Part shown: in pieces, positions 1 to 64,000 of the stretch
Layout: each line of letters begins with the position of its first letter
Numbering within the stretch: position 1 is the first letter of the stretch
From: Rhizobium sp.
GTDB taxonomy: Bacteria > Pseudomonadota > Gammaproteobacteria > Xanthomonadales > Xanthomonadaceae
Direction: 5' to 3'
Assembly (NCBI GenBank): GCA_019459185.1
Contig: JAIBEO010000217.1
Span: 19,405 to 83,404 of the forward strand
DNA length: 64,000 bases
Translations under genes and position numbers: made by a program
The notes under the pieces: generated by a model
Told to the model about the DNA's origin: nothing
Database searches by the model: none
Seen by the model: the letters and a program-made list of their open reading frames with translations, nothing else

Positions 1-11
1 CCATTTCCCAG

Positions 12-1049
<1,038 letters not shown>

Positions 1050-1058
1050 ACCCGGGGG

Positions 1059-2957
1059 TCAACCCAACGCCTGGCGGGCTGCGGAGAGCAGCTTGCCTTC
1101 CTGCACCAGGCGCACGGCGGTGGCCACGTCGCCATCCATGGCGCGGTCGCGCGGCATGAAGGGGATGGCTTCGCGCAGGGCGGTCCAGGCGGCGCGCACG
1201 GCCACGCCGGGCTCGAACTCCGGGGCTTCGGCCAGCTCGCGGCGCAGGCCTTCGACTTCCGCCAGGAACGGCGCGCGGTCGGCGTGGCCGGGCAGCGGCG
1301 CGCCCTGCACCTTCGCCGCCAGCGCTTCGGCATCGGTCTCGCGGGCCAGCTGACGCGCGGCGTTGATCATGTCGCGGCGGTAGTCCAGCGCCTGCGCGGC
1401 GGTGTAGAGCTCCAGCGCCAGCACGTGGCCCAGGTCGGCCGTCATGTCGAGCACGTGGCGGCCTTCGTTCGCGCCCATGGACACATGGTCTTCGGCGTTG
1501 GCGCTGGTGGGGATGGAATACACGCTGGCCGGGTGCGCGCGGCTGGCCAGGTCGTTCACCAGCGCGGCGGCGGTGTACTGCACGATCATGAAGCCGGATT
1601 CGGTGCCGTCTTCGTTGCCGATGAGGAAAGGCGGCAGGCCGTCGTTCGTGGCCGGGTCCACCAGCTTGTTGAGGCGGCGTTCGGAAATCGAAGCCAGCAC
1701 CGGAATGGCGGCCTTGAGGTAGCTCATGGCCAGCGCCAGCGGCATGCCGTGGAAGTGGCCGGCCGAGACCACCTGGTCCTCGATTTCGCGCGCGCCCGGC
1801 AGGTCCGGAAACAGCAGCGGGTTGTCGGTGACGGCGTTGAGTTCGATGTCCACCACGCGCTTGGCCTGTTCCAGCGCGTCGCGCACGGCGCCGTGCACCT
1901 GCGGGATGCAGCGCAGCGAGTAGCTGTCTTGCGGCTGGTGCTTCTTGCCGCCGCGGAAGGGACGGAAGCGCTGGTAGAAGCGCTCGCGACCGTGGCGCTG
2001 CGAAAGCGGCACCCAATCCCAGCCAATGTCGAAGCCCAGGGCCTGCTGCTCCGCCGTGCTCCAGCTTTCCGGCAGCCACTGCCGGAAACGCGGCACCAGG
2101 TGGTAGGCGATGTCGGACAGCGTGGAGCCGGCCAGCAGCCGGCGCAGCTGCGCCGCCACGTGCACCTGGCCCGGATGCGGGCGCAGCGCGTGCACGTGCG
2201 GGTCGAAGGCGCGCAGGCGGCCGGCGAAGGCGTCGAGCGTCATGGCCGCGGCGAGGTCGGCGGTGTCGAGCAGGTCTTCAAGGCGCTCGATGGCCAGCAC
2301 GGCCGTGGCCAGCATCTGCGCGGTGCCGTTGTTGAGCGCCAGGCCTTCCTTGTGCGACAGCGACACCGGCTTCAGGCCGGCGCGCTTGAGCGCCTCGGCG
2401 CCAGGCAGGCGTTCGCCGTCGTAGAAGGCTTCGCCGCCGCCCAGCAGCACGATGGCCAGGTGCGACAGCGGCGCCAGGTCGCCCGACGCGCCCACGGAGC
2501 CCTTCTGCGGCACCACCGGCACCATGCCGGCGTTGAGCAGCGCGGCCAGTGATTCCAGCACCTGCGGGCGGATGCCCGAGTGGCCCATCATCAGCGTGTT
2601 GATGCGGATGGCCAGCATGGCGCGCACCACGCTGGGCGCGAACGGTTCGCCCACGCACACGGCGTGGGTGACGATGAGGTTGCGCTGCAGCTCCTCGAGC
2701 ACGCTTTCGCCCGAAGCCGCCGCGCCCGGCAGGCCCTCGCGCACGCGGCGCGAACCCAGCAGCTTGTCGGCGTTGGAGCCGAAGCCGGTGGAGACGCCGT
2801 AGATGGGTTCCTGCTTCTTGACCTGCTCGGCCAGGAAGTCGGCGGCGCGCTGCACCGCCTGCATCTGCACCGGGTCCAGGCGCACCGGGGCGCCGTGGGA
2901 AATTTCAGCCACCTGGGCGCGGCTGAGGTGGCGACCGTCTAGGGTGATGGGCTTCAT
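1059..2957 (-). CDS. HAL/PAL-family aromatic amino acid ammonia-lyase (histidine ammonia-lyase-like), unusually long (632 aa)
   Basis: MIO motif GSVGASGDLAPLSH, YGVSTGFG, QDSYSLRCIPQVHGA, SAGHFHGMPLA; extra segments relative to the usual about 510 aa. Confidence 0.85.
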   Translation of the reverse strand: MKPITLDGRHLSRAQVAEISHGAPVRLDPVQMQAVQRAADFLAEQVKKQEPIYGVSTGFGSNADKLLGSRRVREGLPGAAASGESVLEELQRNLIVTHAVCVGEPFAPSVVRAMLAIRINTLMMGHSGIRPQVLESLAALLNAGMVPVVPQKGSVGASGDLAPLSHLAIVLLGGGEAFYDGERLPGAEALKRAGLKPVSLSHKEGLALNNGTAQMLATAVLAIERLEDLLDTADLAAAMTLDAFAGRLRAFDPHVHALRPHPGQVHVAAQLRRLLAGSTLSDIAYHLVPRFRQWLPESWSTAEQQALGFDIGWDWVPLSQRHGRERFYQRFRPFRGGKKHQPQDSYSLRCIPQVHGAVRDALEQAKRVVDIELNAVTDNPLLFPDLPGAREIEDQVVSAGHFHGMPLALAMSYLKAAIPVLASISERRLNKLVDPATNDGLPPFLIGNEDGTESGFMIVQYTAAALVNDLASRAHPASVYSIPTSANAEDHVSMGANEGRHVLDMTADLGHVLALELYTAAQALDYRRDMINAARQLARETDAEALAAKVQGAPLPGHADRAPFLAEVEGLRRELAEAPEFEPGVAVRAAWTALREAIPFMPRDRAMDGDVATAVRLVQEGKLLSAARQALG

Positions 2958-4418
2958 TCAGCGCATCCCCATCGCACGCTGCTGCTCGAGTTCGACCTTC
3001 AGGGCCGTGGCCAACTCCTCGCGGGCCACCTCGAACTGCTCCTGCGAGCGCAGGTCCTTGACCTTGACCACGCCGCGCGTGGCCTCGTCGTCGCCGTAAA
3101 GCACCACGAAGCGGATGCCGGCGCGGTCGGCGTACTGGAACTGCTTGGCCAGCTTCTTCGCCTCCAACTGCACCTCGGCATTGATGCCGGCGGCGCGCAG
3201 CCGGCGGGCGATGTCGAGCGAATCGGCCAGGCGGGATTCGTCCATCAGGCCCACCATCACTTCCACCGAGCTTTCGGCGGTGGAGAGGATGCCGGCCTCG
3301 CGCAGCTGCCAGAACAGGCGGGTGGCGCCGATGGAAATACCGACGCCCGGCAGCTTCGACTTGGTGTAGTGGCTGGCCAGGTCTTCGTAGCGGCCGCCCG
3401 AGCAGACCGAGCCGATCTGCGGGTGCTCGTCGAGCGTGGTTTCGTAGACGGTGCCGGTGTAGTAATCGAGGCCGCGGGCGATGGAGAAGTTCACCGCGTA
3501 GTTCTTTTCCGGCACGCCGTGGGCCTTGAGCAGCTCCAGCACCTCGCGCAGCTCGGCCACGCCCTGGGCCAGGGTGGCGTTGCCCTCGCCCAGCGCGGCC
3601 AGGCGCGCCAGCGCGTCGGCGTGCGAGGTGGAGCGCACCTGCACGAAGGCCATGATGCGGTCGGCCACGTCGTCGGCCAGCTGGAAATCCGCGCCGGTGA
3701 GCGTGGCGCGGACGGCGTCGGCGCCGCGCTTGTCGAGCTTGTCGATCTCGCGCAGCACCAGCGCCTGGCGCTCGCCGTCGGCGATGCCCAGGCCTTCGAA
3801 GAAGCCGCGCAGCAGCTTGCGGTTGTTGAGCTGGATGGTGAACGGGCCCACGCCCAGTTCGGTGAACACGGCGTGGATGACCGCGGGCAACTCCGCGTCG
3901 TGGCGGATGCCCAGCGCGTCCTTGCCGATCACGTCGATGTCGCACTGGTAGAACTCGCGGAATCGGCCGCGCTGGGCGCGTTCGCCGCGGTACACGCGCT
4001 GGATCTGGTAGCGCCGGAACGGGAAGGCCAGGTCGTGCTCGTGCTCGGCCACGTAGCGGGCCAGGGGCACGGTGAGGTCGAAGCGCAGGGCCAGTTCGGG
4101 AGCAAGGGCCTCGTTCGGGTCGCGGAGGTTCCGGACCCGGTCCTTGAACTCATCCAGCGCGCCGGTGGATTGCACGAAATAGACCTGGCGCTCGGTTTCG
4201 CCGCCGGTCTTGGTGAGCAGCACCTCGGACAGCTCGAACACCGGCGTTTCCACCGGCAGGAAGCCGAAGCGCTCGTAATTGCGGCGGATCACGTCCAGCA
4301 TGCGCTGGAAGGCGATCTGGTCACGGGGCAGAAGCTCCATGACCCCGGGCGTGGTGCGGGGCTTGATCAAGGCGGGAAACTCCAGTGCGAACCCCGGCAT
4401 TCTAGCGGCTGCGGCCAC
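2958..4418 (-). CDS. hisS: Histidyl-tRNA synthetase (true start may be the internal ATG at MELLPRDQ)
   Basis: Class II aaRS motifs: [50 protein letters not shown]. Confidence 0.93.
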
Positions 4419-4502
4419 CCGGGCGCGTCGCCGGGGCGTGACCCGGAAACGATGGACTTGCCGAACCGCCGATGAGCCTCTAGAATTGCCGGCTCGATCC
4501 CT

Positions 4503-4579
4503 CGGGGTGTAGCTCAGCCTGGTAGAGCGCTACGTTCGGGACGTAGAAGTCGCAGGTTCAAATCCTGTCTCCCCGACCA
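4503..4579 (+). tRNA. tRNA-Pro (anticodon CGG), CCA encoded
   Basis: 77-nt cloverleaf; anticodon stem-loop ctacg-ttcggga-cgtag; GGTTCAAATCC T-arm; ends ACCA. Confidence 0.93.
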
Positions 4580-4593
4580 ATCGAGCACGAACG

Positions 4594-4626
4594 AAACGCC
4601 GCCCCCGCAGGGCGGCGTTTTTGTTT
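4594..4626 (+). terminator. Rho-independent terminator after tRNA-Pro
   Basis: AAACGCCGCCC..GGGCGGCGTTT stem followed by TTGTTT. Confidence 0.8.
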
Positions 4627-4669
4627 CCGGCCCTGCCCCCTCGGCTACACTCGGTCCCGTCTAGGGGAC

Positions 4670-7381
4670 GTGAGCATTCGCATGGGCTGGATCCTGGGGA
4701 TTCTGGGCGCGATATTCGGGGCCGCGCTGGCCGACGATAGCCGCATGCTGTTCGGGTTCGTGGCCGGCGCCTTGCTGGGCGTGCTGCTGGCCCAGGCCCT
4801 GAAGCTGCGCAGCCGGGTGGCCCAGCTGGAAGAACAGGTCGCCGCGCTACGGGTGGCCGGCGTCCGCGCCGCCGAGGCCGTGGCGCCCTGCGCGCAGGCG
4901 GAAGCCGCCCCCGCGGCGACCCGCACCGAGCCGGCCGGCACCGAGCCCGCGCGGGCCGAAGCCACCGCGGCGCCCACGCCGGCACCGGCCGCCCCCGTGC
5001 CCCCACCGATTCCCGCCGCCGAAACACCGCCGGCCACGCCCCGCCCTGCCCCGGCGCCCGCCGGACCGGTCGAACCTGCCGAACCCGACGTCGTCACCAA
5101 GGCCGCCCGCCTTCTCAAGGCCTGGTTCTTCGAAGGCAACGTGCCGGTGAAGCTGGGCGTGCTGGTGCTGCTGTTTGGCGTGGCCGCGGCCATCAAGTAC
5201 GCCGCCGACGCCGGCTGGCTGACCATGCCCATCGAATTCCGCCTGGCCGGCATCGCCGCGGGCGCCATTGCCGGCCTGGTGTGGGGCCTGCGCAGCGCCG
5301 CCGAGCGCCCGGCCTTCGGCCTGAGCCTGCAGGGCGGCGCCATCGGCGTGCTGCTGCTGGTGGTGTTCGCGGCCTTCCGCAATTACGAGGTGCTGGGCGC
5401 GATGCCGGCCTTCGTGATGGTGCTTATCCTGGTGGCGGGCGCCAGCGTGCTGGCGGTGAAGCAGGACGCGCCCGCGCTGGCCGTGCTGGGCTTCATCGGC
5501 GGTTACCTGGCACCGGTGCTGCTGTCCACGGGCAGCGGGAACCACGTGGCGCTGTTTTCGTATTACGCGGTGCTCAACGCGGCCGTGTTCGGCATCGCCT
5601 GGAAGAAGCCGTGGCGGGCGCTGAACCTGGTGGGTTTCGTGTTCACTTTCGCCATCGGCGGCATGTGGGGCGCGAAGTATTACCAGCCGGAAAAATTCGC
5701 CACCGTCGAGCCCTTCCTAGTGCTGTTCTTCCTGTTCTACGTGGCCATCCCGGTGCTGTATGCGCTGGCGGGCCGGCAGAAGAACGGCAAGGTGGACGGC
5801 ACCCTGCTATTCGGCACGCCGCTGCTGGCTTTCCCCATGCAGGTGGGCCTGCTGGGCGACGACCGCATGGGCCTGGCCTTCAGCGCGCTGTTCGTGGCCG
5901 GCATTTACAGCGGCCTGGCGCTGTGGGCGCGCGGCAACCAGCGCCTGCGCGACCTGGCGCAGAGCGCCGCGGGCATGGGCGTGGTGTTCGCCACGCTGGC
6001 CATTCCGCTGGCGCTGACGGCGCGTTGGACTTCGGCCGCCTGGGCCATCCAGGGCGCCGGCATGGTGTGGCTGGGCCTGCGCCAGGAACGCCGCCTGGTG
6101 CGCTGGAGCGGCCTGGCCCTGCTGGTGCTGGCGGGTGGCGCCTGGTGCGTGAGCCTGTTCGACTGGAACCTAGGCCACGAAGACCGCTTCCTGCTCAACG
6201 GCCACGCCATGAACCTGGCCCTGCTCACGCTGGCCTGGATGGCGGCGAGCTGGCTCTACCATCGCGCCGGCCGCAACACGCTGCTGCAGGTGGTGCTGTT
6301 GCTGGGCGGCATGGGCTGGTGGAGCCTGCTGGGCCTGCGCGAGATCGAGGTGAACCTGAGCCCGCGCTTCGACGCGCTGTATTACGGCGGCTTCGCGCTG
6401 CTGACCGCCGCGCTGGCGGCGCTGCTACGCGGGCCGCTGGCCTGGCCGCGGCTGTCGTGGCCGCTGGTGGCGTCGCTGGTGCTGATGCTGCCGCTGTCGA
6501 TCGCCTCGCAGGACCATTACGACGTGACGCTGTTCGACCACCCGCTGTGGCTGTGGTGGCCGCTGCTGGCCGCCGCGCTGGTGACGCTGCGCGCGCTGCG
6601 CGAGCCGCGTTCGCGCGGGCTGCCGGTGGCGCATATCGCCTGGCTGGTGGCGGTGGCCACCGCCGCGGGCATCACCCTGCTGCGCGTGCTGGACGACCGC
6701 GCCGCGCTGGCCGACGGCTGGCTGCTGCCGGCGGTGCTGGCGCCGCTGGCGCTGCTGTTCGCGCTGGCCTGGAAAAAACCCGCGCTGGCCGGCTGGCCGG
6801 TGGCGGAGCAGTTCCCGCGCTGGCGCGTGGTGTGGCTGGCGATTTCCGGCGCCGGCCTGGGCCTGGGCTGGCTGTTCGGCCACTTCTTGCCCGGCGACAG
6901 CGCGCCGCTGCCCTGGCTGCCGCTGTTCAACCCGCTGGAGCTGTGGCTGCTGCTGGGCCTGATGGCTGCGGCGATGGCGCTGCGCGCCCATCCCGACCCG
7001 CACCGGCTGGGCAGCCTGGCCTGGGCCGGCGCCGCGCTCTTCATGCTTTCCATGAGCGTGCTGCGCGCCTGCCACCACCTGGCCAATCTGCCCTGGAGCC
7101 CCAGCCTGCTGGGCGAAACCAGCGTGCAGGCCAGCCTGACCGTGGCCTGGTGCGTGGCCGGCGTGGCCGCCTGGGTGCTGGGCTCGCGCCGCCGCGACCG
7201 CCCGCTGTGGTGGCTGGGCGCGGTGCTGCTGGGCGTGGTGATGCTCAAGCTGGTGTTCGTGGACCGGCAGTTCGTCGGCGACATCGCCGGCATCGTTTCC
7301 TTCCTGGTGGTGGGCGGCCTGCTGGTGCTGGTTGGCCGCATCGCCCCCACCCCGCCCCGTTCGGAGCAAACGCATGCGTAA
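4670..7381 (+). CDS. DUF2339-type polytopic membrane protein
   Basis: 903 aa, very many TM segments, N-terminal coiled coil plus Ala/Pro linker; followed by a DUF3999-like gene. Confidence 0.8.
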   Translation: MSIRMGWILGILGAIFGAALADDSRMLFGFVAGALLGVLLAQALKLRSRVAQLEEQVAALRVAGVRAAEAVAPCAQAEAAPAATRTEPAGTEPARAEATAAPTPAPAAPVPPPIPAAETPPATPRPAPAPAGPVEPAEPDVVTKAARLLKAWFFEGNVPVKLGVLVLLFGVAAAIKYAADAGWLTMPIEFRLAGIAAGAIAGLVWGLRSAAERPAFGLSLQGGAIGVLLLVVFAAFRNYEVLGAMPAFVMVLILVAGASVLAVKQDAPALAVLGFIGGYLAPVLLSTGSGNHVALFSYYAVLNAAVFGIAWKKPWRALNLVGFVFTFAIGGMWGAKYYQPEKFATVEPFLVLFFLFYVAIPVLYALAGRQKNGKVDGTLLFGTPLLAFPMQVGLLGDDRMGLAFSALFVAGIYSGLALWARGNQRLRDLAQSAAGMGVVFATLAIPLALTARWTSAAWAIQGAGMVWLGLRQERRLVRWSGLALLVLAGGAWCVSLFDWNLGHEDRFLLNGHAMNLALLTLAWMAASWLYHRAGRNTLLQVVLLLGGMGWWSLLGLREIEVNLSPRFDALYYGGFALLTAALAALLRGPLAWPRLSWPLVASLVLMLPLSIASQDHYDVTLFDHPLWLWWPLLAAALVTLRALREPRSRGLPVAHIAWLVAVATAAGITLLRVLDDRAALADGWLLPAVLAPLALLFALAWKKPALAGWPVAEQFPRWRVVWLAISGAGLGLGWLFGHFLPGDSAPLPWLPLFNPLELWLLLGLMAAAMALRAHPDPHRLGSLAWAGAALFMLSMSVLRACHHLANLPWSPSLLGETSVQASLTVAWCVAGVAAWVLGSRRRDRPLWWLGAVLLGVVMLKLVFVDRQFVGDIAGIVSFLVVGGLLVLVGRIAPTPPRSEQTHA

Positions 7382-8705
7382 TGCCCTGTTGCTGGCCCTG
7401 CTGGCCGCCGGTTCCGCCCACGCGGCCACGCCGCAGGACTACGCGCGGCAGTGGCCGATTCAAGCCGAGCCCGGCGCCGCCGCCTACGTGCTGGAGCTCG
7501 ACGCCAGCGTGCTCGAACACGTAACCCGCGCCGACCTGCGCGACCTGGCCGTGTTCAACGCCAACGGCGAACCCGTGCCCTTCGCGCCCTGGCCGCCCGA
7601 GCGCAGCGACGAGGAACTGCGCGAACCCGCGCCCTGGCTGCGCGTGCCCCTGCCCGCCCCCGGCCAGCCGGAAAGCCTGGCCCTGCGCCTGGAGCGCGAC
7701 GCCGACGGCCGCCTGCGCGGCCTGGACCTGCGCACCAACGACACCACGCCGCCACCCGCCGAACGCCACGACCTGCTGGTGGACCGCGGCGAAGACGAGC
7801 CGCCCGCCATCGCCCGCCTGCACTTCCGCCTAGCCGACAGCGCGCAGCTGCCGGTGAACCTGCGCGTGCGCGTGGCCGCGTCCAACGACCTGGTGGACTG
7901 GCAGGTGCTGGGCACCGGCCTGCCGCTGGTGGCGCTGGACGACAACGGACTGCGCATCGAACGCCTGCAGCTGGAACTGGGCCGCACCGGGGCGCGCTAC
8001 CTGCGCCTGTCCATCGAAAACGAAGGCAACTGGCCCGCGCTGGCCGCGCTGGAAACCGGCCGCCCGCAGCGCGCCGGCGACGAGCGCGAGTCCAAGACGC
8101 TGTCGCTCACCGGCGTGGCCGTGGCCGACCAGCCCGGCGTGTTCGACTTCCGCAGCCCCGCGCCGGTGGCGGTGGAGCGCGTGGACGTGGAGCTGCCCAC
8201 CACCAATGCCGTGGCCGCCGTCACCGTGGCCGCGCGCGACGGCGACGAGGCCTGGTGGCTGCCCATCGCCAACTTCACCGCCTTCCGCCTGGGCAACAAC
8301 GGCGACGAAGTGCGCCACGTGCCGCCCGCCACGGGCCTGCACCGCGAACGCCAGTGGCGCGTCACCACCCAGCCCGCGCTGGCCACGCCGCCGGTGCTGC
8401 AGCTGGGCTACCGCGCCGAACGTTTCGTGCTGCTGGCCCAGGGCCCCGCGCCCTACGTGCTGTTGGCCGGCAGCGCCCGCGCCGCCCGCGACGACTACCC
8501 CGTGCAAGCCGCCCTCGCCGCCAGCACCACGCCGCCGCAAGCGGCCACGCTGGGCCCCGGCAGCGACGCCGGCGGCAAGGCCGCCCTCGCCCCGAGCCGT
8601 GGCGAAGACTGGCAGCGCTGGCTGCTGTGGACCGTGCTGGGCATGGGCACCGCGCTGGTGCTGGCCGTGTCGCTGAAGGTGCTGCGGCAGCCGAAGGCGG
8701 AGTAA
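7374..8705 (+). CDS. DUF3999-type exported protein with C-terminal TM
   Basis: Signal peptide MRNALLLALLAAGSAHA, C-terminal TM WLLWTVLGMGTALVLAVSL; overlaps the end of the DUF2339 gene. Confidence 0.75.
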   Translation: MRNALLLALLAAGSAHAATPQDYARQWPIQAEPGAAAYVLELDASVLEHVTRADLRDLAVFNANGEPVPFAPWPPERSDEELREPAPWLRVPLPAPGQPESLALRLERDADGRLRGLDLRTNDTTPPPAERHDLLVDRGEDEPPAIARLHFRLADSAQLPVNLRVRVAASNDLVDWQVLGTGLPLVALDDNGLRIERLQLELGRTGARYLRLSIENEGNWPALAALETGRPQRAGDERESKTLSLTGVAVADQPGVFDFRSPAPVAVERVDVELPTTNAVAAVTVAARDGDEAWWLPIANFTAFRLGNNGDEVRHVPPATGLHRERQWRVTTQPALATPPVLQLGYRAERFVLLAQGPAPYVLLAGSARAARDDYPVQAALAASTTPPQAATLGPGSDAGGKAALAPSRGEDWQRWLLWTVLGMGTALVLAVSLKVLRQPKAE

Positions 8706-8711
8706 CTGGCC

Positions 8712-8728
8712 GGGGCGGATTCCGCCCC
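8712..8728 (+). terminator. Short GC hairpin after the DUF3999-like gene
   Basis: GGGGCGG-ATT-CCGCCCC; no clear U tract. Confidence 0.35.
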
Positions 8729-8729
8729 T

Positions 8730-8825
8730 CGTTGGGCCTGATAGGCGCCGAGGGGTTCGGCGCGGGTTTCGTATGCCTGCGAAAAAGTCTCAGGGATTGC
8801 AGGCGGCGGAAGCGGGATATTCCAT
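8730..8825 (+). repeat. Copy 1 of duplicated about 96-bp potentially structured element upstream of a lipoprotein gene
   Basis: Aligns with 11306-11401; shared exact core GCCTGCGAAAAAGTCTCAG and terminal GGATATTCCAT. Confidence 0.75.
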
Positions 8826-8864
8826 CTTGCCCTTGGGGAAACAGGGCATCAGGGGAGCAGGCCG

Positions 8865-9224
8865 ATGGGACGGTTGATTTTCCTTGCTGTGGCCGTGGTT
8901 CTTGTCGCCGGCTGCACAACTCAAGTTGCCGAGCCGTCGAACACTGCCTGGACGCCATCGTGCAAGACGCTGGGGTGCGTTGAATCGTTTGCCTTGGACG
9001 ACCTGCCCGTGGGCGCGGATATTTCATTCACCCAGTGCAAGGATCAGGGCCAACACACCTATCGTTACAAAAAGGCTAAGGACGGATGGAAACTTGATCT
9101 GCGGAGCTCCGTCCTAGTTGATGAGTGCAGTCCCTGTGGACACAGCTTGACGCTACCGGCGCAGCCGCCCCAGGACATCCGCCGATATTGGGATTATCCA
9201 AGGATCCGAACCACCATCCATTAG
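8865..9224 (+). CDS. Small putative lipoprotein of unknown function
   Basis: MGRLIFLAVAVVLVAGC lipobox; stop codon overlaps the GTTAGCAC cassette boundary. Confidence 0.65.
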   Translation: MGRLIFLAVAVVLVAGCTTQVAEPSNTAWTPSCKTLGCVESFALDDLPVGADISFTQCKDQGQHTYRYKKAKDGWKLDLRSSVLVDECSPCGHSLTLPAQPPQDIRRYWDYPRIRTTIH

Positions 9225-9236
9225 TTAGCACTCACA

Positions 9237-9965
9237 ATGAATGAAATCGCGAATCCGCAAGACCAAGGCCCAGGATTCTTTGTCTATATCGTTGAATCGC
9301 CATCGTCCGTAGATCTCTACCACCGTAGGGGCGAAGGTGAGTTGCTTAGGCAAGCTGTCAACCACAATGTAATCTCATGCACATTGAGACTCGCAATCAA
9401 CCTCGAAGCATTTCAAGCAGCCCTAAGCATTGGCCTATCCGAGGCTATGCAGGCGACGCCAAACAGCATTCCGATCCTGCACATTAGTGCGCATGGGTAC
9501 GCCCACGGGATTCAGCTCTCCTCTGGAGAGATCCTTGAGTGGCATCAGTTGCGGGACCTCTTGATTCCCGTGAATCGAGCCTTCAACGGCAATTTGGTTG
9601 TCTGCATGTCCACGTGCGAGGGCTACTCAGGCCAGCGCATGGCCATGGTTCCGGACAGCACGGAACACCCATTTCTCGCCATCATCGGAAACTGCGACAA
9701 ACCGACCTGGCCACAAACTGCTGTAGCGTTTGCCACCTTCTATCACTTGTTGGCAAACGGTCGAAACATCCAGGATGCGGTCACAGCCATGCGGGTTGCT
9801 TCCGGCAATGACAACTTCTTCCTCACAACCGCAGAGCAATCAAAGCAAAGCTACATTTCCTACATCCAAGAGATGGAAGCTTCAGAGGTCAAGGAAGATC
9901 TGGATGAGCAGATTGAGGCTACCGGAGACAACGCGCTTGCAAAGCTGTTGCGGGCTGCGGGGTGA
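9237..9965 (+). CDS. Putative CHAT/caspase-like cysteine peptidase carried on an integron-type gene cassette
   Basis: ILHISAHG (candidate catalytic His86) and LVVCMSTCEG (candidate Cys127), then FLAIIGNCDKPTWPQTAVAFATFYHLLANG; lower GC than flanks; bounded by GTTAGCAC and an attC-like site. Confidence 0.6.
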   Translation: MNEIANPQDQGPGFFVYIVESPSSVDLYHRRGEGELLRQAVNHNVISCTLRLAINLEAFQAALSIGLSEAMQATPNSIPILHISAHGYAHGIQLSSGEILEWHQLRDLLIPVNRAFNGNLVVCMSTCEGYSGQRMAMVPDSTEHPFLAIIGNCDKPTWPQTAVAFATFYHLLANGRNIQDAVTAMRVASGNDNFFLTTAEQSKQSYISYIQEMEASEVKEDLDEQIEATGDNALAKLLRAAG

Positions 9966-10027
9966 GTGCTAACAATTCATTCAAGCCGAAGCCGCTTCGC
10001 GGCTCGGCTTAATTCAGGCGTTAGTGC
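9966..10027 (+). other. attC recombination site 1 (integron cassette)
   Basis: GTGCTAAC...GCCGA(A)GCCGC-TTC-GCGGCTCGGC...GCGTTAGTGC; imperfect palindrome with one extrahelical A, directly after the stop codon. Confidence 0.85.
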
Positions 10028-10045
10028 CAAACAGGGGGGAGCTTC

Positions 10046-10990
10046 GTGACTTCAGAGATCGAGAACGAAGGCGTCGGGTATATCAAATTCGTTGGCTCTG
10101 CCGTTGAGGACGGAGCTATTGGGGCAGATGCTGCGGGCAACTCACTGCTTGCGCTTGATGAGCTAATTCGCTACTTCAATCGGCAACAGTCCAAGGGATT
10201 CTCTTCCCTTCCTTACGAAATCACTGTTAAGACACATAAGGGTTCGTGGGAGGTTGTTGTTCTCGGCGGCATTGGCATCTTCGCTGCCGCCTACATCAAG
10301 AAAGCCGCAGAAAAAATGGCGGAGAACGATTTTGCCGAGTTCGGCTTTAAGGACGTGCTTCGCAAGTCTGTAGACGCCCTACGAAAGCTTGTCGAACTTG
10401 CCAAGCACACCAAGGGAAAGCTCGACTTCTCATCTCCAGATCTCTCATGGCGGATAGCAGATGGCACAGTTGGGGTGCAAAACGACCAAGGTGAGATATT
10501 TTACATTCCCTTGGAGTACTTCCAGTGGTACACCGGAATTTCTAGTAACGTCCTGAAAAAGCTCACTGGCCCAATCCAAGACAACCGCTCACTTGTTATC
10601 GGAAGCGAGCACCATGGCCAAGTCGAGCAAACTATCATCACCACATCTGATAAAGCCTATTTTGGCCATGAGACTGCCTCGAACGAAGAAGAATTTCTCT
10701 TCCCGGAGCTTGAGCACGGCCAAGTGGTTGAGCTAGAGGGTCGTTTGACCCGCGGCAATGAGAACACCAATTCAATTGGCTTTGAGTACAGCGGTCACGT
10801 TCTCAACTGCATTCCAGAGGCAGGGAGCATTATCCAGTTCAAGCCGGCGCTGTTCCTGCGGTGCCGCGTTGTCGCAACAGTCACTCGCTTGCTCAAACAG
10901 CACACTGAGGCTGAGCGCCGCCCCACACTCATACTCAAATACGTGATCCCACTGGAGAGCGACAACCAGCTCGGCCTGTTTGGGCGCTAA
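10046..10990 (+). CDS. Uncharacterised 314-aa protein on the second gene cassette, possible TM segment
   Basis: ORF fills the interval between attC1 and attC2; hydrophobic VVVLGGIGIFAAAYI; no confident family assigned. Confidence 0.7.
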   Translation: MTSEIENEGVGYIKFVGSAVEDGAIGADAAGNSLLALDELIRYFNRQQSKGFSSLPYEITVKTHKGSWEVVVLGGIGIFAAAYIKKAAEKMAENDFAEFGFKDVLRKSVDALRKLVELAKHTKGKLDFSSPDLSWRIADGTVGVQNDQGEIFYIPLEYFQWYTGISSNVLKKLTGPIQDNRSLVIGSEHHGQVEQTIITTSDKAYFGHETASNEEEFLFPELEHGQVVELEGRLTRGNENTNSIGFEYSGHVLNCIPEAGSIIQFKPALFLRCRVVATVTRLLKQHTEAERRPTLILKYVIPLESDNQLGLFGR

Positions 10991-11045
10991 TAATTCATTC
11001 AAACCGACACCGCTTCGCGGCGCGGCTTAATTCAGGCGTTAAGTC
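10984..11045 (+). other. attC recombination site 2 (integron cassette)
   Basis: GCGCTAATAATTCATTCAAACCGACACCGCTTCGCGGCGCGGCTTAATTCAGGCGTTAAGTC; near-identical to attC1 across the palindrome. Confidence 0.82.
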
Positions 11046-11070
11046 TCTCAGGGGGAGACGGGGTGGAACC

Positions 11071-11272
11071 CCTCGGGCTGCCACTGCAGGCCGCGTACCA
11101 CCAGGTTTGGCCGCAGCGCCAGTGCGCCCAGGCCGCGGCCGAATGCATGCCGCAGTACACCACCGGCAGCGCCATCATGCCCAACAAGCGCAACCCCGAC
11201 CTGGTGGAGCTGATGCGCGCCACCTACGCCAGCATCGCCGCCGCCCGCACAGCGTCACGAAGCCGAACACGG
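11071..11272. pseudogene. Rearranged argH remnant: three pieces, the middle one inverted
   Basis: 11072-11146 resembles 12191-12262 on the same strand; 11149-11249 is nearly the reverse complement of 12339-12440 ([32 protein letters not shown]); 11251-11272 resembles 12444-12465. Confidence 0.8.
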
Positions 11273-11305
11273 GCCGCGCAGGAGGCCTGTGCACAGCCTG
11301 CCCAT

Positions 11306-11401
11306 CGTTGGGCTCGATATGCGCCAAGGGATTCGGCGCCGACCTCGTGCGCCTGCGAAAAAGTCTCAGCGCATGCGGGCAAAGGAAGGCGGATATTCCA
11401 T
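11306..11401 (+). repeat. Copy 2 of duplicated about 96-bp potentially structured element upstream of a lipoprotein gene
   Basis: See 8730-8825. Confidence 0.75.
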
Positions 11402-11474
11402 GACTGCCGCAGTCGATCACCGAGAGGGTATTTCGCCTGATCGAATGCCAGGCATTCAACTACAGGGGAAACAA

Positions 11475-11960
11475 ATGAAAAAGGCCGCAATCGCTTTTGT
11501 ATTGGCGCTCTTGGTGGCATCGCTCACTGGCTGCGTGACCACAAATGCCACGACGCTCGGCACCGCCACGGCACAGCGCCCTGCGCTAGCCCCTGAGCAG
11601 GTAGCCCTGTATCGCCTCGCAAGCCAGGTGCCCGGGAAGTACGAGGAGATCGCACTGCTGAACTCTGCAGGCGATTCGGGATTCACCGACGAGGCAAGGA
11701 TGTTTCAGTCGATGAAAAAGAAGGCCGGAGAGCTGGGCGCAAACGCCGTCATCCTCGACGCCGTGAGCGAGCCGAGCGCCGGGGCCAAGGTTGCGGCCGC
11801 CATCTTTGGTGTTTCCGCCCAGCGAAAGGGCAAGGCGGTAGCCATTTACATATCCCCAGGCTCCGCCCCCAGCTTCCCGACCGCCGAAGCCTCTGCTCAG
11901 CCCCAGAACGGCGAATGCGTAAGCTGTGCCAAGATCGCCAGGGACTTCAACGAGGGATAA
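11475..11960 (+). CDS. Putative lipoprotein, 161 aa
   Basis: MKKAAIAFVLALLVASLTGC lipobox, AGGGGAAACAA RBS region. Confidence 0.75.
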   Translation: MKKAAIAFVLALLVASLTGCVTTNATTLGTATAQRPALAPEQVALYRLASQVPGKYEEIALLNSAGDSGFTDEARMFQSMKKKAGELGANAVILDAVSEPSAGAKVAAAIFGVSAQRKGKAVAIYISPGSAPSFPTAEASAQPQNGECVSCAKIARDFNEG

Positions 11961-11968
11961 GGAAACGC

Positions 11969-14194
<2,226 letters not shown>

Positions 14195-14202
<8 letters not shown>

Positions 14203-14803
14203 GGCCGCCACCGTGCTCGAGCTTGAAATCCAGGTTGCGCCGCACCACCGGCCATTCGCTGTCCAGGATGGAATAGACCACCGTGTCGCGCAGGTGCCCG
14301 TCGGGCATGCGCATCTGCCGGCGCAGGATGCCGTCGAAGTGCGCGCCCAGGCGTTCGATGGCGGCGCGCGAGCGGTGGTTCATCACGTGCGTGCGCAGTT
14401 CCACCACGCTGCAGCCCATGGCGTCGAAAGCGTGGCCCAGCAGCAGGCGCTTGGCCTCGGTGTTGAGCGCGCTGCGCTGCACCCGCGCCGAGTACCACGT
14501 GTAGCCAATCTCCAGGCTGGGCACCACCGGGTCCATGCGGAAGAAGCGCGTGCTGCCCACCGGCTCGCCGCTGGCGTCGCGAACGAGGAAGGGCATGGCG
14601 GTGCCGGCCTCGCGGTCGGCGATGGCGCGGGCCAGGTAGGCCCACACGGTTTCCGGGCCCGGCACGGTGGTGTACCAGAGGTTCCACAGCTCGCCGTCGC
14701 TGGCCGCGGCCAGCAAGTCTTCGGCGTGGTGCGGCTGCAGCGGTTCGAGGGTCACGTGGTGGCCCTCGAGGATCGGCGGAATGGTCCAGTGCAGGCTTTG
14801 CAT
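14195..14803 (-). CDS. GNAT-family N-acetyltransferase within the arg operon
   Basis: [38 protein letters not shown] typical of RimJ/RimL-like GNATs. Confidence 0.85.
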
Positions 14804-14805
14804 GC

Positions 14806-16104
<1,299 letters not shown>

Positions 16105-16109
16105 CTCGG

Positions 16110-17213
16110 TCACGCGTTTTGCTCCAGCAGGCGGGTGTAGGTGGCGGCGGCGGTGGCGAGCTGGTCGAGCTCGACCCACTCGTCGGCCGTGTGGGCCTGG
16201 GCGATGTCGCCCGGGCCATAGACCAGGGCGGTGAGCCCGGCCTGGGAAAACAGCGAGGCTTCGGTCCAGAAATCCACGGCGTTGCCGATGGGCAGGACGA
16301 GCGCATCGGCCAGGTCACGCGCGGCGAGGCGCTTTTCCTCGGCCCGGGCGATGTCGCCGGCCGGCAGCGAGGGGCCGCGGAAGGTTTCTTCGTAGTGCGC
16401 CAGCGCGGCCGGGTCGGCCAGGCTGCGGAAGTGCGCGTGCATGGCGTCCAGGTCCATCGACGGCAGCGGCCGGAAGCCGAAGCGCAGCTCGGCCGCCGGC
16501 GCGATCATGTTCGCCTTGATGCCGCCCTCGATGCGGCCGATGTTGAAGCGCAGGCCGGTGAGCCCGCCGAAGCGCGCGTGCGACTGCGCCTGGGCATGGT
16601 CCAGCGCCTGGGTGCCCCAGCGCATGGCCTGGTGCACGGCGCTGAGGTCGAAGGCGTTGGCGCCCGAGGCGTGGCCGGCTTGGCCCTGGAAGCGCATCAG
16701 CACCGAACTGATGCCGCGGTGGGCCAGCACGGCCTCGCAGCGGGTGGGTTCGGCGACGATGGCTTCTTCGAAACCGTGGTCACTGGCCAGGAAGGCGGCG
16801 ATGCAGCGGGCGTCGTTGGCTTCCTCGTCGCTGCTGAACAGGAACGCGGCGTCGCCGGTGGTGCGCTGCGCGGCGGTCACCAGGCCCGCGGCGGCGCCCT
16901 TGATGTCGCAGGCGCCGAGGCCAATGGCCTTGCCGCCTTCGACGCGCAGCGCGTGCGGGTCGGCGCTCCAGTTCGGCGACGAGGGCACGGTATCCAGGTG
17001 CACGTTGAACACGCGCTTCGGGTTGCCGCGCACGGCCAGCATCGACACCGCGCCCGCACCGTGGTCGGTCACCGTCACGGTGAAGCCCGGCAGCTGCGCG
17101 CGCAGGTAATCGAATATCCCGCCGGTGCCGATGGCCCGCGGCGGGTTGCGTGTGTCGAAGGAGACCAGCGCGTCGAGGTGGCGAAGGACGTCCGGCAGCA
17201 GGGTGTCGGTCAT
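16110..17213 (-). CDS. argE': ArgE/M20 deacetylase (by context N-acetylcitrulline deacetylase)
   Basis: M20 motifs [23 protein letters not shown]; next to argG and argF'. Confidence 0.82.
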
Positions 17214-17214
17214 G

Positions 17215-18414
17215 TCAGCCCTTGGGGTTGATCTCGGCCCAGAGCGTGCTGGACATACCGTACAGGCGGATGAAGCCTTCGGCCTCGGCCACGCCCCAGT
17301 CGGCCGACTGGGCGTAGGTGGCGCCCTTGGCATTGAGGATGTGCGGCGAGCGAACGGCCACGGCGTCCACGCGGGCGCCCTGGGTTTCCAGCACCACTTC
17401 GCCGTTCACGCAGGACTGGCTGGAGGCCAGGAAGGCCTCGAGGTCGGCCTTGAGCGGGTCGTTGTAGAAACCTTCGTACACCAGCTCCACCCACTTGCGC
17501 GCCACTTCCGGCTTGAAGCGGTTCTGGTGCTTGGTGAGCACGGCTTCCTCGAGCGCACGGTGCGCGGTGAGCAGCGCGGCCAGGCCCGGGGCCTCGAAGA
17601 TGATGCGGCCCTTGAGGCCGATGGTGGTGTCGCCGGTGTACAGGCCGCGGCCCACGCCGTACTTCGCGAACAGGCCGTTGAGCTTGGCCAGCAGCTCGGC
17701 GCCGGGCATCACCACGCCGTCGAGCGCCACGGCCTCGCCCTGCCTGAAGGTGAGGGCCACGCGCAGCGGCTGCGCCGGCCATTCGGCGCGCGGCGCGCAC
17801 CAGCCGCGGGCGCCCTCGCCCGGGGCTTCCCAGCGGTCGATCTCGCCACCGGACATGGTCAGGCCCAGCAGGTTTTCGTTGATGGTGTAGCTCTTTTGCT
17901 TGGCGCGCACTTCGAAGCCGCGCTCTTCCAGGTAGGCCTGCTCGTAAGCGCGGGTCTGGGTGTGTTCCTTCTGGATTTCGCGGATGGGCGCGACGATCTG
18001 GTAGTCGCCTGCGGCCTTCACCGCCAGGTCGAAGCGCACCTGGTCGTTGCCCATGCCGGTGCAGCCGTGGGCGATGGCGCGGGTGCCGATCTCGGCGGCG
18101 CGCTTCAGGGCGGCGTCCACGATGAGGTAGCGGTCGGACACCAGCAGCGGGTACTGGCCCTGGTAACCCTCGCCCGCCATCACGAACGGCTTCACGAAGC
18201 CGTCCCAGATGGCCGGGCCGCCTTCCACCGTGACGTGGCTGGCCGCACCCAGCTCGGCCGCGCGGGCTTCGATGTAGGCGCGCTCTTCCGCGTCCACGCC
18301 GCCGGTGTCGGCGAACACGGTATGAACGGCCCAGCCGCGCTCCTTCAGCCAGGGAATGCAGAAGCTGGTGTCGAGGCCGCCGGAGAAGGCGAGGACGATG
18401 TGCTTGTCGGTCAT
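17215..18414 (-). CDS. argG: Argininosuccinate synthase
   Basis: [30 protein letters not shown]. Confidence 0.95.
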
Positions 18415-18439
18415 GTCTGTTTCCAGGGGAGAGAGGGAA

Positions 18440-19444
18440 TTACTGATTGGCCAACGCCGCCATCACGGCCTTCTGCACATGCAGCCGGTTCTCGGCTTCC
18501 TCGATGGCGATGCACTGCGGCGAATCCATCACGGCATCAGTGGCCTTCACGTTGCGGCGCAGCGGCAGGCAGTGGCTGAAGACGCCGTTGTTGGTCAGCG
18601 CCATCTTGGCTTCGTCGACGATGAAGTGCTTGTGCGCGTCGCGGATGGGCTTTTCCTGCTCCCAGCGGCCGAAATACGGAATGGCGCCCCAACTCTTGGC
18701 GTACACCACATCGGCGCCGGTGTAGGCCTCGGTGATGTCGTGGCTCATGCGGAAGGAGCCGCCCGATTCGGCCACGTTGTCACGCGCCCAGCCCAGGTAG
18801 CGCTCGTCGAGCGCGTACTCGGGCGTGGGGCACAGCAGGGTCACGTCCATGCCCATCCGCGTGGCGATGGTGAGCGCCGAATTGGCCACGGCGGTGTTGA
18901 GCGGCTTCGGGTGGTAGGTCCAGGTGAGCACGAACTTCTTGCCGCGCAGGTCGGTGGTGCCGAAGTGCTCCTGCAGCGCCAGCGCATGCGCCAGCTCCTG
19001 GCAAGGGTGGGTGATGGTTTCGAGATTGATCACCGGCACCGTCGAATACTTCGCGAAGGCGCGCAGCACCTTGTCCTCGCGGTCCACGGCCCAGTCCTGG
19101 AACTTCGGGAAGGCGCGCACGGCCACCAGGTCCACGTAGCGCGACAGCACCCGCGCCACCTCGGCGATGTGCTCCTCGGCCTCGCCGTCCATCACCTTGC
19201 CCAGCTCGAATTCGATGGGCCAGGCGTCCTTGCCCGGCTGCAGCACCACCGCGTGGCCGCCGAGCTGGAAGGCGCCGAGCTCGAAGCTGGTGCGGGTGCG
19301 CAGCGAGGGGTTGAAGAACACCAGCGCGATGGACTTGCCCTTGAGCTGGTCACCGGCCTTGCTGCGCTTGAACGCGGCGGCCTGGGCCAGCACGGCGTCG
19401 AGCTCGGCGCGGGACCAGTCCTGGGTGTTGAGGAAGTGCTTCAT
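18440..19444 (-). CDS. argF': N-acetylornithine carbamoyltransferase (AOTCase-type)
   Basis: [48 protein letters not shown]. Confidence 0.92.
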
Positions 19445-19481
19445 CGCGGAATCCTGAGGAGAAAGGGGAAAACCAAAACAA

Positions 19482-19509
19482 AAAAGCCCAGCACGAGGCT
19501 GGGCTTTTT
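19482..19509 (-). terminator. Intrinsic terminator in the argF' leader (candidate attenuator)
   Basis: Minus strand AAAAAGCCCAGC-CTCGT-GCTGGGCTTTTTT followed by GTTTTGGTTTT, upstream of argF'. Confidence 0.8.
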
Positions 19510-19534
19510 CCGGTGAACGAGCGACGGCGTCCGG

Positions 19535-19639
19535 TTACCCAGCGAAGATGTGGGGTTCCGGTCGGCGCGCGCGAGACGTCATGCCCGCCGCCATGTAGGC
19601 GGAGCTCAGGACGTCGGCGGCGGAAAGGCGCAGGTTCAT
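19535..19639 (-). CDS. Candidate arginine leader peptide MNLRLSAADVLSSAYMAAGMTSRARRPEPHIFAG
   Basis: 34-codon ORF just downstream of a promoter-like sequence, R-A-R-R cluster at codons 23-26, stop just before the terminator. Confidence 0.6.
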   Translation of the reverse strand: MNLRLSAADVLSSAYMAAGMTSRARRPEPHIFAG

Positions 19640-19648
19640 GGGGGTGGG

Positions 19649-19677
19649 AGTATGCCGGCCGGGGCTCCCGGCCGCAA
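19649..19677 (-). promoter_or_regulatory. Putative sigma70 promoter for the arg operon
   Basis: Minus strand TTGCGG-N17-CATACT immediately upstream of the leader ORF. Confidence 0.45.
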
Positions 19678-19679
19678 GC

Positions 19680-20249
19680 TCAGCGGACGGCCGCGGAGGG
19701 CTCGTCGGGGGTCACCGAGACCCGGACCCGCAGGCGGTTGCCCGGGTCGTACGGCAGGCGGGACATGTACTTGTCGCCCTTGTACATGTACTCCACGTCG
19801 TAGCCGACCACTTGGCGCTCCTCGCGCTCGACCTCGACGATGCGGCAGCCGCGGGCCTCGGCCTCGGCCTTGTTGCGGGCCACGCTGTTGCCGATCATGC
19901 CGCCGGCGACCGCGCCGGCCACGGTGGCGGCCTTGCGGCCGTCGCCCTTGCCGACCTGGTTGCCCAGGGCCGCACCGACGATGGCGCCGATGACGGTGCC
20001 GTTGGTAGTGCGACGGGAGTCACGGTATTCGACCGTGTCCTCGCAGCGCTCCTCGGGGGTGCGGGTGCGGACGACCTCGACCACCTCTTCCGCACGCAGC
20101 ACCTGGGCGTAGCCGTAGCTCACGTTTTCCGGCACCGCTTGGGCGTACTCGTCGTAGCCGGCGTCTTCGTACGGGTCGGATTCGTACTGCGCGAAGGCCG
20201 GGGCCGAAGCCAGGACCAGCAGGGGCAGGACGCGGGTGGCGAAGCTCAT
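19680..20249 (-). CDS. Glycine-zipper 2TM-domain exported protein
   Basis: Signal peptide; NGTVIGAIVGAALGNQVGKGDGRKAATVAGAVAGGMIGN. Confidence 0.85.
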   Translation of the reverse strand: MSFATRVLPLLVLASAPAFAQYESDPYEDAGYDEYAQAVPENVSYGYAQVLRAEEVVEVVRTRTPEERCEDTVEYRDSRRTTNGTVIGAIVGAALGNQVGKGDGRKAATVAGAVAGGMIGNSVARNKAEAEARGCRIVEVEREERQVVGYDVEYMYKGDKYMSRLPYDPGNRLRVRVSVTPDEPSAAVR

Positions 20250-20369
20250 GGTTCGTTCTCCGGGCAGACGCTGGAATTCAAGCACCGGACTGCTGAACCC
20301 TGGCCTAAGATTTTCGTTAAACGCCGGCCGCGGGCTTGCTAGACTCAAGGTTTCCGCCTGCGCCGCGCC

Positions 20370-21740
20370 ATGGAACTGCGACTCTACAACAACCTGAACC
20401 GCCAGCTGGAGGTCTTCGAACCCCAGGACCCGAACCGGGTCACGATGTACGTCTGCGGACCCACCGTCTACAACTACGTGCACATCGGCAACGCCCGCCC
20501 GCCGGTGGTGTTCGGCGTGCTGGCGGGCCTGCTGCGCCGGCGCTACGGCAAGGTCGTTTACGCCCGCAACATCACCGACGTGGACGACAAGATCAACCAC
20601 GCCGCCCGCGAGCTGGGCGTGCCCATCTCGGAAATCACCGGCAAGTACGCCCAGGCCTACGCCGAGGACATGGCCCGGCTGGGCGTCGCCCCGCCCGACG
20701 TGACCCCGCACGCCACCGCGCACATCCCGCACATCATCGCCATGATCGAGCGGCTGATCGAGTCCGGCCACGCCTACGCGGCCGAGGGCCACGTGCTGTT
20801 CTCGGTGCCCAGCTTCGCCGACTACGGCAAGCTCTCGCGCCGCGACCCCGAGGAAATGCTGGCCGGCGCCCGCGTCGAAGTGGCGCCCTACAAGCGCGAC
20901 GCCGGCGATTTCGTGCTCTGGAAACCCTCCCCGCCCGACCTGCCCGGCTGGCCCTCGCCCTGGGGCGTGGGCCGCCCCGGCTGGCACATCGAGTGCTCGG
21001 CCATGGCCGAGGCGCACCTGGGCGAAACCATCGACATCCACGGCGGCGGCGTCGACCTGCAGTTCCCGCACCACGAAAACGAGATCGCCCAGAGCACCTG
21101 CGCCCACGGCGGCCGCACCTTCGCGCGCTTCTGGCTGCACAACGGCCTGCTCAACTTCGGCGGCGCCAAGATGTCCAAGTCCATCGGCAACGTGGCCCTG
21201 GTGCACGAACTGCTGGAACAGCACCCGCCGGAAGCCCTGCGCTACGCCCTGCTCTCGGCCCACTACCGGCAGCCGCTGGAGTGGTCGGATTCGCTGATCG
21301 AACAGTGCGTACGCACGCTCGACCGGCTCTACGGCACCCTGCGCGACCTGGGCGACGTGCCCGTCATCGAGCCCATCGTGCCGGTGGCCATCGAAGCGGC
21401 CCTGTGCGACGACCTCAACACCCCGGCCGCCCTGGCCGAACTGGCGCGCATCGCCGGCGAGGCCCGCAAGGCCGAATCGCCCATCGCCCGCGCCAGTCTG
21501 AAGGCCGAGCTGCTTGGTGGCGGCCTGCTGCTGGGCCTGCTGCAGCAGTTGCCGGCGGCCTGGTTCGGCCGCGGCGGCGCCGAGGGCGACGACGCCCGCA
21601 TCCAGTCCCTGGTGGACGAACGCAACGCCGCCAAGAAGGCGCGCGATTTCCTGCGCGCCGACGCCATCCGCAAGCAGCTGGCCGAAGAAGGCGTGCTGCT
21701 CGAGGACACCGCGCAGGGCGTGCGCTGGAGGCGTGCCTGA
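20370..21740 (+). CDS. cysS: Cysteinyl-tRNA synthetase
   Basis: [44 protein letters not shown]. Confidence 0.96.
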
Positions 21741-22171
21741 TGCGCCCCACCGAAACCAGCGCCGCCGAGGCCCAGGCCGCCATCGCCGAGGAATTCAGCT
21801 TCTTCGGCGACTGGTCCGAGCGCTACCAGTACCTGATCGACCTGGGCCGCAAGCTGCCGCCCTTTCCCGAGGAATGGAAAACCGAGGCCAACCGCCTGCA
21901 CGGCTGCCAGTCCATGGTCTGGATCGTGGCCGAAGGCACGGCGGACGAGCTCGAATTCCACGCCATCAGCGACTCGACCATCGTCTCGGGCCTGATCTAC
22001 CTAGCGCTGCGCGTCTATTCGGGCCGCAGCGCCACCGAAATCCTGGCCACCTCGCCCGGCTACATCGCGGCCATCGGCCTGGCCAAGCACCTTTCGCAGA
22101 CCCGCAGCAACGGCCTCGCCTCGCTGCTGCAGTTCATCCAGGACACCGCGCGCCGGCACGCCCCGGCCTGA
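21740..22171 (+). CDS. sufE: SufE-family sulfur acceptor
   Basis: RYQYLIDLGRKLPPFPEEWKTEANRLHGCQSMVW. Confidence 0.92.
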   Translation: MRPTETSAAEAQAAIAEEFSFFGDWSERYQYLIDLGRKLPPFPEEWKTEANRLHGCQSMVWIVAEGTADELEFHAISDSTIVSGLIYLALRVYSGRSATEILATSPGYIAAIGLAKHLSQTRSNGLASLLQFIQDTARRHAPA

Positions 22172-22185
22172 CCCGAGGAACCGCC

Positions 22186-23931
22186 ATGCCCCGCCTCCGC
22201 CTGCTCGCCAGCTGCCTCGCGCTCGCCCTAGCCCTGCCGGCGCAGGCCGCGCAGCCACCCTCGCTGGCACCGGCCCTGGCCGAGATGCCGGCGTCGCCGC
22301 AGGTGCTGGCGCCGGTCATCGCGCGCTTCCGCGCCGACCTGGCCAGCCTCGAGCGCGTGCGCGACACCACCGCCGGCCCGCGCCGCCAGGCCGCGCTGTA
22401 CCAGCTCTACCGCGACTGGCAGACGCGCCTCGGCGAGCTCGACGTGGCTTCGCTGGGCCTGGAAGACCGCCTCGACGCCGCGCTGTTCCAGCGCGACCTG
22501 GCCTACCGCCTGTCCCAGCTCGAATTCCAGCGCAATCGCTACGAGGAAGCCGCCCCGCTGCTGCCCCGCGTCGACACGCTGATCGCGCTGGCCGAAGCCC
22601 GGCGCGCGCTCGAATACCCCGAGGGCCGCGCCAGCGCCGAAACCCTGCACCAGGCCCGCCAGGCCCTGGCCGACCTGCAGGCCCGGCTGGAGAAGGACCC
22701 CAAGGCCTTGGGCAGCACGCCCATCGTGGCCTACCGCGGCTCGCGCCTGCTCGAGGGCGTGCGCGCCGACCTGAAGCAGTGGCAGGAATTCCACGCCGGC
22801 TACGACCCCGACTTCAGCTGGTGGACGCGCCAGCCCTACGAGGCGCTCGACAAGCAACTGGAGGCCTACGGCGCGCTGCTGCGCGACAAGCTGGCCGGCG
22901 CCCAGGACCCGGAAACCATCATCGGCGACCCCATCGGCCGCGATGCGCTGCTGGAGGGCCTGCGCCACGAGCTGATCCCCTACACGCCCGAACAACTGAT
23001 GGACCTGGCCGAGCGCGAGCTGGCCTGGTGCCAGCGCGAGCTCGCCAAGGCCGCCACCGAAATGGGCGCCAAGGACTGGCACGAGGCGCTGGAAATCGTG
23101 AAGTCGCGCCACCCCGCCCCGGGCGAGCAGCCCAAGCTGGTGGTGGAGCTGGCCGATGAGGCCATCAACTACCTTGTCGACAACGACCTGGTGAGCGTGC
23201 CCGAACTGGCCAAACGCGACTGGCGCATGACCATGCTCTCGCCCGAATACCAGCTGCAGGCGCCGTTTTTCCTGGGCGGCCAGGACGTGTGGGTGGCCTA
23301 CCCCACCGACACCATGCCGCACGACAAGAAGCTGATGGCGCTGCGCGGCAACAACCGCCATTTCTCGCGCGCCGTGGTGCACCACGAGCTGATCCCGGGC
23401 CACCACCTGCAGTACTTCTACAACACCCGCTACCAGACCCACCGCGAGCTGTTCGACACGCCGTTCTGGACCGAGGGCTGGGCGTTGTACTGGGAGTTCC
23501 GCCTGTACGACCGCGGCTTCGCCAAGACGCCCGAGGACAGGATCGGCATGCTGTTCTGGCGCAGCCACCGCGCCGCCCGCATCCTGTTCTCGCTGGGTTT
23601 CCACCTGGGCAGGATGACGCCGGACCAGGCCGTGGACCTGCTGGTCGAACGCGTCGGCCACGAGCGCGAAAACGCCCGCGCCGAAGTGCGCCGCAGCTTC
23701 GCCGGCGACTACGGGCCGCTTTATCAGATCGCCTACATGATCGGCGGGCTGCAGTTCCGCGCCCTGCACCAGGAAATCGTCGGCGCCGGCAAGATGAGCG
23801 AACGCGAATTCCACGACGCCATCCTCAAGGGCGGCCCCATGCCCGTCGCCGCCGTGCGCGCACGCCTGCGCGGCGAAGTGCCCGCCGGCGAGCTCAAGGC
23901 CGACTGGAAGTTCTACGACTTCGGGAAGTAG
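22186..23931 (+). CDS. DUF885-family exported protein (putative metallopeptidase)
   Basis: Signal peptide; HHELIPGHHLQ; C-terminal ADWKFYDFGK. Confidence 0.85.
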   Translation: MPRLRLLASCLALALALPAQAAQPPSLAPALAEMPASPQVLAPVIARFRADLASLERVRDTTAGPRRQAALYQLYRDWQTRLGELDVASLGLEDRLDAALFQRDLAYRLSQLEFQRNRYEEAAPLLPRVDTLIALAEARRALEYPEGRASAETLHQARQALADLQARLEKDPKALGSTPIVAYRGSRLLEGVRADLKQWQEFHAGYDPDFSWWTRQPYEALDKQLEAYGALLRDKLAGAQDPETIIGDPIGRDALLEGLRHELIPYTPEQLMDLAERELAWCQRELAKAATEMGAKDWHEALEIVKSRHPAPGEQPKLVVELADEAINYLVDNDLVSVPELAKRDWRMTMLSPEYQLQAPFFLGGQDVWVAYPTDTMPHDKKLMALRGNNRHFSRAVVHHELIPGHHLQYFYNTRYQTHRELFDTPFWTEGWALYWEFRLYDRGFAKTPEDRIGMLFWRSHRAARILFSLGFHLGRMTPDQAVDLLVERVGHERENARAEVRRSFAGDYGPLYQIAYMIGGLQFRALHQEIVGAGKMSEREFHDAILKGGPMPVAAVRARLRGEVPAGELKADWKFYDFGK

Positions 23932-23978
23932 GACTTTTTGCCACAGATTTACGCGGACGACCGCGGATAGAGCCAAAT

Positions 23979-24040
23979 AAAAATGGGGTGCCAGAACAAA
24001 TTTTTTTTTTAAAAAAATTTGTTCTCGCCACCCCATTTTT
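23979..24040. repeat. Long AT-rich inverted repeat between convergent genes (possible bidirectional terminator)
   Basis: AAAAATGGGGTG..AGAACAAATTTTTTT-TTT-AAAAAAATTTGTTCT..CACCCCATTTTT. Confidence 0.8.
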
Positions 24041-24100
24041 TTTGGAAAAAAACAAAGCCCCGGTTTCCCGGGGCCCTGTTCAACAGCCTGAAGCTGGGGC

Positions 24101-25033
24101 TTATTCGCCCATCTGCTTCTGGCGGTGTTCCCAACGCTCCTGGGCGTCGATGGTGCGTTCGGCGGTGAGGCGGGCTTCGAGGCGCTCGAGGCCGATTTCC
24201 TCGCCGGTGTCCACGCAGTAGCCGTAGCTGCCGTCCTCGATGCGCTTGAGCGTGCTGTCGATCTTGCTGATCAGCTTGCGGTAGCGGTCGCGGGTGCGCA
24301 GTTCCAGGCTGTTCTCGGACTCGCGGCTGGCGCGCTCGGCTTCGTCGCCGACGTCACGCACCTCCTCCTTGAGGTTCTCGATGGTCTGCTTGGACTCCTC
24401 GACCAGGTCGTCCTTCCACTGCAGCAGGCGCTGGCGGAAGTACTCGAGCTGCATCGGGCCCATGTACTCCTCCTTCGGGCTCGGCTTGTAGCCGGCCGGG
24501 AGTTCCACGCGCTCGCGCGTCGGGGCGGGTTTGATGCGCTCCGGGCGCGGCGCGGCCGGCTTGACGTAACCGGCGCGCACGCCGGTGCCGGTGCGCGTGG
24601 CCGGGGCCACCTTGGCGGCCACCGGGGCGGGCGCGGGCTTCGACGGTGCGGCGGCCGGCTTGGCCTTCGCGGCCACCGGAGCCGGCGCGGGCTTGGCCGC
24701 GGGCTTCGGGGCGGCCTTGGCGACGGGCTTCGGCGCCGGCTTCGGCGCGGCCTTGGCGGCCGGCTTGGGTGCGGGCTTGGCCTTGGCCACCGGCTTCGCG
24801 GCCGGCTTGGCCTTGGCCACGGCCTTCTTCACCGGCTTGGCGGCCGGTTTGGCCTTCGCGACGGGCTTGGCGGCCTTCTTGGCCACGGGCTTGACGACCT
24901 TCTTGGCGACCTTCTTGGCGGGCTTGGCGGCCGGCTTGGCCTTCGCAACCGGCTTCTTCACCGGCTTGGCGACCTTGACGGGCTTCTTGGCGGCCGGCTT
25001 GGCGGCCTTCTTGGTGGTTTTCTTGGCGGCCAC
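24101..25033 (-). CDS. dksA: DksA/TraR-family protein with long Ala/Lys/Pro-rich N-terminal tail
   Basis: C-terminal DYRKLISKIDSTLKRIEDGSYGYCVDTGEEIGLERLEARLTAE-like DksA fold; about 150-aa AKP-repeat tail. Confidence 0.82.
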   Translation of the reverse strand: MAAKKTTKKAAKPAAKKPVKVAKPVKKPVAKAKPAAKPAKKVAKKVVKPVAKKAAKPVAKAKPAAKPVKKAVAKAKPAAKPVAKAKPAPKPAAKAAPKPAPKPVAKAAPKPAAKPAPAPVAAKAKPAAAPSKPAPAPVAAKVAPATRTGTGVRAGYVKPAAPRPERIKPAPTRERVELPAGYKPSPKEEYMGPMQLEYFRQRLLQWKDDLVEESKQTIENLKEEVRDVGDEAERASRESENSLELRTRDRYRKLISKIDSTLKRIEDGSYGYCVDTGEEIGLERLEARLTAERTIDAQERWEHRQKQMGE

Positions 25034-25107
25034 TAGGGCGATTCCTCTCTTTCCTTGAGGCTCGAAGGCGGCGTGTTATAGCCTAGTCCTCCACGAGCAG
25101 CAACCTT

Positions 25108-25371
25108 ATGCCGGCCGCCCCGCCGGCGCAATCCGTGAAAAAGCCCGTCATCCTGCTGCTGCGCGGCTACAAGCTGGCCATCAGCCCCCTGCTGGGCCAG
25201 CGCTGCCGCTTCTATCCCAGCTGTTCCACCTACACCATGGAAGCCGTGGAGCGCTTCGGCGTGCTGCGCGGCGGCTGGCTGGGCGCCAAGCGCATCGGCC
25301 GCTGCCACCCGTTCAACCCCGGCGGCGTGGACCCCGTGCCGGAAACCTGGCCCGGCGAGGACAAGCCATGA
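25108..25371 (+). CDS. yidD: Membrane protein insertion efficiency factor YidD
   Basis: [35 protein letters not shown]. Confidence 0.93.
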
Positions 25372-26195
25372 GCCGGCGCCCTGCCCGGAGCGCCCTGCTC
25401 GCCTGGCTGCTGCTGGCCCTGGCCCCGGCCGGCCACGCCGCCACGCAGCTCCCCGGGCGCGTGTCGCAGGGCGACCTGGTGCTCGGGCGCACCACGCCGG
25501 GCAGCCAGGTGGCCTACGGCGAACGCAGCCTGCGGGTGGACGCGCAGGGCCGTTTCGTCTTCGGCGTGGGCCGCGATGAAACCGGCCCCGTGCGCCTGAC
25601 CGTGCTGCACGCCGACGGCCGCATGGAAACGGTCGAGTCGCCGGTGCAGCCGCGCCAATGGAAAATCGAGCGCGTGGACGGCGTGCCGCAATCCACCGTG
25701 ACGCCTTCGCCGGAGATCGCCGCGCGCATCGCCCGCGAACAGGCCGAGGTGTCGGCCGCGCGCGCACGCGACGACGCCCGCAGCGACTTCGCCGCCGGCT
25801 TCCGCTGGCCGGTCACCGGCCGGGTCAGCGGCGTCTACGGCAGCCAGCGCATCTACAACGGCGAACCGCGTTCGCCGCACTCCGGCCTGGACGTGGCCGC
25901 GAAGGCCGGCACGCCGCTGCACGCGCCGGCGCCGGGCGTGGTCACCTTCGCCAAACCCGAGCTCTACCTCACCGGCGGCACCGTGCTCGTCGACCACGGC
26001 CACGGCGTAAGCTCGAACTTCCTGCATCTGAGCCGCATCGACGTGAAAGTGGGCGATCGCGTGGACGCGGGCCAGGTGATCGGCCTGGTCGGCGCCACCG
26101 GCCGCGCCACCGGCCCGCACATGCACTGGGGAATGAACTGGTTCGACGTGCGGGTGGATCCGCAAACCCTGCTCGACCCCACCGGCAACCGCTGA
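25368..26195 (+). CDS. M23 family metallopeptidase, secreted
   Basis: Signal peptide; [44 protein letters not shown]. Confidence 0.9.
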
Positions 26196-26207
26196 ACGGA
26201 GGTTCCC

Positions 26208-27746
26208 ATGCGCCAGACCGCCCTGCTCGCCGCCTGCGCCGCGCTGCTGGCCCTGCCCGCCCACGCGGTGCCGCCCGATGGTGGCCACGCCCTACCGGCG
26301 GACGCCGCCATGGACCAGGTGTCCGAGGCGCAGGACCGCCGCATGGTGGAAAAGGTGGCCGCCAACATCGAACGCCTGCGCGCCGAGGGCCGCCTGCCCG
26401 ACAGCGTGGCGCCGAAAGTCGGCGGCCTGGCCTGGCCGCTGGGCCCGGTGCCGGGCGTCGGCGTGGACTGGCACGGCATTTCCGGCTTCGTCGACCTCAA
26501 CCTGGCCTGGCCCAACCAGATCCGCGACTACACCTGCGGCACCCGCACCTACGACACCAGCGCCGGCTACAACCACCGCGGCACCGACTATTTCATCTGG
26601 CCCTTCCCCTGGCACCTGATGGACACGGCGCCGGTGGACATCCGCGCCGCCGCGCCGGGCACGCTCATCGAGAAGCAGGACGGCTACAACGACCGCTCCT
26701 GCAACTGGGACGCGCCCGACACCGCCAACTACGTGATCATCCTGCACGCCGACGGCACCATCGCCCGCTACCTGCACATGAAGCGCGGCAGCGTGACGCC
26801 GCTGCCCATCGGCACGCAGATCGCCGCCGGGCAGGTGCTGGGCAAGGTCGGCAGCTCGGGCATTTCCACCGGGCCGCACCTGCATTTCGAGGTGCGCGCC
26901 AGCAACAACGTCAACGCGCCCACCGTGGAACCGCACCAGGGCGCCTGCAACGCTTCCAGCTCCACCTGGGCGCAGCAGCGGCCCTACCGCGACCCAGCCA
27001 TCAACCGCATCAGCACCCATTCCGGCGGGCCGGTGTTCCCGAACTGCCCGAACACGGTGGACCAGCCGAAGTTCAAGGACGTCTTCCAGCCCGGTGACCC
27101 GATCAGCTTCCTGGCCGCCTACCGCGACATCGGCCGCGGCATGATCAGCAGCTTCCGCGTGCTTCGCCCGGACGGCAGCCCGTTCGCCAACTGGACCTTC
27201 GACATGGCCGAAGATCCCGGCGCGCCCGCGTACTACAACGGCGCCTACTGGTACTGGAACAACACCCTGCCCGCCAACGCCCCGCAAGGCCTCTGGACCT
27301 ACGAGGCGGAGTTCGCCGGCAAGGTGAAGCGCCACACCTTCCGCGTCGGCAGCGCGGTGAACGCGATCAACGACACCCGCGGCCTGATGGGCGCGTGGTT
27401 CGAGCCCAGCACCAGCGGCCAGGGCCTCGAGGTGCTGTGGATCAACGGCGAAACCCTGCTGGTGTTCTTCTACGGCCACCAGGACGACGGCGGGAACATT
27501 TTCCTGCTCGGCCAGCGCACCGGGCCCTTCGACTACGGCCAGCCACTGGTGCTGGAAATGCGCGCCACCACCGGCGGGCGCTTCAACCAGTTCGACGCGG
27601 GCGCCATCCAGCGGCCCGTGTGGGGCAGCCTGACGCTCACGTTCGAGAACTGCGACCGTGCGCTGGCCGAACTGGCCGGCGCCGACGGCAACAAGGTGAT
27701 GGTGCTCGAGCGGCTGGGCCGCACCGAAGGGCTCGGCTGCGACTGA
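26208..27746 (+). CDS. M23 family metallopeptidase with C-terminal 'SGQG' accessory domain
   Basis: NHRGTDYFIWP, SGISTGPHLHFEVRA; C-terminal GAWFEPSTSGQGLEVLW...LTFENC. Confidence 0.85.
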   Translation: MRQTALLAACAALLALPAHAVPPDGGHALPADAAMDQVSEAQDRRMVEKVAANIERLRAEGRLPDSVAPKVGGLAWPLGPVPGVGVDWHGISGFVDLNLAWPNQIRDYTCGTRTYDTSAGYNHRGTDYFIWPFPWHLMDTAPVDIRAAAPGTLIEKQDGYNDRSCNWDAPDTANYVIILHADGTIARYLHMKRGSVTPLPIGTQIAAGQVLGKVGSSGISTGPHLHFEVRASNNVNAPTVEPHQGACNASSSTWAQQRPYRDPAINRISTHSGGPVFPNCPNTVDQPKFKDVFQPGDPISFLAAYRDIGRGMISSFRVLRPDGSPFANWTFDMAEDPGAPAYYNGAYWYWNNTLPANAPQGLWTYEAEFAGKVKRHTFRVGSAVNAINDTRGLMGAWFEPSTSGQGLEVLWINGETLLVFFYGHQDDGGNIFLLGQRTGPFDYGQPLVLEMRATTGGRFNQFDAGAIQRPVWGSLTLTFENCDRALAELAGADGNKVMVLERLGRTEGLGCD

Positions 27747-27758
27747 GCCCCGCCGCGG

Positions 27759-28733
27759 TCAGCGCGAGGCCAGCCCGTCGGGCAGCGCGGTGTAGCCGCC
27801 CGGCACGCCCTTGGTGGCCACGGCCACGGCGTCGTGCGGGTGCAGGCTTTCGTGGTGCGCGGCGCGCAGCCAGAAGTCGCTGATGCGCTCGTCGCGCTCC
27901 AGCGCCGCCTGCATGCGGCGGGCGGCGTCCTCGCAGAACATCAGGTTCTGGCCGTTGAGCAGGGCGAAGGCCTGCTCGTCCACGCGCTTCACCGCCGTCT
28001 GCACCGGCGTCTTGAGCGCCTGCTCGATGCGGTCGATGATTTCCACGATCGGGAAGTTCTGGAACGACGGAACCAGCCGCAGCTTCACCTCGGCGTAGCT
28101 GCGCTGGCTGTGCGGCGTGGCGCGGATGCCCTGCTCGGTGCCCAGCCAGGCCAGCACGGCCTCGCGATCGAGCGTGCCGCCTTCGGCGAAATCATTGGCG
28201 AACTGCTCCTGGATCAACTGGCGCGCCAGCGCCGCCGAACACGGACAGGTGCTGGAATATGCCACCGTCAGGCCAAGTTCGAGCGCGAACTGGCCGCGGT
28301 CCATGACGCCGGTGATCGACACTGGGTAGGTCTTCCAGCCGCTGTTGTCGCTGGCCAGCGCCGGGCGGCGCACCAGGTGCTCGAAGCGCAGGCTGACCAT
28401 GGCGCGGTCGGACAGGTCGGAGTGCGACTCCAGGAAGTCCTTCAGCAGGCGGCGCACTGCGCCCGGCGTGGCGGATTCGTTCGACAGCGCCTTGTCCACG
28501 TGCAGGTACAGGCGCGACATGTGGATGCCACGCACGTCCGGGCGCTTGAGGTTGACGAAGGCGTTGACGCGGGCGCCAGCCGTGGTGGTGCGGCCATCGT
28601 CGCCGGCCAGGCTCACGGGCATCTCGATTTCGCCCATGCCCACCCAGTCCAGCACGCCCGAATGGGCCGGCTGGGCTTCCTTGGCCACGTCGGGCAGCAC
28701 GCGGGCGGTGTTATCGAGGTTGCTGGGGGCCAT
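27759..28733 (-). CDS. folE2: GTP cyclohydrolase FolE2 (type IB)
   Basis: STCPCSAALARQL, HSQRSYAEVKL, GQNLMFCEDAARRM. Confidence 0.92.
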   Translation of the reverse strand: MAPSNLDNTARVLPDVAKEAQPAHSGVLDWVGMGEIEMPVSLAGDDGRTTTAGARVNAFVNLKRPDVRGIHMSRLYLHVDKALSNESATPGAVRRLLKDFLESHSDLSDRAMVSLRFEHLVRRPALASDNSGWKTYPVSITGVMDRGQFALELGLTVAYSSTCPCSAALARQLIQEQFANDFAEGGTLDREAVLAWLGTEQGIRATPHSQRSYAEVKLRLVPSFQNFPIVEIIDRIEQALKTPVQTAVKRVDEQAFALLNGQNLMFCEDAARRMQAALERDERISDFWLRAAHHESLHPHDAVAVATKGVPGGYTALPDGLASR

Positions 28734-28835
28734 GGCGGCTCTCCTGGAAGATTCGAACGTCAAGCTAGATGGGGCGGGATGCAGGTTACGTCAATGTGGC
28801 GGAAGCGCCGCCGGGACGCGACGCAACGTTGCGTC

Positions 28836-29600
28836 TCAGGCCCGTCGGGCGAGCCGCCAGGCCCGCAGCAGCGTGGCCACCGGGCCGGGCGGGTCGAAGC
28901 CGCGGCCCTTGGCCAGGCGCGCCAGCCGCGCGCGGTCGAAGCCGCTGCGCAGGCGACGGAACAGGCTGTCGTGGGCGCGCGCCTCGGGCAGTTCGGCGGC
29001 CAGCGCGGCCGCCCAGTCGCACAGCAGGGGTTCGCCCTGCCCGGCCGCGACCTGGGCCGCGGTGAGCCCGTGCCGGGCCAGCAGGTTCATGGGCAGCAGG
29101 GCCTGGTCGTCGGCGGCCAGGCCGGCGGGCAGCCGCTGCAGCAGCAGGTGCACGGCCAGTGCGCGGGCATCGTGCTCGCCGGCGCGGGCGCCGAACACCG
29201 CGGCTTCCACTTCGGCCAGCGCCGTCGACAGCGGCATCACCTGGCCCAAGGCTTGCGCGACGTCGGCGGGGCGCTGTTCGTCCACCACCTGGCGCATCAG
29301 GGCCTGGCCCAGGCGCGGCCAGTCGGCAGCGGCGCCGAGCAGCGGTGCCGTCACCGGGTGGCGGCTGCGGCCGTCGGCCAGGTTGGCCAGTTCTTCGGCC
29401 CACCACTGGCTCTTCACGGCCGAAACGCGCACGTCGCTGAGCTCGAAGCCGGCCTCGCGCAGTTCATGCACCAGCGCACCCCAGGCGCGGAAACGCAGGC
29501 GCTGGTCTTGCGGGCAGAACACTTCGGCCTGGGCCATTTCCGGCTCGCGCCGGTGCCACTTGGCCACGAAGTGGGCGATGGCCTGGTCGTTGCCGCTCAT
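28836..29600 (-). CDS. Squalene/phytoene synthase-like family protein
   Basis: Size and helical composition, KSQWWAEEL; active-site Asp-rich motifs not clear. Confidence 0.5.
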   Translation of the reverse strand: MSGNDQAIAHFVAKWHRREPEMAQAEVFCPQDQRLRFRAWGALVHELREAGFELSDVRVSAVKSQWWAEELANLADGRSRHPVTAPLLGAAADWPRLGQALMRQVVDEQRPADVAQALGQVMPLSTALAEVEAAVFGARAGEHDARALAVHLLLQRLPAGLAADDQALLPMNLLARHGLTAAQVAAGQGEPLLCDWAAALAAELPEARAHDSLFRRLRSGFDRARLARLAKGRGFDPPGPVATLLRAWRLARRA

Positions 29601-30253
29601 GGCAGCAGGGCCAGCACGTCGGTGGCGCGGGCGGCGACGTGGTCGGCCTGCCAGCGGTGCGGGTCGTCGCCATCCTCGCGGTAGCCCCAGAGCGCGGCCA
29701 CGCTGGGCATGCCGGCGGCGCGGGCCGCCTGCACGTCGCGCAGGTCGTCGCCGACGTACAGCGCGCTCGCGGCTTCAATGCCCAGCTGCGAGCAGGCGTG
29801 GTGCAGCGGCGCCGGGTCGGGCTTGCGCGTGGGCAGGGTGTCGCCGCCCACGAGCACGGCGCAGCGCTGGCGCCAGCCGAAACCTTCCACCACGCCGCGG
29901 GCCAGGCCCTCGGGCTTGTTGGTGACGATGCCCCAGCGGATGCCGCGCGCGTCCAGCGCCGCCAGCAGTTCTTCGACGCCGTCGAACAGCAGGCTGTCCA
30001 CCGCCAGCGCCTCGCCGTAGTAGCGCAGGAACACCGGCAGCAGCGGCTCGCGCTGGGCTTCGGAGAAATCGGGGAAGGACACGGCCAGCATGGCCCGGCC
30101 GCCCTTGGAAACCACCTGGCGCAGGCGTTCGTAGGCCACCGGCGGGCGGCCGTGGTCGGCGAGCACGCGGTTTGCGGCGCGCGCCAGGTCGGGCGCGCTG
30201 TCTACCAGGGTGCCGTCGAGGTCGAACAGCACCGCGCCGGGCGCGTCCGCCAT
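29597..30253 (-). CDS. gph: Phosphoglycolate phosphatase (HAD)
   Basis: VLFDLDGTLVDSAPDL, TNKPEGLARG, YVGDDLRDVQAARAAGM. Confidence 0.88.
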   Translation of the reverse strand: MADAPGAVLFDLDGTLVDSAPDLARAANRVLADHGRPPVAYERLRQVVSKGGRAMLAVSFPDFSEAQREPLLPVFLRYYGEALAVDSLLFDGVEELLAALDARGIRWGIVTNKPEGLARGVVEGFGWRQRCAVLVGGDTLPTRKPDPAPLHHACSQLGIEAASALYVGDDLRDVQAARAAGMPSVAALWGYREDGDDPHRWQADHVAARATDVLALLP

Positions 30254-30960
30254 CAGGGCTTCACCGCGCAGGCGAGGTAGTTCACCGCGGTCGGGCCGCC
30301 CACCCAGGCCTTGTGGCGCAGCGGGTCGTAGGCCAGGCCGCTGACGTCGTCCAGGCGCAGGCCGGCGGCGCGCAGCCAGGCCGCCAGCTCGGACGGGCGG
30401 ATGAACTGCTTGTAGTCGTGCGTGCCCTTGGGCAGCAGGCGCGCCACGTATTCGGCGCCGACGATGGCGACGGCGAAGGCCGCCGGCGTGCGGTTGAGCG
30501 TGGAAACCAGCAGCGTGCCACCCGGCCTGAGCAGGGTGGCGCAGGCCTGCAGCACCGCGCCCGGATCGGGCACGTGCTCGAGCATTTCCATGCAGGTGAT
30601 GGCGTCGAAGGCGCCGGGCATTTCCTGCGCCAGCGATTCCACCGACTGCAGGCGGTAGTCGACCTTGCGGCCCGATTCGAGCAGGTGCAGCCGGGCGACG
30701 TCGATGAGTTCCGGCGCGAGGTCGAGCGCGATGACTTCGGCACCCTCGCCCGCCAGCGCCTCGCTGAGGAGGCCGCCGCCGCAACCCACGTCGAGCACGC
30801 GGGCACCGGCCAGCGCGACGCGGTCGCGCACATAGCCCAGGCGAACCGGGTTGAGTTCGTGCAGCGGGCGCTCCGGGCCCTGCGGGTCCCACCAACGGCT
30901 GGCGAGGGCGCCGAACTTGTCGAGTTCGGCCTGGCTGGCATTGGTGTGCGTGGCGTTCAT
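30253..30960 (-). CDS. ubiG: Ubiquinone biosynthesis O-methyltransferase
   Basis: [35 protein letters not shown]. Confidence 0.93.
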
Positions 30961-32303
30961 GCGCCTCCCTTCAGGCCGGCGATGCGTTCGCGCCAGCGGC
31001 GGGCCTTGGCGCGGATGGCGTCGGTGTCGATATCAAGCAGGCGGCCGGCGGCGACGCGCGCCTTGCCGGCCACCCACACGTCGGCCACCTGGTGCCGGCC
31101 GGTGGCGTAAACCAGCTGCGAGACGACATGGTGCAGCGGCTGGGTTTCCAGCGGCGAAAGATCAACGCAGACCAGGTCGGCCAGCTTGCCCGGCTCGATC
31201 GAGCCCACCTGCTCGCCCAGGCCCATGGCCCGCGCGCTGCCAAGCGTGGCGGCGCGCAGCGCGCTGGCGGCATCGAGCGCCGAAGCGTCGCCCGACACGC
31301 CCTTGGCCAGCAGGGCCGCGGTGCGCATTTCGCCGAACATGTCGAGGTCGTTGTTGCTGGCGCAGCCGTCGGTGCCGATGGCCAGGTTCACGCCGGCCTG
31401 CTGCAGCTTCGCCACCGGGCAGAAACCCGAGGCCAGCTTGAGGTTCGATTCCGGGCAATGCACCACCGACACGCCGCGCGCCGCGCACAGGGCGATCTCG
31501 GCGTCGGTGAGGTCGGTCATGTGCACGGCCATCAGGCGGTCGTTGACCAGGCCCAGGCGATCCAGGCGCGCCAGCTGGCGCATGCCGTGGGCCTTCATGG
31601 CCTCGGCGTTCTCGTGCGCGGTCTCGTGGATGTGGCAGTGCACGACCAGGTCGAGCTGGTCGGCCAGCATGCGCACGCGCTCGAAGCCGGCGTCGTTCAC
31701 CGTGTAGGGCGCGTGCGGCACGAAGCACAGCGACACCAGCGGGTCGCGGCGCCAGTTGTCGTGCACTTCCAGCGCCTTGTCGAAGTATTCGTCCTGGGTG
31801 CGGGCCCAGGCAGTCGGGAAGTCGATGACCGGCAGGCCCACCAGCGCGCGGAAGCCCAGGCGCGAATAGGTGCTGGCCTGCACGTCGGGGAAGAAGTAGT
31901 TCTCGGCGCAGGCGGTGGTGCCGCCGCGCAGCATTTCGGCCACGGCCAGCTCGATGCCGTCGGCGACGAATTCCGGGCCGATCACCTGGCCCTCGACGGG
32001 CCAGATGTGTTCCTGCAGCCAGGTCATCAGCGGCAGGTCGTCCGCCATGCCGCGCATCAGCGTCATGGGGTTGTGGCAGTGGCTGTTGACCAGGCCGGGG
32101 ATGAGCACCGAGTCCGGCCGGCTCACCACCTCGGCGGCGGCGAAGCGAGCGCGCGCCTCGGTCCGCGGCAGCACAGCCAGGATGCGGCCGCCGCCGACGG
32201 CCACGGCGTGGTCTTCCAGCACCACGCCGTGCGGCTCGACCGGGACGACCCAGCCGGCTTCGATCAGGAGGTCGCAGGCCTGCGGCGCGGCGCTCGTGGT
32301 CAT
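30957..32303 (-). CDS. TRZ/ATZ-family amidohydrolase (5-MTA/SAH deaminase-like)
   Basis: [51 protein letters not shown]. Confidence 0.9.
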
Positions 32304-32307
32304 CCGG

Positions 32308-32874
32308 TCACTTCACCCGGGAGACGTACTCGCCGGAGCGGGTGTCCACCTTGATGATCTCGTCCTGGTTCACGAACAGCGGCACGCGCACCACCGCGCC
32401 GGTCTCGAGCTTGGCCGGCTTGCCGCCGCCGCCCGAGGTGTCGCCGCGCAGGCCGGGGTCGGTCTCGACGATCTTGAGCTCGACGAAGTTCGGCGCCTGC
32501 ACCGCGATCGGGGTGCCGTTCCAGAGCGTGACCACGCAGGCTTCCTCGCCCTTGAGCCAGTTCTTGGTCTCGCCGATGCCGGTGGCGTCGGCCTGCACCT
32601 GCTCGAAGGTCTCGGGCTGCATGAAGTGCCAGTACTCGCCGTCGGCGTAGAGGAAGTTCATGTCGGTGTCGACGACGTCGGCGGCCTCGAGGCTGTCGGT
32701 GGCCTTCATGGTCAGCTCGACCGTGCGGCCCGACTTGATGAAGCGGTAGCGCACGCGGGTGAAGGCCTGGCCCTTGCCCGGCTTCACGTACTCGGTGTCG
32801 GTGATCACGCACGGCTCGTTGTTGACGATGATCTTCATGCCGTTCTTGACGTCGTTCATGCCATAGCTGGCCAT
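32308..32874 (-). CDS. efp: Elongation factor P
   Basis: [17 protein letters not shown] with modifiable Lys; full-length EF-P. Confidence 0.96.
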
Positions 32875-32971
32875 GCGTATCTCCTGGGGTCGGGTCGCCC
32901 GCCACGGCGGGCGGGACGGCTACAATGGGTGATCTTTCCGGGCGCCCAGGCGGGCCCCGTCCAAGCCCGAC

Positions 32972-33991
32972 ATGATAACCGCCCCAGCCCTGTCCCTGCA
33001 GCAGACCCCCACCACGCCCGCCCGCTGGCAGCAGCTCTGGCGCGACGCCGTGCGCGATCCCGCCGAACTGCTGGCCCTGGTGGGCCTGCCCGGGCTGGCC
33101 GCGCGGGTGTCGGCCGGTGCCGCCACGCAGTTCCCGCTGCGGGTGCCGCGTGGCTTCGTGGCCCGCATGCGCCCGGGCGACCCGAACGATCCGCTGCTGC
33201 GCCAGGTGCTGCCGCTCGACGACGAAGACCAGCCGGTCCCCGGCTACGGCCTCGACGCCGTCGGCGACCTCGCCGCCAGCGGCGGCACCGGCGTGATCCA
33301 CAAGTACCGCGGCCGGGTGCTGCTGGTGGCCACCGGCAGCTGCGCCGTGCACTGCCGCTACTGCTTCCGCCGGCATTACCCCTATGCCGAACAGACCGCC
33401 GCCGCCGGCCAGTGGCGCGAGGCGCTGGACTACCTGGCGGCCGATACCGGCGTGTCCGAGGTGCTGCTTTCGGGCGGCGACCCGCTGTCGCTGGCCACGC
33501 CCAAGCTGGCCGAGTTCACCCGGGCCCTGGCCGGCCTGCCGCACGTGCGCCGACTGCGCCTGCACACCCGCCTGCCCATCGTGCTGCCCGAGCGGGTGGA
33601 CGAGGAGCTGCTGGCCTGGCTCACGGCGCTGCCCCAGCAGGTGGTGGTGGTGGTGCACGCCAACCACGCCAACGAGATCGATGCCCCCGTGGCGGCGGCC
33701 CTGGCCCGCCTGCGCGGGGCCGGCGCCCACCTGCTCAACCAGGCCGTGTTGCTGCGGGGTGTCAACGATTCGGTGGCCGCGCTGGCCGGCCTGTCCGAGG
33801 CCCTGTTTGCCGCCGACACCCTGCCCTACTACCTGCACCAGCTCGACCGGGTCGCCGGCGCGGCCCACTTCGAGGTGCCCGACGCCGAGGCCCGCGCCCT
33901 GCACGGCGAACTGGCCGCCCGGCTGCCGGGTTACCTGGTGCCGCGGCTGGTCCGGGAAGTCGCCGGCGCCCCGTCGAAAACACCGCTCTGA
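32972..33991 (+). CDS. epmB: EF-P beta-lysylation protein (radical SAM)
   Basis: CAVHCRYCFRRHYPY, LSGGDPL; divergent from efp. Confidence 0.92.
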   Translation: MITAPALSLQQTPTTPARWQQLWRDAVRDPAELLALVGLPGLAARVSAGAATQFPLRVPRGFVARMRPGDPNDPLLRQVLPLDDEDQPVPGYGLDAVGDLAASGGTGVIHKYRGRVLLVATGSCAVHCRYCFRRHYPYAEQTAAAGQWREALDYLAADTGVSEVLLSGGDPLSLATPKLAEFTRALAGLPHVRRLRLHTRLPIVLPERVDEELLAWLTALPQQVVVVVHANHANEIDAPVAAALARLRGAGAHLLNQAVLLRGVNDSVAALAGLSEALFAADTLPYYLHQLDRVAGAAHFEVPDAEARALHGELAARLPGYLVPRLVREVAGAPSKTPL

Positions 33992-34080
33992 GCCCCGGCC
34001 AGGATGTTGCCTCCGCGGACATTCTGGTATTGTCTCAATCCCCCCGCGCAAGCCATTGATGCATAAGGAGTGACCCCCGG

Positions 34081-36156
34081 ATGGCACAGCAGGACGCCGT
34101 GATCCGCCTGCTCCTGGTCGAAGACCGCCTGGAGGACGCTGAACAACTCATCAGCCACCTCCGCAACGGTGGCATGGCCGTGCGCCCGCAGCGCCCGGAA
34201 TCCGAAGACGAACTGGTGCAGCTGCTGGCCAGCCAGAGCATCGACATGGTGCTGGCGTCCTTCGAGGCGAAGTACCTGCCGCTGGCCACCGTGGTCGAGC
34301 GCGTCAACGCCACCGGCAAGGACATCCCGGTGATCGCCTCGGTCACCACGCTCGACGAAAAGACCGCGCTGGCCGCCCTGGCCGCCGGCACCCGCGACGT
34401 CGCCATCCGCCACCGCGCCGAGCACGTGCAGGCGGTGGTGCGCTCCGAATTCTCCGCCCTCACCGCCCGCCGCGGCCTGCGCCACCTCGAGGCCTCGCTG
34501 CGCGAGACCGAGCGCCGCTGCGACGCGCTCATCGCCTCCTCGCGCGACCCGATCGCCTACGTGCACGAGGGCATGCACATCCGCGCCAACGACGCCTACC
34601 TCGAGATGTTCGGCTTCGAGGGCTTCGACGAGATCGAGGGCCTGTCGGTGCTCGACCTGATCGCGCCCCAGCATGCCGACGGCTTCAAGCAGCTGCTCAA
34701 GAAGCTGGGCAAGGGCGAGGCCCCGCCCAAGCAGCTCGAGATCCAGGCCCAGCGCACCGACGGCAGCACCTTCGACGCGGTCATGGAATTCACCCAGGCC
34801 ACCTACGAAGGCGAGAGCTGCCTGCAGATCGTGTTCCGCCAGCAGGCGGTGGACGCCGACATGGTCAAGGAGCTCGACACGCTGCGCCAGCGCGACGCGC
34901 TAACCGGCATGTACAACCGCCAGTTCTTCATGGGCGAACTCGAGTCCGCGGTGATGCGCGCCACCGAGGGCAAGGACAAGCAGGCGCTGCTGCTGGTCGA
35001 ACCGGACCACTACGAAAACCTGCTGGCCGAGATCGGCCTGGCCGCCGCCGACGACCTGATCAAGGGTTTCGCGCTGCGCTTGCAGGGCGCGCTCGACGCC
35101 GACACCGTCGCCGCCCGCATGAGCGACCACGGCTTCGCGGTGCTGTGCCTGGCGCACGACCACAATCAGAGCCAGGCCCAGGCCGATCGCCTGCGCGAGG
35201 CCTTCAAGGACCACATCCTGGAAGTCGGCGAACGCTCGGTGAACCTCAGCGTCAGCGTCGGCGGCGTGCAGATCGGCGAGAAGATCGCCTCGGTCACCCA
35301 GGTGATGGCCAAGTCCAGCCAGTGCCTGGCCTCCTGTGAGGGCATGGGCGGCAACCGCATCGAAATCTTCGACCCGGCCGCGCGCGACCGCGCCGAGGAA
35401 GAGCGCATCCAGGCCTGGGTGGCGCGCATCCGCGAGGCGCTCGACGGCGACCAGTTCGTGCTGCACTACCAGCCGATCATCAGCCTGACCGGCGCCGAGG
35501 AAGAGAACTACGACGTCTACCTGCGCATGAAGGGCCCGGGCGGCGAAATCATCCCGCCGGTGACCTACCTGGCCATTGCCGAGGAACACGGCCTGCTCGA
35601 CGACATCGACCGCTGGGTCATCGCCCACGCCGTCGGCGTCATCGCCGAACGTGCCAAGGCGGGCAAGCACACCAACCTGTTCGTGAAGATCACCCCGGCC
35701 TCGCTGGTCGAGGGCGGTCTGGAAAACCACATCGCCGAGCAGCTCAAGGCACACGGCGTGCCGGGCGACCGGCTGGTGCTGCAGATCCCGGAATCGAAGG
35801 TCTTCACCCACCTCAAGGCGCTGCAGTCGTTCCAGAAGGCCGTCTCGGCCCTGGGCTGCCGGGTGGCGCTGGAACAGTTCGGCACCGGCCTCAATTCGTT
35901 CCAGATGCTCACCCACTTCGAGCCGGCCATCCTCAAGATCGACCGCAGCTTCATCATGGAACTGGGCAAGAACCCGGACGTGCAGAAGCAGGTGCGCGGC
36001 ATCGTCGATAAGGCCCACGCGGCCGGCAAGCTGGCCCTGGCCGAATTCGTCTCCGACGCCGGCACCATGAGCGTGCTGTTCGGCATGGGCGTGGACTTCG
36101 TCGAAGGCAACTTCCTGGCCGCCGCCGGGCCGCAGATGAACTACGACTTCGGCTGA
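34081..36156 (+). CDS. FimX-like REC/PAS/degenerate GGDEF/degenerate EAL protein
   Basis: Receiver-like N-terminus, PAS, DALTGMYNRQFF with SDHGF in place of GGDEF, EAL domain with altered motifs, KIDRSF. Confidence 0.83.
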   Translation: MAQQDAVIRLLLVEDRLEDAEQLISHLRNGGMAVRPQRPESEDELVQLLASQSIDMVLASFEAKYLPLATVVERVNATGKDIPVIASVTTLDEKTALAALAAGTRDVAIRHRAEHVQAVVRSEFSALTARRGLRHLEASLRETERRCDALIASSRDPIAYVHEGMHIRANDAYLEMFGFEGFDEIEGLSVLDLIAPQHADGFKQLLKKLGKGEAPPKQLEIQAQRTDGSTFDAVMEFTQATYEGESCLQIVFRQQAVDADMVKELDTLRQRDALTGMYNRQFFMGELESAVMRATEGKDKQALLLVEPDHYENLLAEIGLAAADDLIKGFALRLQGALDADTVAARMSDHGFAVLCLAHDHNQSQAQADRLREAFKDHILEVGERSVNLSVSVGGVQIGEKIASVTQVMAKSSQCLASCEGMGGNRIEIFDPAARDRAEEERIQAWVARIREALDGDQFVLHYQPIISLTGAEEENYDVYLRMKGPGGEIIPPVTYLAIAEEHGLLDDIDRWVIAHAVGVIAERAKAGKHTNLFVKITPASLVEGGLENHIAEQLKAHGVPGDRLVLQIPESKVFTHLKALQSFQKAVSALGCRVALEQFGTGLNSFQMLTHFEPAILKIDRSFIMELGKNPDVQKQVRGIVDKAHAAGKLALAEFVSDAGTMSVLFGMGVDFVEGNFLAAAGPQMNYDFG

Positions 36157-36179
36157 TTCGGGCTTCGGGGTGGTTTGGG

Positions 36180-36359
36180 TTTTTGAACGCGGATGACGCG
36201 GATCCAAAAGCCGATCAGAGCCGATAGGGCAAAAGCGATTGGAATGAAAAACAATGGCCCGGGAGCGTGAGCTTCCGGGCCATCGTGTTGTTGCTCCCAA
36301 CCAATTTCGCTTTATCGGCTCTGATCGGCTTTTGGATCCGCGTCATCCGCGTTCAAAAA
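36180..36359. repeat. 47-bp perfect inverted repeat flanking an internal hairpin, between convergent fimX-like and htpX
   Basis: 36180-36226 is the exact reverse complement of 36313-36359; nested hairpin 36254-36283. Confidence 0.9.
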
Positions 36360-36366
36360 TTAAACC

Positions 36367-37254
36367 TCACATCGAAGCCGGCATGTCGCGCAGGGCCTGG
36401 ATGCGCTGCGCCAGCGGCGGGTGGGTCATGAAGAGCTTGCGCAGGCCGTGGCCCACGGCGCCGGAGATGCCGAAGGCGCGGACTTCGTTGGGCAGGGTGC
36501 TCTGGCCGTAGGTCTGGGCCAGGCGCTGCAGCGCGGCGATCATCTTGTCGCGGCCGGCCAGGCGGGCGCCGCCGGCGTCGGCACGGAACTCGCGCCAGCG
36601 GCTGAACCACATCGCCACCACCGAGGCCAGCGCGCCGAACACCAGGTCGAGCACCAGCACGATCAGGAAGTAGAACGGGCCGGTGCCGCCGTCGCGGTTG
36701 CCGCTGAGCGCGGCGTCCACCGCGCGGCCGACCACGCGGGCGAGGAAGATGACGAAGGTGTTGAGCACGCCCTGGATGAGCGCCATGGTCACCATGTCGC
36801 CGTTGGCGACGTGGCTGACTTCATGCGCCAGCACCGCCTCGGCTTCGTCGCGCGACATGCTGCGCAGCAGGCCGGTGGACACCGCCACCAGCGCGTTGTT
36901 GCGGCTGGGGCCGGTGGCGAAGGCGTTGATCTCCGGCGCGTCGTAGATGCCCACCTCGGGCATGGCGATGCCGGCCGCCTCGGCCTGGCGGCGCACGGTG
37001 TTCACCAGCCAGGCTTCGCCTTCGTTGCGCGGCTGGGTGATCAGGTGCATGCCGGTGCTGCGCTTGGCCATCCACTTGGAAATGGCCAGCGAGATGAAGG
37101 CGCCGCCGAAGCCGAACGCCGCGGCGAACAGCAGCAGCGCGCCGTTGTCGCCAAGGGTGACGCCGAAGACGTTCTGCAGGACGCTCATCACCAAGCCGAG
37201 CAGCACCAGCACGGCCAGGTTGGTGGCGAGGAAGAGGGCGACGCGCTTGAACAT
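36367..37254 (-). CDS. htpX: Membrane zinc metalloprotease HtpX
   Basis: [19 protein letters not shown] segments. Confidence 0.94.
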
Positions 37255-37334
37255 GGTTTTCCCGTGGGATTGGCTGGGGCGGAAAGTCCGCCGTTCTGGG
37301 GTTAAATGTACGCAGTGACGGTTAAATTCAAGTC

Positions 37335-38231
37335 GTGATGGATCCAGCCACGCCCTACCGCGGTCGTTTCGCGCCCTCGCCCACCGGCCCCCTGCACTTC
37401 GGGTCGCTGGTGGCCGCGCTGGGGAGCTGGCTGTTCGCCCGCCATCACGGGGGCCAATGGCTGGTCCGGGTGGAAGACCTCGACCCGCCACGTGAGGTTC
37501 CCGGCGCCGCCCGCCAGCAGCTGGAAACCCTGGCCGCCTTCGGCCTGGAGGCCGACCAGCCCCCGGTGTTCCAGAGCCAGCGCGGCGAGCTCTACGCCGC
37601 CGCGCTCGCCGGCCTGCTGGCCCGGGGCGAGGCCTTCGAATGCCGCTGCAGCCGCAGCGAGCTCGAAGCCGTGGGCGGCATCCACCGTGCCTGCGTCGGC
37701 CGCGGCGGCCACCGCCGGCCGGCCATCCGCCTGCGCGTGCCCGACGAGGTGCTGGGTTTCGAGGACCGCATCCAGGGCCACTTCGAACAGGCGCTGGCGC
37801 GCGAGGTCGGCGACGTGGTGCTGCGCCGCGCCGACGGCTTATGGGCCTACCAGCTGGCCGTGGTGGTGGACGACGGCGCGCAGGGCATCACCGATGTGGT
37901 GCGCGGCGCCGACCTGCTCGATTCGACGCCGCGGCAGATCCTGCTGCAGCGGCGACTGGGCCTGCCCACGCCCGGTTACGCGCACCTGCCGCTGGTGCTG
38001 GGCACGGACGGCCGCAAGCTCGGAAAATCGCTGGCCGCGCTGCCGGTGGACGCCGCCGACCCGGGCCCGGCGCTCGCCGCGGCCTGGTCTTTCCTGGGCC
38101 AGGACGCGGCGCGCTGGCCGGCCACGCTGGCGCCGGCGAAGGCGCTCGAACGCGCCCTGCCCGCCTTCGACCCGGCCCGGATCCCGCGCCATGCCGCGCC
38201 GGCTTCCGCCGAGGCCGTCGGGAAGCCGTGA
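37335..38231 (+). CDS. gluQ: Glutamyl-Q tRNA(Asp) synthetase
   Basis: [38 protein letters not shown], no anticodon-binding domain. Confidence 0.92.
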
Positions 38232-38317
38232 AGGCGGGCACGGGCGCGCTTGCATGGCGCGCGCCCATGCGGGATGCTCCAAAACTCGCCTGCCGTCGCG
38301 AACTTCCGGTGCCCTGC

Positions 38318-38812
38318 ATGTCGCACGTCCGCATCATCAAGAAGTACCCGAACCGTCGCCTGTACGACACCGAGATCTCCAGCTACGTGACGCTGGAAGA
38401 CGTGCGGCAGCTGATCGTGGACAAGGAAGACTTCGTCGTCCGCGACGCCCGCAGCGGCAACGACATCACCCGAGGGGTGCTGATGCAGATCATCGCCGAG
38501 CACGAGGAGCACGGGCAGCCGATCTTCACCACCGAGCTGCTGATCCAGGTGATCCGCTTCCGCGGCGATTCCATGCAGGGCCACCTGGGCAACTTCCTCG
38601 AGCGCAGCCTGCAGTTCTTCCTCGAGCAGCAGCAGAACGTGCGCGGGCAGATAGGCCAGCTGGTGGGCCAGGCGCCGTGGTCGCTGCTCAACCAGCTCGC
38701 CGAACGCAACCTCGAGCTCTGGCGTTCGTTCCAGCAGGGCCTGGGCAGCGGCACCGGCACCACGCCGCCGCGCAAGCCGGCCCGCCCCGCCGCCAAGCCG
38801 CGCACGCGCTGA
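38318..38812 (+). CDS. phaR: Polyhydroxyalkanoate synthesis repressor PhaR
   Basis: IIKKYPNRRLYDTEISSYVTLEDV. Confidence 0.92.
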   Translation: MSHVRIIKKYPNRRLYDTEISSYVTLEDVRQLIVDKEDFVVRDARSGNDITRGVLMQIIAEHEEHGQPIFTTELLIQVIRFRGDSMQGHLGNFLERSLQFFLEQQQNVRGQIGQLVGQAPWSLLNQLAERNLELWRSFQQGLGSGTGTTPPRKPARPAAKPRTR

Positions 38813-38813
38813 C

Positions 38814-39560
38814 ATGGCCACGCCCCGGCGCATCGCCCTGGTCACCGGGGGCGCCGGCGGCATCGGCGCGGAAACCTGCCGCCAGCTCGCCCGCGCCGGC
38901 CACCGCGTGCTCGCCGCCGACCTGCCGCTGTCGCCGGAACGCCAGGCCCGCTTCGACGCGGAGATGGCCGGCCACGACGTGGTGTTGCTGCCCATGGACG
39001 TCACCGACGAGGCCGGCTGCGCCGCCGCCATCGCCGCCGGCCGCGCCAGCCACGGCGAGGTGGACGTGCTGGTGAACGCCGCCGGCATCACCCGCGACGC
39101 CACCCTGCGCAACATGAGCCGCGAACAGTGGGACCAGGTGATGTCGGTGAACCTCGACAGCGCCTTCGTGCTGTGCAAGCTGCTGGCCGAGGGCATGGCT
39201 GCGCGCGGCTTCGGCCGCATCGTCAACATTTCCTCGGTGAACGGCCAGACCGGCCAGTTCGGGCAGACCAACTACGCCGCCGCCAAGGCCGGCCTGCACG
39301 GCTTCACCATGGCGCTGGCGCGCGAACTGGCGCGCAAGGGCGTCACCGTGAATACCGTCAGCCCCGGCTACATCCGCACGCCCATGACCGACGCCATGCC
39401 CGAGGCCGCGCGCGAGCAGGTGCTGGCCATGGTGCCCGCCGGCCGCATCGGCGAACCGGCCGACGTGGCGCGGGCGGTAGTGTTCCTGTGCGGCGACGAC
39501 GCCGGCTACCTCACCGGCGTGAACCTGCCGGTCAACGGCGGCCTGTTCATCAGTTTCTGA
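38814..39560 (+). CDS. phbB: Acetoacetyl-CoA reductase (SDR)
   Basis: TGGAGGIGAETC, YAAAKAGLHGFTMALA; next to phaR. Confidence 0.85.
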   Translation: MATPRRIALVTGGAGGIGAETCRQLARAGHRVLAADLPLSPERQARFDAEMAGHDVVLLPMDVTDEAGCAAAIAAGRASHGEVDVLVNAAGITRDATLRNMSREQWDQVMSVNLDSAFVLCKLLAEGMAARGFGRIVNISSVNGQTGQFGQTNYAAAKAGLHGFTMALARELARKGVTVNTVSPGYIRTPMTDAMPEAAREQVLAMVPAGRIGEPADVARAVVFLCGDDAGYLTGVNLPVNGGLFISF

Positions 39561-39566
39561 AGCCGC

Positions 39567-41424
39567 TCAGAGCTCGCGCACCACGCGGAAACCCACGCGC
39601 GCATTGGTGGTGCCGGCCGGCGCCGACTGCCGGTAGGCCGAGCGCGCGCGTTCCAGCGAACTGGCCCACGAGGCGCCGCGCAGCACCCGTTCGCCGCAGC
39701 CCGGGTTGACCCAGGCGCTGCCGTCGCGCGGGGCGGGCCCGTAGGGGGGGGGGCCCCCGGCGGGGCCCCCTAGGGTAAACGTGGCCGACCAGGTCGAAGG
39801 TGCCTAAGGCTTCGGCCGGGTAGCTGCGCACCGGCGCCGGCCCCCAGTGGCCGTCGGCGTAGCCGGGAATGGCGTTGGCCCACTTGCGCTTGAGCCGCGA
39901 CTGATCGCCGTCGCCGGTGAGGTTGCCAACCACGCGCGGCGGCACGCCCTCGCCCCAAGGGTAGGCCTCGGCGCGGCCGGCGCGCAGCGCATATTCGAAC
40001 TCGGCTTCGCTGGGCAGGCGGTAGCGCTGGCCGGTCTGCGCCGACAGCCAGGCGGCATAGGCCTCGGCGTCTTCGAAGGCCACGTGCACCACCGGCAGTT
40101 CCGGCTGGGCGGGGCTGCCGGCGTAATCGCGGCGCCAGTCCACGCGGCCGTGTTCGCCCATGACGCCGCCCTTTTCGTCGTACACCGTGGAACGGCCGCG
40201 GCGGGTGGCGACGCTGCGGTAGCCGCTGGCTTCGACGAAGGCGCGGAACTCGGCCACGGTGGTTTCGTTGCGGGCGATGGCGAAGCCGCGGGCGAGTTCC
40301 ACCTCGTGCCGCGGGCCTTCATTGTCGAGGCGGCCGGATTCTTCTTCAGGCGAGCCCATGTCGAAGCGGCCGTGTGCCAGCACCACCATCTCCGGCGCCT
40401 CGCCGCCGATGGCCAGTGGCTCGCGGAACACCTGGCCCGGGCGGAAGCGGCCGTAGTGGCGGGCCATGACGATGCGTTCGCCCAGCGCGTCCAGGCCCTG
40501 GGCCTGCAGCGACACCTGCTCGGCTTCGGCGAGCCGGCGCGTGGCCAGCTCCAGGTCCAGCGCATCCACCGCGGCGTGGCCCTGGGCCAGCAGCTGTTCG
40601 GTGCGCGACTGGCGCAGTTCGACGATGCGCGCGGCCATGTCCTGCAGCGCGGTCGAGTCGGGCACGATGCGGCCGGCTTCGGCCTGCAGGCGCTCGGAGC
40701 CGGCGTAATCTCCTTCCTGCGCCGCCTGCAGCGCGCGGTTGAGGTGCGCCGCCTGCAGCCGCGCCAGGCCGTCGCGGGCCGGCGCGTATTCGGGGAACGC
40801 GGCCAGCGCCTCGCGGTAGGCGACGACGGCGCCGCCGCCTTCGGGTTTGAAGATGCGGTTCGCGGCGGCGCGCGCTTCGGCCAGGCGGACGCTTTCCTGG
40901 GCGCGGCGGGCCGCGGCGATCGCCTCGCGATAAGCCGCCAGGCCCGGATGCTGCGGCTGGGCGCGGGCGCAGACGCGTTCGTAGCGTTCGGCGTCGGCGA
41001 AACGCGCCTCGGCCAGGGCGGCGCGGCCGCGCTGCTGGAGTTCGGTGAGGATGCGTTCGACGCCGGTCAGGGCGGCGGCCTCGGTGGCGTCGGTGGCGAG
41101 CACGCCGAGGTAGCGTTCGAGCGCGCCGGGCGCCGGGGCTTCCGGCTCGGCGAGCAGGCGGCCGTTCGCTTCGTCCTCCGCGGCGGCCTTGAGCGCCTGG
41201 CGGAAACGGTTCGCCGGCACCGGGGCGATGTCCGGCGTCCAGGCCGGCACCTCGGCTTCTTCGGCCGCGGGCGCCAGCACGACTTCAGCCTCGAGTTCGG
41301 CCGGGTCCACGGGCGCGGGCGCGCTGGCCGGCGCGGCGGCATCGGGATCTTGGGAAGCGCCGCAGCCGCCCAGCAGCAGGGCGGCCAGCAGCCCGACCGG
41401 GAGGATTCGCTCAAGCGTGGTCAT
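39567..41424 (-). CDS. SUMF1/formylglycine-generating-enzyme-like lipoprotein, apparently frameshifted near 39742-39779
   Basis: Lipobox LLLGGC; FDMGSPEEESGRLDNEGPRHEVEL, RLPSEAEFEYALR; expected C-terminus RVLRGASWASSLERARSAYRQSAPAGTTNARVGFRVVREL lies in another frame. Confidence 0.8.
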
Positions 41425-41516
41425 CGTCGTGGAACGGCGGCGCCCCTGGCGTCGGAACGGTCTGGCGAGCCGAACTTAGGCTAAGGTGCCGGCTCCTGGC
41501 AACCGCAGCGAACCCC

Positions 41517-42605
41517 GTGCACCACTGGATCTCCTCCCCGCAAGCCCTGTCCGAAACCCTGGCCCGCTGGGCCGGCCAGCCCCTGGTGGCGCTGGACACC
41601 GAATTCATCCGCGAACGCACCTACTACCCTCAGCTGGCCCTGGTGCAACTGGCCGTGCCCGGCGAGATCGTGCTGGTGGACCCGCTGGTGCCCGGCATGC
41701 CCGAGGCCCTGCGCCCGCTGCTTCAGGACCCGTCGGTGACCAAGCTGATGCACAGCGCCAGCGAGGACCTGCAGGCCCTGCAGCGCGGCTGCCAGGCGCT
41801 GCCGGCGCCGCTGTTCGACACCCAGGTGGCCGCGGCGATGTGCGGGCTCGGTGCCGGCCTCGGCTACCAGAAGCTGGTGGAACAGGTCACCGGCGTGCAG
41901 CTGGCCAAGGGCGAAACCCGCTCGGACTGGCTGCGCCGCCCGCTCAGCGATTCCCAGCGCGAATACGCCGCCGACGACGTGCGCCACCTGCACGCCGTCC
42001 ATGCCTTCCTCGACAAGGAACTGGCCCAGCGCGGCCGCCACGCCTGGCTGCGCGCCGACGCCGAGCGCGCCCTGCGCAACGCCGCGAACGAGGGCGACGA
42101 CCCCTACCCGCACCTGGGCGTACGCAGCGCGCAGGCGCTCGACGCCGACGGCCAGGTGCGCCTGTGCCGCATGCTGCGCTGGCGCGAGGTCGAAGCGCGC
42201 CGCGCCGACAAACCCAAGAGCTGGATCCTCGATAACGAGCTGGCCGTGGCGCTGGCGCGCCGCCCGCCCGTCGATTTCCGCGACTTCGGCGCCGTGCTCG
42301 ACCGCCACCCCAAGGCCCCGCGCAAGTCGCGCGGCGAGCTCTGGGAAACGCTGTCAGCGCCGGTGGCCGAGTCCGACCGCGCCATCCCGCTGGTCAGCGG
42401 CGACAGCCTGGACAAGCAGCGCATCAAGGCCCTGCAGCAGGCCGTGGCGGCCTTGGCCGAGGCCCAGGGCCTGCCCGAGGGTCTGCTCTGCGCCCGCCGC
42501 CACCTCGAGGCCCTGCTCGAGGGCCGGGGCTGGCCCGAGGCCCTGGAAGGCTGGCGCCGCGAGCTGCTGGAACCACGCCTGGCGCCGATTCTTTCAGGCG
42601 GCTAG
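41517..42605 (+). CDS. rnd: Ribonuclease D
   Basis: [40 protein letters not shown] domain. Confidence 0.93.
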
Positions 42606-42646
42606 CCATCGCCGGAACATGCCTCTATAATTTCCCGACCTTCCGT

Positions 42647-42722
<76 letters not shown>

Positions 42723-42730
42723 CGATTCCG

Positions 42731-42766
42731 AAAGGGCCGGGCCGCAAGCCCGGCCCTTTCTTTTTC
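42731..42766 (+). terminator. Rho-independent terminator after tRNA-Ala
   Basis: AAAGGGCCGGGC-cgcaa-GCCCGGCCCTTT then CTTTTT. Confidence 0.85.
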
Positions 42767-42789
42767 CCAGCCCATCCGACCCCACCGAC

Positions 42790-43722
42790 GTGACCGGCCG
42801 CACCGCCACCGCTTTCTCACCCGCCTCGGTCGGCAACATCGGCGTCGGCTTCGACCTGCTGGGCCACAGCGTGGCCGGCCCCGGAGACCGCGCCACGGTG
42901 CGCCGCGTGGACACGCCCGGCGTGCGCATCAGCGCCATCCGCGGCGTGGTCACCGAACTGCCGCTCGAAGCCTCCCGCAACACCGCCGGCGCGGCGCTGC
43001 TCTCGCTGGCGGCGGCGCTGGGGCTGCGCCACGGCTTCGAGGTGGAACTCGACAAGGGCATCGCGCTGGGCTCCGGCATGGGCGGCTCCGCCGCCTCCTG
43101 CGTAGCCGCGCTGGTGGCGGCCAATGCACTGCTGGACACGCCGCTGTCGCGCGAGGGGCTCTACCCGCATGCCCTGGACGGCGAGTCGCTGGCCAGCGGC
43201 GCGCGCACCGGCGACAACGTCGGGCCGATGCTGCTGGGCGGCCTGGTGCTGGCGACCCCCACGCGGCTGGTGCCGCTGCGGGTTCCCCGCGAATGGCAAT
43301 GCGCCGTGGTGCACCCGCATTTCGTGCTTGAAACGCTGGTCGCCCGCGCCGTGCTGGCGCCGCCCTACCCGCTGGCCACGGTCGTCGAACAGGGCGCCAA
43401 CCTGGCGCAGGTACTGCTGGGCTGCGAGCGCGGCGACGAATCCCTGGTGCGCGCCGGACTGCGCGACGTGCTGGTCGAACCGCGCCGCGCGCCGCTGGTG
43501 CCCGGCTTCGCGGCCGTGAAGCAGGCGGCGCTGGACGCCGGCGCCATGGGCGCCAGCCTGTCCGGCGCCGGCCCCAGCGTGTTCGCCTGGTGCACGGACG
43601 CCGCGACCGCGCAGCGCGCCGCCGGGGCCATGCGCCAGGCCTTCGCCGGCGCCGGCCTCGACAGCGATGCGCATGTTTCCCCGGTGGCCGGCCCCGCCGC
43701 CTCGCTGGTGGACCTCGCTTGA
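42790..43722 (+). CDS. thrB: Homoserine kinase
   Basis: [39 protein letters not shown]. Confidence 0.92.
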
Positions 43723-43774
43723 GCGCAATCCCGGGGGCCACGGGGGTTTGTTTCTGCGATAATTCGCGCGCCCT

Positions 43775-43851
43775 GGCCCCGTAGCTCAGCTGGATAGAGC
43801 GTCCCCCTCCTAAGGGGAAGGTCGTACGTTCGAATCGTATCGGGGCCGCCA
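43775..43851 (+). tRNA. tRNA-Arg (anticodon CCT), CCA encoded
   Basis: 77-nt cloverleaf, anticodon loop CTCCTAA. Confidence 0.92.
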
Positions 43852-43893
43852 TTTCCCCGGCCGTAGCGCGGCCGCACGTTCCCGGAGCACGCA

Positions 43894-45426
43894 ATGACCC
43901 ACGCAGTCCTCACCGCCCTTGGCCTCACCGGCCAGGAATCCGGCACCTACCTCGGCCACGGCGAGTGGTCGGCCACCCGCGACGCGGGCGTGATCGAGCC
44001 GGTCAACCCGAGCAATGGCGAGGTGCTGGGCAAGGTCTATGCGTCCTCGCAGGCCGACTACGACCTGATCCTCGAGCGCGCCCAGGCCGCCTTCAAGGTC
44101 TGGCGCACCACGCCGGCCCCGAAGCGCGGCGAAGCCATCCGCCTGTGCGCGGAGGCCCTGCGCAGGCACAAGGATGCGCTGGGTTCGCTGGTGGCGCTGG
44201 AAATGGGCAAGTCCAAGCCGGAAGGCGACGGCGAGGTGCAGGAGATGATCGACATCGGCGAATTCGCCGTCGGCCTCTCGCGCCAGCTCTACGGCCTGAC
44301 CATGCACTCCGAGCGCCCGGGCCACCGCATGTACGAGCAGTACCACCCGCTGGGCATCGTCGGCATCATCTCGGCCTTCAACTTCCCGGTGGCGGTGTGG
44401 GCCTGGAACAGCTTTGTGGCCGGCGTCTGCGGCGACGTGTGCATCTGGAAGCCCTCGCCCAAGACCCCGCTGTCGGCGATCGCCTCGATGAAGATCTGCA
44501 ACGAAGCCCTGCGCGCCGGCGGCTTCCCGGACATCTTCTTCCTGTTCAACGACGCCGGCAGCGACCTGGCCGCGCACTTCGTCGACGACAAGCGCATCCC
44601 GCTGATCAGCTTCACCGGCTCCACCCGCGTGGGCCGCCACGTCGGCGAGCGCGTCGCGCGCCGCATGGGCCGTTCGCTGCTCGAGCTGGGCGGCAACAAC
44701 GCCATCATCGTCGACCCCACGGCCGACCTGAAGCTGGCCATCCCGGCCATCGCCTTCGGCGCCGTCGGCACCGCCGGCCAGCGCTGCACCACCACCCGCC
44801 GCCTGTTCGTGCACGAGTCCATCTACGCCGACGTGCTGGCCAAGCTGGTGGCGGCCTACAAGCAGGTCGAAAAGAAGATCGGCGACCCGACCGACCCGGC
44901 CAACCTGATGGGCCCGCTCAACAGCGCCGACGCCGTGGACGCTTACCTCGACGCCATCGCCAAGGCCAAGGCCAGCGGCGGCAAGGTCGAGACCGGCGGC
45001 GCGCGCATCGACCGCCCGGGCAACTTCGTGCTCCCGGCCATCGTCACCGGCCTGAAGAACAGCGACGAGATCGTCCAGCACGAGACTTTCGCGCCGATCC
45101 TGTACGTGATGCCCTACTCCGAACTCGAGGACGCCATCGCCATGCAGAACGACGTGCCGCAGGGCCTGTCGTCGGCGATCTTCACGCAGAACCTCAAGGC
45201 CGCCGAGGCCTTCCTGGCTGCGTCGGGTTCCGACTGCGGCATCGCCAACGTCAACATCGGCACCTCGGGCGCCGAGATCGGCGGTGCCTTCGGCGGCGAG
45301 AAGGAAACCGGCGGTGGCCGTGAATCCGGTTCGGACGCGTGGAAGGTCTACATGCGCCGCCAGACCAACACCATCAATTACTCCGACGCGCTGCCGCTGG
45401 CCCAGGGCATCAAGTTCGACCTCTGA
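43894..45426 (+). CDS. amaB: Aldehyde dehydrogenase (ALDH7A1/aminoadipate-semialdehyde dehydrogenase-like)
   Basis: [26 protein letters not shown], full-length ALDH. Confidence 0.85.
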
Positions 45427-45434
45427 GGCATCCC

Positions 45435-45734
45435 ATGAACACGACCCCCCGGCAGACCAGCGCCCTCGCCGTCACCAGCCTGGTCACCGGCGTCCTGGGC
45501 TGGACCTTCCTGCCCCTGCTGGGCAGCCTGCTGGCCATCATCACCGGCCACATGGCCCGCGCCGAAATCCGGCGCGCGGCCGGCCAGATGGACGGCGATG
45601 GGCTGGCCATCGCGGGGCTGGTGCTGGGCTGGGCGGCGGTCGTGGTCACGGTGCTGACGATCCTGGCCGTCATCCTGTTCTTCGGGGGGCTGGCGGCATT
45701 GCTGGCCCTGCTGGGCGCCAGCGGCAACCTCTGA
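45435..45734 (+). CDS. DUF4190-type small membrane protein
   Basis: [15 protein letters not shown]...[14 protein letters not shown]...[14 protein letters not shown]. Confidence 0.88.
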
Positions 45735-45741
45735 ACGGCGG

Positions 45742-46782
45742 GTGCGCATGTATTCGCTGGCCAAGCCCTTCCTCTTCCACCTCGACGCCGAGCGGGCCCA
45801 CGACCTGGGCCTGCGCGGCATCGAGGCGGCCTACCGGCTGGGGATGAACCCGCTGCTGGCGGGCAAACCCAAGCCGCTGCCGACCAAGGCCTTCGGCCTG
45901 GTGTTCCCAAACCCGGTGGGCTGCGCCGCCGGCCTGGACAAGAACGGCGCCCACGTGGACGCGCTGCTGGCCCTGGGCTTCGGCTTCGTCGAGGTCGGCA
46001 CGGTCACGCCGCGGCCGCAGGAAGGCAACCCGAAGCCGCGCATGTTCCGCCTGCCCGAGCACAACGCGGTGATCAACCGCCTGGGCTTCAACAACGGCGG
46101 CGTGGACGCGCTGGTGCGCAACGTCTCGCGCGCGCGACGCAAGGGTGGCCTGCTGGGCATCAACATCGGCAAGAACAAGGACACCCACAACGAGGACGCG
46201 GCCGAGGATTACCTGTACTGCCTCGAGCGGGTGTATCCGCTGGCCGACTACATCACGGACAACATCTCCTCGCCCAACACCGCCGGCCTGCGCGAACTGC
46301 AGGAAGAGCAGCAACTGCGCCGCCTCGTCAGCGAGCTGCGTGAGGCCCAGGAGCGCCTGGGCGCGCAGCACGGCAAGCGCGTGCCGATGCTGGTGAAGAT
46401 CGCCCCCGACCTGTCCGACGACGACGTGGACGCCTGCGCCCGCGTGCTCTCCGACCTCAAGGTCGATGGCGTCATCGCCACCAACACCACGCTCGACCGC
46501 CTGCCGGTGGAAGGCCACAAGCTCGCCACGGAAGCCGGCGGCCTGTCGGGCGCGCCGCTGTACGGCAAGTCCACCGCGGTGCTGCGCCGCCTGCGCGGGC
46601 GCCTGGACGACGGCATCCCGGTGATCGGCGTCGGCGGCATCCTCAGCGGCGCCGACGCGGCCGGCAAGATCACCGCCGGCGCGCTGATGGTGCAGTTCTA
46701 CACCGGCCTGGTCTACCGCGGCCCCGAGCTGATCGGCGAATGCGTGGACGCCATCCGCCGGCGCCGCGAGGGCGTGGCGTGA
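45742..46782 (+). CDS. pyrD: Dihydroorotate dehydrogenase (quinone)
   Basis: [44 protein letters not shown]. Confidence 0.96.
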
Positions 46783-47825
46783 GCGGCTACCAGCTGGCCG
46801 AGAACGTCTCGCTGGCCGGCCGCAACACCTTCCGCGTCCCCGCCCGCGCCGCCATGATGGCCGACGTGTCGCGCGCCGACGCGCTGGCCGAGCTGTTCGA
46901 ATTCGCCATGCTGCGCGAGGGCCCGGTGCTGGTGCTGGGCGAAGGCAGCAACCTGCTCTTCGCCGGCGATTTCCCCGGCGTGGCGATCTGCCTGACCCTG
47001 GCCGGCGTGCGCATCGTCCAGGACGACGGCGACACCGCCCTGGTGCGCGCCGAAGCCGGCATGAACTGGAACGACCTGGTGGCCTGGACCCTGGCCCGCG
47101 GCCTGTGCGGGCTGGAGAACATGGCCCTGATCCCGGGCACGGTCGGCGCCGCGCCGATCCAGAACATCGGCGCCTACGGCGTCGAGGTGGGCGAATTCAT
47201 CGAAGCCGTCGAGGCCTTCCAGCGCGACACCGGCCAGGTCAAGCGCCTCGCCGCCGCCGACTGCGGCTTCGGCTACCGCGACAGCCTGTTCAAGCGCGAG
47301 GCCGACCGCTGGGTGGTCACCGCCCTCGAACTGCGCCTGCCGCGCCAGCGCGAGCTGCGGCTCGACTACGCCGGCGTGCGCGAGGAGCTGGCCGCCATGG
47401 GCGTGGCCACGCCGCGCGCCGTGCACGTGGCCGAGGCCATCAGCCGCCTGCGCACGCGCAAGCTTCCGAACCCGGCCCTGCTGGGCAACGCCGGCAGCTT
47501 CTTCAAGAACCCGGTCGTGGATGCCGCCACCGCCGAGGCCCTGCAGGCCGCGAACCCCGGCCTGCCGGCCTTCCCCGGCGGCGAGGGCAAACGCAAGCTC
47601 TCCGCTGCCTGGATGATCGAGGCCTGCGGCTGGAAAGGCTTCCGCGAGGGCGACGCCGGCGTCGCCGCCCAGCACGCGCTGGTGCTGGTGAACCACGGCC
47701 AAGCCACCGGCGCGCAGCTGCTGGCCCTGGCCCGCCGCATCGCCGCCTCGGTGCGCGAACGCTTCGGCGTGGCGCTCGAACCCGAGCCGCGCATCATCGG
47801 CGCGCGTTTCGACGACCCGGCGTGA
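46779..47825 (+). CDS. murB: UDP-N-acetylenolpyruvoylglucosamine reductase
   Basis: [51 protein letters not shown]. Confidence 0.95.
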
Positions 47826-48745
47826 AGCCGCCCGGCGACCGCCCCGTGGACGTACCCCGCGCGGTCGCGCTGATGAGCGCGGGCACCGTGCTCTTCGGCC
47901 TGATGGCGGTGTGCATCCGGCTGGCCTCGGAGCAGCTGCACGCCTTCGAGATCGCCTTCTTCCGCAACTTCTTCGGCCTGGTGTTCATCCTGCCGATCCT
48001 GTTCCGGCACGGACCGTCGATCCTGCGCACCAACAAGCTGGGCTTCTACATCGGCCGCTGCGCCATCGGCATGGTGTCCATGCTGGCCGGATTCTGGGCG
48101 ATCGTGCACCTGCCGCTGGCGCAGGCGATCGCGCTGTCGTATTCCAGCCCGCTGTTCGTCACCATCGCCGCCGTGGTCGTGCTGGGCGAAGTGGTGCGGG
48201 CGCGGCGCTGGACTGCGGTGATCGTCGGCTTCCTGGGCGTGCTGGTGATCGTGCGCCCCGGCAGCGACGATTTCAGCGCCGGCAGCCTGGTGGCGGTGCT
48301 GGCGGCCGTGGCCAGCGCCAGCGCCGCGATCAGCATCAAGTTCCTCTCGCGCACCGAACACCCCGACGCGATCGTGCTCTACACCACCCTGATCTGGGTG
48401 CCGATGTCGCTGCTGCCGGCGCTGCTGTACTGGGAGACGCCGGTTGGCATCACCTGGCTCTGGATCGTGCTGGCCGGTTTCCTGGGCACCACGGCGCACA
48501 TGCTGTGGACGCGCGCGCTGCGGCTGGGCGAAGCTTCGATGCTCACGCCCATCAGCTTCCTGCAGGTGCTGGTGGTGGCGGTGTTCGGCTGGTTCCTGTT
48601 CGGCGAGGCGCTCGACCGCTGGACTGTGCTGGGCGCGGCGATCATCTTCGGCTCGAACGTCTACATCGCCCGGCGCGAGGCGCAGCTGGCGCGGCAGGCG
48701 GTCACCGATCCCGACATCAACCCCGAGACGCCCTCGCCGCGCTGA
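47822..48745 (+). CDS. EamA/DMT-family transporter
   Basis: 10 TM pattern, two EamA repeats. Confidence 0.88.
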   Translation: MKPPGDRPVDVPRAVALMSAGTVLFGLMAVCIRLASEQLHAFEIAFFRNFFGLVFILPILFRHGPSILRTNKLGFYIGRCAIGMVSMLAGFWAIVHLPLAQAIALSYSSPLFVTIAAVVVLGEVVRARRWTAVIVGFLGVLVIVRPGSDDFSAGSLVAVLAAVASASAAISIKFLSRTEHPDAIVLYTTLIWVPMSLLPALLYWETPVGITWLWIVLAGFLGTTAHMLWTRALRLGEASMLTPISFLQVLVVAVFGWFLFGEALDRWTVLGAAIIFGSNVYIARREAQLARQAVTDPDINPETPSPR

Positions 48746-48748
48746 GGC

Positions 48749-51586
48749 TCAGGGCAACGGATCTTCTTCCAGCGACTCGCGCAGGCGGTCGGCGACGCGG
48801 CGGCGCGGCGGGTCCAGGCTTTCCGGCGGTGCGTCGAGCAGCGGCTGGATTTGCGCCGCGAACAGCGCGTCGGCCTCGGCGCGTTCACCCAGTTCGCGCA
48901 GCGCGCGCACCACCGGCAGCGCGCCGGCGGCGACCTCCGGATGGCCTTCGCCCCAGGTGGCCAGGCGCGCGGCGAAGGCCTCGCGGTAGGCCGCCAGCGC
49001 GGCGCGCGCATCGCCGGCGTCCAGGTGCAGGTCACCTTCGACGTCGAGCAGCATGTGCACCTGCGGGTTGCGTTCGCCCAGCACGGCCAGCACGTCGGCT
49101 TTTACCGCCTGCAGGTGGCGCATGGCTTCCGCGTCGCGCCCGGCGCGATGCAGGGTGCCGGCGTGGTTGGCCTGCACGAACAGCGTGTCGGGGTGCTTCG
49201 GACCGAGCAGGCGGGTGCGGCCGGCGATCACCCCGTCTTCCAGCACCAGCGCCTCGTCGAAGCGCTCCAGCCGCGCCAGCAGGGCCGAGACGTTCAGGCG
49301 CGAACGCAGCGCGTCGGCCGAGCCGGCGCCCAGCACGCGCTCGCGCACCTCCTGCACCTCGCAGGCGATCGCCAGCGCCGCCTCCACGTCGCCCTGGTCG
49401 CTGAGCATGTTCGACAGGTTGCTGCGCTGGTTGAGCGAATACGGATGCTCGCGCCCGAGCTTGCGCTCCTGGATCTCCACCAGCTGCCGCTGCAGCGCCA
49501 GGGCGGCTTCGACATCACCGGTCATCACGCGCAGGATGGCCAGGTTGCTCATCGAAGCCAGCGTGTCCTCGTGTTCCGGGCCCAGCTGCGCGGCGCGCTT
49601 CGCGTACAGGCCTTCCAGCGCCTCGCGGGCCTTGGCCTGTTCGCCGGTGCGGGCGTAGCTGATGGCGAGGTTGTTGAGCAGGCCCTGCACCTTCGGGTCG
49701 TCCTCGCCGCGGGCGGCCAGGGCGCGCGCATGCAGCGCTTCCTGCAGGTCGCGGGCGCGCGGCCGGTCACCGAGCGAGGAAATCACTTCGCTCTGCTTGA
49801 GTTCGATGGCCAGGCGCAGGTCGCCCACGGGGTCCAGGCCGGCGCTGCGGGCCATCAGGTCGTCGACCAGGGCCAGCGCCTCCTTGTGCTTGCCGCCGGC
49901 GTGTTTGGCGCCGGCTTGCTTGAGCCGGGCGTCCAGCGTGTCGGGGTGGTCAGGGCCCAGGCTGGCCTCGCGGTCGTCGGCGACGCGGGTGAAGCCGGCG
50001 TCGGCTTCCGCCACCAGCGCCAGCGCCAGGTACACGTCGCCCACCGACTCGCGCAGGTCGGCGGCCAGCGCCGGCTGGCCGGCGAATTCGCGTTCGATCG
50101 CCTGCTCGGCGCCGGCCAGCACGTACTGGCCCAGCAGCGTGCGCGCCAGGTCGGTGGGACTGGCCTGGGCCAGCACCGACTCCAGCGCCGGCAGCTGCGC
50201 CGGCGCGGACTTTTCCAGCTGCCCGCGCAGGCCAGTGGCCAGGCCCACGCCCATGGCTTCCACGTCCACGCCCTCGAGCATGGACTGCTGGAAGGCGACC
50301 ACGCGCTCGAGTTCGGCACTGCGCTGCTCGGCCAGCGCGCGCTGCTGCCGGGCCTGCTGCAGGCCGTACAGCGACAGCGCCAGGCCCGACAGCACCGCCA
50401 GCGACACGGCGGCGGCGGCGGCGAGCGCGACGCGGTGGCGACGAAGGTACTTGCCCAGCACGTAGCGACGGCTGGGCGGCACGGCGGCCAGCGGCTGGTC
50501 GTCGAGGAAACGCCGCAGTTCCTGCGCCAGCTCGGCGGCCGAGCTGTAGCGCTCGGCGCGATCGCGGCGCATGGCCTTGAGCACCACCCAGTCGAGCTCG
50601 GTGCGCAGCACGCGGCGCAGGCGCGGCGGGCTCAGGCCCAGCTGGCCGGCGCGCGCGGCGGCGTTGCCCGGCGCCAGCGTCAGGATCTGTTCGGACGGCG
50701 GCGCCCCCGTGGTGCTGGCGGTGCGGGGGGGGCGGGCGGGGGGGGCGGGGTGGCCGGGCGCCCGCGTCTGTATCTTTGCGCCCGGCGGCCCCCCGGTGGG
50801 GCTGGGGGGGCGCGGCGCCTCGACGGTGGCGCCGCCCATGCCCGGCCGGCGGCCGGCCAGCAGTTCGTACAGCAGCACGCCCAGCGAATAGACGTCGGAG
50901 CGGGTGTCCACCTCGACGCCGTCCAGGCCGGCCTGCTCGGGGCTCATGTAATCGGGCGTGCCGGCGCGTTCGAGTTCGCCGGCTCGCTCGCCCGCGGCCA
51001 GCGAGCGGCTGGCGGCGGTGGCGATGCCGAAGTCGATGATCTTGGGCAGCGGCCGGCCGTCCACCACCGACACCAGGATGTTGCCGGGCTTGAGGTCGCG
51101 GTGGATCACGCCCTTCTGGTGCGCGTGCTGCACGCCCTCGCAGACGCGGATGAACAGCTCCAGGCGCTCGCGCAGCGGCAGCGACTGCTGCTCGCAGAAG
51201 CTGGTGAGCGGGCTGCCCTCGATGAACTCCATCGCGAAGAAGGGGAAGCCTTCCGGCGTGGCGCCGGCGTCGTACACCTGGGCGATGGCCGGGTGCTTCA
51301 TCTGCGCCAGCAGCTGGCGCTCGATCTCGAAGTAGGCCAGGTGGCGGGCATCGAGCCGGCGCGCGTGCAGGAGCTTCAGCGCCACCGTGCGGCGCACCGG
51401 TTCGAGCTGTTCGGCGCGGTAGACCTCGCCCATGCCGCCACGGCCCAGCAGCGCTTCGATGCGGTAGCGGCCCAGCCGGGCGCCCGGGGCCAGGCTGGCG
51501 CCTTCCTGCACGGGCGCCGGGCCCGCGCCGGAGCGCGTCGGCAGGCCTTCCGTCGGTGCGAGATCGTCCTCGTGCTGGCCCGCCAT
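48749..51586 (-). CDS. Serine/threonine protein kinase with TM and TPR-type C-terminal region
   Basis: LLGRGGMGEVYRAEQ, IHRDLKPGNILV, IIDFGIA; TPR-like repeats; contains a suspicious G-rich segment (50697-50815). Confidence 0.88.
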   Translation of the reverse strand: MAGQHEDDLAPTEGLPTRSGAGPAPVQEGASLAPGARLGRYRIEALLGRGGMGEVYRAEQLEPVRRTVALKLLHARRLDARHLAYFEIERQLLAQMKHPAIAQVYDAGATPEGFPFFAMEFIEGSPLTSFCEQQSLPLRERLELFIRVCEGVQHAHQKGVIHRDLKPGNILVSVVDGRPLPKIIDFGIATAASRSLAAGERAGELERAGTPDYMSPEQAGLDGVEVDTRSDVYSLGVLLYELLAGRRPGMGGATVEAPRPPSPTGGPPGAKIQTRAPGHPAPPARPPRTASTTGAPPSEQILTLAPGNAAARAGQLGLSPPRLRRVLRTELDWVVLKAMRRDRAERYSSAAELAQELRRFLDDQPLAAVPPSRRYVLGKYLRRHRVALAAAAAVSLAVLSGLALSLYGLQQARQQRALAEQRSAELERVVAFQQSMLEGVDVEAMGVGLATGLRGQLEKSAPAQLPALESVLAQASPTDLARTLLGQYVLAGAEQAIEREFAGQPALAADLRESVGDVYLALALVAEADAGFTRVADDREASLGPDHPDTLDARLKQAGAKHAGGKHKEALALVDDLMARSAGLDPVGDLRLAIELKQSEVISSLGDRPRARDLQEALHARALAARGEDDPKVQGLLNNLAISYARTGEQAKAREALEGLYAKRAAQLGPEHEDTLASMSNLAILRVMTGDVEAALALQRQLVEIQERKLGREHPYSLNQRSNLSNMLSDQGDVEAALAIACEVQEVRERVLGAGSADALRSRLNVSALLARLERFDEALVLEDGVIAGRTRLLGPKHPDTLFVQANHAGTLHRAGRDAEAMRHLQAVKADVLAVLGERNPQVHMLLDVEGDLHLDAGDARAALAAYREAFAARLATWGEGHPEVAAGALPVVRALRELGERAEADALFAAQIQPLLDAPPESLDPPRRRVADRLRESLEEDPLP

Positions 51587-51685
51587 GCCTTCCCCTCCCG
51601 GCTCCCGCGGATGTTAACGCAAGGGCGCGCGGGCGCCGGCAATCCGGCTAAACTCGCCCTGTCGTCTGCCGTCCCCCCGACCCGC

Positions 51686-52582
51686 ATGAGCACGAACGAC
51701 CACGACCCCATCACCACCCAGCTGACGATGCTCAGCGGCGGCCCGCGCCGCAGCGGCCCGCGCTCGGCCTGCGTGGTGGTGATCCACGGCGAGGGCCTGG
51801 GCAAGCGCGCCGACCTCGAGGACCGGCCGGTCATCGTCGGCCGCTCGCAGGAAGCCGACCTGCACATCCCGCACAAGTCGGTCTCGCGCCAGCATTGCCA
51901 GATCTGGCGCGACGGCGACGCCTACCGCATCCGCGACCTCGAGGCGACCAACCGCACCCGCGTCAACGACCTGCCGGTCACCGAAACCCTGCTCGCCGAC
52001 GGCGACCACATCACGCTCGGCGAATCGATCCTCAAGTTCATCAGCCACTCCAGCGTGGAGGCCCGCTACCACGAGGAGGTCTACCAGCTGGCCACGCACG
52101 ACGCGCTGACCGAGGTCTACAACCGCCGGCACTTCGTCGAACTGGTGGACAAGGAAATCGCACGCGCCACCCGCCACGGCCGGCCGCTGGTGATGTGCAT
52201 CATCGACGTGGACCTGTTCAAGCCGGTGAACGACAAGTACGGCCACATCGCCGGCGACGGCGTGCTGCGGCAGATGGCGGCCATCCTGCGCGGCTTCGTG
52301 CGCGGCGAAGACGTGGCCGCGCGCATCGGCGGCGAGGAATTCGCGGTGATGCTGCCCGAGGCCGGCCTGGACGACGCGTGCGCCTTCGCCGAACGCCTGC
52401 GCGAGGCCGTGGCCTCGGCCACCTTCGTGCTGGGCGGCGAACCGCAGCGGCTGACCATCAGCATCGGCATCTCCAGCCTGGCGCCGGGGCGCGGCGACCG
52501 CAGCGCGCTGATGAAGGCGGCCGACGCCGCCCTCTACCGGGCCAAGGACGAAGGCCGCAACCGCGTCTGCGTCGAGGCTTGA
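51686..52582 (+). CDS. FHA domain-GGDEF diguanylate cyclase
   Basis: VIVGRSQEADLHIPHKSVSRQHCQI plus DALTEVYNRRHF, RIGGEEFAVML. Confidence 0.92.
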   Translation: MSTNDHDPITTQLTMLSGGPRRSGPRSACVVVIHGEGLGKRADLEDRPVIVGRSQEADLHIPHKSVSRQHCQIWRDGDAYRIRDLEATNRTRVNDLPVTETLLADGDHITLGESILKFISHSSVEARYHEEVYQLATHDALTEVYNRRHFVELVDKEIARATRHGRPLVMCIIDVDLFKPVNDKYGHIAGDGVLRQMAAILRGFVRGEDVAARIGGEEFAVMLPEAGLDDACAFAERLREAVASATFVLGGEPQRLTISIGISSLAPGRGDRSALMKAADAALYRAKDEGRNRVCVEA

Positions 52583-52589
52583 GGCGGGC

Positions 52590-53828
52590 TCAGCCGGCGT
52601 CGCGGGCGGCGTAGCGGCGCGCGACGTAGTCGTCGATCACGCCCAGGAATTCGTCGGCGATGCCTTCGCCGCGCAGGGTCATGGCCTTCTCGCCGTCGAT
52701 GAACACCGGCGCCGAGGGCGCCTCGCCCGTGCCCGGCAGCGAAATGCCGATGTCAGCGTGGCGCGATTCGCCCGGGCCGTTGACCACGCAGCCCATCACC
52801 GCCAACGACAGCTTCTCGACGCCCGGGTACTTGAGCTTCCACACCGGCATCTGGCCGCGCACGTGCTCCTGCACCTTTTGCGCCAGCACCTGGAAGAATT
52901 CGCTGGTGGTGCGGCCGCAGCCCGGGCAGGCGGTAACCAGCGGCGTGAACGCGCGCAGGCCCAGGGTCTGCAGCAGTTCCTGCGCCACCACCACTTCCTG
53001 GGTGCGCGATGCGCCCGGCTCGGGCGTGAGCGAGATGCGGATGGTGTCGCCGATGCCTTCCTGCATCAGCACCGCCAGCGCCGCCGCCGAGGCGACGATG
53101 CCCTTGCTGCCCATGCCGGCCTCGGTGAGACCCAGGTGCAGCGCGAAGTCGGAGCGGCTGGCCAGGTCGCGATAGACCGCGATCAGTTCCTGCACGCCGC
53201 TGACCTTGGCCGACAGCACGATGCGCTCGCGCGACAGGCCGATCTCCACGGCACGCTCGGCCGATTCCAGCGCCGACACCACCAGCGCCTCGCGCAGCAC
53301 GCGGGAGGCCTCCCAGGGTTCGGCGCGGGCGGCGTTTTCGTCCATCAGGCGCGCGGCCAGGGCCTGGTCCAGCGAGCCCCAGTTCACGCCGATGCGCACC
53401 GGCTTGCCGAACTCGATGGCCTTCTCGACGATGGCCGCGAACTGGGTGTCGCGCTTCTTGCCGAAGCCGACGTTGCCGGGGTTGATGCGGTACTTGGCCA
53501 GCGCCTCGGCGCAGGCCGGCTCGGCGGCCAGCAGGCGGTCGCCGTTGTAGTGGAAGTCGCCGACGATGGGCACCGGCACGTTCATCATGTCGAGCTTGTC
53601 GCGGATGCGTGGCACCGCGGCGGCGGATTCGGGGTTGTTCACCGTCACGCGCACCAGTTCGGAGCCGGCGCGCCAGAGTTCGGCCACCTGCTTCACGGTG
53701 GCGCCGATGTCGGCGGTGTCGGTGTTGGTCATCGACTGCACCACCACCGGCGCGCCGCCGCCGATGCGCACCTTGCCCACGTCGACGCCGCGGGTGGCGC
53801 GCCGGGGCTGGGCCTTGGCCTCGCTCAT
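52590..53828 (-). CDS. ispG: 4-hydroxy-3-methylbut-2-en-1-yl diphosphate synthase
   Basis: [43 protein letters not shown]. Confidence 0.95.
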
Positions 53829-55474
53829 GCCGCCTCCCCTTCCGCGGCCGCGCGGCGTTCACCCAGCAGCACGTAGTCGCCGGCGTTGAGCAGCACCTCC
53901 ACGTCCTCGAGCAGGTCGGGGCCGCGGGCGCCGACTTCGGGGATATAGCGGGAAGCGTCGTGGATGACCTCGACCCGGCTGCCGGCGTCGATGGCCGCGC
54001 CGCAGACGAAGCAGCGGCCGCCGGCGCCGTCGATGGGGAAAACTTCCACCGCGCGGTGCACCTGGCGGCTGCCGCCGTCGGCGCTGACCACGCGCAGGGC
54101 GACGGCGCTGGAGCGACGGGAAATCAGCTCGACGCCCGCCGACAGGCTGCCGTCGGGTTCGTAGCGCAGCCAGCGCATCACGCCGACCATCCAGGCCAGC
54201 TCCTCGCCCTGTTCGCCGAAGCCCAGGCCCACCAGTTCGCCGACGCGGGCGCGGGCCTGTTCGGCGCTGTCCCAGGCCATGCGGTAGCCGCCCAGGCTCT
54301 GGTCGAGCACCTTGGCGGTGAAACGCGGCACGCGGGTCATGGCGGCGGCGCCCTGGGTCCAGGCCGCGCCGGCGATCACGTGCACCGTGCCCTGCGCCGA
54401 CTGGCGCATGAAGGTGTCGAAGTCGCGCTGGCCGGCCAGCAGGTAGTGCAGGCCGCTCAGGCCCAGTACGGTGTCGAGCGAATGCCCGGCGGGCAGGCGC
54501 ACCAGGCCGCGCGCGGCCATCTGGCCGAAAGCGCGGCGCAGTCGGATCAGCAGGTCGTTGCCGACGCGCACGCCGAAACCGGCGGCCGGCGACAATTCGG
54601 CCTGGCCGTCGCGCACGCGCCCGAGCGCGCGCTCGACGTCGTCGCTGAAGGCGCGCAGGTCGAGCCACAGCGCATGCGATTCATCGCCGGCACCGGCACC
54701 CGGGCCGCGGTCGGCGTCTTCGGGCACGACGGGCGCGATGCCCTCGGGCTGGCGGTCGAGCAGCGCGCAGCGCGCGGCGTAACCGCGGGTCAGCGGCCAC
54801 ATCGTGTCCTGCTCGGCCTGGGCGAAGGCATAGGGGTTCACCGAGGCCATCAGCAGGGACTGCACATAGATCGTCTGCACGTCCTGGGCGGCGCCCGCGG
54901 CCTTGTCCTCGCAGCTCTTGCGCTCGAGCTTGAGCGAGGAGGCGAACCGGTGCAGGCGGTGCAGGCCCTGCCAGGCGCCGGCCGGCGCCGGGCGGTACAC
55001 GCGCCAGGCCAGGGCCAACGCGCGCGAGTGGTGCCAGGTGGCGCGCACCAGCGCCTGCAGCACCGCGCCGCCGCGCAGGAACGGCACCGAACCGGCCGGC
55101 GCGCACAGTTCGCAGGCGGCCTGCCGATAGCCCACCGCCAGGTGCATGTGCAGGGTTTCGGCCACCGTGGCCGCGCGCGCCTTGTCGGGCGGCAGCGGCA
55201 ACGGGCTGCCGGAGAACTGGCGCTCGAGCAGGGTGATCGCTTCCAGGGTGGCGTCGCGCAGTTCCTCCAGCGCGGCCAGGCGCTGGCCGCCCTCAAGCTT
55301 CTGGCCCAGCAGGCCGGCCAGCGCACGGGAGATTTCCTGCTCGGCCGCCTGCGGATTGGCGCGGGGCAGCGCGGCGACCCAGGCTTTCACCTTCTTCGGG
55401 TCGGCCGGGAAAGGCGCGGCGCCCCCGGTGGCGGGCGGCAGGTCCTGGCACAGGCGGCGGTAGCTTTCGCTCAT
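53825..55474 (-). CDS. Uncharacterised 549-aa protein, possibly with a C-terminal PilZ-like beta domain
   Basis: Starts 4 nt inside ispG; long helical N-terminus, C-terminal beta-rich [13 protein letters not shown] region. Confidence 0.5.
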
Positions 55475-55576
55475 TCGGGGTCCTCGCGAGGGGAACAGTT
55501 TAGACCGGGGCGCGGCCCCGCCCCACCCCCGGCCAACGGGCCAAGGTATCCTGTCGGGCCGCCCCCGGCCTGATCC

Positions 55577-56923
55577 ATGTCCTCCCTAGCCCGCGAACGC
55601 CAGGTCCTGCGCCCGTCCCAGCTCAATGCGCTGGCGCGCGACCTGCTGGAAGGCAGCTTTCCGCAGGTCTGGGTCGAGGGTGAAATCAGCAACTTCTCGC
55701 GGCCGGCTTCGGGGCACGCCTATTTCACGCTCAAGGACGACCGCGCCCAGGTGCGCTGCGCCCTGTTCCGCCAGAACGCCCAGCGCCTGCGCTTCGCCCC
55801 GCGCGACGGCCTGCAGGTGCTGGCCCGCGGCCGGCTGACCCTGTACGAAGCGCGCGGCGACTACCAGCTGGTGCTCGAGCACATGGAAGAAGCCGGCGAA
55901 GGCGCGCTGCGCCGGGCCTTCGAGGAGCTCAAGGCGAAGCTGGCCGCCGAAGGCCTGTTCGACGCGGCGCGCAAGCGCCCCCTGCCCGCCTTCCCGCGGC
56001 GGCTGGGCGTGATCACCTCGCCGCGCGGCGCCGCCGTGCGCGACGTGCTGAGCGTGCTGGGCCGGCGCTTCCCGCTGCTCGAGGCCGAGGTGCTGCCGGT
56101 GCCCGTGCAGGGCGACGGCGCCGCCGCCCAGATCCTGGACATGCTGCGCCGCGCCGGCGCCAGCGGCCGCTACGACCTGCTGCTGCTCACCCGCGGCGGC
56201 GGTTCGCTCGAAGACCTGTGGGCCTTCAACGACGAGGCCCTGGCGCGCGCCATCGCCGCCTCGCCGGTGCCGGTGGTGGCCGCCATCGGCCACGAGGTGG
56301 ACGTGAGCCTGGCCGACTTCGCGGCCGACCTGCGCGCGCCCACGCCCTCGGCCGCCGCCGAACTATTGGCGCCCGACGGCGCCGCGCTGCAGGCGCGGCT
56401 GCGCCGGGCGCGGCAGCAGTTGACCGCGCTGGCCGCGCGACGGCAGGCCGCGGCCGCGCAGCGCGCCGACCAGGCGTTCCTGAAGCTGCAGGCGCTGCGC
56501 CCGCAGCTCCGGCTCGAGCGCGGCCGCAGCCGCCTGGCCGAACTGCGCCGGCGCCTGGAGCAGGCGCAACAGGCCCCGCTGGCACGCCGCGCCGAGCGCC
56601 TGGCGCGCCTTTTGCGCCGACTGGACCAGGCCCACCCGCGCCGCCGCCTGCAGGAACACCACCACCACCTGGCGCTGCTGCAGCGCAGCCTGGCCGCCCT
56701 GCCCGCCCGCCTGCTCGAACCGCGCCGCCTGCACCTGCGCGGACTGGCCCGCGCGCTGGAGGGCGTGAGCCCCCTGGCCACCCTGGGCCGCGGTTACGCC
56801 ATCGTGCAGCGGGAAGACGGACGCGTCGTGCGCGGACCGGCCGACGCCGCGCCGGGCGAACGCGTCACCGCCCGCTTGGCTGAGGGCCGGCTGCGGCTGC
56901 GGGTCGAGCCCGACGCCAGCTAG
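55577..56923 (+). CDS. xseA: Exodeoxyribonuclease VII large subunit
   Basis: [54 protein letters not shown]. Confidence 0.95.
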
Positions 56924-58383
56924 TCGGCGTCCAGGATCGCAGGCGCGCGCCCCAGGGCCACCGGACCGGCGAACTCCACGCCCTCGGCACGGCCGTTCTT
57001 GGCCCGGTACATGGCCTCGTCGGCCTTGCGCAGCAGGCCCTCGGATTCATCGCCATCCTCGGGGAAACGGGCGATGCCGATGCTCGCACCCACCACCACC
57101 CAGTGGCCTTCGATCGGCACCGGCCGGCTGATCGCCGCCTGCACCCGCATGGCCACGGCGCGCAGCCAGTCCTCGCCGGTGCTGTCGTCGGTGCCGACGA
57201 TGACCAGGAACTCGTCGCCGCCCATGCGCGCCACCACGTCGCCGGGGCGCACCGATTCGCTCAGGCGCCGGCCGATCTCGGCCAGCAGGCGATCGCCGGC
57301 GGCGTGGCCGTAGGTGTCGTTCACCGGCTTGAAGCCGTCGAGGTCGAAGGACAGCAGCGCGAAGCCACCGTCGCCGCGCTTGCCGCGGGCGATGCGCCGC
57401 GCCAGTTGCTGCAGCGCCCAGCGGCGGTTGGGCAGGTTGGTCAGCGAATCCATGCCAGCCAGCCGGCGGATGCGCTGGCGGTCGTGCAGGATGCGCGCCG
57501 TGGCCAGCGCGGCCAGCAGGCTCAGGCCCACGCGGAACGGGAAACCCGGCGTGCTCCACCACGGGCGGGCATCCCAGCCCTCCTTCGGCACGGCCGAGAT
57601 GAGCCAGCTGCCACCGGGCAGGAAGGCCGGCACGCGCACCGCCTTCGCTTCCCGCGACAGGCGCGGCCCACGCACGATGTCGCCGCCGGGGCCGGAGGCG
57701 TCGCGGCCGACGATGCTCAGCACCAGCTCCTTTTCCAGGGCGCGGATGCCGGCGTTGCGCAGCATCAGGTCGTAATCGAGCGTCAGGCTGACGGCGCCCC
57801 AGAGCCGCTGCACGCCGTCGCGGTCCACCCAGCGCGGGATGCGCACCGCCAGCGCCTGGCCACCCTGGCGCAGTTCGAAGGGGCCGGCCAGCACCGGGCC
57901 GTCCTGGCTGATGGCGCGCAGCATGGCCGCCTTCTGGATCGGGTCGTTGAGCAGGTCCAGCCCCAGCGCCGCCTCGTTGCCCGCGCGCGGGTGCACGGCG
58001 CTGATGACGAAGCCCGGCGCCAGGCTGAAATTGAGGATCTGCGGCTGGCCGCGGCTCAGCTCCTCGGCGAGCTGCGCGAACTCTTCCTGCGACAGGCCCT
58101 CGTGGCGCACCACCTGCACGGCCAGGCCGCTCACCAGGCCGACGCTGCGGTAGATCTCGGTCTCGAGCCGGGCGCGGAAATCCGACAGGTCGCGCTGCAC
58201 CTGGGCCTGGCGTTCGCTGAAGTAGCGCTCGCGCTCGAGCTGGGCCGCGTTGATGCTGAAATACAGGCCCGCCAGCAGCACCGCCAGGCCGATGAGCAGG
58301 TGCCGGCCGGGCCTCAGCCAGCCGCCGGCAGGATCGGCGGCTTCGGCGCCGAGCGGTTCGTCATTGGCACGGCGGGAGGCCAT
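56920..58383 (-). CDS. Membrane diguanylate cyclase with periplasmic CHASE-like sensor
   Basis: Two TM segments flanking a CHASE-like region ([32 protein letters not shown]) then RMGGDEF. Confidence 0.88.
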
Positions 58384-58462
58384 GGGCGGCAATGTACAAC
58401 GCCGGCCCGCCGCCCGCCCGGGCGGCTTCTCGGGCGGCGTGAAAGCCCGTACGCTGGCGTTC

Positions 58463-59011
58463 ATGCAGGCGGAGCCCACCGACGAGGAGCTGATGCTGGC
58501 CTATGGGGCCGGCGACATCACCGCCTTCCAGCTGCTCTACGCCCGGCACCGCGTGTCGCTGTTCCGGCACCTCCAGCGCCAGCTGCGCGACGCCGCGCTG
58601 GCCGAGGAGTTTTTCCAGGACACCTGGCAGCGCGTCATCTCCGCGCGCGGCCGCTACCGGCCCGAGGCGAAATTCGCCACCTGGCTCTACCAGATCGCCA
58701 GCAACCGGGTCACCGACCACTGGCGCGCGAAATCGCACCGGCCCGACCCGCCGGCGAACGCCGACGAACTGACCGAGCGCCAGCCGGACCACGACACCCC
58801 GGAGCGCCGCCTGTCGGCCTTCGAGGAGCGCCGCCGCCTGCAGCTGGCGCTGGAGGAGCTGCCGCCCGAGCAGCGCGAGGCGGTGCTGCTGCGGCTCGAA
58901 CAGGAACTGAGCCTGGAGGAAATCGGCGAGATCACCGGCGTCGGCCGCGAGACGGTGAAATCACGCCTGCGCTATGCGATGGACAAACTGCGCGCGAGGC
59001 TGCGGCCATGA
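58463..59011 (+). CDS. ECF-family RNA polymerase sigma factor
   Basis: Region 2 FQDTWQRVISARGRY..FATWLYQIASNRVTDHWR; region 4 LEEIGEITGVGRETVKSRLRYAMDKLR. Confidence 0.92.
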   Translation: MQAEPTDEELMLAYGAGDITAFQLLYARHRVSLFRHLQRQLRDAALAEEFFQDTWQRVISARGRYRPEAKFATWLYQIASNRVTDHWRAKSHRPDPPANADELTERQPDHDTPERRLSAFEERRRLQLALEELPPEQREAVLLRLEQELSLEEIGEITGVGRETVKSRLRYAMDKLRARLRP

Positions 59012-59076
59012 GCCACCGACCCCCGGCACGCCAGCGGCACGTTGACACCGGCGCCACCCCAACCCGGAGCCACGCC

Positions 59077-60753
59077 ATGCGCCATCTCGTCCTCAGCACC
59101 CTTTCCGTCGCCCTGCTCGCCGCCTGCGCGCACAAGGTCGCCGAAGAGCCCGCCGAACAATCCGCCGACGCCGCGCTTGAAAGCATCGAAGTCACCGGAA
59201 GCCGCGTCAACGAACAGGAGATGGCGCGCCTCAAGCACGCCGAAGTCGCCGCGGCGCCACCGATGGTCGGCATGCCGGCGCCGCTGCCGCCCCCGCCGCC
59301 GGCCTACGCCGAACCCAACACCGAGAACTACGCCGCCTTCGAGGACAACCGCGTCGTGCGCACCGCCGAACAGCCGGTGTCCACCTTCTCCATCGACGTC
59401 GACACCGGCAGCTACAGCAACGTGCGCCGCATGCTGTCCCGCGGCCAGCTGCCGCCGAAGGACGCCGTGCGGGTCGAGGAGATGATCAACTACTTCGACT
59501 ACGGCTACCCGGGCCCCGCCGACCGCGAACAACCCTTCCGCGTCACCACCGCGCTGGCGCCCGCGCCCTGGGACGGCAAGCGCGTGCTGATGCAGGTGGG
59601 CATCCAGGGCTACGACGTGGCGCGCGCGGAAATCCCGCCAGCCAACCTGGTATTCCTGGTCGACACCTCGGGTTCGATGGCCACGCCCGACAAGCTGCCG
59701 CTGCTCAAGGAAAGCCTCCGCCAGCTGGTGCCGCGCCTGCGCGCCCAGGACCGCGTCACGCTGGTGGTATACGCCGGCAGCGCCGGCCTCGTGCTGCCGC
59801 CGACGCCGGGCGACCGCCACGGCGAAATCCTCGACGCGCTCGGTCGGCTCGAAGCCGGCGGCTCCACCAATGGCGGCGAAGGCATCGACCTCGCGTACGC
59901 CATGGCGAAGCAGGCTTCCATCGAAAACGGCGTGAACCGCATCGTGCTGGCCACCGACGGCGACTTCAACGTCGGCATTTACGACCCGCGCGCGCTGGAA
60001 ACCAAGGTCGAGGACGGCCGCAAGGCGGGCATCGCGCTCACCACGCTCGGCTTCGGCGAAGGCAACTACAACGAGGCGCTGGCCGAAAAGCTGGCCGACG
60101 TGGGCGACGGCAACCACGCCTACATCGACACGCTGATGGAAGGCCGCAAGGTGCTGGTCGAGGAAATGAGCTCGACCCTGCTCACCATCGCCAGCGACGT
60201 GAAGATCCAGGTCGAGTTCAACCCGGCGCAGGTGGCCGAATACCGGCTGGTCGGCTACGAAAACCGCCAGCTCGCCCGCGAGGATTTCAACAACGACCAG
60301 GTCGATGCCGGCGAGATCGGCGCGGGCCACGACGTGACGGCGCTGTACGAGCTTTGCCTGGTCGGCGCCGGCTGCGAATCCAGCGATCCGCTGCGTTACG
60401 CCCCGGCCGATGCCACCGCGCCCGCCGGCGGGCCGGAACTGGCCTTCCTGAAGCTGCGTTACAAGCAGCCCGGCAACGAGCGCAGCGTGCTGATGGAGCG
60501 CCCCGTCACCCGCCGCGAGCTGCAGGCGCAGGTGCCGGAAAGCCTGCGTTTCGCCGCCGCCGTGGCCGCCTACGCCGACCTGCTGCGCGGCGGGCGTAAC
60601 ATGCAGGGCTTCGGATGGGACCAGGTGGAAGCGCTGGCGCGCGACGCGCGCGGCGACGACCCCTGGGGCTACCGCGGCGAGTTCCTGCGGCTGGTGTCGC
60701 AGGCGCGCAGCCTGTCCGCCGCCGCCACGCCCGCGCAGGTCAACGAGGAGTAA
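59077..60753 (+). CDS. vWA domain lipoprotein (YfbK-like)
   Basis: Lipobox LLAAC; FLVDTSGSMATPDKLPLLKESL; N-terminal IEVTGSRV segment. Confidence 0.9.
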   Translation: MRHLVLSTLSVALLAACAHKVAEEPAEQSADAALESIEVTGSRVNEQEMARLKHAEVAAAPPMVGMPAPLPPPPPAYAEPNTENYAAFEDNRVVRTAEQPVSTFSIDVDTGSYSNVRRMLSRGQLPPKDAVRVEEMINYFDYGYPGPADREQPFRVTTALAPAPWDGKRVLMQVGIQGYDVARAEIPPANLVFLVDTSGSMATPDKLPLLKESLRQLVPRLRAQDRVTLVVYAGSAGLVLPPTPGDRHGEILDALGRLEAGGSTNGGEGIDLAYAMAKQASIENGVNRIVLATDGDFNVGIYDPRALETKVEDGRKAGIALTTLGFGEGNYNEALAEKLADVGDGNHAYIDTLMEGRKVLVEEMSSTLLTIASDVKIQVEFNPAQVAEYRLVGYENRQLAREDFNNDQVDAGEIGAGHDVTALYELCLVGAGCESSDPLRYAPADATAPAGGPELAFLKLRYKQPGNERSVLMERPVTRRELQAQVPESLRFAAAVAAYADLLRGGRNMQGFGWDQVEALARDARGDDPWGYRGEFLRLVSQARSLSAAATPAQVNEE

Positions 60754-60762
60754 GCCGCGCCG

Positions 60763-61500
60763 ATGAACACCCCGCAGGACCCGCGCCAGACCCCGCTCCA
60801 GGACGACGAAGCCGCCCTGGCCCGGGTGCTGCGCGCGCTGCCTGCGGGCGAACCATCGGCGCGGGTGGACGCGGCCATCCTGGCGGCCGCCACCGATGCG
60901 GTGGGGCCGCGCGAGAACGCGGCCCCTTCGCGCCGGCGCCTGCCGGCCTGGGCGCTGGGCACCGCCGCGGCCGCCGTGCTGGCCATCGGCGTCGGCCTGC
61001 AGCTGCGGCCAAGGCTCGCACCGGAAGCCCCGGTGGCGGCCGAAGCACCGGCGCTCATGCAGGAAACCGCCAAACCCGCCGCCAAGGCGGCCGAAGACAC
61101 GGCCGCTGCGCCGCCGGCGGAAGCGCCCGCCCTCGACCAGATCGTGGTCTCCGGCACGCGCATCACGCCCGAAGCCGTCGAGGCGCAGGAAGCCGAGCGC
61201 GCGGCCGACGCCGTGCAATCGCGCCGCCAGCGCGAAGCCAGCGCCGCCGCCCAGCGCACCGAAGTGCTGCTGGAAGAAGCCCCGGTGGCGGCGCCCGCCC
61301 CGCCTGCCGCCGCTCCGACGGCGGCCATCCTGCCGCCCGTGGACGAAGACGCCGCGCTGGATCCCGCGGCCTGGATCGAACGCATCCGCGAACGCGTTCG
61401 CCAGGGCGACACCGCCGGCGCCCGCGCCAGCCTCGCGCGCCTCATCAAGGCCCACCCCGGCACCGACATCCCGGCCGACCTGGCCCCGCTGCGGTCGTGA
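60763..61500 (+). CDS. Single-TM protein, possible anti-sigma-like partner, with LDQIVVSGTRI segment
   Basis: Position after sigma and vWA genes; TM WALGTAAAAVLAIGVGL; Ala-rich C-terminus. Confidence 0.55.
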   Translation: MNTPQDPRQTPLQDDEAALARVLRALPAGEPSARVDAAILAAATDAVGPRENAAPSRRRLPAWALGTAAAAVLAIGVGLQLRPRLAPEAPVAAEAPALMQETAKPAAKAAEDTAAAPPAEAPALDQIVVSGTRITPEAVEAQEAERAADAVQSRRQREASAAAQRTEVLLEEAPVAAPAPPAAAPTAAILPPVDEDAALDPAAWIERIRERVRQGDTAGARASLARLIKAHPGTDIPADLAPLRS

Positions 61501-62102
61501 CCGCGGGTTTCACGCTCGCCGGCCCGGCTTCGTTCGAACTCGAAGCCAAGCGCAGCCGCTTCCTCGCCCGCGCCCTGCCGGTGGACACGCCCGAGGCCGC
61601 ATTGGCCTTCCTGCGCGACATCGCCGACCCGCAGGCCACGCACAACTGCTGGGCCTACCGCATCGGCGGCCAGTACCGCTCTTCCGACGACGGTGAGCCC
61701 GGCGGCAGCGCCGGTCGCCCCATCCTGGCCGCCATCGAGGGCCAGGGCGTGGACCAGGTGATGGTGGTGGTGACGCGCTGGTACGGCGGCACCAACCTGG
61801 GCGTCGGCGGCCTGGTGCGCGCCTACGGCGGCGCCGCCGCGGAATGCCTGCGCACGGCGCCCAAACGTGCCATCGTCATCTGGTGCGAAGGCGAACTTGC
61901 CTGCGACTTCGCCTACTCCGGCGCCGCGCATGCCCTGCTCGACGGGCTGGGCGCCACAAAGCTCGCGGAATCCTTCGACGAGACCGGCCTGCGCTTGCGT
62001 TTCCGCCTGCCCGCCTCCAGCTATGACACGGTGGCGGCGCGCCTGCGCGACCTCAGCCGCGGCAGCGCCCGCCTGCATCGCATCGAAACGGAATCTCCAT
62101 GA
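61497..62102 (+). CDS. YigZ/IMPACT family protein
   Basis: KRSRFLARA, DGEPGGSAGRPIL, VTRWYGGTNLGVGGLVRAYG. Confidence 0.93.
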   Translation: MTAGFTLAGPASFELEAKRSRFLARALPVDTPEAALAFLRDIADPQATHNCWAYRIGGQYRSSDDGEPGGSAGRPILAAIEGQGVDQVMVVVTRWYGGTNLGVGGLVRAYGGAAAECLRTAPKRAIVIWCEGELACDFAYSGAAHALLDGLGATKLAESFDETGLRLRFRLPASSYDTVAARLRDLSRGSARLHRIETESP

Positions 62103-63865
62103 CCGACCCCACCCCGGCCAAGCCGCCCGTCAACTCCCTGCGCGGCCTGCTGCCCTTCCTGCGTCCGCACCGCGGCCTGCTGTCGGCCTGGCTGGGCGCG
62201 CTGGCACTGTCGTCCTCCGCCACGCTGATGCTGCCGGTGGCGGTGAAACACATGATCGACCAGGGCTTCGCCGCCGGCAGCTCGGTCGACCGCTGGTTCG
62301 CGATGCTGTTCGCGGTGGCGGTGCTGCTGGCACTGGCCACCGCGGCGCGCTTCTACTTCGTGTCGCTGCTGGGCGAGCGCGTGGTGGCCGACCTTCGGCG
62401 CGCGCTTTACGGCCACCTGCTGTCGCTCGACCAGGCCTTCTTCGAACGCACGCGCTCGGGCGAGCTGCTGTCGCGGCTGTCGGCGGACGCCGAACTGCTG
62501 CGCAGCGTGGTGGGTTCGAGCATGTCGGTGGCACTGCGCAGCGGCATCACGGTGCTGGGCAGCGCGGTGATGCTGGCGGTCACCAGCCCGCGGCTGGCGA
62601 TGTTCGTGCTGCTGGGCATCCCGCTGGTGGTGCTGCCCATGGCGCTGTCGGGCCGGCGCGTGCGCGGCGTGGCCAAGGACAGCCAGGACCGCGTGGCCGA
62701 CGCCAACGCCCGCGCCGGCGAAACCCTGGGCGCCATGCACACCGTGCAGAGCTACGCGCGCGAAGCCTTCGAGCGCGACCGTTTCGGTGCCGCGGTGCAG
62801 GTGGCGCTGGGCACGGCGCGCAGGCGCATCCGCCTGCAGGCCATGCTCACCGCGGTGGTGATCGTGCTGGTGTTCGGCTCCATCACGGCGGTGCTGTGGG
62901 TGGGCGCGCAGGACGTGGTCAGCGGCACCATGAGCGCCGGCACCCTGGGCCAGTTCGTGCTCTACGCGCTGATCGGCGCGGGCTCGGTGGGCGCGCTGGC
63001 CGAAGTCTGGGCGGAAGTGCAGCGCGCGGCGGGCGGCATGGCCCGCATCAACGACCTGCTGCACGAACGCTCGGTGTTGGCGGTACCCGCGCAGCCGGCG
63101 ACGCTGCCGCTGCCCGTGCGCGGCCACCTGCGCATGCAGGGCGTGCGCTTCCACTACCCCACGCGCCCCGACGCGCCGGCGCTGGAGGACTTCAGCCTGG
63201 AAGTTCGGCCGGGCGAAACCGTGGCGCTGGTCGGCCCCTCGGGCGCCGGCAAGAGCACGGTGTTCCAGCTGCTGCTGCGTTTCCACGACCCGGAAGCGGG
63301 CGGCATCACGCTCGACGGCGTCGACCTGCGCACGCTCGCGCCGGCCACGCTGCGCGCCCAGGTGGCACTGGTGCCGCAGGACCCGGTCATTTTCGGCGCC
63401 ACCGCGCGCGAGAACATCCGCTACGGCCGGCTCGAGGCCAGCGACGCCGACATCGAAGCCGCCGCCCGCAGCGCCGAGGCGCACGACTTCCTGGCCGCCC
63501 TGCCCCAGGGCTACAACAGCGAACTGGGCGAACGCGGCGCCCGCCTGTCCGGCGGCCAGCAGCAGCGCCTGGCCATCGCCCGCGCCTTGCTCAAGGACGC
63601 GCCGGTGCTGCTGCTCGACGAAGCCACCAGCGCCCTCGACGCCCAGAGCGAACGCGCCGTGCAGCAGGCCCTGGAACGCCTGATGCGCGGCCGCACCACG
63701 CTCGTCATCGCCCACCGCCTGGCCACCGTGCTCAAGGCCGACCGCATCGTGGTCATGGACCGCGGCCGCATCGTCGCCCAGGGCACCCACGCCGAACTCC
63801 TGGCCCAGGGCGGCCTCTACGCCGAACTCGCCCGCCTGCAGTTCGACCACGCCACTTCTGCATGA
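62099..63865 (+). CDS. ABC transporter, fused TM and ATPase (MsbA/ABCB-like)
   Basis: 6 TM; GPSGAGKSTVFQLLLRF, LSGGQQQRLAIARALLKDAPVLLLDEATSALD. Confidence 0.93.
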   Translation: MTDPTPAKPPVNSLRGLLPFLRPHRGLLSAWLGALALSSSATLMLPVAVKHMIDQGFAAGSSVDRWFAMLFAVAVLLALATAARFYFVSLLGERVVADLRRALYGHLLSLDQAFFERTRSGELLSRLSADAELLRSVVGSSMSVALRSGITVLGSAVMLAVTSPRLAMFVLLGIPLVVLPMALSGRRVRGVAKDSQDRVADANARAGETLGAMHTVQSYAREAFERDRFGAAVQVALGTARRRIRLQAMLTAVVIVLVFGSITAVLWVGAQDVVSGTMSAGTLGQFVLYALIGAGSVGALAEVWAEVQRAAGGMARINDLLHERSVLAVPAQPATLPLPVRGHLRMQGVRFHYPTRPDAPALEDFSLEVRPGETVALVGPSGAGKSTVFQLLLRFHDPEAGGITLDGVDLRTLAPATLRAQVALVPQDPVIFGATARENIRYGRLEASDADIEAAARSAEAHDFLAALPQGYNSELGERGARLSGGQQQRLAIARALLKDAPVLLLDEATSALDAQSERAVQQALERLMRGRTTLVIAHRLATVLKADRIVVMDRGRIVAQGTHAELLAQGGLYAELARLQFDHATSA

Positions 63866-64000
63866 TCCCCAAAAACAAGGTTCTTCTCCCATGTCCGGGA
63901 TGGTCTGGGCAGTTCTTCGCTGTCCATTGACCTGGCGCCGGCCCCACCGCGAAGGCGAGGGTCGCTTCCTGCTCGGTGAAGCCTTTATCTCCCAGGAAGC

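Follow-up and report, generated by a model that had tools for sequence, protein, structure and literature searches.

What controls the arginine operon in a genome where ArgR cannot be found, when a regulon survey takes ArgR to be the arginine regulator of Gammaproteobacteria (PMC5343134)? The question is raised by a 64,000-nucleotide stretch of DNA from the Xanthomonadaceae (hereafter the window, meaning the whole stretch analysed), in which the genes from argF' to argH are read on the minus strand (Table 1). No ArgR was found in the window's genome by a search that was positive in 9 of 14 control genomes. An ArgR-repressed operon would need ArgR to be encoded in the genome, and this requirement is not met. 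The nearest locus to that of the window lies in an Arenimonas metagenome assembly, with an ArgF' protein 98% identical. The first-pass annotation of the region upstream of argF' had proposed an arginine-responsive attenuator, composed of promoter-like boxes, a 34-codon ORF carrying Arg codons and an intrinsic terminator, all of which were confirmed on the minus strand at the coordinates given in Table 1.

We conclude that this region is very probably a ribosome-mediated transcription attenuator, sensing charged tRNA-Arg and controlling the arg operon. Conservation, geometry, covariation, promoter position and ArgR absence were observed, while stalling, the response to arginine and attenuation are inferred, without expression data. 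The Arg codons of the leader, the pairing and the near-leaderless start support the proposed attenuation, with an arginine response that is inferred and not measured. A short leader ORF with clustered Arg codons is present, as is an intrinsic terminator between this ORF and argF'. An antiterminator excluding the terminator is supported on geometry and covariation, its pairing being weak in f2 and f3 and mismatched in 4 loci (f-numbers are the families of the order as labelled in our analysis; one locus without upstream sequence, L139, was dropped).

Table 1. Coordinates of the proposed arginine leader, its pairing segments and the downstream operon in the window
Feature	Coordinates	Strand	Remarks
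Promoter-like boxes TTGCGG (19677-19672), N17, CATACT (19654-19649)	19649..19677	-	Sequence; similar boxes in relatives
RF02242 (Xoo5 sRNA) match, whole model 1-124	19515..19641	-	52.9 bits vs gathering score 50, E 4.5e-10
Leader peptide ORF, 34 codons + TAA, MNLRLSAADVLSSAYMAAGMTSRARRPEPHIFAG	19535..19639	-	ATG 19639 to TAA 19535; kept in 80/80 argF' loci of the family
MTSRARR core	19562..19582	-	Arg codons CGC 19573-19571, CGC 19567-19565, CGA 19564-19562
Segment 1, CCGGAACCC	19553..19561	-	Pairs with segment 2 when free of ribosome
Segment 2, GCTGGGTAACCGG, antiterminator 5' strand, overlapping the leader stop codon	19531..19543	-	GCTGGGT 19543-19537
Segment 3, CCGGAAAAAGCCCAGC, antiterminator 3' strand and terminator 5' arm	19498..19513	-	
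Segment 4, terminator 3' arm GCTGGGC and U-tract	19480..19492	-	
argF' (N-acetylornithine carbamoyltransferase), first operon gene	18440..19444	-	ATG 19444; PF02729, PF00185
argG (argininosuccinate synthase)	17215..18414	-	
M20-family deacylase (argE-like)	16110..17213	-	PF01546, PF07687
Bifunctional N-acetylglutamate synthase-kinase (NAGS-K)	14806..16122	-	AA_kinase and NAT domain
GNAT acetyltransferase of the operon	14195..14899	-	PF13302
argC	13252..14211	-	Semialdehyde dehydrogenase domains
argH (Lyase_1 family; identity read from operon position)	11969..13255	-	PF00206

The leader peptide was compared among 80 argF' loci of the window's family, fetched by ArgF' protein similarity alone and independently of the leader. 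In 80/80, a leader ORF containing MTSRARR stops a short distance ahead of the terminator (in the window, the ORF ends with MTSRARRPEPHIFAG). The conservation of the Arg cluster had been proposed as a test of the attenuator, which the locus passes: the cluster is kept in every relative with a leader. Across the 80 loci and the window, the Thr, Arg and Ala codons of the core vary synonymously and the peptide remains unchanged. At the third Arg position, CGA is used in 81/81 of these leaders and in 114/116 of a wider set; we call this codon rare because it accounts for 0.44% of the Arg codons in argF'. The 116 leaders were picked by the core itself, while in the 80 loci fetched by similarity the core was unconditioned. 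In this wider set, Ala -6, Ala -3, Met 0, Ser, Arg, Ala, Arg and Arg are invariant, with Thr at 99%, under many synonymous changes; residues further from the stall site vary, and no conservation is seen at the C-terminal end, next to the stop codon. The conservation of A-x-x-A-x-x-MTSRARR exceeds what codon counting alone would require, and the motif covers residues that would be located in the upper exit tunnel, were the ribosome stalled at RR.

A chance ORF in GC-rich DNA was ruled out by shuffles, by the reversed pattern and by the class control described below. It is also unlikely that the peptide is conserved as a by-product of RNA pairing, since the Thr, Arg and Ala codons are free to change at their third positions; in the window's fold, the A of CGA is left unpaired. 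As a side observation, the other two Arg codons can be CGC or CGT, and in about 90% of the leaders (L001-L146) the codon after CGA is one for Pro, nearly always CCG.

The MTSRARR DNA pattern was found in 264 of 398 Xanthomonadales genomes, with a reversed-pattern control near zero. It occurs in all the genomes listed for the window's family but one (L111, which reads MASRARR), in all those of f12, in f2 and in most of f3. Conversely, it was found in 0/271 gammaproteobacterial genomes outside the window's family: 274 genomes had been drawn for this class control, and the pattern occurred only in the 3 that belong to the family. From f4 to f10, the ArgF' gene mostly still follows a short ORF and a terminator with CCCAGC, and the peptides differ, including RRRRVLQSTAG, LRRRSRRP, EQRREPRRTR, VVRRRPRPRIYAG, RRLRRPRTGNRAG and ELRRRRTCPKQGW. 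Of the loci in families without MTSRARR, 16/19 have at least three Arg in six codons, compared with 9.1% of shuffled regions; clusters of any other amino acid were present in at most 4/19. In some distant families segment 2 is read as AG-stop, in others as GW in another frame, and it is therefore conserved as RNA. Because f4-f10 do not have the motif, the conserved peptide looks like a refinement in one clade and not the core of the mechanism. Four genomes (G198, G223, G261 and G283) carry a second match to the MTSRARR pattern elsewhere.

The second component of the proposed switch is the RNA between the Arg codons and argF'. An intrinsic terminator lies upstream of argF' in 80/80 loci of the family; in the window (19510-19480, minus strand) it is composed of a 13-pair stem followed by a T-rich tail. 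The pairing of GCTGGGT with the terminator 5' arm, pointed out by the first-pass annotation, is present and conserved, with compensatory change. In the window it is extended by CCGG past the stop codon (19534-19531), which pairs with CCGG at 19513-19510, giving an antiterminator of 7+4 pairs and -18.2 kcal/mol in the window fold. In most members of the window's family segment 2 reads GCUGGGU and segment 3 ACCCAGC or GCCCAGC; in f12 they are GCCGGGU and ACCCGGC. Their pairing is weak or unclear in f2 and f3. At the covarying position, 103 loci show U-A (70), C-G (24), U-G (5) and the mismatch C-A (4; L028, L062, L064 and L066), and this position also covaries within the terminator. In a 14-sequence alignment (A1) every cell was paired and the covariation score was reached by 1/500 shuffles and by no slid control. 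Only 5 and 6 changes are placed on the ArgF' tree, with about two concerted segment 2/3 switches on well-supported branches. The covariation statistics are thus limited by relatedness, and a sign test is powerless, as it cannot reach significance. In eight loci of the window's family (L004, L016, L026, L054, L057, L069, L073 and L079) the stop codon falls before or inside segment 2, and GCTGGG/CTGGG is still kept.

The whole leader folds better than its dinucleotide shuffles (z = -2.84). When the fold was computed with a ribosome at CGA and segment 4 not yet transcribed, the median probability of the segment 2:3 pairing was 0.999. In the untranslated window leader, segment 2 pairs upstream with segment 1 at a probability of 0.72, so that the fold-back of GCTGGGT suggested earlier is favoured in the window fold without a ribosome; among the loci, this protector pairing exceeds 0.5 in 34/102. 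At equilibrium, the fold of the complete hairpin favours the terminator in every state (median 0.96 even with a stalled ribosome), therefore the switch must be kinetic. Between the last RR and segment 2 there are in most cases 12-26 nt.

As regards the start of the transcript, the promoter boxes place it at about 19641-19642, matching the mapped 5' end of the Xoo5 RNA. Members of the window's family have, at an almost constant distance upstream of the leader ATG, a TTGC box, a spacer of 16-18 nt and a box ending in AT; a sigma-70 consensus scan of the window did not call the leader promoter. The gene of a glycine-zipper protein lies directly upstream of the leader (19680-20249, minus strand), and the -35-like box of the leader promoter begins 2 nt past its stop codon.

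The window scores above the gathering score of RF02242, the Rfam model of Xoo5, and scores are stronger in the Xanthomonas and Stenotrophomonas loci; related loci reach up to 148 bits. Xanthomonas oryzae pv. oryzae is the organism from which Xoo5 was cloned and its 5' end determined by RACE; in PXO99, Xoo5 lies between PXO_00354 and PXO_00353, the latter encoding N-acetylornithine carbamoyltransferase (PMC3039613). It is the same element, with its RACE 5' end at the leader start and argF' beside it. In the window and in the Xanthomonas loci the model starts 2 nt before the leader ATG, the position to which it assigns the RACE end. Because this start and the promoter boxes agree, the mRNA that encodes the leader peptide is probably almost leaderless; the Xoo5 end mapped by 5'-RACE (PMC3039613) fits the near-leaderless transcript that the first-pass annotation had inferred from the promoter. 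The Xoo5 Northern bands are of about 130 and 100 nt (PMC3039613), and the terminated leader, expected at 157-162 nt, is longer, which suggests processing. The main text of that paper describes Xoo5 only as an sRNA, with no leader ORF, attenuation, arginine or argF link. The most fitting interpretation of Xoo5 is, in our view, the arg leader transcript in its attenuated form. The RF02242 model, which is typed as an sRNA gene and ends just before the terminator, should probably be a cis-regulatory leader that includes it.

On these grounds the following sequence of events is proposed. Transcription would begin some 2 nt ahead of the leader ATG. Under a shortage of Arg-tRNA, the ribosome would stall on CGC-CGA (codons 25-26) and cover segment 1, leaving segment 2 (GCUGGGU..CCGG) to pair with segment 3 before segment 4 is made; no terminator would form and the operon from argF' to argH would be transcribed. 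When arginine is plentiful, the ribosome would reach the stop codon and cover segment 2, and segments 3 and 4 would form the terminator, releasing a leader RNA of about 160 nt, presumably the one catalogued as the sRNA Xoo5. Without translation, segments 1 and 2 are predicted to pair, making termination again the default.

The strict conservation of the peptide raises the question of whether the nascent chain contributes to the stalling. In the window's family, f2, f3 and f12, the leader may be a hybrid of attenuator and arrest peptide that replaces ArgR, a reading that we regard as possible and no more than tentative. Stalling would be sharpened by the rare CGA and by the nascent A-x-x-A-x-x-MTSRAR located in the upper part of the exit tunnel, and, if this is true, a small drop in Arg-tRNA charging would switch the whole pathway on. 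It is more doubtful that the leader is an arrest peptide proper. In that case, arginine or some other metabolite would cause the nascent A-x-x-A-x-x-MTSRARR itself to halt the ribosome at RR, and the RNA switch would work as above. The core is near-invariant in the 116 leaders despite many synonymous changes, as this explanation would have it; however, f4-f10 keep only the Arg clusters and not the motif, the residues by the stop codon are not conserved, and an arginine-induced arrest at RR would switch the operon on at high arginine, which is the wrong direction. Arrest is nevertheless compatible with the attenuator, to which it could be an added layer.

A different reading starts from the cataloguing of Xoo5 as an sRNA gene: the RNA would act in trans, the hairpin would merely end the sRNA or the glycine-zipper gene, which lies upstream on the same strand in 104/108 loci, and the promoter of argF' would be elsewhere. 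This is highly unlikely, given a peptide conserved under free synonymous change, Arg clusters that survive where the peptide is otherwise replaced, the covariation of segments 2 and 3, and the persistence of leader and terminator in 4 loci without the glycine-zipper gene. The first-pass annotation had kept as a fallback that the hairpin terminates this upstream gene, which fails to explain the peptide conservation and the four gene-less loci; together with the covariation, they led us to reject it. An additional role in trans of the released leader RNA is not excluded. Least credible of all is control by Rho or translational coupling with an incidental intrinsic terminator, for which the Salmonella speF orf34 leader, using Arg codons with Rho and RNase G (PMC6386406), offers a precedent, but which leaves unexplained a strong intrinsic terminator in 80/80 family loci and terminator arms that covary with segment 2.

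The attenuator favoured here resembles those of trp, his, leu, ilv, thr and pheA in its ORF with regulatory codons, its mutually exclusive antiterminator and terminator, the protector hairpin predicted in the window's fold and the structural gene downstream. Unlike them, it is arginine-specific, near-leaderless, found where ArgR is missing and, in part of the order, strictly conserved in its peptide context; its three or four Arg codons are fewer than the regulatory codons of the his leaders. In fungi, the arginine attenuator peptide is a leader peptide that causes arginine-induced translational arrest in a eukaryote. It shares with the arg leader the combination of leader peptide and arginine, whereas the sequence is unrelated and the logic is opposite. 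The closest bacterial cases also differ in what is controlled. Salmonella speF orf34 has consecutive Arg codons in a short leader ORF that senses arginine, but it controls ornithine decarboxylase via Rho, RNase G and translation, and not the intrinsic terminator of an arg biosynthetic operon (PMC6386406). In Staphylococcus aureus rbfL, rare Arg codons of a leader peptide likewise sense Arg limitation, but the outcome is a translational block of a biofilm regulator (PMC13009471). Pseudomonas carA has a similar stem-loop leader before a gene needed for arginine, with a leader peptide reported in P. aeruginosa (Kwon 1994, cited in PMC4997734); there, the stem-loop serves pyrimidine control and arginine acts through ArgR.

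A survey of premature terminators contains no arg case (PMC2965389), and our literature search, which did not cover subscription papers that could hold one, found no published arginine attenuator of an arg biosynthetic operon. The element would add arginine to the amino acids with a biosynthetic operon attenuated through a leader peptide, and would give a function and coding potential to an orphan Rfam sRNA. Thanks to the near-invariant CGA and the peptide motif, both codon-specific charging and a contribution of the nascent chain to attenuation can be tested directly.

At the level of the order, ArgR scored above cut-off in 8/398 genomes, all of them from f11 (8/8), with one weak sub-threshold match outside this family. 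The argF of f11 encodes a different enzyme, 41-45% identical to the window's ArgF', and neither leader nor terminator was found in the four f11 loci read (L168-L171). Leader and ArgR are mutually exclusive in the genomes sampled, because ArgR above cut-off occurs only in f11, whose argF has no leader. The attenuator would supply a regulator of arginine synthesis for an order, including Xanthomonas, Stenotrophomonas and Lysobacter, that is mostly without ArgR. Some f5 and f9 loci have neither leader nor ArgR; in L149, L161 and L165, argF' has no recognisable leader and the genomes are without ArgR. In the f11 loci L168-L171, argR lies about 1.2 kb from argF.
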